In this document: in pieces, positions 1 through 64,000 of the stretch
How positions within the stretch are numbered: position 1 is the first letter of the stretch
How the letters are laid out: the number at the start of each line of letters is the position of its first letter
Assembly (NCBI RefSeq): GCF_900220965.1
Contig: NZ_OBQC01000006.1
Span: 1-64,000, forward strand
DNA from: Ureibacillus acetophenoni
GTDB taxonomy: Bacteria; Bacillota; Bacilli; Bacillales_A; Planococcaceae
DNA length: 64,000 nucleotides
Direction: 5' to 3'
The notes under the pieces: generated by a model
Told to the model about the DNA's origin: nothing
The model's input: the letters and a program-made list of their open reading frames with translations, nothing else
Database searches by the model: none
Program-made: the position numbers and the translations under genes

Positions 1-9
1 GGCGAGTCA

Positions 10-58
10 ATAAAAAGCACCTCCTAGTAAGTTGATATGTTCATCATACTAGGAGGTG
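10..58 (-). terminator. Perfect hairpin with T-run, minus-strand terminator
   Basis: A 12-bp perfect inverted repeat pairs 18-29 (CACCTCCTAGTA) with 47-58 (TACTAGGAGGTG) around a 17-nt loop. Read on the minus strand it is followed by CTTTTTATT, so it would end leftward transcripts. On the plus strand the right arm holds an AGGAGG ribosome-site sequence that the hairpin would mask, just ahead of the ATG at 71. Confidence 0.6.
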
Positions 59-100
59 AGGTGATCTTATATGCGTAGTTTTATTGGGGGCTTACGATCT

Positions 101-1210
101 TTATTTGCGAATCCTGAGTTACTTGCGATTTCACTTAGTTTACTTGCGAAATCTGGAAATTTATTTGCGATTTTCGTTACTTTATTTGCGAATTCCAGCT
201 ACTTATTTGCGATTCCTGAATTACTTGCGATTTCGCGTAGTTTACTTGCGAAATTTGGAACTTTATTTGCGATTTTCGTTACTTTATTTGCGAGTTCCAG
301 CTACTTATTTGCGATTCCCGAATTACTTGCGATTTCGCGTAGTTTACTTGCGAAACCCGGGTCTTTATTTGCGATTTTGAACGGGTTATTTGCGGTTTCT
401 GGCATCTTATTTGCGATTCCCGAATTACTTGCGATTTCGACTGGTTTACTTGCGAAATTTGGATACTTATTTGCGAATGCCTATACTTTATTTGCGAGTT
501 CCAGCTACTTATTTGCGATTCCTGAGTTACTTGCGATTTCGAGTAGTTTACTTGCGAAATCTGGAACTTTATTTGCGATTTTCGTTACTTTATTTGCGAG
601 TTCCAGCTACTTATTTGCGATTCCCGAATTACTTGAGATTTCGCGTAGTTTACTTGCGAAATCTGGAAATTTATTTGCGATTTTCGTTACTTTATTTGCG
701 AGTTCCAGCTACTTATTTGCGAATCCTGAGTTACTTGCGATTTCGCGTAGTTTACTTGCGAAATCCGGGTCTTTATTTGCGATTCCCGAATTACTTGCGA
801 TTTCGCGTAGTTTACTTGCGAAATCTGGAAATTTATTTGCGATTTTCGTTATTTTATTTGCGAGTTCCAGCTACTCATTTGCGATTCCTGAGTTACTTGC
901 GATTTCGCGTAGTTTACTTGCGAAATCCGGGTCTTTATTTGCGATTTTGAACGGGTTATTTGCGGTTTCCGGCATCTTATTTGCGATTCCCGAATTACTT
1001 GCGATTTCGCGTAGTTTACTTGCGAAATCTGGAACTTTATTTTCGATTTTCGTTACTTTATTTGCTAGTTCCAGCTACTTATTTGCGATTCCTGAATTAT
1101 TTGCGATTTCACCTGGATTACTTGCGAAATTTGGATACTTATTTGCGAATTCTGGCACTTATTTGCGAATTCCGGCAACTTATTTGCGAATTTCACCCAG
1201 CTACTTGCGA
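101..1210. repeat. Higher-order tandem repeat with TTTGCGA/CTTGCGA cores
   Basis: About 55 copies of a YTTGCGA core run from 104 to 1204. Spacing follows 21-21-21-21-18 bp, giving a 102-bp higher-order unit: equivalent cores sit at 104, 206, 308, 410, 512, 614 and 716. A two-unit deletion follows near 776, then the phase resumes at 878, 980 and 1082; the last units are irregular (one 20-bp step at 1142-1162). Because the units are multiples of three and contain no stop in two frames, long reading frames arise, including one of 381 codons from ATG 71 with heptads of the LFAxxxx type. That ATG has a good GAGGTG site 7 nt upstream, so coding cannot be excluded, but the second open frame and the lack of any known domain argue for non-coding DNA. 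Confidence 0.9.
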
Positions 1211-1257
1211 AATTAAAGCCTGCTCACTAATAATTCAGAACCCCCTCCCCATAAAAA

Positions 1258-1291
1258 TTAAAAAGAAAAACCCGCTCCCAAAAGAGCAGGT
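1258..1291 (-). terminator. Terminator of the ABC transporter operon
   Basis: The arms 1270-1277 (ACCCGCTC) and 1284-1291 (GAGCAGGT) pair, and on the minus strand the stem is followed by TTTTTCTTTTT. It lies 25 bases past the stop codon of the ATPase gene. Confidence 0.8.
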
Positions 1292-1315
1292 TCTCCTATA
1301 CAAAATCCTAATTCA

Positions 1316-2119
1316 TTAACTTCCCAGTAACGCCTTATCAGAAGACATTTTTTCACCGCGGATGTGTTCGAATTCAGTCATTAGATCAGGGATGGTTAAG
1401 GTTGGTTTTTTGGCTTCATCAATTTCTAGAATGATTTGACCTTTATCCATCATAATCAAACGGTTCCCTAAATCAATCGCTTGTTGCATGTTATGCGTAA
1501 CCATCAACGTTGTTAAGTTGTTTTCCTCAACAAGTTGTTTCGTTAGATTCGTTATTAACTCCGCACGAGATGGGTCTAGTGCAGCTGTATGTTCATCTAA
1601 CAAAAGAATGGATGGTTGGGTAAATGTCGCCATTAATAAAGACAGTGCTTGACGTTCCCCACCTGACAACAATCCAACTTTTGCATTTAAACGGTTTTCT
1701 AAGTTTAAAGATAGCTTTTCTAACGATGTTCGGAAAAAGTCTTTGCGCTCACGGTTTACGCCGAATCGTAAACCACGTTTTTTATTTCTTGAATAAGCAA
1801 TAGCTAGGTTTTCTTCAATTGTCATCGTTGGCGCTGTACCTGCCATTGGATCTTGGAAGACACGCCCGATATATTGTGAACGTTTAAACTCAGGTAATTT
1901 TGTTACTTCTTTTCCATCGATTGTAATGGCTCCGAAGTCTGGTGTTAATGCCCCTGAAATCATATTCAGCATCGTCGACTTCCCTGCACCATTACTACCA
2001 ATAACAGTAACGAAATCACCAGGTGCTAAATGTAAATTGATATTGTTTAAAGCTACTTTTTCATCCATCGTACCTTCATTAAAAATCTTATTGATTCCTT
2101 CTAGTTTAAGCAAGGTCAT
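1316..2119 (-). CDS. ABC transporter ATP-binding protein (TrpZ-like)
   Basis: A 267-aa ABC ATPase, the energising subunit of a three-part importer with the two genes upstream of it. Walker A is GSNGAGKST at residues 41-49, the signature LSGGERQ is near 150, and Walker B is LLLDEHTAALDP. His in place of the usual Pro after DE is, as far as I recall, typical of this subfamily. It overlaps the permease gene by 14 nt, so the two are translationally coupled, and a terminator follows. The family partners a PF04392-type substrate-binding protein; in streptococci such systems (TrpXYZ) import tryptophan. The nearby trp operon fits that, but no Trp T-box was seen on this operon and the substrate remains inferred. 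Confidence 0.85.
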   Translation of the reverse strand: MTLLKLEGINKIFNEGTMDEKVALNNINLHLAPGDFVTVIGSNGAGKSTMLNMISGALTPDFGAITIDGKEVTKLPEFKRSQYIGRVFQDPMAGTAPTMTIEENLAIAYSRNKKRGLRFGVNRERKDFFRTSLEKLSLNLENRLNAKVGLLSGGERQALSLLMATFTQPSILLLDEHTAALDPSRAELITNLTKQLVEENNLTTLMVTHNMQQAIDLGNRLIMMDKGQIILEIDEAKKPTLTIPDLMTEFEHIRGEKMSSDKALLGS

Positions 2120-3140
2120 TCCCTCCCTGCGTTACTAATTCTCGTTGCTCTCTTAATCGTTCCAAACGTCGTTTTTCTTTACGCTTTTTGTCACGTTGTT
2201 TACTTACTAGTTGAGGGATAACAAGTGCTAATACGACAATAATAGCCGTTATTAGTTTCATATCACTAGAATCTAACCAAGGCACACGTAATGCAAGCGC
2301 GTAAATGATACGGTAGATAATTGCACCAAATACGACTGCAAGTGTCGCTCTAAAGATTGTTTTCGTACCAAAAATCGCTTCACCGATAATTACCGAAGCA
2401 AGACCAATTACAATCATCCCAATACCCATGTTAACATCGGAGAATTTAGAGTATTGTGCGATTAACGATCCTGAAAATGCAACTAACGCATTGGATATTC
2501 CTAGACCTAAAATCGTATAACGGTCTGTATTTGCCGAAAAGCTTCGAATCATTCTTTTGTTGTCACCCGTTGCACGGATTGCCAAACCAACTTCTGTTTT
2601 TAAGAACCAGTCTGCTAACAATTTAATAATTACTGTAATGATTAGTACAATTAAAACTGTACCCCAAGTTCCTGGAGCAGCTGAAGCTCCTAATGACTTC
2701 ACAAAATTTGATAATGCAGTATCAATGCCTAAAGGACTCCAAAATCCTTGAAACTGTGAAAAAATCGTTTCATTACTTTGTAATTGTATATTCGGCTTAA
2801 CAATTACATTTTCTGCAGAGAATCCCATGATTCGTAGATTGATAGAATACAAAGCAATCTGCATTAATATCCCTGCTAATAACGCATTAATTTTTCCTTT
2901 TGTGTGTAATAGACCAGTCATACATCCTGCAATGAATCCAGCAACGATTGCTATCAATGTAGCTATAATCGGGTGATAGCCTAGTACAATCATCATCGCT
3001 GCTGTTGCCGCTCCCGTTACAAAGCTTCCGTCAACCGTTAAATCTGGAAAATCCAACACTCGGAATGTTAAATACACTCCGAGTGCCATAATTGCATAGA
3101 TGATTCCTTGCTCGACTGAACCAAAGATAGATAAAAACAT
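2106..3140 (-). CDS. ABC transporter permease (TrpY-like)
   Basis: A 344-aa membrane protein of the BPD_transp_2 / branched-chain-like permease type, with about eight or nine hydrophobic segments, a conserved early stretch (LTFRVLDFPDLTVDGSF) and a very basic C-terminal tail after residue 310 (KQRDKKRKEKRRLERL). It forms the membrane channel for the adjacent binding protein and ATPase. The start ATG at 3140 has a modest ribosome site (AGGAGATG). The gap of about 110 nt to the binding-protein gene is normal for this arrangement. Substrate is not evident from sequence; tryptophan or another aromatic or purine-like solute is possible. Confidence 0.85.
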   Translation of the reverse strand: MFLSIFGSVEQGIIYAIMALGVYLTFRVLDFPDLTVDGSFVTGAATAAMMIVLGYHPIIATLIAIVAGFIAGCMTGLLHTKGKINALLAGILMQIALYSINLRIMGFSAENVIVKPNIQLQSNETIFSQFQGFWSPLGIDTALSNFVKSLGASAAPGTWGTVLIVLIITVIIKLLADWFLKTEVGLAIRATGDNKRMIRSFSANTDRYTILGLGISNALVAFSGSLIAQYSKFSDVNMGIGMIVIGLASVIIGEAIFGTKTIFRATLAVVFGAIIYRIIYALALRVPWLDSSDMKLITAIIVVLALVIPQLVSKQRDKKRKEKRRLERLREQRELVTQGGNDLA

Positions 3141-3251
3141 ATTGAATCATCTCCTAGCTTGCTTATTAAAGTTTGTATTACGTTTATAAGTTCCCTCTAC
3201 TTTGTCACTTCACATCAATAAAGCACAAAGTGTATAAAAATGACTTGCTTT

Positions 3252-4268
3252 TTATTCTACTACTTCTGCATTCCAAGAGTCTTTAATTTCAACACCGATT
3301 GTATCAGCAGTGTTTTTATTTACTACTAATTTTAAGTTCGCAGGGTATGCTGCTGGAATATCAGATGGAGTCGCTTCACCTTTTAAGATCTTCACAGCCA
3401 TTTCACCAGCTTCATAACCGATATCATAGTAAGAGAAACCAAATGCAGCTAAACCGCCACCAGCTACTGAGTCTAATTCACCTACGATTAATGGAAGTTG
3501 GTTTGTATTTGCAACATCTACTACTGTAGGAAGCGCTGATACAACTGTATTGTCAGTAATAATATAAATTGCATCTACTTTACCTAGTAATGATTCTGTT
3601 GCTTGTTTTACTTCTGCTGAAGTTGTTACAGCAGCCTCTTCTAATTGGCCACCTTTTGCTTCTAATTGCTCTCTAACTTGATCTACTTGAACAACTGAGT
3701 TTTGTTCACCCGTGTTATAAACTGTCCCTACTTTTGTTATACCTAATTCATCGACAATAAAGTTAACTGTCTTTTCAATTGTATCTGGATGTAAATCAAC
3801 TGTACCTGTTACATTTGCTCCTGGAGCTTCCATAGAACTTACTAATTCAGCACTTACAGGATCAGTTACTGAAGTAAATATAATAGGAATATCTCCTGTT
3901 GCGTTTTTAGCAGCTTGTGCAGATGGTGTTGAGTTCGCAAAAATTAAATCTACGTTTTGACTAACTAAGTCTTGTGCGATTGTTACGTTCATACTTTGAT
4001 CGTTTTGTGCATTGTTATCAACAAACTCAACAGTTAAGCCTGAATCTTTAATCGCATCTTTAAAACCTTGAGTAGCAGCATCTAAAGATGGATGTTCTAC
4101 GATTTGTGTTGTACCAACTTTATAAGTTTTTGTTTCTTCTGTTGCTTCTTCTCCATTTGAACCATTAGTACTTTCTGTAGGTTCGTTAGAAGAGCTATTA
4201 CTATTTCCGCCGCCACATGCAGCAAGAAGTAAAATTAGCCCGAATAATAAAAATGATAATTTTTTCAT
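3252..4268 (-). CDS. ABC transporter substrate-binding lipoprotein (TrpX-like, PF04392)
   Basis: A 338-aa extracellular solute-binding lipoprotein. The signal peptide ends in a lipobox LLAAC with the lipidated Cys at residue 18, followed by a Gly/Ser/Asn/Glu-rich linker to about residue 45. The body (KVGTTQIVEHPSLDAATQGF, then IIFTSVTDPVSAEL and a C-terminal GYEAGEMAVKIL) is typical of the ABC_sub_bind family. It is first in a three-gene operon with permease and ATPase downstream. A small hairpin (TCATCGA/TCGATGA, 4298-4318) lies 30 nt upstream of the start, but I saw no T-box or known riboswitch in the 5' region. Family-level tryptophan specificity is an inference. Confidence 0.87.
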   Translation of the reverse strand: MKKLSFLLFGLILLLAACGGGNSNSSSNEPTESTNGSNGEEATEETKTYKVGTTQIVEHPSLDAATQGFKDAIKDSGLTVEFVDNNAQNDQSMNVTIAQDLVSQNVDLIFANSTPSAQAAKNATGDIPIIFTSVTDPVSAELVSSMEAPGANVTGTVDLHPDTIEKTVNFIVDELGITKVGTVYNTGEQNSVVQVDQVREQLEAKGGQLEEAAVTTSAEVKQATESLLGKVDAIYIITDNTVVSALPTVVDVANTNQLPLIVGELDSVAGGGLAAFGFSYYDIGYEAGEMAVKILKGEATPSDIPAAYPANLKLVVNKNTADTIGVEIKDSWNAEVVE

Positions 4269-4664
4269 ATTTGCTTCCTCCGTTTAAGTTTTCTCATTTC
4301 ATCGATTCGCAGTCGATGAATTTAGAATATTTTGAATCTAGTGAGTATACGCTATCTTACAGTCACAAAGTTTGTTAGTCAATAAGATTCAGAGCCTGAT
4401 AATTCACTAAATTATTATAGATTCATTCTAGCATATTAATTTAGTGCTTTAAAGTGCTAAATTTTTTAAATTTTAAATAAAATTATGATTTTTCATACAA
4501 AATCGTCACCTAAACCTCCATCTTTTTAATTATATTGACCTAATTCTATATATCTGTTAATATACTAAATTGTGCGTTTTCTATTTGGCAGCATGAATTT
4601 CAGTCTAATACAATACGACTTTCGTACTTATAATAGTGCAAATGACGCGATATTGATCACGCGC
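4269..4664. other. Divergent intergenic region between ABC operon and queT
   Basis: About 400 AT-rich bases between divergent genes. It holds the small hairpin 4298-4318 in the leader of the binding-protein gene and a TTTAG/CTAAA dyad around 4440-4470. I saw no open frame with a ribosome site and no T-box. Confidence 0.5.
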
Positions 4665-4704
4665 ACCGTGGTTCGAAACCATCCCACGAAAAAAAACTAA
4701 GGAG
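4665..4704 (+). promoter_or_regulatory. preQ1-I riboswitch
   Basis: Stem P1 pairs 4667-4671 (CGTGG) with 4684-4688 (CCACG), the loop begins TTCGAAACC, and the A-rich tail AAAAAACTAAGG follows at 4691-4702. This is the class I preQ1 aptamer architecture. The tail contains the AAGGAG ribosome site of queT, so preQ1 binding should hide it and repress translation. The location in front of a queuosine-precursor transporter supports the call. Confidence 0.88.
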
Positions 4705-4712
4705 AAATGAAT

Positions 4713-5204
4713 ATGAAAGTAAAATTTATCGCAACAACTGGTATTATTGCAGCACTTTATGTTGCTGTTACCCTACTTGTTGCACCGTTTGGATTTACGG
4801 AAATCCAATTTAGAGTTTCTGAAATGTTCAATCATTTGGTTGCATTTAGCCCAAGTTTTATGCCTGGGGTTGTCATTGGTGTATTTATCGCAAATTTATT
4901 TTCACCACTTGGCATGTATGATTTAGTCTTTGGTGTAGCTCACTCGATTATCACTCTTGGAATCTTCATTTTGATTTGTAAGTTTGTGAAAAATATTTGG
5001 GCACGCTTAATTATTAACTCGTTTTTATTCACTTTTACAATGTTCATCATCGCATTTGAGTTACACTTAGCATTCGATATTCCTTGGACATTGTTCTTAT
5101 GGACATGGTTTACTTGTGCAGTTGGTGAATTTGTCGTATTAGCAGTAGGTACGCCAATTATGTACCTTTTAAATAAACGTTTGAATTTTAAAGATTTAAT
5201 TTAA
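4713..5204 (+). CDS. queT: Queuosine precursor transporter QueT
   Basis: A 163-aa integral membrane protein of the QueT family (ECF-type S component for preQ1/preQ0 or related queuosine precursors) with about five hydrophobic helices. The start is placed at the second ATG (4713) rather than 4707 because AAGGAG at 4699-4704 is 8 nt from 4713 but only 2 nt from 4707. The conserved early segment FGFTEIQFRVSEMFNHL is a family hallmark. It is a single-gene transcription unit, controlled by the preQ1-I riboswitch directly upstream and closed by a strong terminator downstream. It relies on ECF ATPases and the T protein encoded elsewhere. Confidence 0.9.
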   Translation: MKVKFIATTGIIAALYVAVTLLVAPFGFTEIQFRVSEMFNHLVAFSPSFMPGVVIGVFIANLFSPLGMYDLVFGVAHSIITLGIFILICKFVKNIWARLIINSFLFTFTMFIIAFELHLAFDIPWTLFLWTWFTCAVGEFVVLAVGTPIMYLLNKRLNFKDLI

Positions 5205-5211
5205 CCGTTTT

Positions 5212-5243
5212 AACCGATAGGCTCAGTCCTATCGGTTTTTTTA
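5212..5243 (+). terminator. queT terminator
   Basis: A 10-bp perfect stem (AACCGATAGG, 5212-5221, with CCTATCGGTT, 5228-5237) is followed by a T-run. Confidence 0.92.
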
Positions 5244-5324
5244 TTTCCCCTGACACACTTTGATTTTTCAGAAAACATTGACAAATAGTAAAATGCAGTC
5301 TACAATACAAGTTAATTAATTGTT

Positions 5325-5675
5325 CGGATACGGAGAAAGGTTGCGGTAGCGCGACCACCGTTAGAGCAGAGCTTAGCCTGAGTTTAGATGAGAATAGCCG
5401 AGTAAATTGATGAATAAGAATAGTAGCGAAAATCGTATGGTTAAGAGAGCTAGTGGTTGGTGTGAACTAGTGCATACCTTTCGTGAATGGGTCTTATGAG
5501 AGCAGCTGGCGTAAGTTGGCTGACGTCTTTCCTACGTTATAAGGAAGTGTTTATTTAGTTATAACACTATATAAACACACCAAGGTGGAAGTAACTCGTT
5601 TACTTCAACAGAGGTGGCAACGCGGTATAAATCGTCCTCTACAAAAGGTATTTTCCTTTTGTAGAGGGCTTTTTT
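5325..5675 (+). promoter_or_regulatory. T-box leader of the trp operon
   Basis: The leader carries a T-box-like core GAGGTGGCAACGCGG at 5611-5625, followed by a strong terminator stem (CCTCTACAAAAGG, 5636-5648, with CCTTTTGTAGAGG, 5655-5667, then T-run). An upstream Stem I region includes GAATGGGTC, whose TGG at 5488-5490 fits a tryptophan specifier codon. Uncharged tRNA-Trp should stabilise the antiterminator and switch on trpDCFBA. The exact 5' boundary and specifier assignment were made by eye. Confidence 0.85.
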
Positions 5676-5719
5676 ATTTTCATCTAAACCTCCATCAATC
5701 ATTTAGGAGGAATAAAGAT

Positions 5720-6754
5720 ATGACTATCCAATTTTTCACAAACCATGTTAGTAAAGGTGAAAACCTTGACTTTGAAGAAATGGTTCAAGCTGTTGAACTT
5801 ATATTTAATGAAGAAACATCAAAAAGTGAGATTGCCGATTTTCTTATTGCACTTAGTTTAAAAGGTGAAACCGCACAAGAAATTGCTGCACTTGCAACCG
5901 TTATGAAATCTAATGCCCTTAAAGTTCCTGTTCCAGAGGGTACGTATATCGATAACTGTGGTACAGGTGGAGATGGTTTAAAAAGCTTCAATATTAGTAC
6001 AACATCTGCAATTGTATTAGCTTCAGCTGGAGTCCGAGTTACAAAACACGGAAATCGCAAAATTTCCAGTGCATCAGGAAGTTCAGATGTTCTGCAAGCA
6101 TTAGGTATACACACGAATTTTACAATTAATGACTCAGTTGATTTATTAAAGGAAGAAGGGATTACCTTCCTTTATGCACCAAATGTTCACCCTAAACTAA
6201 AACGGATTGGTGAGGTACGACAAGCAATTGGAAAACCTACAATTTTTAATATGGTGGGCCCTTTAACAAACCCAGTTCATCTGAAAACACAAATAGTCGG
6301 TATTAACCGCCCTCATTTCGTAAAGGAATACGCTGAAGTGCTAAATATATTAGGTCGTGAACGTGCAATTGTTGTATCTGGAACACTAGGTATGGATGAA
6401 GCTTCCCTATCTAACGACAATACGTTTGCGTTGTTGGAAAAAGGTGAAGTAACGCCATTTGAATTGCGTATGGAAGATTTAGGACTTTCCCCTGCCCCTG
6501 TTACTGCATTACGAGGCGGTACACCAGATGATAACGCAGTGATCTTAAAGGATTTATTAAAAGGTAAACAAAGTGCTTACTTTGATGCGGTTTTATTAAA
6601 TTCTGCACTCGGCCTTTTTGCTTACGGTACGGTTGATTCCATAAAAGAAGGTATTGAAGTAGCACGAGAGGCAATTCTGTCAGGACGTTCATTAGCAAAA
6701 CTAGAATCCATCATTGGATTTAGCGAAGAGATTTTAAAGGAGCGAGCAGTGTAA
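5720..6754 (+). CDS. trpD: Anthranilate phosphoribosyltransferase
   Basis: A 344-aa TrpD that joins anthranilate to PRPP. The PRPP-binding GTGGDG motif, the HGNRKISSASGSSD segment and NMVGPLTNP are all present. The start is at 5720 (MTIQFFTNH), 10 nt after AGGAGGAATAAAG; a longer in-frame extension to 5585 would be inside the T-box and is not coding. It is the first gene after the T-box, where many Bacillales have trpE; no trpE or trpG is present. It overlaps trpC by one base (TAATG). Confidence 0.95.
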   Translation: MTIQFFTNHVSKGENLDFEEMVQAVELIFNEETSKSEIADFLIALSLKGETAQEIAALATVMKSNALKVPVPEGTYIDNCGTGGDGLKSFNISTTSAIVLASAGVRVTKHGNRKISSASGSSDVLQALGIHTNFTINDSVDLLKEEGITFLYAPNVHPKLKRIGEVRQAIGKPTIFNMVGPLTNPVHLKTQIVGINRPHFVKEYAEVLNILGRERAIVVSGTLGMDEASLSNDNTFALLEKGEVTPFELRMEDLGLSPAPVTALRGGTPDDNAVILKDLLKGKQSAYFDAVLLNSALGLFAYGTVDSIKEGIEVAREAILSGRSLAKLESIIGFSEEILKERAV

Positions 6755-7551
6755 TGACAATCTTACAAAACATTATTGATTATAAAGAAACGTTAATTCC
6801 TACTTTACTTAAAAATAAACCACAGTTTAACGTTGTGGAAAAAGTACGCCCGTCTTTATATGACGAGTTACGTAAATCAAACACACTTCAAGTAATTTCT
6901 GAAATGAAGCGCGCTTCCCCTTCAAAAGGATTAATTAACGAAGGAGCCAATCCAATTGAGCAAGCAAAAAAATATGAATCTGCTGGAGCCGTTTGTATTT
7001 CTGTATTAACGGAAGATAAATATTTCAAAGGTTCTTATCAAGATTTAGCGGTTATCGCAAATACCGTGGATATTCCTCTACTAAATAAAGACTTCATCAT
7101 TCATGAAGTACAAATCGATTATGCGAAAGCAGCAGGTGCATCTGTCATTCTATTGATTGTTGCTGCCCTTTCAGATGAAAAGCTAAAGGCATTCTATGAT
7201 TATGCAACGAATTTAGGGCTCGATGTATTGGTTGAAGTTCACAATGAAGAAGAACTTGACCGCGCACTTGCAATTAATCCAAAAATTATCGGTGTGAACA
7301 ACCGTGATTTAAAAACATTTAACCTTGATTTAGCTCAAACTGAAAAACTTGCCGAAAAAATAAATGCAATTCATGATATCGCGTTTATTAGTGAAAGTGG
7401 TATATGGACGAATGAAGATGCAGAGCGTGTAGCAAAGGCTGGCGCTCGTGGGGTTTTAGTTGGTGAATCTTTAATGAGAAGTGGAAATGTGGAAGATGCT
7501 TTGAAATCTTTACAGGTCAAACTACCTGAGATTGTTGAGGTTGTGAAATAA
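6754..7551 (+). CDS. trpC: Indole-3-glycerol phosphate synthase
   Basis: A 265-aa (beta/alpha)8-barrel enzyme that closes the indole ring from CdRP. Key motifs: SEMKRASPSKG (active-site Lys near residue 53), LLNKDFI, VEVHNEEEL, GVNNRDLKTF and SESGI near the phosphate site. Normal full length. Its ATG overlaps the trpD stop codon and its own stop directly abuts the trpF start, showing tight translational coupling within trpDCFBA. Confidence 0.95.
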   Translation: MTILQNIIDYKETLIPTLLKNKPQFNVVEKVRPSLYDELRKSNTLQVISEMKRASPSKGLINEGANPIEQAKKYESAGAVCISVLTEDKYFKGSYQDLAVIANTVDIPLLNKDFIIHEVQIDYAKAAGASVILLIVAALSDEKLKAFYDYATNLGLDVLVEVHNEEELDRALAINPKIIGVNNRDLKTFNLDLAQTEKLAEKINAIHDIAFISESGIWTNEDAERVAKAGARGVLVGESLMRSGNVEDALKSLQVKLPEIVEVVK

Positions 7552-8175
7552 ATGGTTAAGGTAAAAATTTGTGGACTGAAAGAAGTAGAACATGTTCAAG
7601 CAGCAGTAGCAGCAGGTGCAAGTTTCATAGGGTTTATGTTTGCGCCAAGTAAACGTCAAATTTCAGTTAAACATGCAACGGAACTAGCAAAACACGTTCC
7701 CTCTCATGTAAAAAAAGTTGGTGTATTTGTTAATCCATCTGAAGATCAGGTACACGATACCGTTAAACAAGTGGGTCTTGATTATGTTCAATATCATGGC
7801 AATGAAAGTTCAGAGTTCATTGAAAATCTTGGCTACCCTTCCATTAAAGCATTTTCAATTAGAGGGTATGAAGATGTTGAAAAAGCTAGTAAATACAATG
7901 TAGATTATTATTTATTCGACGCACCAGGAACTGATTATGCTGGTGGTAGTGGGCGTGTATTTGATTGGTCATTATTAGATCAACTATCTATCTCAAAAGA
8001 CCGAGTCATTTTAGCAGGTGGATTAAATAGTGGTAACGTCCAGCAGGCCATAAAACAGGTTTCCCCTCATGGAGTCGATGTTTCAAGTGGTGTTGAACGT
8101 GACGGTGCAAAGGATTCAGATTTAATAAAACAATTTATAGAAACAGCTTGCGAAAAAAGGAGTGTATTGAAATAA
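7552..8175 (+). CDS. trpF: Phosphoribosylanthranilate isomerase
   Basis: A 207-aa TIM-barrel isomerase converting PRA to CdRP. The catalytic Cys is in VKICGLKE at the N terminus, the catalytic Asp is in LFDAPG, and the phosphate-binding loops [10 protein letters not shown] and GVDVSSGVE are intact. It begins immediately after the trpC stop and its TAA overlaps the trpB ATG (TAATG). It is separate from trpC, as in B. subtilis. Confidence 0.95.
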
Positions 8176-9371
8176 TGACTACTACAACTACTAAAAAAGG
8201 TCGATTCGGTCGTTTTGGAGGACAATTTGTTCCTGAAACGTTGATGACTGCATTACAAGAACTCGAGGAAGCTTATGACAAATTTAAAAATGATGAAGAA
8301 TTTCAAAATGAACTTAACTATTACTTAAAGAATTACGTCGGTCGAGAAACTCCTCTTTATTTCGCAGAGCGACTAACAGCTCAGTTCGGTGGTGCAAAAA
8401 TTTACTTAAAACGTGAGGATTTAAACCATACTGGTGCACACAAAATTAATAACGCTTTAGGTCAAGCGCTCCTTGCAAAACGTATGGGCAAAAATAAAAT
8501 CGTTGCAGAAACTGGGGCTGGTCAACATGGTGTTGCCACTGCTACTGCGTGTGCCCTACTTGGTATGGAATGTATCGTTTATATGGGTGCTGAAGATGTG
8601 AAGCGTCAAGCATTAAACGTATTCCGTATGGAGCTACTTGGCACAAAGGTAGTTGGAGTTGAAAAAGGTTCTGCGACTTTAAAAGATGCAGTGAATGAAG
8701 CACTTCGTCACTGGGTAACAAATATTGAAGATACGCACTACATTTTAGGTTCTGCTATGGGACCTCACCCGTTCCCTACTATTGTTCGTGACTTCCAACG
8801 TGTCATTGGGGATGAAACTCGTAAACAAATATTAGAAGTAGAAAACCGTTTACCAGATGCTGTTGTTGCATGTATTGGTGGAGGTAGTAATTCAATTGGT
8901 ATGTTCTACCCATTCGTCGAAGATTCAGATGTTGCATTATACGGTGTAGAAGCTGCTGGACATGGTATTGAAACTGGTAAACATGCTGCTGCTATTAATG
9001 GCGGTCAAACAGGCGTTTTACACGGAGCATTTATGTATTTGTTGCAAGACGAAAACGGCTTTGTGCAAGAGGCTCATTCCATTTCTGCAGGTTTAGATTA
9101 CCCTGGCGTTGGACCAGAGCATTGTCATCTACATGATTCTGGTCGTGCCACTTACGTTAATATTACGGACGACGAAGCATTAGAAGGTGTAAAACTCCTA
9201 TGCAAAACTGAAGGAATCCTTCCTGCCCTGGAAAGTGCCCATGCTATTGCTTACGCTTCAAAATTAGCAAAAACAATGTCTCCTGATGAGATTCTTGTCA
9301 TCTGTTTATCGGGTCGTGGAGATAAAGATGTTCATACCATTTCTTCTGCACTTGGAGGTGACTTAACATGA
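8175..9371 (+). CDS. trpB: Tryptophan synthase beta chain
   Basis: A 398-aa PLP enzyme joining indole and serine. The PLP lysine lies in [13 protein letters not shown], the phosphate loop is [10 protein letters not shown], and the C-terminal SGRGDKD is present. The start is at 8175 ([10 protein letters not shown]), sharing the A of the trpF stop; the longer frame from 8148 lies inside trpF. It overlaps trpA by 4 nt (ATGA), as expected for subunits of one complex that channel indole. Confidence 0.96.
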
Positions 9372-10150
9372 GTCAATTAAAAGAGACGATTTTGAAAACT
9401 ACTGCTAATGGAGATAAAGCATTCGTTCCATATATCATGGCTGGAGACGGTGGTTTAGATAAGCTTCAACCTACGATTTTAAAGTTACAGGAACTTGGAG
9501 TAACAGCGATTGAAGTGGGTATTCCTTTCACAGATCCAGTTGCGGACGGTCCAACAATTGAACGTGCTGGTGAACGTGCATTAGCGGCAGGTACAACTTT
9601 ACGAAAAGTAGTAGAAACTTTACAAGGCTTTGTAGATCAGGTTACTGTCCCTCTTGTGGCGATGACTTATTTAAATCCAATTTTAGCTTACGGTGTGGAG
9701 GATTTTGCACGTGACGCAAAAGCGGCCGGTATTCGTGGGATGATTATTCCTGATATGCCATTGGAAGAAAGCGAGATTGTACACCCTGCCTTTAAAGCAG
9801 AAGGCATTGCCCTTGTTCAACTTGTTTCTTTAGCAAGTTCATCTGAACGAATTGAACGTTTAACTAAAGCAAGTGAAGGTTTTATTTACGCGGTTACTGT
9901 GAACGGAATTACTGGTGCTCGCCAAAGCTTTGCGGATGAATTAGGCGAACATTTTAAAAAGCTACAATCTTATACGGATACTCCTGTATTAGCTGGATTC
10001 GGGATTTCAACACCTGACCACGTTAGAAACTTCGGTGCGATTTGTGATGGTGTGATTGTCGGTAGTAAAATTGTCGATAGTATAGCAAATGATGACTGGG
10101 TTACGATTGAGGAATTAGTGAAAGCTTCAAAGGTTGCTCCTGTGAAGTAA
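9368..10150 (+). CDS. trpA: Tryptophan synthase alpha chain
   Basis: A 260-aa TIM-barrel subunit that cleaves indole-3-glycerol phosphate. The catalytic Glu is in [18 protein letters not shown] and the catalytic Asp in [21 protein letters not shown] and AGFGIS form the phosphate site. Last gene of the T-box-controlled operon and followed by a strong hairpin terminator. Length is normal. Confidence 0.96.
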
Positions 10151-10153
10151 GTT

Positions 10154-10187
10154 AAAATTACCGCCCATTAAAATGGGTGGTAATTTT
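10154..10187. terminator. Bidirectional terminator between trpA and the CPBP gene
   Basis: A 15-bp stem pairs 10154-10168 with 10173-10187 (AAAATTACC.. with ..GGTAATTTT, one G-T pair) around a 4-nt loop. A/T flanks on both sides let it serve both converging genes. Confidence 0.85.
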
Positions 10188-10200
10188 CGTTTTAAGAGCT

Positions 10201-10845
10201 CTACAATAAATACGGTATCACCAGAATCGCAAAAACGTTTGCAATAAAGTGAGCAAATGCACTAATCCATACATTATTCGTTTTGTAGAAGATTACTCCA
10301 TATAAAACACTATTGATGAAAATAAATACTAAGTCATATGCAACAACTAAGGTACTTCCCATTGACATATGAGCTATCGAAAAAATGAGCGATGTAATTA
10401 TTATTGCTGGAGCGATGGGAAGTGCTATATTTAATTGTTTTTGATAAAACCCACGCCACGCAATTTCTTCGCCGAAAGCCAAAAACGCTAGTTGGAGTAT
10501 TAGCAATACAATTTTATCTAAGGAAAGCATACCTTCCGTTCTTCCATACAGATGATCTATGTATTCTGGTAAAACAAATTTTGCACCCACGATACAAACA
10601 ATATTCATGAGTATAGGTAACAAAATTAAAATCCATATGTTTGTTTTGTTTAAATTAACGTTATTTATTTTTGTACTTAAACCACTGTTATCTGAATTTT
10701 CCTTATTACTTGTTTCGTGAATAATAAAAAACACGACACCTATGATTACAGATATTCCTGCAATATTCATATCAAAAAGGCTTGCAAATGAAACAATGGT
10801 CATTGCTATGATTGCTAGTAAATTTATTTTCTTAATTTCAGCCAA
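10201..10845 (-). CDS. CPBP family intramembrane glutamic endopeptidase
   Basis: A 214-aa membrane protein with about six hydrophobic helices and the CPBP (CAAX protease / bacteriocin-processing) motifs in order: EEIAWRGFYQ, then the His of SIAHMSMG, then FAHFIANV near the C terminus. These supply the catalytic Glu and His residues of Rce1-type proteases. It stands alone, so a substrate cannot be named; related proteins handle bacteriocin immunity or membrane-protein turnover. The start ATG at 10845 is preceded by a modest ribosome site (AGGAGTGC). Confidence 0.85.
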   Translation of the reverse strand: MAEIKKINLLAIIAMTIVSFASLFDMNIAGISVIIGVVFFIIHETSNKENSDNSGLSTKINNVNLNKTNIWILILLPILMNIVCIVGAKFVLPEYIDHLYGRTEGMLSLDKIVLLILQLAFLAFGEEIAWRGFYQKQLNIALPIAPAIIITSLIFSIAHMSMGSTLVVAYDLVFIFINSVLYGVIFYKTNNVWISAFAHFIANVFAILVIPYLL

Positions 10846-10987
10846 TTTTATTAAGCACTCCTTTCCTTAGTCTTATTTTTGATAATCCCCCTTTTCCATT
10901 TTACGCCTTCATTGTAATTTTATTGTGAATTATTGGTTTTTATTTTGTCATTAAAGTTAATAATTTTTGTTCATTTATAAAAATAAA

Positions 10988-11009
10988 CCTAAATCACTAT
11001 CGATTTAGG
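10988..11009 (-). terminator. Terminator after the threonine dehydrogenase gene
   Basis: CCTAAATC (10988-10995) pairs with GATTTAGG (11002-11009), and the minus-strand sequence continues TTTATTTTTA. Confidence 0.75.
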
Positions 11010-11030
11010 CTCTCAATAATCATCTAACTT

Positions 11031-11969
11031 TCACCTTAACTTAGTTTTTAATTTCCCTAACATATCCACTGTCATTTTTTCCAAATCATATTCTACTTTA
11101 AATCCCCATTCTTCAATTGCCGCTGATGAATCAATAGAATTCGGCCAGCTATCTGCAATTTTTTGGCGAACAGGATCCACCTCATAAGTCATTTCAAAAG
11201 TAGGAATATGTTTCTTAATTTCAGCTGCAATTTGTGAAGGTTCAAAACTCATTGCAGATATGTTAAATGCGTTACGATGCTTTAAATTTGATGGGTCTGC
11301 TTCCATTAAATCTACCACTGCCTGCAGGGCATCCGGCATATACATCATATCCATATACGTCCCCTCTGCAATATAGGACGTATACTGTCCCTCTTCGATG
11401 GCTTTATAGTAAATTTCCACTGCATAGTCGGTGGTTCCTCCACCTGGTGGAGTCACATATGAAATTAATCCCGGGAATCGGACACTACGTGTGTCAACAC
11501 CGAATCGCATAAAATAATAATCACATAATAACTCCCCTGCTACTTTATTTACCCCATACATAGTAGTCGGTCGTTGCAATGTATCTTGCGGCGTATTGTC
11601 TTTTGGTGTGGAAGGACCAAATGCACCAATGGAACTCGGACTGAAAAATTGTAAATTTAACTCCCGAGAGACTTCAAGGGCATTCATTAACCCACCCATG
11701 TTTAAGTTCCATGCAAGTAATGGGTTTTTTTCAGCAGTAGCGGACAATAATGCAGCTAAATGAATGAACGTATCCGCATTAAATTGTTTTGCAAGCTCAT
11801 ACATTCTTTTTGACTCCATAACGTCTAGCACTTCAAAATGACCATCAATTTCTTCAGGCTTACGGATATCTGTTGATAATACATTCTCTCTGCCATAAAG
11901 ATTGCGCAATTTTTCAACTAATTCAGAACCAATTTGTCCAAGCGCCCCCGTAACGAGTATTCTCTTCAC
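11031..11969 (-). CDS. tdh: L-threonine 3-dehydrogenase, short-chain (epimerase-like) type
   Basis: A 312-aa extended SDR enzyme. The N-terminal NAD-binding motif is [14 protein letters not shown] and the catalytic pair is in MYGVNK. Sequence features ([28 protein letters not shown]) match the UDP-galactose-epimerase-like L-threonine dehydrogenases rather than the zinc MDR type. It oxidises threonine to 2-amino-3-oxobutyrate, which Kbl then cleaves to glycine and acetyl-CoA. The kbl gene is also in this window but about 9 kb away, not adjacent as in many relatives. Confidence 0.85.
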
Positions 11970-12111
11970 ACCGTCGCCTCCTAGATTGAGAATGAAAAAA
12001 ACCTTCGACCGGTAAATTTCACGTTCATAAAAAACTCAATCTATCTTATGCGACTTGCTCGTAGATGTACTACAACCTGCGGGCATAGGGAATATTTTTA
12101 TTCATTTAATC

Positions 12112-12438
12112 CTATTCAGCAATTGTGAGGGATACACCGAAAATAGAATGAAAAGGAATAGCACGCCCATCTTCAAGATAAAGCGTTGCATTTGTTTGAT
12201 TTAATTTCGTAATGATCCCTGTTGCTTTATATATTTGTTTTTCTTCCCAAACTTTTAGCTCTACTTCCCTTTTTTGATTGTAGGCGAGTTGTAATTGTTC
12301 ACTTAACTCCTGAAGTGCCCACTCATCCAACTCTGGCTTTTTCACGTATTTGTCTTGCTCTTGCCATTCGCGTAGTAGCTTCACATGTTCAGGTAGCATC
12401 ATAGCCGTCCATTTAATATTTCCTCGGTCTCGAATCAT
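12112..12438 (-). CDS. YolD-like protein
   Basis: A 108-aa member of the YolD-like family, with the typical start MIRDRGNIKWTAMMLPEHVKLLREW. It lies 36 nt downstream of the UvrX-like polymerase gene on the same strand. YolD-like proteins accompany Y-family polymerases in Bacillus chromosomes and prophages. Their role in SOS lesion bypass is suspected rather than proven. It should be transcribed from the LexA-controlled promoter upstream of the polymerase gene. Confidence 0.88.
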   Translation of the reverse strand: MIRDRGNIKWTAMMLPEHVKLLREWQEQDKYVKKPELDEWALQELSEQLQLAYNQKREVELKVWEEKQIYKATGIITKLNQTNATLYLEDGRAIPFHSIFGVSLTIAE

Positions 12439-12474
12439 TTGATCGCCCCCTTTTTGTGCAACAGTTTTAAACCA

Positions 12475-13788
12475 TTATTTCTTATGTCCACCTAACAACT
12501 GAGCACGTTTCATCGCTGTTCCAGCTTCAGTATAAGATACCGCACGTAATACAGATGTCGTCCCGTATTTTGAACGCAATCTGTCCATTGTGGCACCGAG
12601 CTTTCGCTTTCTCCATTTGGATTGGTCAAATAAGCTAAGTTGCATAGAGCGTTCTGATTCTAATTTCGTAAGACTAATATCGATATGCCTTACTGGTCGC
12701 TCCGCGTAAAACTCGTCTAATAATTGCTGACAGACTTTAAAAATTTTCATCGTGTCATTGGTTGGTTCATCAATGGTCCGCGCACGATGGAAACCACCAC
12801 CAAATGCATCTTTGCTATAAGTTACACCAAGGGTTATTGTTCTTCCCACTTGATAGGCTTCTCTTGCCCGTCTTGCCACCTCTTCACACATTTCCAACAT
12901 CACTGTTAGAATCTCATCTCGATTTCGATAATCGCGCATGAGCATTTGTCCTTTTCCAAAACTAATTTGTCCTTGAACAAGAGGTGCGCCAAGGGGAGAC
13001 AAATCAATTCCCCACGCATGATGGTAAAGCTGATTGCCCATAACGCCAAATCGTTTCTCAAGCATTTGCAAGTTGGCGTTAGCTAAATCACCTACTTTAA
13101 AAATCCCCATATTATTCAACGTGCGTTCTGTCCTTCGACCAATTCCCCACATTTCGGATAACGGAGCAATGGGCCACAATTTTTTGGGCACATCCTCGTA
13201 CGTCCATTTTGCAAAACCTGTTTTCTTTGCATCTAAATCAAGGGCTAATTTTGCCATCAACATGTTTGGCCCCATTCCAACAGCACTTGGAATTTGAAAC
13301 TGATTATAAATACAATCTTGAATGTATCGGGCTGTTTCTTCTGGCGGTCCCCACAGTTTTTCAGTACCTGTTAAATCAACAAAACTTTCATCTACGCTAT
13401 ATACATGAATCGCTTCTTTCGGCACAAACTGATTAATTAAATTTGTAATTTCCATAGAAGTACGAACGAAAAGTTCCATTTTCGGCTCAAACAATTTAAT
13501 ATCGGGATGCTTTGGAATTTCATATAGCCGTGAACCCGTTTTAATGCCAAAACGCTTTTTCATCGGTGGAGATGCTGCAAGGACAACACTTCCCTTTTGC
13601 TGAAAGTTCCCCACTACCGCAATCGGGACTTCCATCGGATCCAAATTCTCAAGTGCCGCCATACAACTTGCATAGAAGCATCGCATATCAATACACATAA
13701 TTGAACGGTTCGGCAAATTTTCATATAGCGAAAACATTTCTGTTTGATTTAAATTTACATCATATTCTCTTAAGCTACTCGCAAGCAT
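12475..13788 (-). CDS. uvrX: Y-family DNA polymerase, UvrX/YqjW type
   Basis: A 437-aa translesion polymerase. The palm motif is SIMCIDMRCFYAS (first catalytic Asp) and the second acidic motif is YSVDESFVD; the helix-hairpin-helix WGIGRRTERTLNNMGI and the little-finger domain follow. The start at 13788 sits 5-6 nt after GGAGGTG. A DinR/LexA box lies about 43 nt upstream and yolD is downstream, giving a two-gene SOS cassette. Length and motifs are intact. Prophages carry similar cassettes, but I saw no other phage genes close by. Confidence 0.92.
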   Translation of the reverse strand: MLASSLREYDVNLNQTEMFSLYENLPNRSIMCIDMRCFYASCMAALENLDPMEVPIAVVGNFQQKGSVVLAASPPMKKRFGIKTGSRLYEIPKHPDIKLFEPKMELFVRTSMEITNLINQFVPKEAIHVYSVDESFVDLTGTEKLWGPPEETARYIQDCIYNQFQIPSAVGMGPNMLMAKLALDLDAKKTGFAKWTYEDVPKKLWPIAPLSEMWGIGRRTERTLNNMGIFKVGDLANANLQMLEKRFGVMGNQLYHHAWGIDLSPLGAPLVQGQISFGKGQMLMRDYRNRDEILTVMLEMCEEVARRAREAYQVGRTITLGVTYSKDAFGGGFHRARTIDEPTNDTMKIFKVCQQLLDEFYAERPVRHIDISLTKLESERSMQLSLFDQSKWRKRKLGATMDRLRSKYGTTSVLRAVSYTEAGTAMKRAQLLGGHKK

Positions 13789-13830
13789 CCAAACACCTCC
13801 AAACTGACATTATTCACGACTTAGTATATG

Positions 13831-13844
13831 CGAACGTTTGTTCT
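13831..13844 (-). promoter_or_regulatory. LexA/DinR (SOS) box
   Basis: CGAACGTTTGTTCT matches the Bacillus SOS consensus CGAACnnnnGTTCG at 9 of 10 fixed positions. It is 43 nt upstream of the uvrX start, in the expected promoter region. Confidence 0.88.
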
Positions 13845-14025
13845 TTAATTCATTTTAAAATGAGACGGTTGAGACCGCAAGTGGGAGTTTTTGGGGATTT
13901 CGGTTATATGTTGACATCAATCTACGTCTTCACTACAATAAGAACATAAGTTCCCCATTGTTTTATTATTCCTTTGAGATACACAAAATTATTAATTATA
14001 ATTTTTAGACAGGAGTGGTGGAAAC

Positions 14026-14295
14026 ATGGAACAGCATGAGTTAAACGCAATATTAGATGCACTGAAGGTAATTTCTGAAAAAATCGATGAACGCTTTGAA
14101 AAGATTGATGAGCGCTTTGAAAAGATCGATGTTCGATTGGATTTGTTAGAACAGCGAATGGACGAGCGTTTTGAACGACTTGAGAAGAAGTTTGATGGCT
14201 TTCGAGTGGAGTTTAGGGAGATGCAAGAAACAGTTGACTACCTTGCAAGTAAGAACATTCAGCATGAAAAAGAAATTGCGCTCAATAGTAATTAA
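14026..14295 (+). CDS. Short coiled-coil protein
   Basis: An 89-aa, highly charged protein with three near-identical ERFEKID heptads at residues 21-43, followed by more LxxRMDERFERLEKKF heptads. It is predicted to be almost entirely a coiled coil, with no signal peptide or membrane helix. A good ribosome site (GGAGTGGTGG) precedes the ATG and a terminator follows the stop, so it looks like a real single-gene unit. Similar short DERFxxID coiled-coil proteins are common in Bacillales, with no known function. Confidence 0.75.
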   Translation: MEQHELNAILDALKVISEKIDERFEKIDERFEKIDVRLDLLEQRMDERFERLEKKFDGFRVEFREMQETVDYLASKNIQHEKEIALNSN

Positions 14296-14313
14296 AGAAG
14301 ACTAAATAGATTA

Positions 14314-14341
14314 CGGCCGACATAAAGTCAGCCGATTTTTT
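14314..14341 (+). terminator. Terminator after the coiled-coil gene
   Basis: CGGCCGAC (14314-14321) pairs with GTCAGCCG (14327-14334) with one mismatch, followed by ATTTTTTTG. Confidence 0.85.
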
Positions 14342-14409
14342 TGTTATGAACTTTTATACTAACCCTTCGCAAACTTGCCAATTTCCAGCAATAGTTCTAG
14401 TGCTAGAAA

Positions 14410-14435
14410 AAGGACCTCCATTTTAGAAGGTCCTT
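14410..14435 (-). terminator. pncA terminator
   Basis: AAGGACCT (14410-14417) pairs with AGGTCCTT (14428-14435). On the minus strand a short T-run follows. Confidence 0.75.
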
Positions 14436-14443
14436 CATTTTCA

Positions 14444-14986
14444 CTATTCAACAATCTCCGTAAAGAAACATCTCTTCATTTGATTAATGAATGTTTCCCC
14501 TAAATCGGTAAAGGTTGCTGATCCACGTTTATGGATGACTGTTTTAAACCCTTCTGAATCCGCACCTGCAATCGTTAAATAATTACAAATGTCTGTACAC
14601 ACGCCTGCAACATGGACTTTTTCCACACCTTTTTCACGGAGCTTTTCAGCTAAACCTGTTTTAAAGAAGGCATTGTAATCCTCTTTTGGCTGCATAATTA
14701 CGTTTGGATTTGATTCATTTTCTTCATACCACTTCATTAAATCCCCGTATAGCTCCTGTCCCTTTGTTCCAACAACATTATGTGCTGGCCATAATTCAAA
14801 ATGTGAGTCATTTTCTTGGTGAGCATCCATTGCCACAACAACGACTTGATCGCGGTTAATAAAATCCTTCGCTAAATCAACAATATACGGGACAATTTCC
14901 TGCGCTGGTTTTCCAGCAGTTAAAGTACCCTCATCTGCAACAAAGTCATTACTCATATCAACGATAATTAATGCTTCTTTCGCCAT
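14444..14986 (-). CDS. pncA: Nicotinamidase (PncA/YueJ-like cysteine hydrolase)
   Basis: A 180-aa isochorismatase-superfamily hydrolase that deamidates nicotinamide to nicotinate for NAD salvage. The catalytic Asp is in IIVDMSNDF near the N terminus, the Lys lies in MQPKEDYNAF, and the nucleophilic Cys is in AGVCTDICN. Overall it resembles B. subtilis PncA (YueJ) from N to C terminus. It is a single gene with its own terminator. Specificity within this superfamily is not fully determined by these motifs, hence the residual doubt. Confidence 0.85.
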   Translation of the reverse strand: MAKEALIIVDMSNDFVADEGTLTAGKPAQEIVPYIVDLAKDFINRDQVVVVAMDAHQENDSHFELWPAHNVVGTKGQELYGDLMKWYEENESNPNVIMQPKEDYNAFFKTGLAEKLREKGVEKVHVAGVCTDICNYLTIAGADSEGFKTVIHKRGSATFTDLGETFINQMKRCFFTEIVE

Positions 14987-15035
14987 TAAAATCTCCCCCT
15001 TATTATCACATAACTACATTGTAGAATAAAAAAAA

Positions 15036-15062
15036 GAGCAAGGGTAAATAAAACCCTCACTC
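15036..15062 (-). terminator. rsmF terminator
   Basis: GAGCAAGGGT (15036-15045) pairs with ACCCTCACTC (15053-15062) with two mismatches. The minus strand then has a nine-T run. Confidence 0.8.
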
Positions 15063-15215
15063 AAAAAAGTTTTTAACATTTATATTCGCATCACCCTGAA
15101 CATGTAAAGAAAACCCCCCGAAGCATTAGCCCCAAGAGGTATTTTTATAGTATGTGAACTTATTAATTTGTTGCAGGATACTATAATTATTTTTTCATTG
15201 AATTTTTTCCATTTA

Positions 15216-16598
15216 CTAAAAGTTCCCCATCCACCTTAATCCTTTTGGATAATGATTCTTCAAACAATTGCCAGCGAGTTTTCCCCAGCCGATAGAAAAA
15301 CCATCCACTTCAACTAAATACCAGCCTTTATCACCCGTTGCTTGCAATGTTTCACCTTTCAAATAAGAAATAATCTCTTTAGAATCCAAAGGAAGATTCC
15401 ATTTATTTTTCACTTCATTCCCTTTTAAAGATAATGCCAGGGCATGGGAAGGTTCGAAACGATTCTTTTTAAAGGTACCTAAATGCCATCCAGGACGTAC
15501 CACTTTTAGCTTATGTAATGATAAAGAATCATCAGGTAAAAGATATAATTGGTCGTTAAATGTAACGTACTTGCCATTTGGAACAAAATTTAAAGATTCC
15601 TTTGCGAATTCCTTGTAATGCTTTAACATGTTAGAATCGACTTTCGGTTGCGCTAATTTCAAATGCGGATCAACGTCGACATCTTTCTTTTTAAGTACAG
15701 CAATATAGTGACCTTCACCTTTCATTAGATGCGGCCATAATCTGATTGTCTTTTCAATCTTATCTGCCGGATTTGTTACCCATTCTTTTCGGCCTTCACT
15801 GAACCCTTTGTAAGTTGGCACTTCTTCGATCTCAAAATTCGGATGTTCTTCTAAGAAACGGCTAATTGTACCTTCATTTTCTTCTGGTGAAAAGGTACAT
15901 GTTGAGTAAACGAGGCGCCCTTCAGGTTTAAGCATAGCTGCAGCATGTTTTAATATTTCCAGTTGGCGAACGTGACAATGCTCAACACTTTCTAAACTCC
16001 AATGTTCCCGAGCTTCCTCATCTTTACGAAACATTCCTTCACCCGAACAAGGTGCATCGACTAAAATACGGTCAAAGAAGCTTGGAAATCGTTCCGCAAG
16101 GCGTTCCGGTGTTTCATTTGTTACGACTGCATTTTTAATGCCCATACGTTCTACATTTTGAGAAAGGATTTTTGCTCGCGCAGGGTGAATTTCATTGGAC
16201 AACAAAAACCCTTGCTGGTTCATTTTCGAAGCAAGGTGCGTCGTCTTTCCACCAGGTGCTGCACATAAATCCAATACTTTCTCTCCTGGCTTTGGGTCTA
16301 CTAACTCCCCAACTGCCATAGCGCTCGGTTCTTGAATGTAGTAAAGACCGGCATCATGGAATGGATGCTTTCCAGGTCGATCATTTTCTGAATAAAAATA
16401 TCCTTCTGTTACCCAAGGAATTTTTTCAATTGTAAAAGGACTCTTCTGTAAAAAATCATCAAAAGGTACTTTTAAAGAATTAACACGTAATGCTAAACTC
16501 TTTTCATCTTGATAACTTTTAACAAAATCATCATATTCATCTTGCAATAGATTCTTCATTTTCGTTAAAAAATTTTCCGGGAGATTCATCTTTTCCAC
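15216..16598 (-). CDS. RsmF/RsmB-type rRNA (cytosine-5) methyltransferase
   Basis: A 460-aa SAM-dependent m5C methyltransferase of the NOL1/NOP2/Sun family. The SAM-binding loop is VLDLCAAPGGKTTHLASKM. The two catalytic cysteines are in DAPCSGEGMFRKDEE and YSTCTFSPEENE. A C-terminal RsmF-type RNA-binding region follows from about residue 300, ending GNCLKNHYPKGLRWMGNF. The long C-terminal domain favours the RsmF branch over RsmB; the exact modified rRNA position cannot be read from sequence. The ATG at 16598 follows GAGAGGTGG. Confidence 0.88.
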   Translation of the reverse strand: MEKMNLPENFLTKMKNLLQDEYDDFVKSYQDEKSLALRVNSLKVPFDDFLQKSPFTIEKIPWVTEGYFYSENDRPGKHPFHDAGLYYIQEPSAMAVGELVDPKPGEKVLDLCAAPGGKTTHLASKMNQQGFLLSNEIHPARAKILSQNVERMGIKNAVVTNETPERLAERFPSFFDRILVDAPCSGEGMFRKDEEAREHWSLESVEHCHVRQLEILKHAAAMLKPEGRLVYSTCTFSPEENEGTISRFLEEHPNFEIEEVPTYKGFSEGRKEWVTNPADKIEKTIRLWPHLMKGEGHYIAVLKKKDVDVDPHLKLAQPKVDSNMLKHYKEFAKESLNFVPNGKYVTFNDQLYLLPDDSLSLHKLKVVRPGWHLGTFKKNRFEPSHALALSLKGNEVKNKWNLPLDSKEIISYLKGETLQATGDKGWYLVEVDGFSIGWGKLAGNCLKNHYPKGLRWMGNF

Positions 16599-16671
16599 CT
16601 CTCACAAAAAAGTACATTAGGAAATATATCACCTAAAAAATAGAGTTGTAAATATTTCTTGTGAAATTTTT

Positions 16672-16714
16672 TTGAACGAAAAAAACTTTCTTTTTCGGAA
16701 CATCTAAAGAAAGT
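16672..16714 (-). terminator. mtnU terminator
   Basis: ACTTTCTTT (16685-16693) pairs with AAAGAAAGT (16706-16714). On the minus strand the stem is followed by TTTTTTTCG. Confidence 0.7.
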
Positions 16715-16814
16715 CTAGTCAATTAAGTTTTTATTATTTTTCTTTTATTTAGGTTACTACATCGGTATAGGATAGTTTTTTATAAAGCTAATTTTTCTAG
16801 ATACGAGGATTTCA

Positions 16815-16871
16815 GATACGACTTATTCAGAATTATGCGCAACCCACACATAATTGCAGATATGTCGTATC
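16815..16871. other. Nested inverted repeat, possible structured RNA
   Basis: An outer 8-bp arm pair (GATACGAC, 16815-16822, with GTCGTATC, 16864-16871) encloses an inner 7-bp pair (AATTATG, 16831-16837, with CATAATT, 16849-16855). The two stems are separated by symmetrical 8-nt internal-loop sides. It lies between mtnU and the mtnU terminator, in otherwise empty sequence, and has no T-run of its own. Confidence 0.55.
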
Positions 16872-16926
16872 CCCCTTCCTCCAATTTGATGAAAAATGCA
16901 ATTTTTTATTTCATAGTGAAAAATTT

Positions 16927-17718
16927 CTATTCTTCTACAACACCAGCATACAAACTCGGTCTACGATCATCGTAAACTGGGATTCTTGTACGTACTTCAT
17001 CTACCTTTGAGAAATCAACATCAATAATGGCAAGTTCCTCGTCTTCAGCACCTGTCCATAATACTTCGCCCCAAGGTTCGATAATCATCGATTGGCCGTT
17101 GAAATTTTCAACCTTCTTTGAAATTCGGTTGACTGCCACGATAAAGCATTGATTTTCAATGGCACGGGCTTGCAATAATGTTTTCCAATGATCAATACGA
17201 GGTGTTGGCCATTGCGCAGAAACGAATAACACTTTCGCACCATCAAGTGCATGAGCTCGTAACCATTCAGGGAAACGGATATCATAACAAATAACTGCTC
17301 CCGCTTCCACATCCTCAAATTTGAAGCGATTCATTTGATCTCCAGCATGTAAAAACTTTTCTTCATCCATTAATCTAAATAAATGAACTTTATTGTATTC
17401 ACTTAACAGTTCTCCTTCTTTGTTCACAATATACATCGTGTTATAGAATTTCCCATCATGTTCAGTAGCAACTGATCCACCAACGATATGTATTCCTAGT
17501 TCACTTGCTAGTTTCTGAAGAAATTCTTTTGTGCGCTCTCCTTCTTTATCAGCAATTTCAGGTAATTTTTCTAAAGCAAATCCCGTGTTCCACAATTCAG
17601 GAAGCACAACAATTTCAGCACCTTTACTCGCAGCCTCGCGGATGAAATGTTCTGCACGTTCATAGTTTTCTTCTACTTTTCCAAATCTTACATTTAGCTG
17701 AATGCACCCAATTTTCAT
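16927..17718 (-). CDS. mtnU: Carbon-nitrogen hydrolase, MtnU/YkrU-like (omega-amidase type)
   Basis: A 263-aa nitrilase-superfamily protein. The catalytic Glu-Lys-Cys triad is in VLPELWNTGF, EYNKVHLF and GAVICYDIRFPEWLR. Such proteins cleave the amide of 2-oxoacid amides, such as 2-oxoglutaramate left over after glutamine-dependent transamination. The gene is divergent from mtnE, whose product makes the 2-oxo acid in methionine salvage, which supports this role. No SAM riboswitch was seen in the 200-nt shared promoter region. Confidence 0.85.
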   Translation of the reverse strand: MKIGCIQLNVRFGKVEENYERAEHFIREAASKGAEIVVLPELWNTGFALEKLPEIADKEGERTKEFLQKLASELGIHIVGGSVATEHDGKFYNTMYIVNKEGELLSEYNKVHLFRLMDEEKFLHAGDQMNRFKFEDVEAGAVICYDIRFPEWLRAHALDGAKVLFVSAQWPTPRIDHWKTLLQARAIENQCFIVAVNRISKKVENFNGQSMIIEPWGEVLWTGAEDEELAIIDVDFSKVDEVRTRIPVYDDRRPSLYAGVVEE

Positions 17719-17926
17719 AACAACATCCCCCTATAAACTTTCTATTAAAAAATTTATTCATTTGCTATACTAATTGTAATTATATTCTGAATTCTATGCA
17801 AAAGGGAAATCTGATAAGTCCATTTGAGACGTATTCTGTATGTTCCGTTTTTAAACACATGGACATTCTAAAGTTAAAGCAGACTATTCATATAAGATTT
17901 ATTCACAAAAAGAAAGAGGAATGTAT

Positions 17927-19114
17927 ATGGAATTATCAAAGAAACTTCAAAACCTTCCAACACAATTTTTTGCTTCACTCGTCCAAAAAGTAAATACTGC
18001 TATTGCAGAAGGTCGAGATGTGATTAATTTAGGTCAAGGAAATCCAGATCAGCCTACCCCCTCTCATATTGTAGAAGCTCTACAAACAGCTGTGGCTGAT
18101 CCTCAAACTCATAGATATTCACCTTTTAGAGGATTACCAGAGTTTAAGGAAGCAATTGCTGATTTCTATAAACGTGAATATGATGTCGAGATAGATCCGC
18201 ATAAAGAAGTGGCCATTTTAGGTGGAGCGAAAATTGGGTTAGTTGAATTACCAATAGCGATTCTTAATCCTGGTGATTCGATGTTATTACCTGATCCAGG
18301 CTATCCAGATTATTTGTCAGGGGTTGTGTTAGGAGACGTACATTTCGATACGATGCCACTGCTTGCTGAAAATTCATTTTTACCGGACTACACTGCGCTA
18401 TCTGAGGATGTGAAATCCCGTGCAAAACTAATCTATTTAAATTACCCAAACAATCCAACTGGGGCGACAGCAAATTTAGATTTTTTCAATGAAACCGTGG
18501 ATTTTGCATTAGAAAATGAAATTGCAGTTGTACATGATTTTGCTTATGGAGCATTCGGTTTCGACGGTGAAAAGCCTGTTAGTTTTCTGCAAGCGAAAGG
18601 CGCTAAAGAAGTCGGTGTTGAACTTTATACATTGTCAAAAACGTATAATATGGCCGGATGGCGAATCGGCTTCGCAGTAGGCAATGAAACCATAATTGAA
18701 GCCATCAATTTAATTCAAGATCATTTATTCGTAAGTCAGTTCCCTGCTGTTCAGCGAGCTGCGATTGAAGCTTTAAATGGAGATCAGCAATGTGTGGAAG
18801 AACAGGGTGCAATTTATGAAAGCCGCCGTAATGCATTGATGGAGGAAGCTCATCGGATAGGTTGGGATGTAACTGCGCCAAAAGGGTCCTTCTTTGCATG
18901 GTTGAAAGTTCCTGAAGGTTTTACAAGTGAAGAATTCGCAGACCTACTTCTGAATAAAGCCGATGTAGCTGTTGCTGCAGGAAATGGCTTTGGTGAATAC
19001 GGCGAAGGTTATATTCGTATTGGTTTATTAGTTAGCGAAGAGCGGTTAAGGGAAGCTGTTCAACGTGTGGAGAAGCTTGGGATTTTTAATCGATCTTTGA
19101 GGTTTGTCCGATAA
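17927..19114 (+). CDS. mtnE: Methionine-salvage aminotransferase MtnE
   Basis: A 395-aa fold-type I PLP aminotransferase, close to B. subtilis MtnE (LPTQFFASLVQKVN, INLGQGNPDQPTP, DPGYPDYLSGV). The PLP lysine is in LSKTYNMAGWRIGFA. It converts 2-oxo-4-methylthiobutyrate to methionine using an amino donor. The start is set at 17927 rather than 17921 because GAGGA directly abuts the earlier ATG. Oddity: the last codons GTC CGA TAA, including the stop, lie inside the first copy of a 21-bp tandem repeat that continues downstream. Confidence 0.9.
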   Translation: MELSKKLQNLPTQFFASLVQKVNTAIAEGRDVINLGQGNPDQPTPSHIVEALQTAVADPQTHRYSPFRGLPEFKEAIADFYKREYDVEIDPHKEVAILGGAKIGLVELPIAILNPGDSMLLPDPGYPDYLSGVVLGDVHFDTMPLLAENSFLPDYTALSEDVKSRAKLIYLNYPNNPTGATANLDFFNETVDFALENEIAVVHDFAYGAFGFDGEKPVSFLQAKGAKEVGVELYTLSKTYNMAGWRIGFAVGNETIIEAINLIQDHLFVSQFPAVQRAAIEALNGDQQCVEEQGAIYESRRNALMEEAHRIGWDVTAPKGSFFAWLKVPEGFTSEEFADLLLNKADVAVAAGNGFGEYGEGYIRIGLLVSEERLREAVQRVEKLGIFNRSLRFVR

Positions 19115-19200
19115 AATGGTGAAATTGTCCGATAAACTTCAAAAAGTGTCCGATAAATCACCGAAACTGTCCGATAAAACTAAAAATTTGTGCGATAGTT
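19103..19200. repeat. 21-bp tandem repeat, GTCCGATAAA core
   Basis: Five cores start at 19106, 19127, 19148, 19169 and 19190, exactly 21 bp apart. The first four read GTCCGATAAA; the last is degenerate (GTGCGATAG). The 11-12 bases between cores are AT-rich and variable. The first core supplies the mtnE stop codon. Confidence 0.9.
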
Positions 19201-19300
19201 TCTAAAATTAAGCAGCGAAAAATCATCGCGATTTATTTTTCAAGTGTATGTAATTTTTCTCCATTGAACATCTTTATATAAGAAAGGATGTGTTGAACTA

Positions 19301-19456
19301 ATGGAGGAATTAAAATTTGCAGAATTAGATGTAGAACAGCTCGAAAAAATAAATATGTTACAAGAGGAGCTAGGCGTTGTCTTAATCGCTTACGATAAGC
19401 GAATGAGCACTTTGCCAGATGAAGAATTGGCCAATCATGATGACCAATTATCCTAA
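19301..19456 (+). CDS. Small acidic protein of unknown function, 51 aa
   Basis: A 51-codon frame from ATG 19301 (MEELKFAELDVEQLEKINM) to TAA 19454. A ribosome-like AAGGATG lies 11-16 nt upstream. The protein is acidic, has no membrane segment and appears mostly helical with a Leu/Ile pattern. It sits between the 21-bp repeat array and a hairpin. I do not recognise a family; coding is supported by the ribosome site and protein-like composition only. Confidence 0.55.
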   Translation: MEELKFAELDVEQLEKINMLQEELGVVLIAYDKRMSTLPDEELANHDDQLS

Positions 19457-19470
19457 GTAAAAAATAAAAA

Positions 19471-19501
19471 GCTTGAGAAGTAGGTACACCCTCTCTCAAG
19501 C
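19471..19501 (-). terminator. Terminator of the ATPase gene
   Basis: GCTTGAGA (19471-19478) pairs with TCTCAAGC (19494-19501). On the minus strand TTTTTATTTTTT follows. Confidence 0.85.
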
Positions 19502-19514
19502 TTTCAATCTAAAA

Positions 19515-20582
19515 TCACTCAAACAAACTTGAAATACGTTCATTCCACTTTTCTTCATTAATACTGCTATCCACCAATTCTCTTAATTCCCTTTCCGCTT
19601 CAGCGTAGAGATTTACAAATGCTACAGCATCATACATTGCAGAACGGTATTTAGCGACAATGACTTTAATGTTCTCTTCTTCTACTTCAGTTGGGTGGCA
19701 ATGCTGAGCAATATCGAAAATTTGGTCGCCACTCCGCGCTGGATCTGGGAAATATACATGGGGTTCCGTACTATCGAAAATACAGAAATTCAACTCAGGA
19801 ATAATGACCATATCAATAGAATTGGCATCCAGTCCACACCAAACCTTTTGCACATCATAACCACGATTTAATGCTTCTCCTGCCAACCGTTTCATCATAG
19901 AAGACTTCCCTGTTCCTGGATATCCTTTGATAAAGAAACGATTTTCAACGTTTTGCGTAATATTTTGAAGCGTATCTCTAGCGCCAGCTGGTGTTAACGT
20001 TCCGAGAAGGCGGTGCGTTTCATTTCCACGTTTGTTTAATTGATTTTTGCCGAAAAGATTTTGGATTAACTGTTCAAATTGCTTGTTTAATCCGGACCAG
20101 TCCATATGTCTTCTCGTTTCAATTTCCCAATCATCGTGAATTTTAATCGCTCTTGCAAGAGCATGGAAACATTTATCGTGCCATTTTTCTTTATCCTTTG
20201 TTAATTGAATAATTTTCTCCCCATGGGCTTTCAATTTTTCCTCATCAATGCACTCATAAAATGAAATGACTTTGTCTCGGCTTCCATAAAGTTGTGGCTC
20301 AAATGATGGGTTCGTTGCTTGGAGGAACAAGATATTGTGTGGTTCTTTAACAAAGAGAGCTTCAAATGTGTTTTCAAATAATGGATCGTGGAAATATTCA
20401 ATCGCTACGTTTTGACTATGATAATACTTTCCAAGGTTGTGAAGCACTTCTGAAAGTTTAAATCCTTGAGCACCCTTGAAAAAATAAACAGTTTTCGCTT
20501 CGTTCATAATATCTTTATATACATTTTTCATGCCTTGCCCAGTTAATGCTTTTCCAAAGAAATGTAGAATCGTGCTGTTCAA
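19515..20582 (-). CDS. P-loop ATPase of the PRK06851 type
   Basis: A 355-aa protein that appears to contain two P-loop NTPase halves. The N-terminal one is degenerate (TVYFFKGAQGFKLSEVL), while the C-terminal one has a good Walker A, IKGYPGTGKSSMMKRL, near residue 220. This is the layout of the PRK06851 family found across spore-forming Firmicutes. The biochemical role is unknown. It is transcribed alone, ends at a strong terminator, and starts at ATG 20582 after AGGAAGGATG. Confidence 0.7.
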   Translation of the reverse strand: MNSTILHFFGKALTGQGMKNVYKDIMNEAKTVYFFKGAQGFKLSEVLHNLGKYYHSQNVAIEYFHDPLFENTFEALFVKEPHNILFLQATNPSFEPQLYGSRDKVISFYECIDEEKLKAHGEKIIQLTKDKEKWHDKCFHALARAIKIHDDWEIETRRHMDWSGLNKQFEQLIQNLFGKNQLNKRGNETHRLLGTLTPAGARDTLQNITQNVENRFFIKGYPGTGKSSMMKRLAGEALNRGYDVQKVWCGLDANSIDMVIIPELNFCIFDSTEPHVYFPDPARSGDQIFDIAQHCHPTEVEEENIKVIVAKYRSAMYDAVAFVNLYAEAERELRELVDSSINEEKWNERISSLFE

Positions 20583-20638
20583 GATGTCATCCTTCCTAGA
20601 GTTTCTTACCTTATTTTTATGTAAACAAACGAAAAAAA

Positions 20639-20670
20639 GTGCCTAGGACAAATTAAATGTCTTAAGCACT
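20639..20670 (-). terminator. kbl terminator
   Basis: AGTGC..TA.GACA (20639-20650) pairs with TGTC.TAAGCACT (20658-20670) with small bulges. On the minus strand TTTTTTTCG follows. It lies about 75 nt past the kbl stop, beyond the GTACC hairpin. Confidence 0.75.
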
Positions 20671-20683
20671 CCCCCAAATTGTA

Positions 20684-20743
20684 TGTGTACCAGGTACACA
20701 CACAATTGTGAATATTCTAAGTTGTTTCTGTACCTGGTACCCG
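20684..20743. repeat. GTACC hairpin element, copy 1 (3' of kbl)
   Basis: Two inverted palindromic cores, GTACCAGGTAC at 20687-20697 and GTACCTGGTAC at 20730-20740, are spaced 43 bp start to start. Extended arms of 19 bp pair with two mismatches to make a long hairpin ending directly at the kbl stop codon. There is no T-run. Confidence 0.85.
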
Positions 20744-21934
20744 CTAAATTACACCTAATTCCTTACCAACCTTTTCATAAACAGTAATGGCTGCATCGAG
20801 CATTTCTTTCGTATGTGCAGCAGTTGGCATGTTTCGAACTCGCCCTGTTCCCTTAGGTACCGTTGGGAATACAATGGATTTTGCGTAAACCCCTTCTTCA
20901 ATGAGCCTTTTTGAAAACTGCTGTGTTAATTTCTCATCGCCGATAATGCAAGGAGTTATAGGGGTTTCTGAATTACCAATGTTAAATCCAAGATTTTTGA
21001 GACCACCTTTTAGATAATTTCCATTCTCCCAAAGTCGATCCACAAGTTCAGTAGAATTTGTAATTAATTGAATTGCTGCCGTTGTTGCTGCTACATCAGC
21101 TGGCGTTAAAGCAGTTGAGAACAAAAATGGACGGGAACGAACTTTTAACCAGTATATTAAGTTTTTCTTTCCAGCTACGTATCCCCCAACAACTCCTACT
21201 GCCTTCGATAATGTACCTATTTGAAAATCAACTTCTTTTTCCAATCCAAAATGTTTTACAGTTCCTTTACCCTTCCCTGTCACTCCCGATCCATGGGCAT
21301 CATCAACATATGTGATAAGATCGTATTCTTTAGCAATCTCAATAATCTCTGGAAGTTTTGCAATATCCCCATCCATTGAAAATACACCATCTGTTATAAT
21401 CATCACTTTTTTATATTGCCCTGATTTCACAGCTTCCTCTGCTTTTCTTTTCAAGTCATCCATATCAGAATGATTGTACGCAATAATTTTAGCTTTAGAC
21501 AAACGACAACCGTCAATGATTGAAGCATGATTTAACTGATCGGACAAAATGGCATCATGTTTGTCCATCACTGCTGAAATCGCAGCCATATTACAATTAA
21601 ATCCAGACTGATAAGAAATCGCTGCTTCCGTCCCTTTAAATTCTGCGAGTTTTCTTTCAAGCTCCACATGCAAATCTAACGTCCCATTGATTGTACGTAC
21701 TGCTCCTGCCCCAACTCCATATTCTTGAACTGCATCAACAGCAATTCTTTTAAGCCTTTCATCTGTAGCTAATCCTAAATAATTATTAGAGGATAAGTTA
21801 ATTAATTCTTTCCCTCGTATTTGTATAATTGGACCATTCGCTCCTTCAACAACATCAATCTCGTTAAACAACCCCTGGTCCTGTAATCCTTGCAAGTTCT
21901 CATCTAAAAACTTATCTAAAAATTTCCCCAACAT
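20744..21934 (-). CDS. kbl: Glycine C-acetyltransferase (2-amino-3-ketobutyrate CoA ligase)
   Basis: A 396-aa PLP enzyme of the alpha-oxoamine synthase family. It cleaves 2-amino-3-oxobutyrate with CoA into glycine and acetyl-CoA, the second step of threonine breakdown. Marks: [10 protein letters not shown] near residue 45, [19 protein letters not shown], and the PLP lysine in [13 protein letters not shown]. The ATG at 21934 follows GAGGAGGGG. Its partner tdh is about 9 kb away. The gene is framed on both sides by the same GTACC hairpin element, one ending at the stop codon and one between it and the TlpA-like gene. Confidence 0.93.
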
Positions 21935-21954
21935 AACCCCTCCTCACAATTGTG

Positions 21955-22014
21955 CGGGTACCAGGTACACAAACAATTCAGAATATTTGAAATAGTTTGT
22001 GTACCTGGTACATA
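21955..22014. repeat. GTACC hairpin element, copy 2 (5' of kbl)
   Basis: GTACCAGGTAC at 21958-21968 and GTACCTGGTAC at 22001-22011 are again 43 bp apart. The arms GTACCAGGTACACAAAC and GTTTGTGTACCTGGTAC pair perfectly over 17 bp around a 20-nt loop. It lies between the TlpA-like gene stop (22016) and the kbl ribosome site and lacks a T-run. Confidence 0.88.
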
Positions 22015-22015
22015 T

Positions 22016-23101
22016 TTAATTTAGAAATGATTCGAGTGTGTTTTTGTCCATTGGACCGACGATTTTTTGATAGATTTGCCCCTTCTCGTCAATTACATAG
22101 GTAGTCGGTATCGAAATAATTTCATATGCATCGCCAAACACTCCGTTTACATCAAGTGGAATGCTAAAAGTTAACCCATTGTCGTCTACAAACCTCTTTA
22201 AGGCTTCAATACCGTTGTCCCTACTAGTTAAATTCACTGCAATCACTTCAATTTCATCACCATGTTCTTCATAGAAACTTTGCATATGTGGCATTTCAGC
22301 TTTACACGGTGGACACCATGTCGCCCAAAAGTTTAAAATTACCTTTTTGCCACGGTAATCAGATAATTTTACCGTTTCCCCTGAAAGAGTTTGCAACTCA
22401 AACTCCGTTGCACCTTCTAACACAACGGTTTTATTGCCCTTCTCAAAATTTAATGCAACAGACGCTGCTAATATGACAATGAACACCCAAGATACCGTAT
22501 TTTTTAAAAGATGCTTTTCTTTGAACACCATCACTACTAAAACAACCGTACTTATACAAATGAATAGCCAACCTTCTAATGCAAAAAGCTTTTCATTGTA
22601 TGCTAAAAATATAGAATTTAATAGAATTAATATAAAAAGCCAGGTTGGATTTTCCCTACTCCCTTTCTTAACCGCAACGTACCCACTAGCTACTAGGATA
22701 ACAACTCCAACAGCCCATTCTCCAGAAAGAAGGAATTCAGACCCTTGAAATAATAGATAAAACACGGTAAATGAATAGAGCAAACCGTTCCAATCTAATA
22801 TCCCATTTTGTTTTTTTGTTCTATAAATTAGGAACATTGAAGCTACTATTACTGCTAATATATGCCCCCAGATACCGCCACTAAAATAAAGTGCAGACAT
22901 TGGATTTTTAATAAACAACGGCCATTCAAAAAGAATATAGCTTAGCTTCCATACTACTATGTAATTAAACAACGCATCTTGAAACAATGATGTAGATTTT
23001 TTATATATAATTTTCTCAACTAACATGAATAAAAGTAGCGCTAAAATAAATGCACCCCACTCAGTTTTCACTGAAATATTACCGATTTGAATATACGACA
23101 A
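22016..23101 (-). CDS. Membrane-anchored TlpA/ResA-like thioredoxin
   Basis: A 361-aa two-part protein. Residues 1 to about 225 form roughly seven hydrophobic helices, and the C-terminal 140 residues are a TlpA/ResA-type thioredoxin domain with active site WATWCPPCK and a cis-Pro in IPTTYVID. It probably reduces extracytoplasmic disulfides, for example in cytochrome c maturation; the membrane part is longer than the single anchor of ResA. The start is a TTG at 23101 behind AGGAGG, with no better ATG nearby. It is upstream of kbl on the same strand, separated by a long hairpin. Confidence 0.82.
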   Translation of the reverse strand: MSYIQIGNISVKTEWGAFILALLLFMLVEKIIYKKSTSLFQDALFNYIVVWKLSYILFEWPLFIKNPMSALYFSGGIWGHILAVIVASMFLIYRTKKQNGILDWNGLLYSFTVFYLLFQGSEFLLSGEWAVGVVILVASGYVAVKKGSRENPTWLFILILLNSIFLAYNEKLFALEGWLFICISTVVLVVMVFKEKHLLKNTVSWVFIVILAASVALNFEKGNKTVVLEGATEFELQTLSGETVKLSDYRGKKVILNFWATWCPPCKAEMPHMQSFYEEHGDEIEVIAVNLTSRDNGIEALKRFVDDNGLTFSIPLDVNGVFGDAYEIISIPTTYVIDEKGQIYQKIVGPMDKNTLESFLN

Positions 23102-23173
23102 TCGTTTTTGGCCTCCTTCAACTCACACAAAGGTTATAGTTGTTCCTCATTATACTTGAAAACAAATAAAAAA

Positions 23174-23202
23174 CTCGTAAAAGACTACGAATCTTTTACG
23201 AG
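23174..23202 (-). terminator. yczE-like gene terminator
   Basis: An 11-bp perfect stem, CTCGTAAAAGA (23174-23184) with TCTTTTACGAG (23192-23202). On the minus strand TTTTTTATTTG follows. Confidence 0.92.
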
Positions 23203-23213
23203 ACAAAAAATAA

Positions 23214-23849
23214 TTAGAAAAATGGTTTCATTTCTTCCACATCACCAATTACTTTCAATAGCATTTTACGGCAATATGGTAATGAAAGCTGAACAACATA
23301 TCCTGAAAATACTGCAATAATAACAGTTCCGACGCCAAGAGGTCCACCTAAAATCCATCCAACAAATGCAACGGATAATTCCATAGTCATCCTAGCAACT
23401 CTTATAGAACCACCAAATCTTTCAACGATCCACATCATTAACGAGTCACGAGGACCAGTACCTAGATTCGGGGCGATATACATTCCGCATCCAAACCCTA
23501 AAACAAATACCCCTAAGACGAAATAAATAATTTGAAATGTCATAGAGGATGTTCCAGGCAAAATCCAAATAAACAAATCTATAAAAATTCCACATAAAAA
23601 CATATTTACCCAAGTACCCACTTTTGGAAGTCTTTTCACCATAATCGAGGTAAATGCAATTACAAGTAGTCCGGTAATAATATTCCACGTACCAATTGTT
23701 AATCCAAAGTTTTCAAATAGTGCAATATGAAGTACGTCCCACGCATTTGTTCCCACCACTGCACCTTTAATAACCATTGAAACCCCTAATGACAAAATGG
23801 CTAACCCTACTAAGAAAAACGCCCATCGCCATGAATATACTTTTCTCAT
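23214..23849 (-). CDS. YczE/YyaS/YitT family membrane protein
   Basis: A 211-aa integral membrane protein with about five transmembrane helices, beginning RWAFFLVGLAILSLGVSMVIKG. The family hallmark GTNAWDVLHIAL and NLGTGPRDSLMMW are both present. B. subtilis YczE affects surfactin-related metabolism, but no molecular function is established for the family. It is a single gene with its own terminator. Confidence 0.82.
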   Translation of the reverse strand: MRKVYSWRWAFFLVGLAILSLGVSMVIKGAVVGTNAWDVLHIALFENFGLTIGTWNIITGLLVIAFTSIMVKRLPKVGTWVNMFLCGIFIDLFIWILPGTSSMTFQIIYFVLGVFVLGFGCGMYIAPNLGTGPRDSLMMWIVERFGGSIRVARMTMELSVAFVGWILGGPLGVGTVIIAVFSGYVVQLSLPYCRKMLLKVIGDVEEMKPFF

Positions 23850-23914
23850 TTACCTGATTTTCCTTCTTTCTATATATCTACAAAAATACAAACTATATTT
23901 TTTTCGAGAGTTTT

Positions 23915-24403
23915 TTATGTATCTTTTACTATATCAGAAAAACTTCCCTTCGTAACATGCAATAAGTCAATTGGTGCTAATTTTATTTGCATCCCTCTTT
24001 TTCCAGCACTTACGATTAGATAGTCTAGCTCTCTTGCTCCTTCATAAACAAATGTAGGAAATAACTTTTTCATTCCGATTGGTGAACATCCTCCACGGAC
24101 ATAACCAGTTAGGTTCAACAAATCATTTACATGAATCATTTCTACTTTCTTTTCACCAGCTACTTTTGCACATTTTTTAAGATCAAGTTCATTTGAAACT
24201 GGAATGACAAAAACAAAAAATTTACCAGTCCCAGCTGTTGTAACGAGCGTTTTATAGACATGAGAAACTGAGTGCCCAATTTTAGTAGCTACTGAAACTC
24301 CGTCAATATGTTCATCCACTTCATATTCAAATAGTTTGTAAGCAATTTTTTGCTGATCTAGTAATCGAACTGCATTTGTTTTTGATGTTTTTTGTTTTGT
24401 CAC
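23915..24403 (-). CDS. ybaK: Cys-tRNA(Pro)/Cys-tRNA(Cys) deacylase YbaK
   Basis: A 162-aa trans-editing enzyme of the YbaK/EbsC family that hydrolyses Cys mischarged on tRNA-Pro. The basic start, KTNAVRLLDQQKIAY, the VYKTLVTTAG segment holding the catalytic Lys, and the conserved GYVRGGCSPIGMKK are all intact. It is full length and monocistronic. The start ATG at 24403 is preceded by GGAGGGAG. Confidence 0.9.
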   Translation of the reverse strand: MTKQKTSKTNAVRLLDQQKIAYKLFEYEVDEHIDGVSVATKIGHSVSHVYKTLVTTAGTGKFFVFVIPVSNELDLKKCAKVAGEKKVEMIHVNDLLNLTGYVRGGCSPIGMKKLFPTFVYEGARELDYLIVSAGKRGMQIKLAPIDLLHVTKGSFSDIVKDT

Positions 24404-24536
24404 GCTACTCCCTCCTAATGTCTATAAAGAAAAACTGTATAATAAATGCATTCTAATATAATATAAATATCTTTCCAATAGGAAGTTCCCACTAGATATT
24501 TGTTATTTATCCACTTTTTTAAAAAATAAAATAAAA

Positions 24537-24555
24537 CCCTCAGATTTACTGAGAG
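24537..24555 (-). terminator. Weak terminator after the 169-aa hypothetical gene
   Basis: CCCTCAG (24537-24543) pairs with CTGAGAG (24549-24555) with one mismatch; the minus strand continues TTTTATTTTATTTT. Confidence 0.6.
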
Positions 24556-24566
24556 CTCCTGAACCT

Positions 24567-25076
24567 TTATGCAGTTATATTGTACTGTGATTGTTGCTGT
24601 ATAAAGCCAGTTTTAGCAAATTTCATTTGATAAGAATACGTTGTTATGGCTCTTTGAAATTTATTTTTTATAAAATTGTTATTTACATTAGTTCTAGATG
24701 CAAATTGTTGTTCAGATTCGATTTTACTTTCTTCGAATAGAACAAATTTATTAAGTTCAGTTGATATTAGATTTAGATGATTATCTTTCAATTGATGAAT
24801 CCGATTAGGCTCAATTTCATCATTTCCGCTTGCACTTGCTATTTCTAACTCTGCTTGTTTTAATTCATCATAAACAGGATTGTGGAGTTGTTTTGCTAAG
24901 TCTTTTTCAGATTTTAATAATTCATTGAGTAAATTGGTAACAGGATTTTTACTTGCTTCAATAAAAGTAGAAGACTTTTTATAGGCTTTGGCCATCTCCC
25001 TACGCTGAGATACATACTTTCGTTCTTCAAATTTATTAATATCATTTAGTAGACTTGAAATTTTCAAATTTCTCAC
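24567..25076 (-). CDS. Hypothetical helical protein, 169 aa
   Basis: A 169-aa hydrophilic protein rich in Lys, Glu, Asn and Gln, predicted to be mostly helical, with no signal peptide, membrane segment or cysteine. I recognise no domain. It lies alone between a terminator and the Na/Pi cotransporter terminator. The start ATG at 25076 has only a poor upstream ribosome site (GAACGGTGAGAAA). Composition is like the neighbouring genes, so it is likely real. Confidence 0.55.
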   Translation of the reverse strand: MRNLKISSLLNDINKFEERKYVSQRREMAKAYKKSSTFIEASKNPVTNLLNELLKSEKDLAKQLHNPVYDELKQAELEIASASGNDEIEPNRIHQLKDNHLNLISTELNKFVLFEESKIESEQQFASRTNVNNNFIKNKFQRAITTYSYQMKFAKTGFIQQQSQYNITA

Positions 25077-25180
25077 CGTTCTTATTTTGATAAATTTTTA
25101 TATCGATAATTTTACCACTTAATTACAGTATGTCTACAAATTTCTAAACCTATTCAGAACTTTTCCAACAAAAATAAAAT

Positions 25181-25213
25181 ACCTGTGTAAAGATTTGTTT
25201 TCTTTACACAGGT
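25181..25213 (-). terminator. Na/Pi cotransporter gene terminator
   Basis: A 13-bp perfect stem, ACCTGTGTAAAGA (25181-25193) with TCTTTACACAGGT (25201-25213), followed on the minus strand by ATTTTATTTTTG. Confidence 0.92.
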
Positions 25214-25218
25214 ATAGT

Positions 25219-26844
25219 TTAAACGTTTTCTTCTAATATAGTTCCAGCAATATTTACTGCATGGTCTCCAAGACGTTCCAAATTACTAATAATATCAGCA
25301 AAAACGATACCAGCTGAACCAGAACATTCATCATTATTTAAACGATAAATATGTCGCTTACGGTATACACGTTCTAATTCATCGATACGATTTTCGTTGT
25401 CTAAAACTTTTCTTGCTAAATCTTTACTTTGTTTATCTAATGCTAACATTGCAACACTAATAGTATCTAGCACAAGATTAAACATTTCTTTTAGTTCTTT
25501 TTCAGCTTCCTCACTAAATTTCACACGGTTCGTCACACTAAATTGAGTTAGTTCGACTAAATTTTCAACATGGTCACCAATTCGCTCGATATCACGGATA
25601 TTTTGCAATAGGTTATGGTGAACTTTCGAATCATTACCAGATAATGATGCTTTAGATAGTTCAACTAAATAATCTGTCGTTACTCTATCTAGGTTGTTGA
25701 TAGCTTCTTCTAACTGTTCAGTTATTCCTACATGTTTAGTATCTCTTGTGAAAAGAAACTCTTGTGACTCCTGAAGGCCTCTAATAGCAAAATCCCCCAT
25801 GCGCATTACTTCTTGCTTAGCCTGTCCTAATGCAATTGACGGAGATGTTTTTATTAAAGAACGATCTAAGAATTTAGGAGCATATTCAATTGTTGTATCT
25901 TCTCCAGGAACGATTTTTGTAACGATCCAGGCAATAGCTGCAACAAATGGAAGTTGAATTAGAGTGTTTACAACGTTAAACGATCCGTGTGCAAATGCAA
26001 TTTGCATTTTTTCATCTAAATTCAATAATCCAGTAATCCACTCTACATAATTTACAAATAGCGGTAATATTACCAGGAAAATAACTGTTCCAATAACATT
26101 AAACATTACATGAGCTGCAGCTGCACGACGAGCAACAACAGTTGCCCCTAAAGAAGCTAATATAGCAGTAATGGTTGTCCCAATATTATCACCAAATAAT
26201 ACTGGTAATGCTCCAGCTAATGGAATAAGACCTTCACCATATAATTCTTGTAAAATCCCAACAGTTGCTGATGATGATTGAACTACTAAAGTGAATACTG
26301 TCCCTGCAACTACACCTAAAATTGGAAATTCACTAAAACTTACAGTCATATCAATAAATGCGTCAAAATCACGTAATGGTTTCATCCCATCACCCATCAT
26401 TTCAAGACCGATGAATAGACCTGCAAATCCAAACAATATTTGACCAATATTTTGGATCGTGTTCTTTTTAAAGAAGAAAAGTAACACTGCACCTAGTGCC
26501 ATTATTGGGTAAGCGTAAGTTCCCACATCAAAACCAATGATAAAGGCAGTTATTGTCGTACCAATGTTAGCACCCATAATAACACCAATAGCTTGTCTAA
26601 GGTTCATGAACCCTGCACTAACAAGTCCTACTGTAATAACTGTTGTACCTGAACTGGATTGGATTGCTACAGTTACTAAGATACCTACTAACACACCCAT
26701 TAATGGATTTGTCGTAAATTTATCTAAAATGTCTCGTAGTCGATCACCTGCTGCTTTTTGCAAGCCATCGCCCATAAATTTAATTGCAAATAAAAATAAC
26801 CCTAGTCCTCCTAGGAATTGGAATAACATCGTCTGCCAATCCAT
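25219..26844 (-). CDS. Na/Pi cotransporter family protein (NptA type)
   Basis: A 541-aa protein. The membrane part has two inverted QSSS repeats (AIQSSSGTTVITVGLVSAG near residue 60 and VVQSSSATVGILQEL near 190), the core of sodium-coupled phosphate transporters. A cytoplasmic PhoU-like helical domain from about residue 340 to the end contains RIGDHVENL and NLERLGDHAVNIA. It likely imports or exports phosphate with sodium. It is monocistronic with a strong terminator. Neither other phosphate genes nor an obvious regulatory site were seen. Confidence 0.9.
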   Translation of the reverse strand: MDWQTMLFQFLGGLGLFLFAIKFMGDGLQKAAGDRLRDILDKFTTNPLMGVLVGILVTVAIQSSSGTTVITVGLVSAGFMNLRQAIGVIMGANIGTTITAFIIGFDVGTYAYPIMALGAVLLFFFKKNTIQNIGQILFGFAGLFIGLEMMGDGMKPLRDFDAFIDMTVSFSEFPILGVVAGTVFTLVVQSSSATVGILQELYGEGLIPLAGALPVLFGDNIGTTITAILASLGATVVARRAAAAHVMFNVIGTVIFLVILPLFVNYVEWITGLLNLDEKMQIAFAHGSFNVVNTLIQLPFVAAIAWIVTKIVPGEDTTIEYAPKFLDRSLIKTSPSIALGQAKQEVMRMGDFAIRGLQESQEFLFTRDTKHVGITEQLEEAINNLDRVTTDYLVELSKASLSGNDSKVHHNLLQNIRDIERIGDHVENLVELTQFSVTNRVKFSEEAEKELKEMFNLVLDTISVAMLALDKQSKDLARKVLDNENRIDELERVYRKRHIYRLNNDECSGSAGIVFADIISNLERLGDHAVNIAGTILEENV

Positions 26845-27190
26845 TAATTAGTTCCACCTTTCCAAAGCCTTCGACACTATTATTCATATTTCGCGCTTTA
26901 GTGTAAATAATTTTATAGTTTTGAAATATAAAATTTACATTACCTTTACAATTCCTTAATATAATATACACAATTTTGTTGTTGAAATAAGGAAAATTAG
27001 AGTATTTAGGTTTCTTTATATAATGAAAAACAATACATACCTTATAAAAATTTGATATAGCTCATTCCATTTCTTTAATATCATTGCCTTAGTTTTGCCT
27101 ATTACATTACAATCATTCACTATGACTGAAACTCCATTTGACATATGCTATATTTATTCCTATGGAAGTTAGAAAGGATGTTTTTTAACA
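26845..27190. other. Divergent promoter region, Na/Pi gene and topB
   Basis: About 350 AT-rich bases with no supportable gene. A possible sigma-A promoter for topB is TTGACA at 27138-27143 with TATGGA 17 nt later; this is weak evidence. Confidence 0.4.
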
Positions 27191-29383
27191 ATGGCAATAA
27201 GTTTAGTGTTAGCAGAAAAACCATCTGTTGCACGTGATATAGCAAACGTATTAAAGTGTACGAAAAAAGGAAATGGGTACCTTGAAGGTGATCGATATAT
27301 TGTCACTTGGGCATTAGGTCATCTTGTTACATTAGCGGACCCTGAAAGTTATGATGTGAAATATAAAACGTGGAATTTAGAAGATTTGCCAATGTTACCA
27401 GACCGTTTGAAACTTACTGTCATTAAACAATCTGGAAAGCAATTCAATGCTGTAAAATCTCAACTAACACGAGGAGATGTTTCTGAAATTATCATTGCAA
27501 CAGATGCTGGTCGTGAGGGAGAACTTGTTGCGCGTTGGATTATTGAAAAAGCGAAGGTACATAAACCGATAAAACGTTTATGGATTTCTTCTGTTACAGA
27601 TAAAGCGATTAAAGATGGCTTCAACAATTTAAAACCTGGAAAAGCCTATGAAAATTTATATGCATCGGCAGTTGCACGTTCTGAAGCTGATTGGTATATC
27701 GGACTAAATGCAACGCGTGCTTTAACGACACGATTTAATGCACAACTGAATTGTGGACGCGTTCAAACACCAACTGTTGCAATTATTGCAGCTCGAGAAG
27801 ATGAGATTAAAAATTTCAAACCACAAACTTATTACGGAATCGAAGCAAATACAGCTGATAATTTGCGTTTAACTTGGCAAGATGACAAAGGTAACAATCG
27901 AAGTTTTAATAAAGATAAAATCGATTCAATCGTTAAGAAACTTGGCAGTGAAAATGCAGTTGTCACTTCGATTGACCGAAAAACAAAAAAATCCTATGCA
28001 CCAGCTCTATACGATTTAACTGAACTACAAAGAGATGCCAATAAAATTTTTGGCTACTCAGCAAAAGAAACACTTAACATTATGCAAAAGTTATATGAAC
28101 AGCATAAAGTGTTAACTTATCCACGTACAGATTCAAGGTATATCTCGAATGATATTGTTGCAACAATCCCAGAACGTTTAAAAGCTTGTGGAATTGGCGA
28201 ATATCGTACGTTTACTAATAAAATTTTAACAAAACCCATTAAAGCGACGAAGGCTTTCGTAGATGACACTAAAGTAAGTGATCACCATGCAATCATCCCA
28301 ACAGAAGGGTTCGTTAATCTCGCTAAATTTACGGACAAAGAACGTAAAATTTATGATTTAGTGGTCAAACGATTCTTAGCCGTTTTACTCCCACCTTTTG
28401 AATATGAACAACTAACATTACATGCCAAAATTGGGGATGAAACTTTTATCGCTAGAGGAAAAACGATTTTATCGAGTGGATGGAAAGAAGTCTACGGACA
28501 TCATTTTGATGATGAGGAATCTAGTGATGACGTGAAGGAACAAATTTTACCGCGCATTGAAAAAGGTCAATCCTTAACTGTAAAGTTAATCGCCCAAACA
28601 TCTGGACAAACGAAACCACCAGCCCGTTTCAATGAAGCAACTCTATTATCAGCAATGGAAAATCCCGTTAAATACATGGGGATGCAAGATAAAAAACTAG
28701 CTGAAACATTAAAATCTACAGGTGGTCTTGGAACCGTTGCGACTCGTGCAGATATAATCGAGAAACTGTTCAATTCATTTTTAATAGAAAAACGTGGTGG
28801 CAAGGAAATCTATTTAACTTCAAAAGGACGTCAACTTCTTGAACTAGTACCAGAAGAATTAAAATCCCCTGCCCTAACAGCAGAATGGGAAATGAAGCTT
28901 GAACAAATCGCCAAAGGCAAAATGAAAAAAGACGTATTTATTTCAGAAATGAAAAACTATACAAAAGAAATCGTATCAGAAATTAAATCAAGCGATAAAA
29001 AATATAAACACGATAATATATCAACTAAGTCATGTCCGGATTGCGGAAAGCCGATGCTTGAAGTGAACGGCAAAAAAGGAAAAATGCTCGTTTGCCAAGA
29101 TCGTGAATGTGGACATCGTAAAAATGTATCCCGTGTGACAAATGCTCGCTGTCCAAACTGTCATAAAAAACTTGAATTACGTGGTGAAGGTGACGGCCAA
29201 ATTTTTGTATGTAAATGTGGACACCGTGAAAAACTATCCGCCTTTGAAGCCCGTCGTAAAAAAGAAGGCGGAGGCAAAGTTGATAAACGTTCAGTACAGA
29301 AGTATTTGAAGCAGCAGGAGAAACAGGAAGAACCTGTGAATAATGCACTTGCTGAAGCGTTAAAGGGACTCAAATTTGATTAG
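27191..29383 (+). CDS. topB: DNA topoisomerase III
   Basis: A 730-aa type IA topoisomerase. The N-terminal Toprim domain begins LVLAEKPSVARDIA and holds ATDAGREGE. The catalytic Tyr is in LTYPRTDSRYIS near residue 314. Two C-terminal zinc-ribbon-like motifs are visible: CPDCGKPM..CQDREC and CPNCHKKL..CKCG. It unlinks single strands at replication and recombination intermediates. The ATG at 27191 follows AAAGGATG. It is monocistronic with a palindromic terminator. Confidence 0.95.
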   Translation: MAISLVLAEKPSVARDIANVLKCTKKGNGYLEGDRYIVTWALGHLVTLADPESYDVKYKTWNLEDLPMLPDRLKLTVIKQSGKQFNAVKSQLTRGDVSEIIIATDAGREGELVARWIIEKAKVHKPIKRLWISSVTDKAIKDGFNNLKPGKAYENLYASAVARSEADWYIGLNATRALTTRFNAQLNCGRVQTPTVAIIAAREDEIKNFKPQTYYGIEANTADNLRLTWQDDKGNNRSFNKDKIDSIVKKLGSENAVVTSIDRKTKKSYAPALYDLTELQRDANKIFGYSAKETLNIMQKLYEQHKVLTYPRTDSRYISNDIVATIPERLKACGIGEYRTFTNKILTKPIKATKAFVDDTKVSDHHAIIPTEGFVNLAKFTDKERKIYDLVVKRFLAVLLPPFEYEQLTLHAKIGDETFIARGKTILSSGWKEVYGHHFDDEESSDDVKEQILPRIEKGQSLTVKLIAQTSGQTKPPARFNEATLLSAMENPVKYMGMQDKKLAETLKSTGGLGTVATRADIIEKLFNSFLIEKRGGKEIYLTSKGRQLLELVPEELKSPALTAEWEMKLEQIAKGKMKKDVFISEMKNYTKEIVSEIKSSDKKYKHDNISTKSCPDCGKPMLEVNGKKGKMLVCQDRECGHRKNVSRVTNARCPNCHKKLELRGEGDGQIFVCKCGHREKLSAFEARRKKEGGGKVDKRSVQKYLKQQEKQEEPVNNALAEALKGLKFD

Positions 29384-29409
29384 CATTAATTAGCATGACT
29401 TGAGGTAGG

Positions 29410-29438
29410 GCTGGGACAAAATTGTCCCAGCTTTTTAT
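29410..29438 (+). terminator. topB terminator
   Basis: A perfect 22-bp palindrome, GCTGGGACAAAATTGTCCCAGC (29410-29431), is followed by TTTTTATT. The GGGACAAAA motif recurs at 46262. Confidence 0.93.
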
Positions 29439-29935
29439 TCATTAATGTCCATTACTAATATATCGAACAATTCATTATTTACATATAGTAATAGAGCCCA
29501 CTCGCCTTCTTTAGCAAACTTTACTGATGATGGAGTATGTGCATCTGCACCATTGTGTTCACCTGCCAAAGGAATTGACCAATTATCATTTCCAGTCTGT
29601 AATATTGGATGTACGGTTTCAGTTTCTTTATGATAGCCTACAACCGTAAGATCATTATTTACAATTTCATCGATTCCCCATAAATGCCACATCCATTTTT
29701 GTTCACTTATACTTGGCATGTCTGCTCCGATTACTCCAACAATATTTAGATTTCCTATCATATCCTCAAATTCAATTGCCTTGCGCTCCCAATCAATGAT
29801 GTCAAAATCACTAGCTAAAACAAACTCTGGTAAGTCATCTGGTAAAGTCGATTTCTTCTCTTCTACACATCCTGAAAAGATTACGCCCAATACTATTGTC
29901 ATAATTATTGGATTAAGATATTTCATTCCTTTCAT
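29435..29935 (-). CDS. Putative lipoprotein, DUF4871-like
   Basis: A 166-aa secreted lipoprotein starting at ATG 29935 after AGGAGAGGGAG, with a signal peptide and lipobox IFSGC. A longer in-frame extension upstream lacks a ribosome site. The central EQKWMWHLWGID and the later VKFAKEGEWALLLYVNNE resemble DUF4871 proteins of Bacillus. The function is unknown. It converges on topB. Confidence 0.65.
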   Translation of the reverse strand: MKGMKYLNPIIMTIVLGVIFSGCVEEKKSTLPDDLPEFVLASDFDIIDWERKAIEFEDMIGNLNIVGVIGADMPSISEQKWMWHLWGIDEIVNNDLTVVGYHKETETVHPILQTGNDNWSIPLAGEHNGADAHTPSSVKFAKEGEWALLLYVNNELFDILVMDINE

Positions 29936-30117
29936 ACTACCCGCTCCCTCTCCTATTTTTCTAAAAATTATAATAAACAATCTGTAATTACTCTCTTTTT
30001 TATAATAAATTAGTAGAAATAAAAATTCTTCAATCACATTCAACTATTTAGACTTTTCCATTATCCCCTTCTCTAATCTTTGAATATATTAAATTAGAAA
30101 ACACGAAAGGAGGTAGC

Positions 30118-30393
30118 ATGTTGGAAGCGAACTTTTTAGCATCACTAATCGATTCACGTTCATATGTTCTAATTCCGGTTCTTTATATTATATTGCTACT
30201 CCTTAGGCAGACACCACGTCTTGAACCATGGACCCATGCTTGGATTGTTATGGGAGTTTCCATCATTTCCTGTTTCTTATATTATGGTTTTGTGATCCAA
30301 TCATTCGTTGAAGGTGTTCTTGTTGCAGGGGTATCCATCTTACTAAAAGATTTAATACATGTTCGGATCGGAACTAATGGGAAAAATAAATAA
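30118..30393 (+). CDS. Holin-like small membrane protein
   Basis: A 91-aa protein with three hydrophobic helices and a short basic C-terminal tail (RIGTNGKNK), typical of phage holins of the Phage_holin_5_2 kind. A very strong ribosome site AAAGGAGG stands 5 nt from the ATG. There is no endolysin or other phage gene nearby, so it is a solitary holin-type gene; a role in cell lysis, export or simple residue from a lost prophage cannot be distinguished. Confidence 0.65.
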   Translation: MLEANFLASLIDSRSYVLIPVLYIILLLLRQTPRLEPWTHAWIVMGVSIISCFLYYGFVIQSFVEGVLVAGVSILLKDLIHVRIGTNGKNK

Positions 30394-30419
30394 CCCTATA
30401 AATTTAGCGATAAAAAAAT

Positions 30420-30457
30420 GCTGATTTTCACACTCCAAATGGAATGTAAAAATCAGC
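30420..30457. terminator. Bidirectional terminator, holin-like gene and aminotransferase
   Basis: GCTGATTTT..CTCC pairs with GGA.TGT.AAAATCAGC (17-bp interrupted stem). On the minus strand ATTTTTTTATC follows, serving the aminotransferase gene best. Confidence 0.8.
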
Positions 30458-30463
30458 TTTGTG

Positions 30464-31657
30464 TTAAATCAATTGTTTTGACGGTATTTCGTAAAGTATT
30501 TTCCCTAATCGTTTAATTCCTTCTTCGATCACTTCTGGTGATGAATTCGTATAGTTTAAACGTAACGTATTTACATTGCTTTTGTTGGTATAGAAAGGAT
30601 CACCAGGAACAAATGCCACTTTTGCTTCCATCGCTTTATTGAATAACTCCAAAGCAGATACTCCTTCTTCTAATGTTACCCAAATAAACATCCCACCATC
30701 AGGCTTTGTATATGTAATCGTCGGTGGGAAGTATTTTTCCATCGCCTGTATCATGGATCTTGCTTGCTGTTGGTATAAGTCAGTTATTTTAGTAATATGC
30801 GTAGTAAGGTCATTTTTTACTAGATAATCATGAATTACAATTTGAGAGAAAATATTTGTATGTAAATCCGTCGCTTGTTTTGCAGTATTAACATGATTCA
30901 GTAATTCCTTATTTTTTGTAATCATATAGCCTATGCGGAAGCCTGGAGTTACAATCTTTGAAAATGAACCAAGTATTACTGAGTTTTCTAATCGACCAGC
31001 TCCAATGTATGGAAGCTTTTCACCGTTCCAACGTAAATCACCATATGGGTCATCTTCTATTAACACAACATCAAATTTTTTAACTACTTCATAAATTGCT
31101 TCTCGATTCTCTCTAGTATATGTAATACCAGTTGGATTGTGGAAATTTGGTACAGTATAAATAAATTTAATACATGGATTTTCATAAAGGGTTTGAGCCA
31201 ATTGTTCAACATTTAACCCTTCTTCCGTTAATTGCACTGGATAAAATGTTGGTTCAGTTAAACTAAATGCCTGTAGTGCTCCTAAGTATCCTGGTTCTTC
31301 TACGATAATTCCTTCACCTTTATTAACAAGTACTTGTGAAATCAATTCTAATGCTTGCTGCGAACCAGTAGTAATTAAAATATCTTCAGGTTCAATAGCT
31401 AATCCGAAATTTGTATTATATTTATCTGCTATATATTGACGTAATGGTAAATATCCTTCTGTCGTTGAATATTGGAATAATTTTGGCCCATGAACTTCAA
31501 TCGCTTCATTTATTGCTTTTTGCAGACCATCAATTGGAAATGAAATTGGATTTGGTAATCCCCCGGCAAATGAAATGACATCCTCTGCACTCGCTACTTT
31601 TAAAATATTACGAATAAATGAGGATGGTGTTCTTAAAATCTTATCTGAGTACAACAT
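30464..31657 (-). CDS. PLP-dependent aminotransferase, LysN/MocR-C-like
   Basis: A 397-aa class I aminotransferase with an N-terminal ISFAGGLPNPISFP and LFQYSTTEGYLPLR, and the PLP lysine in GSFSKIVTPGFRIGY. These marks match the 2-aminoadipate/aromatic or branched-chain aminotransferase group that shares the MocR catalytic domain. No GntR-type DNA-binding domain is attached. The exact substrate is unclear. It is monocistronic. Confidence 0.82.
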   Translation of the reverse strand: MLYSDKILRTPSSFIRNILKVASAEDVISFAGGLPNPISFPIDGLQKAINEAIEVHGPKLFQYSTTEGYLPLRQYIADKYNTNFGLAIEPEDILITTGSQQALELISQVLVNKGEGIIVEEPGYLGALQAFSLTEPTFYPVQLTEEGLNVEQLAQTLYENPCIKFIYTVPNFHNPTGITYTRENREAIYEVVKKFDVVLIEDDPYGDLRWNGEKLPYIGAGRLENSVILGSFSKIVTPGFRIGYMITKNKELLNHVNTAKQATDLHTNIFSQIVIHDYLVKNDLTTHITKITDLYQQQARSMIQAMEKYFPPTITYTKPDGGMFIWVTLEEGVSALELFNKAMEAKVAFVPGDPFYTNKSNVNTLRLNYTNSSPEVIEEGIKRLGKILYEIPSKQLI

Positions 31658-31885
31658 TACAATTTCCTTCTTCCTGCGCTAATGATCGCTGAAAGGATTG
31701 TTTATCCAAATCAGTGTTATCTGATTTTATCAGACTATTTAAAAAACTTCAAAGGGATATTTAGTAAATTTTATTAAATTTTTATTATTAATACTGATAA
31801 TTAATGTAAAAATTCTTAAATGTGGGCGTTTCATTCTAAGATAAGCACTCTTATGCTATTTTGTATACATTTTTAAAATAAAAAA

Positions 31886-31927
31886 AATGTCCAATTGATT
31901 ATTTATTCGATGACTCAATTGGACATT
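31886..31927 (-). terminator. Terminator of the YdhK-like gene
   Basis: A 13-bp perfect stem, AATGTCCAATTGA (31886-31898) with TCAATTGGACATT (31915-31927), followed on the minus strand by TTTTTTTATTTT. Confidence 0.92.
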
Positions 31928-31938
31928 ATGTTCATTTA

Positions 31939-32535
31939 TTATTTCGCTGATAATTCACTTTCTTTAAACCATTTTTTAAGAGATGTCCCATCGGCAGTAA
32001 TATACTCTACCATATAAGCAACGGTTTTTTCAGCCGTATCAATTTCGCCTTCAGCACCAAGCATCCCTTCTTCTTGATTTGTTTCAACTATTACTTCTGA
32101 CCCTGGTACTAACATTTCCTCGTCTAATCCTTGAAGTTCTTCTTGAACAACCCATTTATGATTTTCTTCACGGAAGTCACCATGTGTAGGTGTATAGGAT
32201 ATGGAGTATACGATAGTATCAAAGGCACCAGTAACAGTTCCTACTGCACCCTTCATTCCTTCTTCGTGTTCAGCATTAACGATTACTTCATCCCCCACTT
32301 TAAATTTAGGGTTTTCTGCTTCTTTCATGCCTTCTGGTATTTCTGAAGGGGTAGGTGCATTTGTTACATTATTATTTGCTTCTTCTGTTTGAACATTATC
32401 CTTTGTCACTTCATTTCTTGATTCAACATGACTTTCGTGTTCTGTATCACTATTATTTGTATCATCATTACCACATGCCGTTAGTATAGTAAATAAAAAA
32501 AGAGACATTACAATTAACCCTAGTCTTTTTTCCAT
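31939..32535 (-). CDS. YdhK-family lipoprotein (DUF1541)
   Basis: A 198-aa surface lipoprotein with lipobox ILTAC and a long Asn/Glu/His-rich linker. Two tandem DUF1541 repeats follow (VGDEVIVNAEHEEGMKGAVGTV and PGSEVIVETNQEEGMLGAEGEI). YdhK-like genes often neighbour copper genes, as here, downstream of copZ. Function is not established; metal binding at the cell surface is a reasonable guess. It is separated from copZ by a terminator. Confidence 0.82.
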   Translation of the reverse strand: MEKRLGLIVMSLFLFTILTACGNDDTNNSDTEHESHVESRNEVTKDNVQTEEANNNVTNAPTPSEIPEGMKEAENPKFKVGDEVIVNAEHEEGMKGAVGTVTGAFDTIVYSISYTPTHGDFREENHKWVVQEELQGLDEEMLVPGSEVIVETNQEEGMLGAEGEIDTAEKTVAYMVEYITADGTSLKKWFKESELSAK

Positions 32536-32638
32536 TTGAATCCTCCTAAAAGTTTTCTCAATGCTTTTTCTATATTAAAAGGATTCAACATTCACGAACT
32601 TTCTATGCATGATTGATGTAGTTGATTTTCATAATAAA

Positions 32639-32670
32639 AATGATGAGAACCTAAAAAGATTCTCATCATT
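32639..32670 (-). terminator. copZ terminator
   Basis: AATGATGAGAA (32639-32649) pairs with TTCTCATCATT (32660-32670); the minus strand continues TTTTATTATG. Confidence 0.88.
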
Positions 32671-32684
32671 TCACTAACTCGTAA

Positions 32685-32891
32685 TTATTCAACATCATAT
32701 CCTTGATCATCTATTGCATCTTTAATTTTTGCAAGGGATACTTTATCGTTATCGTAAGTTACTTCTACTTGGCCTTCTTCTAAAATAACTTTTACTTGGT
32801 CTACGCCAGCTAAAGCACTAACACCTCCCTCAACTGCTTTTACGCAATGCCCACAAGACATACCTTTTACATTTAGAGTTACAGATTCCAT
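32685..32891 (-). CDS. copZ: Copper chaperone CopZ
   Basis: A 68-aa HMA-domain protein with the Cu(I)-binding loop GMSCGHC (MxCxxC) and the usual beta-alpha-beta-beta-alpha-beta length. It delivers copper to CopA. The start is at 32891 (MESVTLNV) behind AAAGGAG rather than the in-frame TTG nine bases earlier. A CsoR-type operator 38 nt upstream suggests its own copper-induced promoter, separate from csoR. No copA is in the window. Confidence 0.9.
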   Translation of the reverse strand: MESVTLNVKGMSCGHCVKAVEGGVSALAGVDQVKVILEEGQVEVTYDNDKVSLAKIKDAIDDQGYDVE

Positions 32892-32928
32892 ATAATTCAA
32901 TCTCCTTTTCTTTTTAAATTTAAATTAC

Positions 32929-32945
32929 ATACACTATAGGGGTAT
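32929..32945 (-). promoter_or_regulatory. CsoR operator upstream of copZ
   Basis: ATACACTATAGGGGTAT matches the csoR-upstream operator ATACCCTTTAGGGGTAT at 15 of 17 positions and lies in the copZ promoter region. Confidence 0.72.
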
Positions 32946-32981
32946 TATTCACTTTTAAAAATAGTATCAAACAAATTGAGA

Positions 32982-33191
32982 TTAAGCGTCTACAAAATAT
33001 CCTTTATCTTGAACGACTAATTTAATCTGTTCTACATTCACTTTAGATTCATTAAATGAAACTTCAACTTTTCCAGTTTCTAATTCAACATGGTCCTTTT
33101 CAACACCATCCATTGATGAGATACCGTTTTCTACAGACTTCTAGCAACCACCACATGTCATTCCTTTTACTAATATCGTTACTTCACTCAA
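32982..33191 (-). pseudogene. Second copZ copy with an in-frame stop
   Basis: From TTG 33191 to TAA 32982 the minus strand reads as a CopZ-like HMA protein (SEVTILVKGMTCGGC, then a TAG at 33143-33141, then KSVENGISSMDGVEKDHV to the end). A single change such as CAG to TAG explains the stop, since Gln is acceptable there. The rest of the frame is undamaged, so inactivation looks recent. It lies 12 nt after csoR. Amber readthrough or a sequencing error are the alternatives. Confidence 0.85.
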
Positions 33192-33203
33192 TTTGTTAAC
33201 CTT

Positions 33204-33527
33204 CTATTTCTTCATTAATTTTTGGATAGTGACGATAAGTTCATCTAAGACTTCTTCATCACCTTCTGTTAACCGGTCAACAACGCATCCTTTCAAATGC
33301 CATTGTAGTAATACTTTTGCAACGCTATTTAAAGCTGATTGAGTTGCAGATAGTTGAGTAATAATATCATCACAGTAAACATCGCGTTCTACCATCCCTT
33401 TAATGCCTCTCACTTGGCCTTCAATACGATTAAGACGGTTCATAAGATCTTTTTTTATATGTTCTGGATGATGACTTTTTCGATTCGATGATTCTGAATG
33501 ACAATGTGTTTCGTTTGTATGATCCAG
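33204..33527 (-). CDS. csoR: Copper-sensing repressor CsoR
   Basis: A CsoR-family regulator with NRLNRIEGQVRGI and the copper ligands Cys-His-Cys: YCDDI, then WHLKGC with HxxxC spacing. The first ATG (33443) gives only 79 aa and would lose the first helix. The frame is open further upstream, and a GGGGGAG ribosome site stands 6 nt before a CTG at 33527, giving 107 aa with a His-rich start (DHTNETHCHS), the usual family size. I therefore place the start at the non-ATG codon 33527. An operator lies 35 nt upstream. It heads the operon csoR-(broken copZ). Confidence 0.85.
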   Translation of the reverse strand: MDHTNETHCHSESSNRKSHHPEHIKKDLMNRLNRIEGQVRGIKGMVERDVYCDDIITQLSATQSALNSVAKVLLQWHLKGCVVDRLTEGDEEVLDELIVTIQKLMKK

Positions 33528-33561
33528 TGTAATCTCCCCCTATTCTTACTTTTATATTAAG

Positions 33562-33578
33562 ATACCCTTTAGGGGTAT
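33562..33578 (-). promoter_or_regulatory. CsoR operator upstream of csoR
   Basis: ATACCCTTTAGGGGTAT is an inverted repeat of the G-tract type recognised by CsoR and sits just ahead of the csoR leader, implying autoregulation. Confidence 0.8.
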
Positions 33579-33606
33579 GTCAACAATAATATCTGTTCAT
33601 AAATAA

Positions 33607-33646
33607 AAGATGTTCTAAAATCGACTTCTATCGACTCGAACATCTT
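33607..33646 (-). terminator. GTP cyclohydrolase gene terminator
   Basis: AAGATGTTC (33607-33615) pairs with GAACATCTT (33638-33646); the minus strand then has TTTATTTATG. Confidence 0.75.
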
Positions 33647-33661
33647 ACATTTCACTTATTC

Positions 33662-34417
33662 TTAATCATTACAGCATGTACCATCATCATTTAAATGACC
33701 TGATCGTGCAATTTTCGTTTCTAAATAATTTCGATTATATTCAGAAACATCCCCCCAAATGGGTTTTCTACTTACTAGTTCTAGCCCAGCGGCTTTTAAT
33801 GCTTCTAATTTTTCAGGATTATTTGTTACGAGGGAAACTGGTTTTGAACGAAGTGCTTTTAATACTTGAATAGCATCCCCATAGTTTCTAGAGTCATTCA
33901 CAAATCCAAGTGCATAGTTTGCATCAACTGTATCGTACCCATTTTCTTGAAGAATGTATGCCATCGCCTTACTAAATAGCCCTATTCCTCTACCTTCATG
34001 ATTCGCTAAATAGAACAGTGCACCCGTACCATGCTCAACAATTCTTTTCATTGACTCTTTTAATTGATATCCACAATCACATCTTTTACTGCCAAAAATA
34101 TCACCTGTATGACAAATTGAATGCATACGAATGATTGCATCATCTTCGTGTTCAAAATCTCCATAAACAAGTACACTGGACTGTTGCATTTCTGCTAAAT
34201 TTAAATCCGTTAGTTTAAAAATAATTTTTTCAAAGTCTTCCGCTACTTCCTTACAATTTAACCAGCAATACCACTTAAACTTTACAGTTTCTCCGTATAA
34301 ATTCACCGGTAAATTGATAGGTCCTACTAAGTAAATTCCTCCACTATCTGTACGAATTAAGGTAATCTTTTCTTCTAATATTGAAACCACTTTATTATCT
34401 AATTTGGTGTTTTTCAC
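33662..34417 (-). CDS. Standalone GTP cyclohydrolase II
   Basis: A 251-aa RibA-type enzyme lacking the DHBP synthase (RibB) domain found in the bifunctional riboflavin enzyme of Bacillus. The zinc motif CHTGDIFGSKRCDCG and the HEGRGIGL segment with catalytic residues are intact, followed by ALGFVNDSRNYGDA. It opens GTP to the diaminopyrimidine. No other riboflavin gene is present, so it may be a paralog feeding a different pterin, deazaflavin or purine-derived product. It is divergent from the HpaB-type gene. The C terminus has an unusual CC pair (DDGTCCND). Confidence 0.82.
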   Translation of the reverse strand: MKNTKLDNKVVSILEEKITLIRTDSGGIYLVGPINLPVNLYGETVKFKWYCWLNCKEVAEDFEKIIFKLTDLNLAEMQQSSVLVYGDFEHEDDAIIRMHSICHTGDIFGSKRCDCGYQLKESMKRIVEHGTGALFYLANHEGRGIGLFSKAMAYILQENGYDTVDANYALGFVNDSRNYGDAIQVLKALRSKPVSLVTNNPEKLEALKAAGLELVSRKPIWGDVSEYNRNYLETKIARSGHLNDDGTCCND

Positions 34418-34572
34418 AAATGATTCCTCCTTAAACTTAGTGTGGATAATTCCACTAGTATTATGTTTCTTTAGTAAATTCCTTGAAGATATTTTTAAAA
34501 ATCATTGAACCCAATCCAATTCGTTTAAATAAAATAGGATATAGTTTCTCACTAAACATTTGGGGTGTTTCA

Positions 34573-36021
34573 ATGGGTGCGATTAATGGAAATGAATTCG
34601 TCAATAGAATTAATAAATTAAATCCAGAAATTTGGTTCGATGGTGAAAAAATTGAAGGATTAATCTCAGAACATCATGCTTTTAAAGGGATTATTCAATC
34701 GAAAGCAGCACTTTATGATTTACAATGCGATGAGAAATTAAAAAAAGAAATGATTTTTCCTTCACCTAAAACTGGTGATTTAATTGGACTTTCTTATCTC
34801 CAACCAAAAACGAAAAAGGATTTAAAAAGAAGACGCAAGATGATGGAGAACTGGGCTAAACTTAGTTGCGGTATTATGGGGAGAACTCCTGACTATTTAA
34901 ATTCTGTATTAATGAGCTTTGCATCTTGTGCCGGGTTTCTAGAAGGTAAAGAAAAATGTTTTCCACAAAACCTACAAGCTTTTTTTGAGTATGCGAGAGA
35001 AAAGGACTTATCATTCACTCATACTTTCATTACTCCTCAAGTAAATCGTTCACAAATTTATATTGAACATTCAAAAGAACCAATCGCGGCAAAAGTAATC
35101 GATGAAAATGAAGATGGAATTATCGTTAAAGGTGCACGGTTATTAGCAACACAAGGTGGATTAACTGATGAGGTTTTAGTATTTAGCGTTGGCCGATTTC
35201 TTTTTAATGAAGATGAGGCATTTGCATTTTCGATTCCATCTAATACAAAAGGATTACGCTTTATTTGTAGAGACACTTTTTTAGGTGGTGAATCTACATT
35301 TGACCATCCATTAAGTTCACGTTACGAAGAGATGGATTCCATTGTCGTATTCGATAATGTACTCGTTCCTTGGGATCGAGTGTTCTATTACAATAATGCT
35401 GAAGTAGCTGAAGAATTTGTCTCCAAAAGTTCCTTCCATCATTACGCAAAACATCAAGTACTTACAAGACAAATAGTAAAAACTGAATTCTTATTGGGCA
35501 TTGCAGAACTAATCGTCGACACAATTAATATCAGTGAGTACCAACATGTACAAGAAAAGCTATCCGAAATCATCGTTGGATTGGAAACGATGAAGGCTTT
35601 GTTAGAAAAAGCAGAAAATGATGCTTCATTAGACGAATGGGGTTTTATGCGTCCTAATATTATCCCTCTAAAAGTAGCCAGTAATGTGTTTCCTAAAATC
35701 TATCCTCGTTTTACTGAAATTATCGAATTATTAAGTGCAAGTGGAATTATCACGTTACCAACAGAAAAAGCTTTTTACTCGGAAATTCAAGAAGATTTGA
35801 ACCAATACTTACAAGGGGCAAATAAACCAGCTATGGAAAGGGTAAAAATTTTCCGCTTAGCATGGGATTTAACAATGAGTTCATTTGGAACACGACAAAC
35901 ACAATATGAACGATACTTTTTCGGTGATCCTGTTCGTGTTGCAAGTGATTTATATAAGTCGTATCCAAAGGATTCATGTATAAACACAGTATGTAGATTT
36001 CTAAACTTAACAAGTGAATAA
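34573..36021 (+). CDS. 4-hydroxyphenylacetate 3-monooxygenase oxygenase (HpaB/YoaI-like)
   Basis: A 482-aa member of the HpaB / 4-hydroxybutyryl-CoA dehydratase-like flavoprotein family, similar in size to B. subtilis YoaI. Marks include IQSKAALYDLQ, PQVNRS, GARLLATQGGLTDE and DNVLVPWDRVF. It would hydroxylate a phenolic substrate using FADH2 supplied by a separate flavin reductase. Start 34573 gives the family length, though its ribosome site (TGGGGTG) is weak and a 30-codon extension is open. Two flavin reductase genes lie within 6 kb on the other strand. Confidence 0.82.
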   Translation: MGAINGNEFVNRINKLNPEIWFDGEKIEGLISEHHAFKGIIQSKAALYDLQCDEKLKKEMIFPSPKTGDLIGLSYLQPKTKKDLKRRRKMMENWAKLSCGIMGRTPDYLNSVLMSFASCAGFLEGKEKCFPQNLQAFFEYAREKDLSFTHTFITPQVNRSQIYIEHSKEPIAAKVIDENEDGIIVKGARLLATQGGLTDEVLVFSVGRFLFNEDEAFAFSIPSNTKGLRFICRDTFLGGESTFDHPLSSRYEEMDSIVVFDNVLVPWDRVFYYNNAEVAEEFVSKSSFHHYAKHQVLTRQIVKTEFLLGIAELIVDTINISEYQHVQEKLSEIIVGLETMKALLEKAENDASLDEWGFMRPNIIPLKVASNVFPKIYPRFTEIIELLSASGIITLPTEKAFYSEIQEDLNQYLQGANKPAMERVKIFRLAWDLTMSSFGTRQTQYERYFFGDPVRVASDLYKSYPKDSCINTVCRFLNLTSE

Positions 36022-36024
36022 ACA

Positions 36025-36068
36025 AAATGAAGGCTCGGAATGATAGTAATCCGAACCTTCATTTTTTT
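36025..36068 (+). terminator. Terminator after the HpaB-like gene
   Basis: AAATGAAGG.TCGGA pairs with TCCGA.CCTTCATTT (36025-36064), followed by TTTT. Confidence 0.88.
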
Positions 36069-36136
36069 ATCCTAATTGGAATGTTGTTATACAAGTACAA
36101 TCTTCTTCGAATGTAGAAAAAGTAGAATCTGCTTTT

Positions 36137-36178
36137 GATTCATGACACAACAATTTCGATTCATGACACAACAATTTC
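36137..36178. repeat. Exact 21-bp tandem duplication
   Basis: Two perfect head-to-tail copies of a 21-bp unit beginning GATTCATGACACAACAATTT occupy 36137-36157 and 36158-36178. Confidence 0.93.
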
Positions 36179-36280
36179 TTTATCTGAAAAAATGGGTGGA
36201 ATTAGGAAAGCAATTAGCCTATGTGTAATTGACATAGGAGCATAAATTGTGCTGATGACTAATTAGTGAGGTGAAGGTAA

Positions 36281-36460
36281 ATGGATCCACGTTTAAAACA
36301 ATTACTAGAAATGACTAGCCTCTATGGTACATTGGCAAAATATTATGAACATATTGACCCAGAAAAGCATATGTATTTTTATCAAAAACATTTTATGTAT
36401 GAAAAACAATTAGTGCAAATGTATTGGGCATTGCATGAGTCTGAACATTATCATAGATAA
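36281..36460 (+). CDS. Small conserved-looking protein, 59 aa
   Basis: An ATG at 36281 behind GTGAGGTGAAGG opens a 59-codon frame (MDPRLKQLLEMTSLYGTLA..) ending TAA 36460, and a 13-bp stem terminator follows within 15 nt. The protein is Tyr-, His- and Met-rich (YYEHIDPEKHMYFYQKH, MYWALHESEHYHR), with no membrane segment. I do not recognise the family. The complete set of ribosome site, frame and terminator supports a genuine gene. Confidence 0.7.
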   Translation: MDPRLKQLLEMTSLYGTLAKYYEHIDPEKHMYFYQKHFMYEKQLVQMYWALHESEHYHR

Positions 36461-36473
36461 AGCAAAATAAATA

Positions 36474-36515
36474 AAAGTCCTTTTCAACATGTTTAAAAAA
36501 GATGAAAAGGACTTT
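36474..36515. terminator. Bidirectional terminator
   Basis: AAAGTCCTTTTCA (36474-36486) pairs with TGAAAAGGACTTT (36503-36515), 13 bp perfect, between the small gene and the convergent flavin reductase gene. Confidence 0.85.
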
Positions 36516-36577
36516 ATTTCGTTATCTTTTAGCTATACTAGCTGATTGTCTTCCCAAATGGACTTTCAAACAGCTAC

Positions 36578-37117
36578 TTAGTTACGTACAGTTTTTAATG
36601 CTGTAGCCCAAGGAATAACTTGGTCTAACATGTCGTTAACTGATTGTACTTGGTGTTCAGATGGTTTGAATTCATTACCATTTACGAAATCAGTGAATAA
36701 AGATAATGCTGGGTGTACACGTACGTCAGCAACTGATAATTCACCAAGAATTCCACGTAAGTGTTCTGCAGCACGTGCTCCACCTACTGAACCGTAAGAT
36801 ACGATACCTGCAGCTTTGTTATTCCATTCTTCACGTAAGAAGTCTAATGCGTTTTTAAGAGCACCAGTGATAGAGTGGTTATATTCTTGAACGATGAATA
36901 CGAAACCATCTTGTTTTGCAACTGCTTGAGACCAAGCTGCAACACCAGAAGTGTCTCCACCAGCTTCACCTAAAAATGGTAATTTGAAATCTGCGATATC
37001 AATGATTTCATACTCTGCATCTCCGCGTTTGTCAGCGATTTCTTTAACCCATGCACCAACTTGTGGACTTACGCGTCCGTCACGTGTTGAACCTAAAACA
37101 ATACCAATTTTAACCAA
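36578..37117 (-). CDS. NADPH-dependent FMN reductase (flavodoxin-like fold)
   Basis: A 179-aa NAD(P)H:flavin/quinone reductase. VKIGIVLGSTRDGRVSPQVG is the FMN phosphate loop and FVFIVQEYNHSITGALKNALD is the second flavin contact. The start is a TTG at 37117, 8 nt after GGAGG; the frame continues 31 codons upstream but that stretch contains the operator and has no ribosome site. The upstream MhqR-like operator predicts induction by quinones or diamide. It could also serve the neighbouring HpaB-type oxygenase. Confidence 0.87.
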   Translation of the reverse strand: MVKIGIVLGSTRDGRVSPQVGAWVKEIADKRGDAEYEIIDIADFKLPFLGEAGGDTSGVAAWSQAVAKQDGFVFIVQEYNHSITGALKNALDFLREEWNNKAAGIVSYGSVGGARAAEHLRGILGELSVADVRVHPALSLFTDFVNGNEFKPSEHQVQSVNDMLDQVIPWATALKTVRN

Positions 37118-37161
37118 TTTATTTTCCTCCAATTTTATGTAATTTGTGAGCTCTGTTAAGC

Positions 37162-37194
37162 TATCTTGAATTCTAATATATTGAATTCGAGATA
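37162..37194 (-). promoter_or_regulatory. MhqR-like operator
   Basis: TATCTTGAATTC (37162-37173) and GAATTCGAGATA (37183-37194) form an inverted repeat with one mismatch. The right half extended leftwards resembles the B. subtilis MhqR box TATCTCGAATTCGAGATA (16 of 18, consensus recalled from memory). It lies 45-77 nt upstream of the flavin reductase start. Confidence 0.65.
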
Positions 37195-37377
37195 ATAGTA
37201 TCATCTTCATTATCTATCAGTCAATAATTTTGATTTCAACTAATTTTGCAAATACAAATAAACATATAATGAATTATTTACTTTTAAAAATACATATTGT
37301 TTTGACTTATGTATTAGAGAGGATTACTATTTTCTAAAAGTTATATAAAGTTTCTCAAATGGAGTGGTGCAAAAGAT

Positions 37378-38193
37378 ATGTTTGATTTCTTTTTTGAACT
37401 TAATACAATTCAACAAGTGATTGTAGCCACTATTTTTACTTGGGGTATGACTGCTTTAGGTGCAGCATTAGTTTTTACAACAAAGAAGTTTAATCAGCGC
37501 TATTTGGATTTTATGCTCGGTTTTGCAGGTGGAGTGATGATTGCAGCAAGCTTTTGGTCACTTCTGTCCCCTGCCCTAGAAATGGCTGAAGGTGGAAGAT
37601 TTCCTGCTTGGGTTCCCGTAGCAATTGGATTTCTACTAGGTGGCATGTTCTTATTCTTAGTAGATAAATTACTCCCCCATCTTCACCCAAATGCACCAAT
37701 GAAACATGCAGAAGGTATTTATCCAAAAAAACAAAAAAGGAGTACGCTCCTTGTGTTGGCAATCACTCTTCACAATATACCTGAAGGGTTAGCGATCGGC
37801 GTATCATTTGGAGCAGTTGCAATTGGTTCACCTTCAGCTTCATTAGCTGGTGCATTAGCACTTGCCATAGGAATTGGTATACAAAACATTCCCGAGGGTG
37901 TTGCTGTATCCATGCCGCTTTACCGTGATGGAATGTCTAAACGAGACAGTTTCTTGTTTGGTCAATTTTCTGGAATGGTCGAACCAATCTCAGCAATTAT
38001 AGGGTTTTTAGCTGTGGCATATATTGCACCGTTATTACCATTCGCACTAGCATTTGCAGCAGGTGCGATGATCTTTGTAGTCGCTGAAGAGGTAATCCCT
38101 AGCTCTCAAGAAAATGGCAACCAAGACCTTGCAGTCATTAGTTTAATGATTGGATTTACAATTATGATGATCTTAGATGTCGCTTTAGGATAA
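37378..38193 (+). CDS. ZIP family metal transporter
   Basis: A 271-aa, roughly eight-helix membrane protein of the ZIP family (ZupT-like). The two metal-binding motifs HNIPEGLAIG (TM4) and QNIPEGVAVS (TM5) are present, the second with Gln in place of the first His-position residue. A His-containing loop (HLHPNAPMKHAEG) lies between TM3 and TM4. It probably imports zinc or other divalent metals. A candidate promoter is TTGACT near 37302. It is monocistronic. Confidence 0.9.
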   Translation: MFDFFFELNTIQQVIVATIFTWGMTALGAALVFTTKKFNQRYLDFMLGFAGGVMIAASFWSLLSPALEMAEGGRFPAWVPVAIGFLLGGMFLFLVDKLLPHLHPNAPMKHAEGIYPKKQKRSTLLVLAITLHNIPEGLAIGVSFGAVAIGSPSASLAGALALAIGIGIQNIPEGVAVSMPLYRDGMSKRDSFLFGQFSGMVEPISAIIGFLAVAYIAPLLPFALAFAAGAMIFVVAEEVIPSSQENGNQDLAVISLMIGFTIMMILDVALG

Positions 38194-38200
38194 GTTTAAA

Positions 38201-38240
38201 GGGTGTACGAAATTGACTTCATTTTTCGTACACCCTATTT
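38201..38240 (+). terminator. ZIP gene terminator
   Basis: GGGTGTACGAAA (38201-38212) pairs with TTTCGTACACCC (38224-38235), then TATTTTTG. Confidence 0.88.
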
Positions 38241-38365
38241 TTGTCATGAGTTACATAATACGCATAATAAAAAATCTAAAAAAAGTGCATCATTTTCATT
38301 CATTCTATGATAATATATTTTTTATTTTTACGTATTTGATGAACTATTTTGGAAAGAGGTTGACC

Positions 38366-39742
38366 ATGTCAGAAACAATTCAACAACCTAAGGAAAAGTT
38401 TGGTCTATTTCAATTAACTTGGCCGATTTTCTTAGAGATTTTTTTATTTATGTTAATGGGGTTAGCAGATACGTTCATGCTAGCATCAGTATCTGACGAT
38501 GCGGTTTCTGGTGTTGGAACTGCTAACCAGTATATACAAATTGCAATTTTAATTTTAGGGGTTGTTGGTAGTGGAGCTTCCATTGTAGTCTCCCAGTATC
38601 TTGGATCTCGCCAATTTCAAGAAGCAACAAAAATATCAGCTTTAGCGATTACACTTAATATTTGTGTAGGTTTTATTATTTCAATTGTATTTATTTTTTC
38701 GTCAAATTTATTAATGAAGATGATGAATTTACAAGGTGATGTTCTTGAATATGCATCCACTTATTTAAATATCGTTGGTGGAGCGATTTTCTTACAGGCG
38801 ATTATTACTTCATTAGCTGCCATTATTCGCGTTCACGGATGGACGAAGCAAACGATGTACGTGTCCCTAGGTATGAATGTCCTTCACGTTGTATTAAACT
38901 ACATTTTAATATTCGGTAACTTCGGAGCTCCAGAACTAGGTGTTCAAGGTGCCGCTATATCAACTGTAGTAAGTCGTTTACTCGCAGTATTTGTTTTCGT
39001 CTGGCTTTACTATCAAGTGTTAGAAGTGAAAGTACAGTTTAAGACATTCTTTACATTTTCTAAAGATTACGTACGTAAAATTTTGTCTATCGGAATCCCT
39101 AGCGCACTAGAACAAATTATGTACCAAGTGTGTCAAATTGTTTTCCTGTACTATGTAACTTACTTAGGTACAGAGGCACTCGCAGCACGTCAATACGCAG
39201 TAAATATTTCAATGTTCACTTACCTTTTTGCAATGGCGATCGGTATGGGGACAGCAATTATTGTTGGACGTTATGTAGGAGCTGGAAGGCAAGATGATGC
39301 TTATAAACAACTTTGGGTTAGTGTAAAAGCAGCAATGATTTTCACACTAGTTATGGTTACGATTGTAATCATTTTCCGGGAGCAATTGATGGATGTTTTC
39401 ACAGATAACCCAGATGTAATTAAAATTGGTGTTTCTGTTCTATTACTCAGTATTTTACTTGAGACAGGTAGAACAGTTAATATCACTATTATTAATACAC
39501 TACGAGCTACAGGTGATGCACGATTCCCTGTAAAAATCGGCTTCTTATCGATGATTTGTATGAGCTTGCCTCTTGGATATTTACTCGTCTTTGTATTCGA
39601 TTTAGGATTAGTGGGAGTTTGGCTAGCTATTGCAGCAGATGAATGGTGCCGGGCAATCATTGTATTCTTTAGATGGAAGAGTAGAAAATGGGAAAAGTAT
39701 GCATTAGTTACACCAAAAACAGCAGAAGAAACTCCAAATTAA
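38366..39742 (+). CDS. MATE family efflux transporter
   Basis: A 458-aa, twelve-helix multidrug and toxin extrusion protein made of two homologous halves. The first half begins FQLTWPIFLEIFLFMLMGLADTF and the second KILSIGIPSALEQIMYQV. It likely exports cationic compounds using Na+ or H+. The start is at 38366 after GGAAAGAGG; a 51-codon in-frame extension upstream covers the previous terminator and is not coding. It is monocistronic with a strong terminator. Confidence 0.92.
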   Translation: MSETIQQPKEKFGLFQLTWPIFLEIFLFMLMGLADTFMLASVSDDAVSGVGTANQYIQIAILILGVVGSGASIVVSQYLGSRQFQEATKISALAITLNICVGFIISIVFIFSSNLLMKMMNLQGDVLEYASTYLNIVGGAIFLQAIITSLAAIIRVHGWTKQTMYVSLGMNVLHVVLNYILIFGNFGAPELGVQGAAISTVVSRLLAVFVFVWLYYQVLEVKVQFKTFFTFSKDYVRKILSIGIPSALEQIMYQVCQIVFLYYVTYLGTEALAARQYAVNISMFTYLFAMAIGMGTAIIVGRYVGAGRQDDAYKQLWVSVKAAMIFTLVMVTIVIIFREQLMDVFTDNPDVIKIGVSVLLLSILLETGRTVNITIINTLRATGDARFPVKIGFLSMICMSLPLGYLLVFVFDLGLVGVWLAIAADEWCRAIIVFFRWKSRKWEKYALVTPKTAEETPN

Positions 39743-39743
39743 A

Positions 39744-39767
39744 AAGCGCATTATGCGCTTTTTTTGC
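39744..39767 (+). terminator. MATE gene terminator
   Basis: AAGCGCA (39744-39750) pairs with TGCGCTT (39754-39760), followed by TTTTTG. Confidence 0.92.
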
Positions 39768-39780
39768 TTATTAAAATAAA

Positions 39781-39806
39781 AATCCTATAAAACAGTTTAT
39801 AGGATT
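39781..39806 (-). terminator. Terminator overlapping the coiled-coil gene stop
   Basis: An 11-bp perfect stem, AATCCTATAAA (39781-39791) with TTTATAGGATT (39796-39806). On the minus strand TTTATTTTAAT follows. Its upstream arm includes the stop codon region. Confidence 0.85.
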
Positions 39807-40641
39807 AGGCTTCTTCTCTTTTTTCATTTTCGTTACTACTAACTTCAATTGTTGAAGGTTGAATGATATTATTTTTTATTTTTTGTATATAGTTAACTAC
39901 CTGATCGTACACTTTCTCCATTTTCTCTTCTAAGTAATTTGTACGTTCAAACAATACGAATCTTACATGATCGATTTGGTGAACAATTTTATCAATAATC
40001 CCCTCTTGCCCATCAACCCGATGAATCACTTCTTGTTGGGTCTCTTCTATCGTTGTAATTTTATCAGCAATTTGTTGTTGTAATTCTGTTTGTTCATCCA
40101 TTTTATGAAGTATTTTTTCACTTACCACATTCACTGTTTCGAATTGACCGATGACATCATCCTTAAGTGATGCAAGCGAATCTAATTTTTGTTGAATTTC
40201 TTCTTTTGCATCAACTAATGCATTTAGTTCTTTCAACACTTCTACTTGTGAGCTAGCTAAATTTTGTACATGTAACTTTAATTCCACTTTATCTCTTTGA
40301 TCATTTATAATGAGATCTTCTAGATTTGCTTGTTTATTTTCAAGTTTTTTAAGCCATGTGACAATTTGTTTTTCTATTTTTTCATGCTCTTTATGAAGAA
40401 CTCTTAATTCATACATTTGATGTTCTATCTCTCTCCATTGTCTTTTTTGTTGGATATGATATTTATCTTGAGTAGTATTAATTCCCTCAATTGATTTATG
40501 AATCGACTTATTAGAAGCTTTCTGCTCCTTTACAAATTCAGTAAATGCATTGATGCAATATTCTACTTGATTCGGTTCTATTAAAGCGCCTTTATTTTTA
40601 AAGACATCTGGGTGCTGTTTTTTATTTATAAACAATCCCAT
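39805..40641 (-). CDS. Long coiled-coil protein, 278 aa
   Basis: A cytoplasmic protein, with no signal or membrane helix, whose residues 30-265 are nearly continuous coiled coil (heptads such as IEKQIVTWLKKLENKQANLEDL and HKMDEQTELQQQIADKITTIEETQQEV). The start is set at ATG 40641 (MGLFINKKQHPDVF), preceded by AGGGGGTG; an upstream GTG start three codons earlier is less likely. I do not recognise a family. It has its own terminator and no clear operon partners. Confidence 0.65.
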   Translation of the reverse strand: MGLFINKKQHPDVFKNKGALIEPNQVEYCINAFTEFVKEQKASNKSIHKSIEGINTTQDKYHIQQKRQWREIEHQMYELRVLHKEHEKIEKQIVTWLKKLENKQANLEDLIINDQRDKVELKLHVQNLASSQVEVLKELNALVDAKEEIQQKLDSLASLKDDVIGQFETVNVVSEKILHKMDEQTELQQQIADKITTIEETQQEVIHRVDGQEGIIDKIVHQIDHVRFVLFERTNYLEEKMEKVYDQVVNYIQKIKNNIIQPSTIEVSSNENEKREEA

Positions 40642-40723
40642 ACAAAACACCCCCTGTTTTTCTTTTCTATAGTATGCAGTTTAGGTAGGAATGGGCACTG
40701 TATCATAGGAAGTGAACATAAAA

Positions 40724-40763
40724 GGGAATGTCTAGAAAGTAAAAAAACTTTCCAGACATTCCC
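40724..40763 (-). terminator. Terminator downstream of the 184-aa flavin reductase gene
   Basis: GGGAATGTCT.GAAAG pairs with CTTTC.AGACATTCCC (40724-40763); the minus strand ends TTTTATG. Confidence 0.8.
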
Positions 40764-40804
40764 TACTTACTAATGGAGTTTTCCTTTAAATCTATTGCTT
40801 CTGC

Positions 40805-40873
40805 GGTGGTCACATCAAGATGTCACCATCCTGGGCGCAAAGGGTGCGTCTCAAAAGTGAACTTTTCAGACGC
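40805..40873. repeat. Pair of adjacent inverted repeats
   Basis: One dyad, about 40805-40831 (TGGTCACATC with GATGTCACCA, one mismatch), is followed by a second 13-bp dyad, GCGTCTCAAAAGT (40846-40858) with ACTTTTCAGACGC (40861-40873), with one mismatch. Both lie in the 3' region of the flavin reductase gene, between its stop and its T-run terminator. Neither has a T-run. Confidence 0.65.
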
Positions 40874-40878
40874 CCCCT

Positions 40879-41433
40879 TTAATGATGATCAACAGGTTGT
40901 TTCGGTAATGTTTGACTTAACTTACAGTATTGCACGAATACTCGAGCTAATTCTTTCAGTCGATTTTGAATATCTTCATCAACAATTTTATCATTTTTGT
41001 CAAAATGAGATGTATGTGTGTATACGTAATTTGGTGTCACTAAACAACGGAAGTAATCTAGGATTGGTTTAAATTGATTCTCTACAACTAAATGATGTTG
41101 ATACGTTCCACCCGTTGCCACAATGGATGCAGGTTTATAGCGTAATGCCTTAGGTGAAATCATATCTAATGCATTTTTTAACACGCCTGGAATTGATGCT
41201 TGATAGATTGGCGTTGCAAAAATATATCCATCAGCCTCTTCTATTTTTTGTATCATCATTTGCATATCTTGATTTAGTGGACTTCCATCTAAAATTTGGT
41301 GTTTTAGCTTAGAAAAATATAAAATTTCTAGCTCTAAACTACTATCGTATTCCTTAATATAATGTTCGACTTGGCTTAGTATCGCACCGGTTTTAGTTCC
41401 AAACACTGTGCCATCTACAAGTAGAATCTTCAT
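40879..41433 (-). CDS. NADPH-dependent FMN reductase, SsuE-like
   Basis: A 184-aa flavodoxin-fold reductase: KILLVDGTVFGTKTG at the N terminus, ADGYIFATPIYQASIPGVLKNALD at the flavin contact, and a C-terminal helix with IQNRLKELARVF. It is more SsuE-like than the reductase at 36.6 kb. It likely supplies reduced flavin or reduces quinones or azo compounds. It ends with an unusual HH tail. The ATG at 41433 follows GGAGGAAAG. Confidence 0.82.
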   Translation of the reverse strand: MKILLVDGTVFGTKTGAILSQVEHYIKEYDSSLELEILYFSKLKHQILDGSPLNQDMQMMIQKIEEADGYIFATPIYQASIPGVLKNALDMISPKALRYKPASIVATGGTYQHHLVVENQFKPILDYFRCLVTPNYVYTHTSHFDKNDKIVDEDIQNRLKELARVFVQYCKLSQTLPKQPVDHH

Positions 41434-41871
41434 GTTGTCTTTCCTCCATCTATCTCTAATTCCTTTTAATATTCAACAACTATTGTTTATGTACCAAAAT
41501 TTTTAGAGCAATCTCAGAAAAAATCCGGGCTCAAATACGAAAAGCACATATTGATTGTTATTTTAACAGATGAAACTAGTAAGGAATAGGAAACAAGTTT
41601 TAAAAGGTTTGAAATTCAGCCTTTTGTCTTAGGTTTTTCACCTTTTTAAATTTTCCTTCTGTAAATATTCTTCATAATTATAGTATTCCGTAGATCGTCC
41701 AATTTCTTTGCAATTCTCTCATATTTTTATTTAATTTTTTCATTTTCTCCTGTCTTACTGCATACATTTTTAAAATCAAACACTAATACTAATTTAACAA
41801 TTTAGTATTTTTACACATACTTTCGAAGTTTACACCATAACTTAGTATGGATTGGAAAGGATGGGATTCTC
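41434..41871. other. Intergenic region without a supportable gene
   Basis: About 440 AT-rich bases between divergent genes. On the minus strand around 41625-41740 there are short coding-like stretches in shifting frames after a GGAGAAAATG; they are too damaged to call. No terminators or known regulatory motifs were seen. Confidence 0.4.
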
Positions 41872-42921
41872 TTGAACAAAGACACAGTAAGACTATCAGA
41901 AAAAAAGAAAATTGCTTTTATTGTAGAACAGTGCCAAACGAAAGGAATTTATCCTCTTGAACGCGTTGCTACATTAGCAAAATCATTGGAAGAAGAAGAA
42001 ACAGTTTGGATTTTCTTAAAGACAACAAGTAATGAAGAAATTCAAATTTTTACTAACGAGCAAATTACACCAATTCTTTTTGACAATTACAACGAATTAA
42101 CAAAACATATTCGTAATCTTCAACCTGATTTAATTGTTCAAGATGGGAAAGATACACTGATTGAGCATGTGGAACAATTGAAACCTTATTGTAAAACACT
42201 TGTGCATTTTGATGACTTTGGAGATGGTGCTCAGTTTGCGGATTGCAATATTATTGCACTCTTCGAGGAAACAAAAGAAAATATGGCACAAAATACACTT
42301 GCTGGCCCTTACGCATTTGCGGTTACAGATACAATACGCCAAATTGCAGAATCACGTGCATCAAACGAATTGTCCAGTCCTCCTCATATAGTTGTGGCAT
42401 ACGAAGATGGGGATGAAAATAATTTAACTTACCGTACTTTACGTCATTTAACACAACTAAACATTCCTTTAAAAGTAACGGTTGCAATTGACCGTGATTA
42501 TAAACACTCTGTAGAAGATTTACAAATGATGGTATTAACTAGACGTAATACTAAAATCTTTAAACATGAACGAGCTTTAGAACAGTTATTAACTGAAGCA
42601 GATATTGTTATTTGTAATGCAAGTTACTCACCTTATAAAGTTGCGGCCGTAGGAGTACCATGTATAACAGCAGCACAAAATGAACTAGAATTAAATAATT
42701 CCTTCCCTAGAGAACAACATGGCTTTATTCATTTAGGCCTTGGAAGGAAAATGAAACAATCCAATATTCAAAATGCGGTAATGGAGTTTTTATTACACGA
42801 ATCAAGACGTGAGCGTGCAGTTCGAAAGCAACTAGAGCTAGAAATTATCGATAACAATGAAGTATTAAAATCGTTATTATTAGACTTCGCTTACGAACGT
42901 CATAATATGGTATCTTTATAG
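41872..42921 (+). CDS. PseG/SpsG-like GT-B fold protein
   Basis: A 349-aa protein starting at TTG 41872 behind GGAAAGG. The plan resembles PseG/SpsG UDP-sugar hydrolases and related spore-coat polysaccharide proteins: an N-terminal half with LQPDLIVQDGKDT and LVHFDDFGDGAQFADCNII, and a C-terminal half with TEADIVICNASYSPYKVAAVGVPCITAA. The N-terminal glycine-rich GxGHxxR motif of PseG is degenerate (KGIYPLERV), so activity on a UDP-sugar is doubtful. No other surface-polysaccharide gene is near. Confidence 0.6.
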   Translation: MNKDTVRLSEKKKIAFIVEQCQTKGIYPLERVATLAKSLEEEETVWIFLKTTSNEEIQIFTNEQITPILFDNYNELTKHIRNLQPDLIVQDGKDTLIEHVEQLKPYCKTLVHFDDFGDGAQFADCNIIALFEETKENMAQNTLAGPYAFAVTDTIRQIAESRASNELSSPPHIVVAYEDGDENNLTYRTLRHLTQLNIPLKVTVAIDRDYKHSVEDLQMMVLTRRNTKIFKHERALEQLLTEADIVICNASYSPYKVAAVGVPCITAAQNELELNNSFPREQHGFIHLGLGRKMKQSNIQNAVMEFLLHESRRERAVRKQLELEIIDNNEVLKSLLLDFAYERHNMVSL

Positions 42922-42939
42922 ATTGCTATTTTAAATATA

Positions 42940-42987
42940 AGTAGTCTCCACTCTCTATTTAAATGAAGTGGAGGCTGCTTTTTATTA
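42940..42987 (+). terminator. Terminator after the PseG-like gene
   Basis: AGTAGTCTCCACT (42940-42952) pairs with AGTGGAGGCTGCT (42967-42979) with one wobble, followed by TTTTTATTATTTTTT. Confidence 0.9.
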
Positions 42988-43137
42988 TTTTTTAATAACT
43001 TTGAGCACATTGGATTTATTCTTGCAATTGGGCTTCATTTCATAATGAAATCCCCTCTTCAACTGTGTTACAATGTTGGATAGATATTTTTAAGTGCAAA
43101 TCAATGGATGAAATTTCTTATAAAGGGGCAACAAAAA

Positions 43138-43326
43138 ATGCTTACTAAACGAGAACTTGAACAACAAATTGCTGAATTGAAAATGGATTATATTAATTTA
43201 CAAGGTGATATGGAAAAGCTTGAACAAACAGGTCATGCCGGTTCTGTTGCACAAGCTGTTGAACGCCTTGAAAGAATGGAAAAACAACTGGCTGAACTGA
43301 ATAAGCAGCTCGCGGCGTTGTCATAA
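43138..43326 (+). CDS. SE1832-like small coiled-coil protein
   Basis: A 62-aa protein starting at ATG 43138, 8-9 nt after AAAGGGG; an earlier in-frame start lacks a ribosome site. The sequence MLTKRELEQQIAELKMDYINLQGDMEKLE followed by heptads to the end matches the SE1832 family of small proteins known from staphylococci and bacilli, whose function is unknown. It is 56 nt ahead of the ABC-F gene on the same strand. Confidence 0.75.
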   Translation: MLTKRELEQQIAELKMDYINLQGDMEKLEQTGHAGSVAQAVERLERMEKQLAELNKQLAALS

Positions 43327-43382
43327 CCCGCGTTTTTTTATGGGTTTTTTATTAATTTATAAATTTGGAGGAACTAATTTTT

Positions 43383-44951
43383 ATGGCAATATTAACAGTT
43401 GAAAACTTAGGCCATTCCTTCGGGGATCGTACCCTATTTAAAGATGTATCATTTCGTCTTGTTGAAGGTGATCATATTGGACTTGTAGGTGCTAATGGGG
43501 TTGGTAAATCAACCTTAATGGGGATTATTACAGGTCAAACAATACATGATACTGGTAAAGTTGAATGGTTACCTGGAACACATTACGGTTATTTGGATCA
43601 GCATACTGTGTTAACAGCTGGCAGAACGATGCGTGATGTACTACGTGATGCCTTTCTCCCCCTTTATAAAAAAGAAGCTGAAATGAATGAAATCACTTCT
43701 AAAATGGCTGATGCTACTCCTGAAGAACTTGAAACATTACTTGAGCAAATGGCAGACATTCAAGATGCCCTTGATGCAGGTGATTTTTATACTTTAGATA
43801 TGAAAATTGAGGAAGTTGCTCGTGGTTTAGGTTTAGATGCGATTGGACTTGAGCGTGACGTTGCTGCATTATCAGGTGGTCAACGTACAAAAGTTTTACT
43901 TGCGAAGTTACTGCTTGAAAAACCAAAAGTATTATTACTTGATGAGCCAACAAACTATTTGGACGAAGAGCATATTACGTGGCTTTCTAATTATTTGAAA
44001 AACTACCCTCATGCATTTTTATTAATCTCACATGATACGGAATTTATGAACGGTGTCGTAGATGTCATTTTCCATTTAGAGTTTACTAAAATGACTCGCT
44101 ATACGGCGACTTACGAAAAGTTCTTAGAGTTAGCTGAAATTAATAAACGTCAACATATTGACGCTTATGAAAAACAGCAAGAATTTATTAAAAAGCAAGA
44201 AGAGTTCATTGCAAAAAACAAAGCACGTTATTCAACGACAGGTCGTGCGAAGTCTCGTGCGAAACAGTTAGATCGTTTAGAACGTATCGATCGCCCAGAA
44301 ACAGCTGTAAAACCAGAGTTTGGATTTAAAGAAGCACGTGCTTCCAGTCGATTCGTTGTAGAAGCAGACAATCTATTAATTGGTTATGATAAATCAAAAC
44401 CACTTTTACCTCCACTATCATTCACGATAGAACGTGGAGAAAAGATTGCTTTAATCGGGATGAATGGTGTTGGTAAATCGACATTACTGAAAACAATGCT
44501 AGGAAAGATTGATGCCCTTGGTGGAAAAGTTGGGCGCGGTGATTTCTTAATTCCTTCTTATTTTGAACAGGAAGTAAAGGCTGGGAACATTACACCAATT
44601 GATGATGTATGGAATGCGTTCCCTAGTATGGATCAACACCAAGTTCGTGCTGCCCTTGCCCGTGCTGGTTTGAAAAACGAACATATTTCACGCCCATTAA
44701 ATTCCCTTTCTGGTGGAGAACAAGCTAAAGTTCGTCTATGTAAGTTAATGATGGAAGAATCGAACTGGCTTGTTTTTGACGAACCTACAAACCACTTAGA
44801 TGTAGATGCAAAAGCAGAATTAAAACGCGCCATGCAGGAATACAAAGGAACGATCGTGTTAGTATCCCACGAACCTGAATTTTACGAAGGACTTGCTACA
44901 AAGGTCTGGAATGTACAAGATTGGTTTACGACTGGTAAGACGGATATATAA
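43383..44951 (+). CDS. ABC-F family ATPase
   Basis: A 522-aa soluble protein with two ABC domains and no membrane part. Walker A motifs are GANGVGKST and GMNGVGKST, signatures LSGGQRTKVLL and LSGGEQAKVRL, Walker B motifs LLLDEPTNYLD and LVFDEPTNHLD. The linker (about residues 235-310) is rich in charged residues, as in ABC-F proteins that act at the ribosomal E site. The start is at 43383 behind GGAGG. It may be a housekeeping translation factor or an antibiotic-protection protein; I cannot assign the subgroup with confidence. Confidence 0.9.
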   Translation: MAILTVENLGHSFGDRTLFKDVSFRLVEGDHIGLVGANGVGKSTLMGIITGQTIHDTGKVEWLPGTHYGYLDQHTVLTAGRTMRDVLRDAFLPLYKKEAEMNEITSKMADATPEELETLLEQMADIQDALDAGDFYTLDMKIEEVARGLGLDAIGLERDVAALSGGQRTKVLLAKLLLEKPKVLLLDEPTNYLDEEHITWLSNYLKNYPHAFLLISHDTEFMNGVVDVIFHLEFTKMTRYTATYEKFLELAEINKRQHIDAYEKQQEFIKKQEEFIAKNKARYSTTGRAKSRAKQLDRLERIDRPETAVKPEFGFKEARASSRFVVEADNLLIGYDKSKPLLPPLSFTIERGEKIALIGMNGVGKSTLLKTMLGKIDALGGKVGRGDFLIPSYFEQEVKAGNITPIDDVWNAFPSMDQHQVRAALARAGLKNEHISRPLNSLSGGEQAKVRLCKLMMEESNWLVFDEPTNHLDVDAKAELKRAMQEYKGTIVLVSHEPEFYEGLATKVWNVQDWFTTGKTDI

Positions 44952-44960
44952 GAGTAGTTG

Positions 44961-44999
44961 AAACCGCGGAGTGTATGTTATACTCACCGCGGTTTTTGT
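44961..44999 (+). terminator. ABC-F gene terminator
   Basis: AAACCGCGG (44961-44969) pairs with CCGCGGTTT (44987-44995), then TT. Confidence 0.92.
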
Positions 45000-45255
45000 T
45001 TTGGAATTTTTATGAATTTTTGTTTTTCGAATGTCTACTTATTTCTATTAAATTCAGATTACCACTTTTACCCTCAAACTCACATATAAAAACTTCTTTT
45101 CTACTATTCCTATCAATCTGCTGAAAATTGGTCACAATTTACTAACCTTTCATTAAAATTTTGAAACTTTTTTTCAACCAGAACGTATATATTGTTATAG
45201 AAAAGGTTATAAAAATAATATGAATTACTTTATTATGTATGATTTGTGAACACTA
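45000..45255. other. Intergenic region upstream of the spx-like promoter
   Basis: About 250 AT-rich bases with no gene or structure that I can support. Confidence 0.4.
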
Positions 45256-45316
45256 TTGACTTACATTTATCTTACTAGTAAGATATTTATATATTAAATT
45301 TATTTTACTTGTAAGC
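45256..45316 (+). promoter_or_regulatory. Promoter overlapped by a palindromic operator (MarR-type)
   Basis: TTGACT (45256-45261) and TAAGAT (45279-45284) form a sigma-A promoter with an exact 17-nt spacer. An 18-bp perfect palindrome, TATCTTACTAGTAAGATA (45268-45285), covers the spacer and -10. A related dyad TTACTTGTAA (45305-45314) is centred 33 bp downstream. The arrangement predicts repression of the spx-like gene, most likely by the MarR protein encoded just after it. Confidence 0.8.
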
Positions 45317-45347
45317 TTTTATAAATTTATGAAAGCGAGGAGTTTTT

Positions 45348-45752
45348 ATGACAGTAACAATTTACACTCAATCAAGCTGTTCTTCATCACGTAAGGCTAT
45401 TAAATGGTTAAAGGAAAACGAAATTCATTTTATTGAAAAGAGAATTACTTCTCAACCACTTTCTTTAACTGAATTTAAGAATATTTTACGCATGACTGAA
45501 GACGGTACTGACGAAATTATTGCAACGAATTCAAATGATTTTAAAAATCTTAATATTGATATTGACCAACTTTCAATTCAAGAGCTTTATGATTTAATTC
45601 AAACTCATCCGCGTATGTTGCGTAGTCCGATTTTATTGGATGAAAAACGAATTCAAGTTGGCTATAATGAAATGGATATTCGTCGCTTTATTCCACGTAA
45701 AGTTCGTGCATATGAACTAGTTGCAATGCAAAAGCTTGCTAGTCAAATGTAA
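45348..45752 (+). CDS. Spx/ArsC-family regulator lacking the second redox cysteine
   Basis: A 134-aa paralog of Spx, which binds the RNA polymerase alpha C-terminal domain and redirects transcription under disulfide stress. LRMTEDGTDEII, HPRMLRSPILLDEKRIQVGYNE and RRFIPRKVR match Spx closely, including the polymerase-contact Gly. The N-terminal CXXC switch is changed to CSSS (SSCSSSRKA): Cys is kept at the first position only. It has a good GCGAGGAG ribosome site and a promoter overlapped by a palindrome, and is followed by a marR gene. Without the second Cys, control is probably at expression rather than by an intramolecular disulfide. Confidence 0.88.
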   Translation: MTVTIYTQSSCSSSRKAIKWLKENEIHFIEKRITSQPLSLTEFKNILRMTEDGTDEIIATNSNDFKNLNIDIDQLSIQELYDLIQTHPRMLRSPILLDEKRIQVGYNEMDIRRFIPRKVRAYELVAMQKLASQM

Positions 45753-45827
45753 TGAATGATTAGACTTGTGAACGTGAATTTCTTTGGTTTTCCTTCACTA
45801 AGCTAATCATATAGGGGGCTAAGCTCT

Positions 45828-46259
45828 ATGGATAACCAGAGATATGAACATCTTACTTCTCTATTTGAAGTAGTATCTTCATTAGAGAGAAAATGGGCAA
45901 ATGAATGGAATCAGAAAAATCATTTAGGCTTTTCGAAGTCTCATATATTATTATTAGAACTATTAGCAAAAGAAGGTCCAAAACGTCCATCTGTTATTGC
46001 CGAGCGACTCCAAGTTACTACTGGTGGAGTCACAGTTTTAACAACTAAGCTCATCAATGCAGGTTTTATCGAAAAAACGCAAAGTAATGCAGATCGACGT
46101 TCTTCTCAAATTGCTATCACCCTAGAGGGTAAGAAAATATTAGAAGAATCAAGGTCACATGTAACAGAAATGGTTAATTCCATGTTTGGAATGCTTTCAA
46201 ATGAGGAATTAAAAACATTACATACGATATTCGAAAAATGTTTATTAAATAGTAAGTAA
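45828..46259 (+). CDS. MarR family transcriptional regulator
   Basis: A 143-aa winged-helix dimeric regulator. The DNA-recognition region is RPSVIAERLQVTTGGVTVLTTKLINAGFIEKTQSNADRRSSQIAIT, and the ends form the dimer helices. No cysteine is present, so sensing is not thiol-based in this protein. It lies 75 nt after the spx-like gene in the same direction and is the prime candidate to bind the palindromic operator at 45268-45285. The ATG follows AGGGGGC. Confidence 0.88.
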   Translation: MDNQRYEHLTSLFEVVSSLERKWANEWNQKNHLGFSKSHILLLELLAKEGPKRPSVIAERLQVTTGGVTVLTTKLINAGFIEKTQSNADRRSSQIAITLEGKKILEESRSHVTEMVNSMFGMLSNEELKTLHTIFEKCLLNSK

Positions 46260-46261
46260 CC

Positions 46262-47055
46262 GGGACTGGGACAAAACCCTTCCCCAAATTGAAATAGCCG
46301 ATTGCATTTTACAAGGATAAGATGCAATCGGCTTAATTTTTTATTCAAAGAAATTCAGGGTATAACAAGTCTGATGAATAATAGATAGCCGGAAAATTTC
46401 CTTTTAAAATGAAGTTATAATTGAAAGTAGCGGAGATAACCGGAGAGATGAGACTATCGATTAACTCATTGTCGCTTTAGATAACGAACATAATATACGT
46501 TTTTGCTTAAATAGTATATAAAATATTCTATTTCCCTCTATTTTTGATCGCAGAATTTCACTCATAGAATTAATAAGAGTAGAAATTACCCTTAATTAGT
46601 AAAAGGTTTGAACAATCGCTTAAATAGAGGGAGAAATTACCCTTGTTTGCTTAAAAAGAGCAAAAATAAGGTGGTCTTCTTAAAATAAGAGGAAAAAAAA
46701 TCTACTCTTATATACCCTAAAAAAGTCCTAATTCTATAAATAACGGGAAATTCTCCCTTATTTATACGTTTCTAAAATTCGATACGCTCCTAATTTCAAA
46801 CATTGCATTGATTCCCCGATCAATCGACTAAAAGTTATAGTTCATACTCGGCTACAAAGACTCTTTATCCTAAACTAGTTAATCGGCAGCCTCGAGATTC
46901 CGGTTATTAACTTGAAAAGCCAAAAATGGGTCGTTTTATTTCAAATAGCCGGAAAATTTTCTCTTATTCTTCTTTAACCCGCATTATTTCACCTTTAACC
47001 GGAGAAAATCCGCTTATTTCACTTTTTTATCTAAGCAAGATTTGTCCCGGTCGCC
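46262..47055. repeat. Cluster of degenerate AT-rich dyads bounded by inverted GGGACAAA ends
   Basis: About 800 bases without a gene. Left end GGGACTGGGACAAA (46262-46275) and right end TTTGTCCCGGTCGCC (47041-47055) are imperfect inverted repeats (about 12 of 15). Inside are six to eight diverged dyads such as AATAACGGGAAATTCTCCC (46740s), ATAGCCGGAAAATTTTCTC (46950s), TAACCGGAGAAAATCCGC (46997 on) and GAAATTACCC (46580s, 46640s). It looks like a decayed repeat array or a miniature element remnant. Confidence 0.55.
46296..46341 (+). terminator. marR terminator
   Basis: A 12-bp perfect stem, AGCCGATTGCAT (46296-46307) with ATGCAATCGGCT (46322-46333), then TAATTTTTTATT. Confidence 0.92.
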
Positions 47056-47085
47056 TCTATACTATTCTCTCCCCTTCTCTTAAAC

Positions 47086-47125
47086 ATTAAAAAAGAAAGA
47101 ACTGCTCCTTAAGAACAATTCTTTC
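47086..47125 (-). terminator. ECF sigma gene terminator
   Basis: GAAAGAACTGCTC (47095-47107) pairs with GAACAATTCTTTC (47113-47125) with mismatches; the minus strand continues TTTTTTAATG. Confidence 0.8.
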
Positions 47126-47139
47126 CTTTGTGGTTCTGG

Positions 47140-47688
47140 TTAAGCTGTTAATACTCCATCTACTACTGAATCATCTGATAATAAAATTTCTTTTAAGCGT
47201 GCTTTTGCACGGAATAATCTTGATTTTACCGTTCCGATTGATACTTTCATTAGTTTTGAAATTTCAGCTAATGAGTATTGATCGACGTAAAAGTACCATA
47301 ATGTTTTTTGATAAATGCCATCTAGCATTTTCATTTTTTCTTGAACAATTTTCGTTACTTCTTCTTTTTCAACTTGTTCTTCAGTCGTTAAGTCGTTATT
47401 GGGAACCAAGTCTAAGATAGGAACGTCTAATGTTTCAGGTTGATGCATTAAGTACTTACTACGGCGAACATTTTTGCGATAGCGGTCGCGGAACGTGTTC
47501 ATAGTAATTGTTGTTAGCCAAGCTTTCACATGTTCAACTTTAGAAACTTGGGCTTCATTGCGTACGACTTTTACCCATACTTCTTGCATCAAATCCTCTG
47601 CTTCTTGTGCGTTACGTGTTAATTTTAAACATAAATGATATATATAACGGCTATATTCTTCATATATCCCTGCTAAGTTGTTATTCAT
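47140..47688 (-). CDS. ECF-type RNA polymerase sigma factor
   Basis: A 182-aa sigma-70 group IV protein. Region 2 is YRYIYHLCLKLTRNAQEAEDLMQEVWVKV-like and region 4 is YSLAEISKLMKVSIGTVKSRLFRAKARLKEIL, which recognises the -35 box. No anti-sigma gene follows: the stop is succeeded by a terminator. The ATG at 47688 has a moderate site (ACGGAGG). Control by an unlinked anti-sigma or by transcription alone is possible. The target regulon is unknown. Confidence 0.88.
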   Translation of the reverse strand: MNNNLAGIYEEYSRYIYHLCLKLTRNAQEAEDLMQEVWVKVVRNEAQVSKVEHVKAWLTTITMNTFRDRYRKNVRRSKYLMHQPETLDVPILDLVPNNDLTTEEQVEKEEVTKIVQEKMKMLDGIYQKTLWYFYVDQYSLAEISKLMKVSIGTVKSRLFRAKARLKEILLSDDSVVDGVLTA

Positions 47689-47856
47689 TATTTAAACCTC
47701 CGTATAAAAAAGACGTGTTTTTATATAACTTTCTACAGTTCTAATTTTGCCAAATATATGTATTACATCCCATCGCATTAGCTTTCAATTTCATTACATT
47801 GATGTAAGTTTTCTGTTTCCTTGGACTAGCAGAATATTACAAATGAGTAAATTTTC

Positions 47857-48097
47857 AGAATTGTTTGTGCACCTGGTACATGAAATATTCTGAATTGCTT
47901 GCGTACCTGGTACCCAAAATATTCTGAATTGTTTGCGTACCTTGTTTGCGTACCTGGTACCCGAAATATTTTGAATTGTTTGCGTACCTGGTACCCGAAA
48001 TATTCTGAATTGTTTGCGTACCTGGCACCCGAAATATTCCGAATTGTTTGTGTACCTGGTACCCGGTATATTCTGAATTGTTTGTGTACCTGGTACC
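47857..48097. repeat. 34-bp tandem repeat with GTACCTGGTAC core
   Basis: Eight cores start at 47869, 47903, 47937 (truncated), 47950, 47984, 48018, 48052 and 48086. Spacing is 34 bp throughout except for one 13-bp slippage between 47937 and 47950. The core GTACCTGGTAC is palindromic around its central base, and units read GAATTGTTTGCGTACCTGGT.. with AAATATTC between cores. The same core makes the hairpins around kbl. The array ends 88 nt before the dipeptidase start. Confidence 0.93.
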
Positions 48098-48183
48098 TTG
48101 AAGGTGGCAGCTTGAAAAATGCTGTGTACAGAGGTTTCTGTTATACTGTTTTTATTATGGAAATTTGGAAATGAGGGAAATTA

Positions 48184-49566
48184 ATGAGTCATTTACAATC
48201 ATTGGATCAGTATTTTTCACAACATCGTGAGAAACATTTAGAAGAACTGAAGGAGTTTTTACGTATTCCTAGTATTAGCTCACTTTCTGAACACAAAGAG
48301 GATATGTTAACAGCTGCAAGCTGGTTAGCTGATGCTCTTAAAAAGTTAGGGATTGAAAATGTCTCAGTCGATGATACAAAAGGTCACCCGGTTGTATATG
48401 GTGACTGGCTACATGCTGAAGGTAAACCAACGATTTTATTCTATGGTCACTATGATGTTCAACCAGTAGACCCATTACATCTTTGGGAATCTGAACCTTT
48501 CAACCCAACGATCCGAGATAACAAATTATTCGCTCGTGGTTCTTCAGATGATAAAGGACAAGTCTTTATGCATCTGAAAATGATTGAAGCGTTATTTGCA
48601 ATAGAAGGAACTTTACCTGTAAACGTGAAATTCATCTACGAAGGTGAAGAAGAAGTTGGTAGCCCTAACCTTCCTGCTTATGTTGAAGAACATAAAGAAA
48701 AGCTTGCAGCTGACCTAATTCTAATTTCTGATACAGGTCTATATGCACCAGGAAAACCAGCAGTATGTTATGGACTTCGTGGATTAACAGGTGTCCAAAT
48801 CGATGTACGTGGCGCAAAAGGCGACCTTCACTCCGGTCTATATGGCGGTGGTGTTCAAAATGCAATCCACGCTTTAGCTGAAATTTTAGCTTCCTTCCGA
48901 AACGAAGATGGACAAATTTTAGTAGAAGGTTTTTATGACAAAGTGCTTCCTCTAACTGATGAAGAACGCCAAGCTTACAAAGAACTGAACTTTGATGAAG
49001 AAGCTCTGAAAGAAGAAATTGGCGTAAACGAATTATTCGGTGAAAAAGGATACTCTTACTTAGAACAAACTTGGGCTCGTCCGACTCTTGAAATAAACGG
49101 AGTATTTGGTGGATTTTCAGGTGAAGGAATTAAAACTGTTCTACCTGCAGAAGCTGGTGCAAAGATCACTTGTCGTCTAGTGCCAAATCAAGATCCGGAA
49201 GAAATTGTTGATTTACTTCGTAAACACATTCAAAAACATAAGCCTGCTGGAGTAGAAATTACAGTATCTGAGTTTGATAAAGGTGCACCTTATATTACGC
49301 CATTTGACCACCCAGTAATTCAGGCTGCAGGACGTTCTTACGAGAAAATCTATCAAGTTCCAACTGCTTATACACGCGGAGGTGGCTCGATTCCTATCGT
49401 TGCAGCATTCGATCAAATCTTAGGGTTACCGGTCGTATTAATGGGATTTGGTTTAAATAGTGAAAACTTCCATGCACCAAATGAACACTTCCACTTAGAA
49501 AACTTTGACAAGGGACTTCGTGTTCTTGGAGATTATTTACATGAAGTGTCCAATCTTGCTCTGTAA
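48184..49566 (+). CDS. M20 family dipeptidase
   Basis: A 460-aa zinc metallopeptidase of the CNDP/ArgE-DapE type. Metal-binding residues are in YGHYDVQPVDP and RGSSDDKGQ; the catalytic Glu is in YEGEEEVGSP. The lid/dimerisation domain begins near GLRGLTGVQIDVRGAKGDLHSGLYGG, and NEHFH supplies the last ligand. It hydrolyses dipeptides or N-acyl amino acids in the cytoplasm. The ATG at 48184 follows GAGGGAAA. The 34-bp repeat array occupies the promoter-distal upstream region. Confidence 0.93.
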   Translation: MSHLQSLDQYFSQHREKHLEELKEFLRIPSISSLSEHKEDMLTAASWLADALKKLGIENVSVDDTKGHPVVYGDWLHAEGKPTILFYGHYDVQPVDPLHLWESEPFNPTIRDNKLFARGSSDDKGQVFMHLKMIEALFAIEGTLPVNVKFIYEGEEEVGSPNLPAYVEEHKEKLAADLILISDTGLYAPGKPAVCYGLRGLTGVQIDVRGAKGDLHSGLYGGGVQNAIHALAEILASFRNEDGQILVEGFYDKVLPLTDEERQAYKELNFDEEALKEEIGVNELFGEKGYSYLEQTWARPTLEINGVFGGFSGEGIKTVLPAEAGAKITCRLVPNQDPEEIVDLLRKHIQKHKPAGVEITVSEFDKGAPYITPFDHPVIQAAGRSYEKIYQVPTAYTRGGGSIPIVAAFDQILGLPVVLMGFGLNSENFHAPNEHFHLENFDKGLRVLGDYLHEVSNLAL

Positions 49567-49611
49567 TATTCAAATTCAACTGTTCTACAAAATCTATTAA
49601 ATAATAAACAC

Positions 49612-49649
49612 AAAAAAGTCGACTCTCGTTAAAGAGCCGACTTTTTTGG
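49612..49649 (+). terminator. Dipeptidase gene terminator
   Basis: AAAAAGTCG.CTCT pairs with AGAG.CGACTTTTTT (49612-49648), with a short loop. Confidence 0.92.
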
Positions 49650-50070
49650 ACTAACCTTTTAAAGCAATATATATAATTATAGGGGAGGTTATATATCTTG
49701 TCGAACAAGCTTTATAAGGTTTATTGAGCTTAACTAATCACTTTTACTATAGAGCGATTCTCATATCAGTTACTTTTGTAACCTTTATGATGATATTAGT
49801 TTATCATCTACACTTATGACTTTAAATAGATTTTTCTTATATGTCACATTTTTATCATATTTTCGTTCACATTTTCGTAAAAATTGTTGTATAACAACTT
49901 AAAAACTTCTACCCTCACTTCAATAAACCTCTATAAACTTTGATAAATCAATAACCCTCTAACCAACAACTGTTCTATAGAAGTTTCATTTCTAAAGATA
50001 ACGCTCCGCATCTTATCGTATTATTTTGACTTTTCAAAATACAATCGTTTACATTTTCATATAAAAAAAT
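49650..50070. other. Intergenic region, nothing recognised
   Basis: About 420 AT-rich bases between convergent genes. A GGGGAGG followed by TTG at 49698 opens a nine-codon frame only; no gene or known element is supported. Confidence 0.4.
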
Positions 50071-50100
50071 AGAGTATATAACAAATTGTTTTATACTCTA
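50071..50100 (-). terminator. ctaB terminator
   Basis: AGAGTATA (50071-50078) pairs with TATACTCT (50092-50099); the minus strand continues ATTTTTTTAT. Confidence 0.82.
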
Positions 50101-50110
50101 AAAGTCACTA

Positions 50111-50995
50111 TTAACTAAAAATCATGGCTACTACTGAATATATAATAATAGTTGCAAACTCAATAGTCATAAAAAGTAAGGAATACACGAACATTTTAGT
50201 AGCCCATGTTTTCCCCTCCATTTTGTGATACCCTACAAAACTTAACCACAGCCAGATGATCGCTAAGATTAAGGAAACAAGTGTAAGTCCCCAACTAATT
50301 GGAACAAATAAAAAACTCGTTAGCGTTAAAATAATTAAATATATATTTGTTTGAATGTACGTTCTTCTAATCCCTTTAACAACTGGTAACATTGGAACAT
50401 CTGCTGCTGAATAATCGTCCTTTTTTCGAATTGCAATCGCGTAGAAATGTGGCATTTGCCAAATAACCATAATAAAAAACAACGCCCATGCCGCTGGATG
50501 CCATATATCTGGTGCAACTGCTGCCCACCCTATTAACGGTGGCATTGCGCCTGAAATACTACCAACTTCCGTATTCCAAATCGTTCTTCTTTTTGTCCAC
50601 ATTGTGTAAGGGACAACATAGAAAAACACGCCAAGGAATCCTAAAAAAGCTGCAAGCAGTGAAGTTAATGACAAGCTTACAAGTCCTATAATTAATAGTA
50701 AAATTGCAACAGTTGTAACTAACTTTGAATCTAAATCCCCTGTAACTGTTGGACGGGATTTTGTCCGACTCATTTTCAAGTCGATATCACGATCATATAG
50801 GTTATTAAATGCGCCGGCAGCACCGATAATGAGCGCACTACCAATAATTGCAAAAATAATATTTAGTATATTATCGACAAAATTTAAATCATAAGTATAT
50901 AAAGCAAGCATTAGTGCAGCAATCATTGGAATTAAATTGGATTTGATAATTCCTGTCTTAATTGTTTTTGCCCACAAATCCACATAATTTTGCAT
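50111..50995 (-). CDS. ctaB: Protoheme IX farnesyltransferase (heme O synthase)
   Basis: A 294-aa UbiA-superfamily prenyltransferase with about nine helices that adds a farnesyl group to heme B for aa3- or bo-type oxidases. The first Asp-rich motif is NNLYDRDIDLKMSRTKSRP, followed by PYTMWTKRRTIWNTEVGSISGAMPPLIGW, a CtaB signature. There is no ctaA or oxidase gene near, so it is an isolated copy. Confidence 0.92.
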   Translation of the reverse strand: MQNYVDLWAKTIKTGIIKSNLIPMIAALMLALYTYDLNFVDNILNIIFAIIGSALIIGAAGAFNNLYDRDIDLKMSRTKSRPTVTGDLDSKLVTTVAILLLIIGLVSLSLTSLLAAFLGFLGVFFYVVPYTMWTKRRTIWNTEVGSISGAMPPLIGWAAVAPDIWHPAAWALFFIMVIWQMPHFYAIAIRKKDDYSAADVPMLPVVKGIRRTYIQTNIYLIILTLTSFLFVPISWGLTLVSLILAIIWLWLSFVGYHKMEGKTWATKMFVYSLLFMTIEFATIIIYSVVAMIFS

Positions 50996-51180
50996 ATTCT
51001 ATCATTTTCCCTTCACTATAAGACGTGCTTCGTCAAAATAGCACACGATTCTATCATAACATTGATTTGTGGTATGCAACAATCATATAACTCTCGGGAA
51101 TATGCATAAATTATGTCATTCTTGAACAAATTTCTCACAATCTATAGAAAGAAAATTATCGAGATATAGAGTAGCTTATT

Positions 51181-52281
51181 CTACGTTTTACTAATATCTA
51201 CTTCATTTCTTTGTTTTTGTGAATTTCTCCTATCAATCCATGCGCATGCAACTTTTAGTAACGGTATAGTGACTATAAATACGAAAAGTAAACGGAACAT
51301 TTGAAATACTGTCACGACCGAAATATCTGCTCCGACAGATGTTGCTATTAAGCTCATTTGGTCTAATCCACCAGCTGCAGTACTTAAAAAACTGGTTGGA
51401 AGTGAGTATTGTAAAAAAAACACTAAAATTAAACTTTGAATATATGTAAAAAGAAGTAAAACGATTGAACTTGCAATTCCTAAAAAAAGTATCCGCGCTC
51501 CGACCTTAACCATATGAGGTTTTAATAAAAGACCGATATAAGCTCCAAGAAATATCTGTGCAATATTCAATAACCATAAAGGCACTTCTGGCGTTTCAAT
51601 ATGAATGAATTGAAAGAATATAATGAGAAAAACTGGTCCTAAAAAGAATGAAACAGGAAGTTTTACTTTTTTACCGATTAAAGCACTCAACCAGGCAACT
51701 GCTATCAGTATGATTAACGGTAATACCGTTTCTAATTTAAATCCTGACCCTTCCATCCCACTGACTACATGTCCAGAAACAATAAATGGAATTAATACAA
51801 CAATACTAATCACTCTTATGACATGGAAATATGTAACCATCGCTAAATTAATATCTTTTTCCTCTTCTGCAAACGTTACTATTTGTGATAATCCACCTGG
51901 AACTGTACATGTAAGTGACGTTTTTAATGGAATATTACCTATTCTTTGAACAACATAAGATACACCTACTGAAAATGCCGTTAATGATATATTCATGGCA
52001 AACATGATTAAAATAATCCAGCCCATGCCAGCAAATAAATCAAATTGGAATGATTGACCAATTGCCACTCCAACGATTACTAACCCTAGATTACGCAAAG
52101 ATTGAGGCCATTCTAAGTTAATTTTTCGGATAAAAAATTGACTAATCAACATAACAATTAATGGACCTAACATCCATGGAATCGGTAAATTTAAGCTTTT
52201 AAAAATGAACACACCAATTAAACTAATAATTAAAACTAACCCCATTGATACGATACGCAATTTTGAACCTTCTCTCACCAT
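51181..52281 (-). CDS. AbrB family transporter (PF05145)
   Basis: A 366-aa membrane protein with about ten helices in two repeated halves. Marks: LNLPIPWMLGPL, CTVPGGLSQIVTFAEEE and its repeat STAAGGLDQMSLIATSVGAD. These belong to the family often annotated as AbrB duplication or ammonia monooxygenase, although no monooxygenase activity is established; it is more likely a transporter. No substrate can be inferred from its neighbours. Confidence 0.82.
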   Translation of the reverse strand: MVREGSKLRIVSMGLVLIISLIGVFIFKSLNLPIPWMLGPLIVMLISQFFIRKINLEWPQSLRNLGLVIVGVAIGQSFQFDLFAGMGWIILIMFAMNISLTAFSVGVSYVVQRIGNIPLKTSLTCTVPGGLSQIVTFAEEEKDINLAMVTYFHVIRVISIVVLIPFIVSGHVVSGMEGSGFKLETVLPLIILIAVAWLSALIGKKVKLPVSFFLGPVFLIIFFQFIHIETPEVPLWLLNIAQIFLGAYIGLLLKPHMVKVGARILFLGIASSIVLLLFTYIQSLILVFFLQYSLPTSFLSTAAGGLDQMSLIATSVGADISVVTVFQMFRLLFVFIVTIPLLKVACAWIDRRNSQKQRNEVDISKT

Positions 52282-52493
52282 TCAATAACTATTTTTTAGT
52301 AGTTCAATCATACATAAAGTGGAAACATTAATCTATAATTTCTATTATTTTAATGGTATCTCTTTTAATGTTTCTAAGAATTCACTCCATTTTTAAAGAT
52401 GCATTTTCTATACATCTATTATTTATTCTTCTATTCAACGAAATTCATTAATATAAAAGGAATGTAAATATATTGTCAAACTTAAAAACGAAA

Positions 52494-52526
52494 AAGAGAT
52501 TGTAAAGCAGCCCTTTACAATCTCTT
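52494..52526 (-). terminator. Terminator of the GGDEF/EAL gene
   Basis: A 14-bp perfect stem, AAGAGATTGTAAAG (52494-52507) with CTTTACAATCTCTT (52513-52526), then TTTCGTTTTT on the minus strand. Confidence 0.93.
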
Positions 52527-54636
52527 ATGTGGTAATAGAACTTTTTTGAATGAACTTCTCAAACGCCTCAACTTTTAACGGTCGGCTATAATAATAACCT
52601 TGTCCAAATTTACATCCTTCGGTACAAAGTTCCTTTGCCTGGTCTTGAAGTTCAATCCCTTCAGCAATTACCTTTAATCCAATTGAATTGGCAATATGAA
52701 TAATTGCACGAACGATTGCCCTACTTTCTTCATTTACATGGATATCTCGTACAAACGATGCATCAATTTTTAACGTATCAATTGGTAAATGTTTTATATA
52801 ACTTAATGAGCTATACCCTGTTCCAAAGTCGTCTACTGAAACTTGGACACCCATTTCACGAATCTCCTGTAATATCGAGATTGTGTTTTGAATATCTGCC
52901 AAAACACTTTCTGTTAATTCTAGTTCTAAATATTTTGGAGTCAACTTTGTTTCTTCTAGCACTCTTTTTAACTTATCGATGAAATGAGGATCCTCTAGTT
53001 GTCGGATAGAAACATTAATCGATACGATTAAATTTTCTAAACCTTTTTCTTGCCATTGTTTTGCTTGGCGACAACCCTCAAACAGAATCCATTCCCCTAA
53101 AGGAATAATTAGACCAGTTTCTTCAGCTAATGAAATAAATTTCCCTGGAGGAATCATGCCTAAATCTGGGTGATTCCAGCGGACCAATGCTTCCATCCCC
53201 ATAATCCGTTCATTTTTCATATCCATCTTAGGTTGATACTCCAAATAAAATTGTTCTTCTTTCAAGGCAATTCGAAAGGCATTTTCCAGAAGCCTTCGTT
53301 CAATTGATTGGTGTTCAATCGTTTTGTTAAAAACCATGAAGTCATTTTTCGTACCACTTTTTACTCGAGCTAAAGCATTTCCAGCATTCTTAATTAAATC
53401 TTCTGCAGATTCACCATGTTCAGGAAAGTTTGCAACGCCAATACTGCAAGTTACTACGTAATCTTCACCATCTACATTTATACTTGCCCGGAAATTAGAA
53501 AGTATTTGACTTACGATCTCATTTGTTTCATCCTGACTTTTTATATTTTTCAGCATTACAATAAATTCATCGCCACCCATTCGTGCAGCAAGATCCGTAG
53601 GGCGAATGACATTTCGAATATTGTCAGCTGCTTTTTTTAAAATACTATCGCCAATGTCGTGTCCAAGTTGATCATTAATATTTTTGAAATTATCTAAATC
53701 TATAAAGAGTATCGATATACCCTGCTTCGATTTTTTACGATCTAACAATTCATTTCTTAGTTGATTCATAAATGATCTTCGATTCGGAAAACCAGTTAAA
53801 CTATCATGATACGCAAGATGATGTATTTTCTTTTCTATCACCTTTCTCTTACTAATATCACGCATGACAATTAGAATTAAATCTTTTGAGAATCTACTTT
53901 GAGTATCCTCTATAGTACTAACAACTGCTTCAACATCAATATATTCCTCTTCTTTAGAAAGTATCCGAAACTCACAGTCTAACGGTTGTTTATTTTTCAA
54001 AAACGACTGTAATTCCTTTTTAAATGTTTCTAAATCACTTGGATGTATCAGTGGGAAAAAGTTTGACTTCTCTAAAGATTGGAGATCGTAATGTAATATT
54101 TTTTCAAAAGAAGGTGAAACATAATCTACTGTGCCCTCTACAGTAATTAATGAAATAAGGTTTACTGAATTTTCCGCAATGAGACGGTAGTTTTCATTAC
54201 TTTTTATAACTTCTTCCTCTAATAGTTTTTCCTTTGTAATGTCTGTTCGAAATGAAATGTATTGATAAGGAATTGCTTTTTCATTTAAAAACGGCACAAT
54301 GGTCGCATGCACCCAATAATACGACCCATCTTTTCGTTTATTTTTGATTTCACCTGTCCATATATTACCTTGGCCAATTGTTTTCCACATTTCTTTAAAA
54401 AATTCTTTAGTGTGATACCCTGAATTAATAATATTATGAGTTTTGCCGATCAATTCTTCCCTACTATATTGTGTTAATTCACAAAATAGGTCATTCACAT
54501 ATGTAATATTTCCTTGTCGATCAGTTACTCCAACAATCGTCGATTTATCTACAGCATATTCAATATCATGTAATATTTTCAGTTGTTTATTGATTTCATC
54601 TATATTGGTTAATTGAGTTGGATGTTTTACAAGCAT
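52525..54636 (-). CDS. PAS-PAS-GGDEF-EAL cyclic-di-GMP protein
   Basis: A 703-aa soluble signalling protein. PAS 1 is at about residues 20-140 and PAS 2 at 145-265. The GGDEF domain follows (FPNRRSF, then MGGDEF intact), and the C-terminal EAL domain has MGMEALVRW, LELTES, VDDFGTGYSSL and KIDASFV all present. Both synthesis and breakdown of c-di-GMP are therefore possible from sequence; tandem proteins often favour one. There is no membrane segment, so PAS domains likely sense a cytoplasmic redox or ligand signal. It is monocistronic. Confidence 0.93.
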   Translation of the reverse strand: MLVKHPTQLTNIDEINKQLKILHDIEYAVDKSTIVGVTDRQGNITYVNDLFCELTQYSREELIGKTHNIINSGYHTKEFFKEMWKTIGQGNIWTGEIKNKRKDGSYYWVHATIVPFLNEKAIPYQYISFRTDITKEKLLEEEVIKSNENYRLIAENSVNLISLITVEGTVDYVSPSFEKILHYDLQSLEKSNFFPLIHPSDLETFKKELQSFLKNKQPLDCEFRILSKEEEYIDVEAVVSTIEDTQSRFSKDLILIVMRDISKRKVIEKKIHHLAYHDSLTGFPNRRSFMNQLRNELLDRKKSKQGISILFIDLDNFKNINDQLGHDIGDSILKKAADNIRNVIRPTDLAARMGGDEFIVMLKNIKSQDETNEIVSQILSNFRASINVDGEDYVVTCSIGVANFPEHGESAEDLIKNAGNALARVKSGTKNDFMVFNKTIEHQSIERRLLENAFRIALKEEQFYLEYQPKMDMKNERIMGMEALVRWNHPDLGMIPPGKFISLAEETGLIIPLGEWILFEGCRQAKQWQEKGLENLIVSINVSIRQLEDPHFIDKLKRVLEETKLTPKYLELELTESVLADIQNTISILQEIREMGVQVSVDDFGTGYSSLSYIKHLPIDTLKIDASFVRDIHVNEESRAIVRAIIHIANSIGLKVIAEGIELQDQAKELCTEGCKFGQGYYYSRPLKVEAFEKFIQKSSITT

Positions 54637-54950
54637 ATCAATACTCCTCTAGAGAGATACTATTTCAAACATTTTAACTATGCACATGTTACTTTCGTCA
54701 TTACTATTTTAACAAAAAATTAACAATTCGCACGAACATAGTTGTGAACAAACTAAAGATATTTATTGAACATGTCAAAATTATGTAACATCTATACCTC
54801 TAACGTTATTGTCTTTCCTATTTAATGTAAACTTTTTGTAAGCCGAAAATCGCTAATAGGTATTAGTAACTACAAATAAGAGCTACCAATAGGATAAGCA
54901 TAAAACCAACACCACTTACACAAATTAAGTGCCTAGGAGGTGATTGAACT
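54637..54950. other. Divergent intergenic region, nothing recognised
   Basis: About 310 AT-rich bases between the divergent c-di-GMP gene and a small gene. No known regulatory motif was seen. Confidence 0.4.
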
Positions 54951-55166
54951 ATGGGTAATAAAAATAGTAAAGAAACATTAAATGTGAGAACTCATAATCC
55001 TTTTGAGACATATAAACACTTGCATACAAACACTACAAGTCATAGAGATAACCCAGAGGACAACACAACGGAGTATTCTGAAGAGTTCGACTCAAAACTA
55101 AAAAATAAAAACAATGCAACAAACCATGATAAAAATCAACAGTCGAACAAAAAACATAGTAAATAA
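54951..55166 (+). CDS. Small Asn/Lys/His-rich hydrophilic protein, 71 aa
   Basis: A 71-aa protein with no hydrophobic segment, rich in Asn, Lys, Thr, His and Glu (MGNKNSKETLNVRTHNPFE..). The ribosome site CTAGGAGGTGA is near perfect and a terminator follows directly. Its composition is like small low-complexity spore or desiccation proteins of bacilli, but I do not recognise the family. A real gene is likely. Confidence 0.7.
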   Translation: MGNKNSKETLNVRTHNPFETYKHLHTNTTSHRDNPEDNTTEYSEEFDSKLKNKNNATNHDKNQQSNKKHSK

Positions 55167-55168
55167 GC

Positions 55169-55202
55169 AAAAAAGCCTTTGGATTTAACCAAGGGCTTTT
55201 AT
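55169..55202. terminator. Bidirectional terminator
   Basis: AAAAGCC.TTGG pairs with CCAAGGGCTTTT (55170-55200), shared by the small gene and the convergent hydrolase gene. Confidence 0.82.
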
Positions 55203-56005
55203 AAATTTTTCACTAACCAATCATGAATTGTATTAGTAAGTTCCGTTCTTTTATTTAAATAGTTATGATCTGTATCAAAAAGTACTGATTCAAACTGTAC
55301 CCCAGATTCTTCAAGAATTTGTACGAATGGATCGTGGAAATATTCTTTCGGCAATTCTTCATCATTGGAAACAGCTGTAATTAAAAGTTTGCGATTAGCT
55401 AAAGTCGGAGCAAATAAAAACGTATTCCACTCATCCTCATGTTCACGAACTTCCTGTAATAATTTTTCACCTGTACTTTCCTTTAAGAAAAATGCAGATT
55501 CTTCTAACATATGGATAATTCGTGCTTCCATTTCAGGATTCTCTTTAATCATATTAATAAATAACGAAAAGTTAGCACCAGACAATGAAGCAACTACCTG
55601 AATCGATGGATCTAAAGTTGCCGTTTTTAGCGCTAAAAAACCACCAAAACTATGGCCGACTAACCCAATTCTGCCTAAGTCAATTCTGTATTCCTGCGCT
55701 ACCTCTTCCTGGCGAATGTATTTTAATGCTGCTTGTACATCTTCTATTGCATTTGAGAAAGAGTAATTTCCCTGACTTCCCCACGACCCCCGGTAATTAA
55801 TAACTAAAACGTTCCATCCCTTTTCTTGAAGAGTCGTAGCAATATCGAGATTTAAAATTACCCCTGGAAATCCATGTAATAGTAGAATTGTCGCCTTTCT
55901 TTCTTCCCCTTCAGCAACATATAGCCTTCCTACAATAATATCTTCACCGCTTGGAATTTTTAATAGTGATACCTTTCTTGTCCCTTTTGTTTCTACCTGG
56001 AACAT
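55199..56005 (-). CDS. Alpha/beta hydrolase
   Basis: A 268-aa serine hydrolase of the dienelactone hydrolase / acyl-peptidase-like group. The oxyanion region is LLLHGFPGVILN, the nucleophile elbow is GLVGHSFGGFLAL, and the C-terminal His is likely in FDTDHNYLNKR. An LVINYRGSWGSQGNYSF segment precedes the elbow. The substrate cannot be inferred. The ATG at 56005 follows a GAGGGGATTG site. Confidence 0.85.
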   Translation of the reverse strand: MFQVETKGTRKVSLLKIPSGEDIIVGRLYVAEGEERKATILLLHGFPGVILNLDIATTLQEKGWNVLVINYRGSWGSQGNYSFSNAIEDVQAALKYIRQEEVAQEYRIDLGRIGLVGHSFGGFLALKTATLDPSIQVVASLSGANFSLFINMIKENPEMEARIIHMLEESAFFLKESTGEKLLQEVREHEDEWNTFLFAPTLANRKLLITAVSNDEELPKEYFHDPFVQILEESGVQFESVLFDTDHNYLNKRTELTNTIHDWLVKNL

Positions 56006-56091
56006 TCAATCCCCTCATTCCCTATTAGTTTACTTATGATTAATTATATGGGTAATGAAAAGGATTTTGCAATAAGAAATGTATCATTTAT

Positions 56092-56316
56092 TCAATCATT
56101 TAATAAATCTTTCAAGAACTTTTCTCGATTTTGGAGGTAGTACTTTGTTATTTGGTAATGATCCGTCATTTCATAATCAAATTTCGTGAATCTCACCATC
56201 GTCAAAGGAATAAATTGTCGCACCTGGATATCCTAAAAGAATCGGCGAGTGAGTTGTTATAATAAATTGACAGTTTTCTTCAATGGCTAATGTTTCCCTA
56301 TACATAAACCTTTTAT
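56092..56316 (-). pseudogene. C-terminal remnant of an AAA ATPase, frameshifted
   Basis: The minus strand encodes FMYRETLAIEENCQFIITTHSPILLGYPGATIYSFDDGEIHEI and, after a TGA and a one-base frame change, FDYEMTDHYQITKYYLQNREKFLKDLLND before a stop at 56092-56094. This is the end of a predicted SMC/RecF-like AAA ATPase with its TTHSP switch His, but the N-terminal half is missing. It is a gene fossil between the hydrolase and the small gene at 56354. Confidence 0.82.
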
Positions 56317-56353
56317 ATTCCTCTCATATTAACAAAAGAAAGGAGAAGAATAT

Positions 56354-56557
56354 ATGACTGACAAAAAATTTGATATGTACTTAAGTTCCAACAATAACAA
56401 TAAGAATTCGTCGCGTAAAAGAGATTTAAAAAAGCCCAGAGTGGAATTTGGAACGGAGACTAATTTTCAAAAGGACCTTTCAAAGAACTTAGAGTCATTT
56501 AGTGACTGGGTAGATAAAATGACGAAGGAACATGAAAATAACAATAACATCTCCTAA
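56354..56557 (+). CDS. Small charged hypothetical protein, 67 aa
   Basis: A 67-aa hydrophilic protein (MTDKKFDMYLSS, then Asn/Lys-rich, ending DKMTKEHENNNNIS) with a strong AGAAAGGAGAAG site about 6 nt from its ATG. There are no membrane segments or recognisable motifs. Its promoter region appears to have taken over the space of the broken ATPase gene. It ends in the shared terminator with dut. Confidence 0.65.
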   Translation: MTDKKFDMYLSSNNNNKNSSRKRDLKKPRVEFGTETNFQKDLSKNLESFSDWVDKMTKEHENNNNIS

Positions 56558-56566
56558 ACAAAAAAG

Positions 56567-56606
56567 GATTCCCACAAGGAGATAGTGCTTTCCTTATGGG
56601 AATCGA
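56567..56606. terminator. Terminator at the end of the nrd-dut operon
   Basis: GATTCCCACAAGGA (56567-56580) pairs with TCCTTATGGGAATC (56591-56604) with one wobble. The minus strand continues CTTTTTTGTTT, ending the nrdHIEF-dut transcript. Confidence 0.9.
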
Positions 56607-56611
56607 TACTA

Positions 56612-57049
56612 TTATTTTGTTCCGCTTGAGCCGAAGCCACCTTCTCCTCTTGCAGTTTTGGATAATTCATCGACTTCCACTAAGTGTACTTGTGGAACGG
56701 TTTGAATCACCATTTGTGCAATTCGCATTGATTTTTCAACGAGGAATGTTGATTTTCCATGATTGATGAGAATTACACCAATTTCCCCACGGTAGCCCTC
56801 ATCAATTGTACCTGGACTGTTTAGAACAGTGATACTGTGTTTTAGGGCTAGTCCACTTCTAGGACGAACTTGTGCTTCAGTTCCCTTTGGTAATTCTACT
56901 TGGATCCCTGTTTTGATAAGTCTCGCTTCTCCTGATGGAATCTCCACTGATTCAATTGAATATAAATCCATGCCCGCATCTCCAGGGTTTGCTTGGAATG
57001 GGATTTTGGCATCCTCATGGATTCTTTTAATTTTTACTTCGTAGTTCAT
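56612..57049 (-). CDS. dut: dUTP diphosphatase
   Basis: A 145-aa trimeric dUTPase that hydrolyses dUTP to dUMP. Motifs are in order: [29 protein letters not shown], the RIAQMVIQ segment, and the C-terminal Arg-rich GEGGFGSSG. The start is taken at 57049 (MNYEVKI), 9 nt after AAGG, not 57058. It follows nrdF by 11 nt and is the last gene of the nrd operon, coupling dUTP removal to dNTP synthesis. Confidence 0.93.
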
Positions 57050-57060
57050 CGTTGTCATCC

Positions 57061-58313
57061 TTATCGATTAAATATGAAAGTTTCATCTGTGATTGGGGCT
57101 ACTTTGGCTTTCGCATACGATGATCCTTTTTGTGAAAAGAAGTCGTATGTTGATCCTTCATTGCGAATACCGTTCATAACGATTGGGTTCACTTCTTCTT
57201 CAGGGAACATCGCCTCAAAGCCAATATTCATTAATGCCTTATTTGCATTATAATGGATATAAGCTTTCACTTCATGTGATAAACCTGTTTCAGCGTAAAC
57301 ATCCTCAGTATACTTTACTTCATTTAAATATAAATCTAGTAATAGTTCATAACCCCAAACTCTTAACTCATCTTGTTGCTCTTTTGAGAATTGATTGAAA
57401 AGATTCTGTGCGAAGAAGCCAACTGCTACTCCGTGGATTGATTCGTCCAAATATGTTCACATAAGTTCGTCAGACTTATGCCGCATTTTATGCTGCTTAT
57501 AATTTCTTATAAGTTCAGACCATTTCATACATATTTAATATGTCTCTCCGCTTCGAACACCATTATTGACTTGTGCTCTACTCTACTCACTTCCATGCAT
57601 TGCACGTGTTTTCGATGGTCGTTGCACCTTATTGATTGTAAATGGACAATCAATCTTGGCTCAAGATTGCCCTCGTCCTTTACGTTAGGGTGTTTCTTGA
57701 ATTCAAAGAGTTTTACTTGCGCCACAATTTAACGCAAGATTAGCGAAATAATTTCAGCACTATTTCGTAATGTGCCTTGTCCACCTAAATACAATGGATA
57801 GAAAAATCCTGAATAGAATAAAAATGATTCAAGCATTACAGATGCGTACATTGCTTTCCATAAGCTTTCAGGATTGCCTTCTTCGATACTGTTATAGATT
57901 TCACTAATTTTATTTGCTTTGTACTGTAAGAATTCATTGTTCTTCACCCATTCAAATAGCTCGTCAATTTCGGAGTTTTTGCATAGGGTTGTGAATATAT
58001 AAGAATATGATTTTGCGTGAATGGCTTCAAAGGATCCAAAGACAGTTAAAACAGCTTTTTCCTGCAAATCTGTTACATGGGCTGCTATTTCATTCATCCC
58101 TATATTGGTTTGAACTGTATCGAGTAATGTAAGCCCCGCTAAAACTTTTTTGTAAGTCTCTTGATACTCGAAGCTTTGCCATTGCTTTACGTCTTTCGAT
58201 ACAGCGATTTCTTCGGGAAACCAAATTTGTTTCCACTGTTGTTCCCAGAACACTTGGGCTAGTTCACTCGTTGGTTTATTCCAATTAACTGCTTCATAGA
58301 TTAAATTTGACAT
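57061..58313 (-). CDS. nrdF: Class Ib ribonucleotide reductase small subunit, split by an intron
   Basis: Exon 1 (58313-57732) and exon 2 (57447-57061) join to a full-length NrdF of about 322 aa that holds the dimetal-tyrosyl radical cofactor. Exon 1 has [22 protein letters not shown] and ends [10 protein letters not shown]; exon 2 begins [12 protein letters not shown], holding the next metal ligands. The start at 58313 ([11 protein letters not shown]) lies 8 nt after GAGGAG inside nrdE. Between the exons the genomic frame meets TAA at once, so splicing is required for a functional protein. See the intron entry. Confidence 0.92.
57448..57731 (-). other. Group I intron in nrdF, 284 nt, no ORF
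   Basis: The boundaries obey group I rules: exon 1 ends in U (CTTGCGT, 57738-57732) and the intron ends in G (57448). An internal guide GCGCAAG (57722-57716) pairs with CTTGCGT, the last pair being the required G-U wobble (P1). GACCAT (57620-57615, within GTGCAACGACCATCG, the R-like element) pairs with ATGGTC (57523-57518, in GAAATGGTCTGAAC, the S-like element), giving P7. No homing endonuclease frame is present. The insertion sits directly before the conserved DEsIHG metal-ligand codons. Confidence 0.9.
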
Positions 58314-60394
58314 GCTACACACTCCTCAAGGGTTTGTAATCGTTGACGAACATAGTAAACGGACTTTATGCCGCGCGTCCAAGCGTAAATATAGATTTTC
58401 GCTAGTTGCTCCGTTGTCCACTGATCCGTTACATAAAGTGTCATTGATATTCCTTGGTCTACATGCTTTTGAGCTGCTGCATACAAATCAATCATGTCAT
58501 ATGGATTCACATCGTATGCTTCAACATATAAGTGAGCATTATCATTTGATAAGTGTGGCATTGGATAAATCGTTCGGCTATCCGCATAATCGCGAATTTC
58601 CACGCGTTCTGTACACGGTGCGATGGAGGCTGTGCAGGACCTTATATAACTTATGGAACCCGTTGGCGCAACTGCTAATCTATAGCTGTGGAACAGACCA
58701 TATTTCATGACATCTTCTTTTAGTGCATACCACATTTGTTTCGTGATAATCGGAATATTACCCAGAGCTTTTAAAACAACTGGCGACACTTCTTGCTCGT
58801 CTTTATTCACATATTGATTAAAATAAACTCCCGAAGCATAATCGCTGTCTTCATAACGATAGAACGTTTCCCCACGCTCTTTTGCTATTTCCATAGATGA
58901 TTTAAGAGAATAGTAGTTCATCGCTTCCATAAAGCAATCAATAAAATCGATAGAGTCTTTCGAACCGTAAAGGATTCCCTGTGTTACGAGGTGTCCATGT
59001 AAGTTCATTGCACCAAGCCCTACAGAATGCATTAGTTGATTCGCTTTTGCAACTGAAGGTACGTTCTTAATGTTTGTCATTGTTGAAACATTTGTTAGAA
59101 GGCGCATTGATGTGTCTATTAACTTCCCGAAATCTTGCACTTTGCTTGCTGCATGTATATCGATCGACCCTAAATTACACGAAACGTCTAAGCCGTATTC
59201 ATTCTGCTGATCTTGGTCGGTGATGTTGCTTGTTTGCTGTACTTGCAATATTTCTGTGCATAGATTCGACATCTTCACCCGACCAATTCCTTTCAATGGG
59301 TGGGCTTCATTTACATTATCATCGAAAATTTCGAAGGGGTATCCAGATTCAAACTGTGCCTTCTTCACTTCTGTATAAAGCTTTCGGGCATTTAGGCGCT
59401 TAATCTGACGAATGTTTGGATTGCTTAATAGCTCTTCATATATTTCAGTGATTGAAATTTCAGACATCCGTTTATCGTATTCTTTATAAATATCGTAAGG
59501 ACTAAATAGCACGATATCTTCATCTCTTCTCATGAGCTCGAAGAAAATGCTTGGTATGATAATGCCTGTGGATAAAGTTGCTAGGCGGATTTTTTCGTCG
59601 GCGTTAGGCTTTTTACTTGAAATGAAGTTTTCGATATCTGGGTGAAAAATATTTAAATAGGCGACCCCGCTACCATTTCGCTGGCCAAGCTGGTTCGAGT
59701 AAGAGAATGAATTCTCAAGTAATTTCGCTACTGGTAGCACACCGCTTGCACGATTCAAAATACCTTTAATCGGATCCCCCAAAGGTCGCAAATCTGTTAA
59801 ATTAACTCCAACACCCCCACCTAATCGTGATAATTCGAGACAGTACCCGATATTTTCAGCAATACTGTTCATTGAATCATCCATCGTTAGTTTGAAACAG
59901 CTCACTAATTCTCCGCGCGCTTTCTTCCCACTATTTAAAGCGGTTGGCGTTGCTGGTTGGTATGCATCCATCATTGCTTCCACTGCCCGTTCCGCAAGCT
60001 CTTGATTCCCTTGGGCTAAATACAATGCAATAATGACAATGCGATCTTCATATTTTTCTAGAATTTCTTTTCCATCACGACTCTTCATGGCGTAGCTGTC
60101 ATAAAATTTGCTAGCACTCATGAAAGACGGGAAACGGAAATTGTGTCGGTATGCTTTTTCGTACATTTGTTTAATAAATTCCATATCGTACAGTTCAAGA
60201 AATTCTTTTTCATAGTAGCCTTCATCTATTAAATAACGAATCTTTTCTTCAATCGTAATAAAATTTCGTAGTTTTGGATTTACATACTCCAAAAAATAAT
60301 GACGCGTTGCATCATGGTCTTTTTCTAATTCTAATTGGCCAGTTAAACTGTACTGATTTAAAACTTCATTATTTAATTGTAAGTAAGTTTTCAT
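58301..60394 (-). CDS. nrdE: Class Ib ribonucleotide reductase large subunit
   Basis: A 697-aa catalytic subunit reducing NDPs to dNDPs. The active-site set is visible: GELVSCFKL (first redox Cys), MSNLCTEIL (N-x-C-x-E, thiyl Cys), SCNLGSIDI (second redox Cys) and a C-terminal CVAC pair that exchanges electrons with NrdH. The usual class Ia ATP-cone domain is absent, as in class Ib. It overlaps nrdI by 26 nt at its start and nrdF by 13 nt at its end. Confidence 0.95.
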   Translation of the reverse strand: MKTYLQLNNEVLNQYSLTGQLELEKDHDATRHYFLEYVNPKLRNFITIEEKIRYLIDEGYYEKEFLELYDMEFIKQMYEKAYRHNFRFPSFMSASKFYDSYAMKSRDGKEILEKYEDRIVIIALYLAQGNQELAERAVEAMMDAYQPATPTALNSGKKARGELVSCFKLTMDDSMNSIAENIGYCLELSRLGGGVGVNLTDLRPLGDPIKGILNRASGVLPVAKLLENSFSYSNQLGQRNGSGVAYLNIFHPDIENFISSKKPNADEKIRLATLSTGIIIPSIFFELMRRDEDIVLFSPYDIYKEYDKRMSEISITEIYEELLSNPNIRQIKRLNARKLYTEVKKAQFESGYPFEIFDDNVNEAHPLKGIGRVKMSNLCTEILQVQQTSNITDQDQQNEYGLDVSCNLGSIDIHAASKVQDFGKLIDTSMRLLTNVSTMTNIKNVPSVAKANQLMHSVGLGAMNLHGHLVTQGILYGSKDSIDFIDCFMEAMNYYSLKSSMEIAKERGETFYRYEDSDYASGVYFNQYVNKDEQEVSPVVLKALGNIPIITKQMWYALKEDVMKYGLFHSYRLAVAPTGSISYIRSCTASIAPCTERVEIRDYADSRTIYPMPHLSNDNAHLYVEAYDVNPYDMIDLYAAAQKHVDQGISMTLYVTDQWTTEQLAKIYIYAWTRGIKSVYYVRQRLQTLEECVACQI

Positions 60395-60749
60395 TTTTCA
60401 CCCTCGTTTCGTAAAACTGTTGAATTGCATCATAATCAGCTTGAAAGCCTCTTAATTCTAATTTTCGAACTAGTGGAATTTGATAAGCTTTCGCAATTTT
60501 GTCTCCAGCTCCACCAAAGAAGCTATGGCCAAAATTGCTATTCCCACTTACGACAACCCCTTTGCATAGTTGACCATTTGCTTGAAGAAATTGCGCCACT
60601 TTTGCGGGCACTTCTCCAAGGCGATCCGTATAAGTTAATAAAAGATATGGCTTGTCCACTTTTAAGGTTTCCGTCAATTCAATCGATTCCGCTTGTAATT
60701 TAGAGACGATGTATCTTACGTTTCCAGTCCGACTTGCATAGACAATCAT
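60369..60749 (-). CDS. nrdI: NrdI flavodoxin-like protein
   Basis: A 126-aa flavodoxin-like FMN protein that supplies the oxidant for manganese cofactor assembly in NrdF. MIVYASRTGNVRYIVSKL is the FMN phosphate loop and VVVSGNSNFGHSFFGGAGDKIA the isoalloxazine loop. Its start overlaps the nrdH stop by 4 nt. Intact and of normal size. Confidence 0.94.
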   Translation of the reverse strand: MIVYASRTGNVRYIVSKLQAESIELTETLKVDKPYLLLTYTDRLGEVPAKVAQFLQANGQLCKGVVVSGNSNFGHSFFGGAGDKIAKAYQIPLVRKLELRGFQADYDAIQQFYETRVKNENLLTIK

Positions 60750-60970
60750 TGAGTTACCAGCTCAATTTTTGAAACAATCTCCTTCACATCCCCTATAAAC
60801 TCTCCGTTATGTTCAAGAACAGGCACACTTAAAAATCCAGCATTTAACACTCGTTGTTTGGCTTGTTCATCATGATCAATATTAATAACCTCTGCTTCAA
60901 TACCGGCATTCTTTAATTCAGCCTTTACCCACATGCATTTTGGGCAGATTGTTTTCGTGTACAGTTTCAT
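60746..60970 (-). CDS. nrdH: NrdH glutaredoxin-like redoxin
   Basis: A 74-aa glutaredoxin-fold protein with active site CPKC (IYTKTIC-type start MKLYTKTICPKCMWVKAEL) and the SVPVLEHNGEFIGDV loop. It reduces the NrdE C-terminal disulfide. It is the first gene of the nrd operon; AGAGGG stands 7 nt upstream of the ATG. The 5' leader before it contains the 52-bp repeat array and, beyond that, the cobalamin riboswitch. Confidence 0.92.
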   Translation of the reverse strand: MKLYTKTICPKCMWVKAELKNAGIEAEVINIDHDEQAKQRVLNAGFLSVPVLEHNGEFIGDVKEIVSKIELVTQ

Positions 60971-61009
60971 TTTTTATCCCTCTTTCTTTGTATTTAAATT
61001 GTTTCTGCT

Positions 61010-61680
61010 CTAAACGGTCTATAAAAGACATTTTGAATGGATATCGATACCCTTTTGACCTTTAAAGGACCTATTAAAGACATTCCTTTGTAAATTCCGC
61101 ATCCTTTTGTCCTTTAGAAGCCCTATTAAAGACATTACAGTTCAATTTCCGCATCCTTTTGTCCTTTAGAAGCCCTATTAAAGACATTTCAATGCAAATT
61201 CCGCACCCTTTTGTCCTTTAGAAGCTCTATTAAAGACATTACTGTGCAAATTCCGCATCCTTTTGTCCTTTAGAAGCACTATTAAAGACATTTCAATGCA
61301 AATTCCGCACCCTTTTGTCCTTTAGAAGCCCTATTAAAGACATTTCAATTCAAATTCCACATCCTTATGTCCTTTAGAAGCACTCTTAAAGACATTACTG
61401 TGCAAATTCCGCACCCTTTTGTCCTTTAGAAGCCCTATTAAAGACATTTCAATTCAAATTCCACATCCTTTTGTCCTTTAGAAGCACTCTTAAAGACATT
61501 CATTTGTAAATTCCGCACCCTTTTGTCCTTTAGAAGCCCTATTAAAGACATTACTGTGCAAATCCCGCATCCTTTTGTCCTTTAGAAGCCCTATTAAAGA
61601 CATTTCAATGCAAATTCCGCACCCTTTTGTCCTTTAGAAGCTTCTATTAAAGACATTCCAATGCAAATTCCACACCTATT
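61010..61680. repeat. 52-bp tandem repeat array, 13 units, in the nrd leader
   Basis: CCTTTTGTCC-type cores start at 61051, 61103, 61155, 61207, 61259, 61311, 61363, 61415, 61467, 61519, 61571, 61623 and 61675, exactly 52 bp apart, with partial copies at both ends. Each unit contains an imperfect dyad, GTCCTTTA about 10 nt from TTAAAGAC. Units differ by a few substitutions at fixed positions (for example CATTTCAATGCAA versus CATTACTGTGCAA). The array lies between the riboswitch terminator and nrdH, so it should be transcribed in every nrd mRNA. Confidence 0.95.
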
Positions 61681-61694
61681 TGTTCTTTTGAGCA

Positions 61695-61730
61695 AAATAA
61701 AAAGGCTATCTCTTCGAAAAGAGATAGCCT
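61695..61730 (-). terminator. Riboswitch-controlled terminator in the nrd leader
   Basis: A 12-bp perfect stem, AGGCTATCTCTT (61703-61714) with AAGAGATAGCCT (61719-61730), with a CGAA loop. On the minus strand it is followed by TTTTTATTTTG. It is the expression platform of the cobalamin riboswitch. Confidence 0.93.
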
Positions 61731-61735
61731 GGAAA

Positions 61736-61980
61736 CGTTCAGCAATTGACAAATGGATACAATAAGCTTACGTCTCCATTCCTCAATCCCCGAAGAAATG
61801 ATTGATCGGTTTTATGAGGCAGGTCTCCTGGCTTTGCTTCATCCTCCGATTCCCTTCCCATGTATATTCACACAGTGGATCATGAATCATCGTCAGCATT
61901 ACAGTTGCGGGGACAGCGTCGGATTTACACCGAACTTCCCTATTAAACTACATATAGTAGTACCTCCACAAAACTTACAC
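61736..61980 (-). promoter_or_regulatory. Cobalamin (B12) riboswitch
   Basis: On the minus strand, the aptamer shows GGGAAGTTCGGTGTAAATCC, then CTGTCCCCGCAACTGTAA, CCACTGTGTG, TGGGAAGG and the B12-box AGCCAGGAGACCTGCC, in canonical order. An intrinsic terminator follows 61730. It points at nrdHIEF-dut, implying that B12 shuts down this B12-independent reductase. Confidence 0.95.
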
Positions 61981-62152
61981 AATATATTGTTTTTAATTAC
62001 AATGGTTAGTGTACCATATACTAACAATAGAGTAAATCTATAAATCTCTTTTAGGTCTTTTAGAATAGATAAGTAAGCTTCACAATATTAAATGCCCATA
62101 AGCATCAAATTATCACGGAAATAATCATAGAGCCATTGAACTCTTCTAAAAA

Positions 62153-62187
62153 AAGAAGGGGTAGCCGTACATCTCCAGCTCCCCCTT
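62153..62187 (-). terminator. Chemoreceptor gene terminator
   Basis: An interrupted stem AAGGGG.AGC/GCT.CCCCTT (62153-62187) is followed on the minus strand by CTTTTTTTAG. Confidence 0.78.
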
Positions 62188-62194
62188 ACAAAAC

Positions 62195-64000
62195 TTAATA
62201 TTTAAATTGTTGAACTGTTTGTTTTAATCTTTCAGCCATTATAGCAAGTTCATCAGCTGAAGCTGCAATTTCCTCCATGGAAGCAAGTTGCTCTTCTGTG
62301 GAAGCTGAAATATTTTGCACACTCGCCAAGTTTGTTTGAGAAAGTTCTTGTACAATATCTGTAGCATCTGCTACTAAATTGGCGTGATGAGACATCGCTC
62401 CAGTAGCTACTGAAACTTCTTCCACTTCATTTGACACTTCAATCACATTTTCACGGATACTTGAAAACTTCTGGCCCGCTTCATTCATGACATCAATTCC
62501 TTTAGATACTTCTGCAGTACCAGCTGCCATTGTATTTACCGCTTGCTCGGTTTCAATTTGAATATGTGTAATAATGTCAGCAATCTGAGTTGTTGCTTTT
62601 GAAGATTGTTCAGCAAGTTTACGAACTTCATCTGCTACAACGGCAAAACCTTTACCAGCTTCACCAGCTCTTGCTGCCTCAATCGCTGCATTTAAAGACA
62701 ACAAGTTTGTTTGATCTGCAATTTGTTTAATAGTTTCAACAATATTACCGATGTCCGCTGAACGTTTACCTAAATTCGTAACTGCTCCTTCAATCGACTG
62801 AACAGATAAGTTAATGGATTGCATTTGCTCAACAGCCTTATGAATCGTTTCGTCACCAAGTTGTACCTCTTGTAGAGCTTGTTTTACTTTATTTGTTGCA
62901 TTATCCGCTTTTTCGGAAATCACTCTAATATTTGTTTGCATTTCCTGTGTAGCTTGGGAACTATGATTCGCAGCAACAGATTGCTGTTCAGCTCCACTTG
63001 CAAACTGTTGAATAGAGTCTACAATTTGGTTTGTTGCTTTTTGATTCTCTACTGTGCTTGCAGTTAATTCCTCAGATGAAGCGGCTAGCGTATTGGACTG
63101 TTCACTTACTTGTCGAATGACTGTTTGTAATGAGTCCACCATTTTATTAAAGATATTTGCTAACTTGCCAAATTCGTCGTCTTTTTTAAGGTCAATTTTT
63201 TCACGTAAATCGCCTTCTCCAATTCTCACAGCAGATTCACCTAATAATCGTAAGGGTCTTAAAATTGAGCGAATAATCGGGTACCCAATTAAGAATCCGA
63301 TAACAATTGAAATTAACAGTACAATTGAAGTTACTTTCAATATACTATTCGTTGCAGCAGAAACATCTTCTTTCATTAATGTTCCAACAACATACCAACC
63401 TGTTAATTCATTTTGTTTATAGAATATCTGTTTATCAACGCCATCTTCATTTATTTCAAAATTACCAATCACATTGCCTGACATGTGAGTACTATATCGC
63501 TCGTTCGCTTGGGTACCATTTTCAATAGTGGAATCAGCTAAGTAAGTTTGGTTCGCATCCATTATGGAAGCATAGCCACTCTCCCCTACTTTGATGGCTT
63601 TAGTTAAACCAACAATTGTTTCTAAATTGATGTCGATTGAAACAACACCTGAACCGTCATTTAATACAGAAGCCACTGACATCGTTAGTTGACCAGTTGC
63701 CGAAGAGATATATGGGTCAATAATTACTGGTTCCTCAGGATTGTCCATTGCACCTGTATACCACGGTCTAGTAAATGGATCATAGTCGTCATCATAACTA
63801 TAATATGGATTTCTTAAAAGATTTCTCCCTGGTTGAGCAATAGTCACTGACTCTACTCTTTCTTCAATACGATTATACTTATCTAATTCTTTTATTATCT
63901 CTTTTTCAGTCCAATGACTTGAGATAATTGTACGGTAGTACTTAGCTTGTTCAATAACCGGTCGAATCTCTTTCGTAATGAGCGTATCTAATTGTTCTAC
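62195..64000 (-). CDS. Methyl-accepting chemotaxis protein (5' end outside the window)
   Basis: The frame is open to the right edge of the window, so the N terminus is missing; about 601 aa are visible. The extracellular part is a dCache-type sensor ([33 protein letters not shown]). A transmembrane helix ([21 protein letters not shown]) is followed by a HAMP domain and a long signalling hairpin with the CheA/CheW tip ([29 protein letters not shown]). It senses an unknown small ligand and controls flagellar behaviour. The GTG at 63847 is internal, not the start. Confidence 0.93.

Follow-up and report, generated by a model that had tools for sequence, protein, structure and literature searches.

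An array of 52-bp units in the nrd leader of Ureibacillus acetophenoni is probably one copy of a dispersed hairpin-unit satellite

Results

The nrd locus and its leader

The window analysed here, a 64,000-nucleotide stretch of Ureibacillus acetophenoni DNA, carries an nrd operon with a long leader on the minus strand. First in order is a promoter-like TTTACT-17-TACACT element (62036 to 62008), recognised from the sequence and from its conservation across 19 loci, and two palindromes lie 5′ of the riboswitch (62006-62024 and 61977-61992) that may resemble NrdR boxes. A Cobalamin (B12) riboswitch aptamer follows at 61801-61982 (Rfam RF00174, 114.5 bits against a gathering threshold of 31.5 bits), and its expression platform is an intrinsic terminator stem-loop at 61703-61730, with a T-tract to about 61691, that is kept in the congeneric loci. 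Between this terminator and the first gene is a tandem array of 52-bp units (61005-61690), in which about 12 units are regular and those at either end degenerate, as judged by Tandem Repeats Finder and a listing of the units. The genes are nrdH (60746-60970; an open reading frame with tblastn matches to 22 congeneric loci), nrdI (60369-60749; an open reading frame, nrdI having been located in 23 of the 25 congeneric genomes), nrdE (58301-60394) and nrdF (57061-58322), the last two being open reading frames that are presumably nrdE and nrdF by gene position and resemblance. A group I intron (57496-57765, minus strand; Rfam, 69.2 bits) splits the apparent nrdF. Tandem Repeats Finder, Rfam and the open reading frames thus bear out the sequence-only reading, which had placed a 52-bp array here with the terminator on one side and nrdH on the other.

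Upstream of the riboswitch, three features are largely kept in 19 aligned nrd loci, of which L154 is the most deviant: TTTAC, the TACACT-like element and the second palindrome. This is so whether an array is present or absent. This conservation has two consequences: it suggests that transcription probably reaches the array by read-through of the terminator, and it argues that the array is dispensable. A consensus promoter scan of the minus strand from 60900 to 62200 found no promoter, a result that is weak evidence because the same scan also missed TTTACT-17-TACACT.

Elsewhere in the window are a PreQ1 riboswitch (4662-4706) and a T-box leader (5401-5642), both on the plus strand, and a 34-bp tandem array with a GTACCTGGTAC palindrome (47849-48097) upstream of a 460-aa open reading frame.

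Regularity of the nrd array

Tandem Repeats Finder reports the array at 61051-61688 with a period of 52, 12.2 copies, 86% matches and a score of 927, and a pattern of two cores at 52-bp distance matches eight times in the window versus none in 100 shuffles. The repeats had been described from the sequence as thirteen, exact and of a period that never varies, which overstates their regularity: there are about 12 good units with degenerate ones at both ends, only one pair among the 11 regular units is identical (61161-61212 and 61577-61628), and the unit at 61629 has 53 bp, one base extra. A core of ~28 bp is near-invariant and the remainder of the unit is variable. The imperfect dyad that had been noted in each unit is indeed present in every regular one. 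The array is non-coding, with no open reading frame of 60 aa or more (listed starts) inside it and a period that is not a multiple of three. Rfam gives nothing for the array at the gathering threshold, and at E-values up to 1 only a lncRNA model far below its own threshold.

The interval between terminator and nrdH in related genomes

The genomes in which nrdI was located provide 23 nrd loci, that of U. acetophenoni included, and the Rfam scan covered 20 of these (all but L155-L157). In 19 of these 20 loci nrdHI(EF) is preceded by a Cobalamin riboswitch and terminator, the riboswitch being absent from L151. A profile of the 52-bp unit, used at E-values up to 1, matches in three of the 23 loci, namely our own, L137 and L140, the latter two with merely two to three diverged units. 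With Tandem Repeats Finder applied to all 23 loci, an array in the slot between terminator and nrdH is found only in U. acetophenoni and in L136 (congener G010), where an array of ~21 bp (2160-2321; period 21/42/82) is unrelated to the 52-bp unit. The 19 riboswitch loci, our own included, therefore comprise three with 52-bp-type units, one with the ~21-bp array and 15 with neither, and in these last the distance from T-tract to start codon is down to about 30 nt.

Ranked by NrdI identity, the five closest congeners (80-83%) comprise L137 and L140 with their 52-bp-type units, L136 with its ~21-bp array, and two whose slot is empty. A conserved nrd role for the array is not supported, although a role confined to the U. 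acetophenoni clade may exist, because once our own locus is added to these five, 52-bp-type units are present in three of the six and the ~21-bp array in one more. Two unrelated repeat types in the slot of related species suggest that the slot tolerates insertions, and a passenger is the simplest reading. In one congener (G024, locus L141) two 52-bp copies lie upstream of the riboswitch, outside the slot, at 2657-2759; the nrdI match of another (G003, locus L143) has one in-frame TAA.

Dispersal of the 52-bp unit

The genome-wide search for the unit that the sequence-only reading had proposed finds at least 24 arrays in the U. acetophenoni genome. The 28-bp core, allowing up to three mismatches, has 80 matches in this genome and its reversed control has none. 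A covariance model (R1) gives at least 166 matches, a lower bound from scoring 150 of 2806 first-look candidates, and the matches listed fall in 22 places. Two more arrays lie on contig C9, at about 95 kb, and on contig C21, at about 78 kb. Some of the arrays are higher-order repeats in which two units alternate. In locus L019 a run of N lies within an array near 8370-8470, so array lengths in the draft assembly may be underestimates.

Within the genus, U. acetophenoni is an outlier in expansion of the tandem-core pattern (two cores 52 bp apart), with 229 matches versus 0 to 27 in 24 congeners, counted on both strands so that a single site is often scored twice. Carriers make up seven of 200 genomes of the family, all seven in the genus (229, 27, 14, 6, 4, 2 and 1 matches), and three of 398 genomes of the class, U. 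acetophenoni included. In a scan of named genomes two cores 52 bp apart occur in at least 114 stretches from at least 47 assemblies. The matches listed include Neobacillus, Metabacillus, Heyndrickxia coagulans, Alkalihalobacillus, Anaerobacillus, Pallidibacillus, Peribacillus, Salinibacillus, Scopulibacillus, Lysinibacillus endophyticus, a Ureibacillus MAG and one record named Paenibacillus; by title all those listed are Bacilli save one Bacillota MAG and one uncultured Bacillaceae. A 59-mer is common to congener G006 and Lysinibacillus endophyticus, which is now Ureibacillus endophyticus. A stricter, perfect-palindrome pattern finds single sites in four of 261 genomes and none in U. acetophenoni, because the arms of its units differ from that consensus.

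We also considered a mobile origin in viruses, plasmids or phages, and reject it: the exact tandem-core pattern has no match in viral contigs, and plasmids and phages searched with one Metabacillus array gave none.

The unit as a hairpin

Across species the unit takes the form TGTCCTTCAT-N7-ATGAAGGACA, a hairpin of ~27 nt, followed by a purine-rich linker of about 25 nt. Spacing is tightly held, with 200 of 214 intervals exactly 52 in the U. acetophenoni arrays, which were fetched without a spacing condition, and 554 of 613 in other species, where the loci were fetched by a pattern fixing the core and one 52-bp pair. Between arrays, arm identity is 0.87 in U. acetophenoni (16 arrays) and 0.89 in the other species, and linker identity is 0.46 and 0.40 respectively, versus 0.29 and 0.30 when shuffled. 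Within the class, a ~27-nt dyad every 52 bp thus seems to be kept while the linkers drift.

Covariation was tested with 60 units chosen from the arrays and 500 shuffles. Three of five measures exceed the shuffled values, none of the 500 shuffles reaching the observed figure: paired arm cells (94.0% versus 91.5%), double-change cells (17 versus 6.8) and the covariation score (0.121 versus 0.081). The other two are unremarkable (double-change pairs, 3 versus 2.1; further pair types, 5 versus 4.2). Pair 9-21 occurs as C-G, T-A and A-T, and as G-C in G022 and G010, so that all four Watson-Crick types are represented, and pairs 7-23 and 8-22 are seen both as T-A and as A-T; the outer pairs are little informative, since a unit was used only if it ended in GACA or a similar sequence. 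The two arms of the hairpin therefore tend to change together, in a compensatory manner, and a unit built on a ~27-nt hairpin with such changes is apparently new.

The unit of the window folds no better than its shuffles (z of −0.35 on the minus and −1.0 on the plus strand), whereas units from three other species fold at z of −1.7 to −3.9; the whole nrd leader folds at −6.0 (20 shuffles). Departures from the paired consensus go to G.T in 174 cases and to A.C in 132, and neither strand is clearly singled out as RNA.

Relation to the 52-nt class of Bacillus tandem repeats

Subirana and Messeguer (2021; PMC8161180) reported 4029 tandem repeats in 176 Bacillus genomes, with 1886 of 51-53 nt and 781 of 20-21 nt. 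They describe the 52-nt repeats as lacking sequence conservation, report those of B. coagulans as transcribed, note copy-number variation and merely partial conservation of arrays among B. coagulans strains, and propose nucleoid proteins or small RNAs as an explanation (PMC8161180). The nrd array fits this class. It shares the constant 51-53 nt period (52 by Tandem Repeats Finder and in the intervals given above), variable linkers, many arrays per genome with differing sequences and common short signals, a non-coding nature, and a patchy occurrence in Bacilli and so in Firmicutes. It differs from the class as described in its host genus, Ureibacillus, and in sitting inside a riboswitch leader, and the core common across genera and the covarying arms seen here contrast with the stated absence of sequence conservation.

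The published consensuses themselves bear on this point. Coagulans consensus 8_52_18 contains the core found in the nrd array, and litoralis 42_52_9 has the same core with a compensatory G-C at pair 6-24 (PMC8161180). In Table 1 of that paper, 17 of 27 consensuses, where about 1.4 would be expected, have a stem that beats its shuffles (200 mononucleotide shuffles each, p≤0.05), and 10 do not; near-duplicates (horikoshii and m3-13; thermoamylovorans 4 and 5) make the independent cases fewer than 17. The stem spans 25-29 nt in 10 of the 17. This suggests that the common feature of the class is a hairpin and not a sequence, with families that differ and some that lack it. Words containing 'palindrom' or 'terminator' do not occur in the main text of PMC8161180, and our searches of open-licence papers turned up no prior statement of a hairpin as the common feature of the class.

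The 20-21-nt class of the same survey is represented by the ~21-bp array in the G010 nrd slot and in the window at 101-1214, and differs from the 52-bp unit in period and sequence. The latter array has a TTTGCGA core, can also be read with a period of 102, and is crossed by an open reading frame (71-1216).

Two further comparisons are instructive. With B12-riboswitch nrd operons the locus shares riboswitch and terminator, the array being an extra after the terminator in a few species. With CRISPR arrays the 52-bp arrays share a conserved element of ~28 bp alternating with stretches of ~24 bp, but their 'spacers' recur within an array and so are not unique.

Position of the arrays relative to genes

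From 127 scanned sequences 129 arrays were collected, of which 44 were left out (41 without a 150-aa open reading frame on both sides and three too far). The 85 that could be classified lie between tandem (50), convergent (25) and divergent genes (10), compared with 161, 31 and 71 among 263 array-free gaps of the same sequences. The convergent excess (p 0.0003) and the divergent deficit (p 0.003; both by Fisher's test) come from mechanical open reading frame calls and from array and array-free gaps of unmatched length. Arrays favour gene 3′ ends. Between tandem genes, 34 arrays are in sense and 16 in antisense orientation (p=0.015), and in the subset with at least four units and a clear orientation the numbers are 19 and 5. 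There are 100 gene ends that face arrays, 76 of them with a gap of 15-400 bp, and in 49 of the 76 the stop codon is separated from the array by an intrinsic terminator. The corresponding figure for length-matched stretches at array-free gene ends is 94 of 215, so the enrichment is modest.

Discussion

A simple explanation for the nrd array is that it represents a 52-bp hairpin-unit satellite dispersed in many copies, here a lineage-specific passenger in the nrdHIEF leader for which a strong nrd-specific role is unlikely, and we consider this explanation a likely one. The satellite would sit, and would have expanded, in the interval that follows the conserved riboswitch terminator and precedes nrdH; insertions there would leave promoter, riboswitch, terminator and ribosome-binding site intact. 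Under low B12, with the terminator read through, the nrdHIEF leader would then carry about 680 nt of hairpin-rich RNA. The sequence-only reading had proposed possible roles for a leader array, and part of this stands, in that the transcribed strand of a probable leader does include the array. A function dedicated to nrd is not supported, given at least 24 arrays of the same unit across the genome and the 15 of 19 congeneric riboswitch loci without either array type.

What maintains such a satellite is a separate question. One reading, which we think somewhat improbable, is that it has no function and is driven by mutation, its hairpins promoting slippage and unequal exchange and its arrays growing where they do little harm. 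The patchy occurrence in family and class, the avoidance of divergent gaps, the higher-order repeats of two alternating units and the partial conservation among B. coagulans strains (PMC8161180) are as this would predict. However, the period stays at 52 though linkers are almost unrelated, the core is common to several genera, and the arms still pair after changing. Hairpin-aided neutral expansion would thus account for the patchiness and the 3′-end placement, and less well for the fixed length.

A mechanism at the level of DNA would address that length. A repeat of 52 bp corresponds to five helical turns of about 10.4 bp and one of 20-21 bp to two, so that the dyads would all lie on the same face of the helix and might build a phased platform close to the 3′ ends of genes; such spacing would matter for double-stranded DNA bound by protein and less for RNA. 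Platforms of this kind have been suggested for the BIMEs of E. coli, and REPs and BIMEs bind gyrase or IHF. The authors of the class likewise note that the length of its 20-21-nt counterpart equals two helical turns (PMC8161180). Phasing is the reason for 52 bp that we favour, as an argument from the helical turn, though taken by itself we think it less likely than not. A fuller version is more doubtful still: that the class is defined by ~27-nt DNA dyads or hairpins and not by sequence, these being repeated every five helical turns, maintained by compensatory changes and forming phased nucleoprotein or cruciform platforms behind terminators, with the 20-21-nt class as a two-turn counterpart able to fill the same slot, as may have happened at nrd in two related species.

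Equally doubtful in our estimation is an element acting as RNA, in which transcribed hairpin arrays in leaders and 3′ regions would serve, for example, in mRNA stability, as protein sponges or as sources of small RNAs. The nrd array lies on the transcribed strand, arrays between tandem genes are biased to the sense orientation (more so in the stricter subset), the whole leader folds well, the 52-nt repeats of B. coagulans are reported to be transcribed (PMC8161180), and the slight excess of G.T over A.C leans towards RNA. Yet mismatches to A.C are nearly as frequent, the unit of the window folds poorly, array orientation is not fixed, and many arrays lie beyond terminators, as at 49 of the 76 gene ends.

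A conserved, dedicated regulator of nrd coupled to the B12 riboswitch is very improbable; the place between terminator and nrdH and the related units in L137 and L140 would suit it, but most riboswitch loci have neither array type, one has an unrelated array, and at least 24 arrays of the unit occur elsewhere in the genome. Least credible of all is a REP-like element spread by a Y1/RAYT transposase: REPs are likewise palindromic, intergenic and near gene 3′ ends (PMC3733652), and U. acetophenoni has one Y1_Tnp match, but the 52-bp units run head to tail at a fixed period, their window consensus as read on either strand lacks the GTAG or CGTC tag of REPs and BIMEs, and there is no association with the GTAG-type transposase in the genus, Y1_Tnp being absent from three of the seven array carriers (G010, G022 and G023) and present in 10 of the 18 congeners without the tandem-core pattern.

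For the nrd operon, the reading of its array as one copy of a dispersed satellite carries a caution, in that an array within a riboswitch leader, however striking, can belong to a satellite spread over the whole genome and be there by chance. The survey that describes the class, in the part considered here, gives no explanation for satellites that keep their length but not their sequence (PMC8161180); if what they have in common is a hairpin with covarying arms close to the 3′ ends of genes, the question of why 52 would become a testable one.
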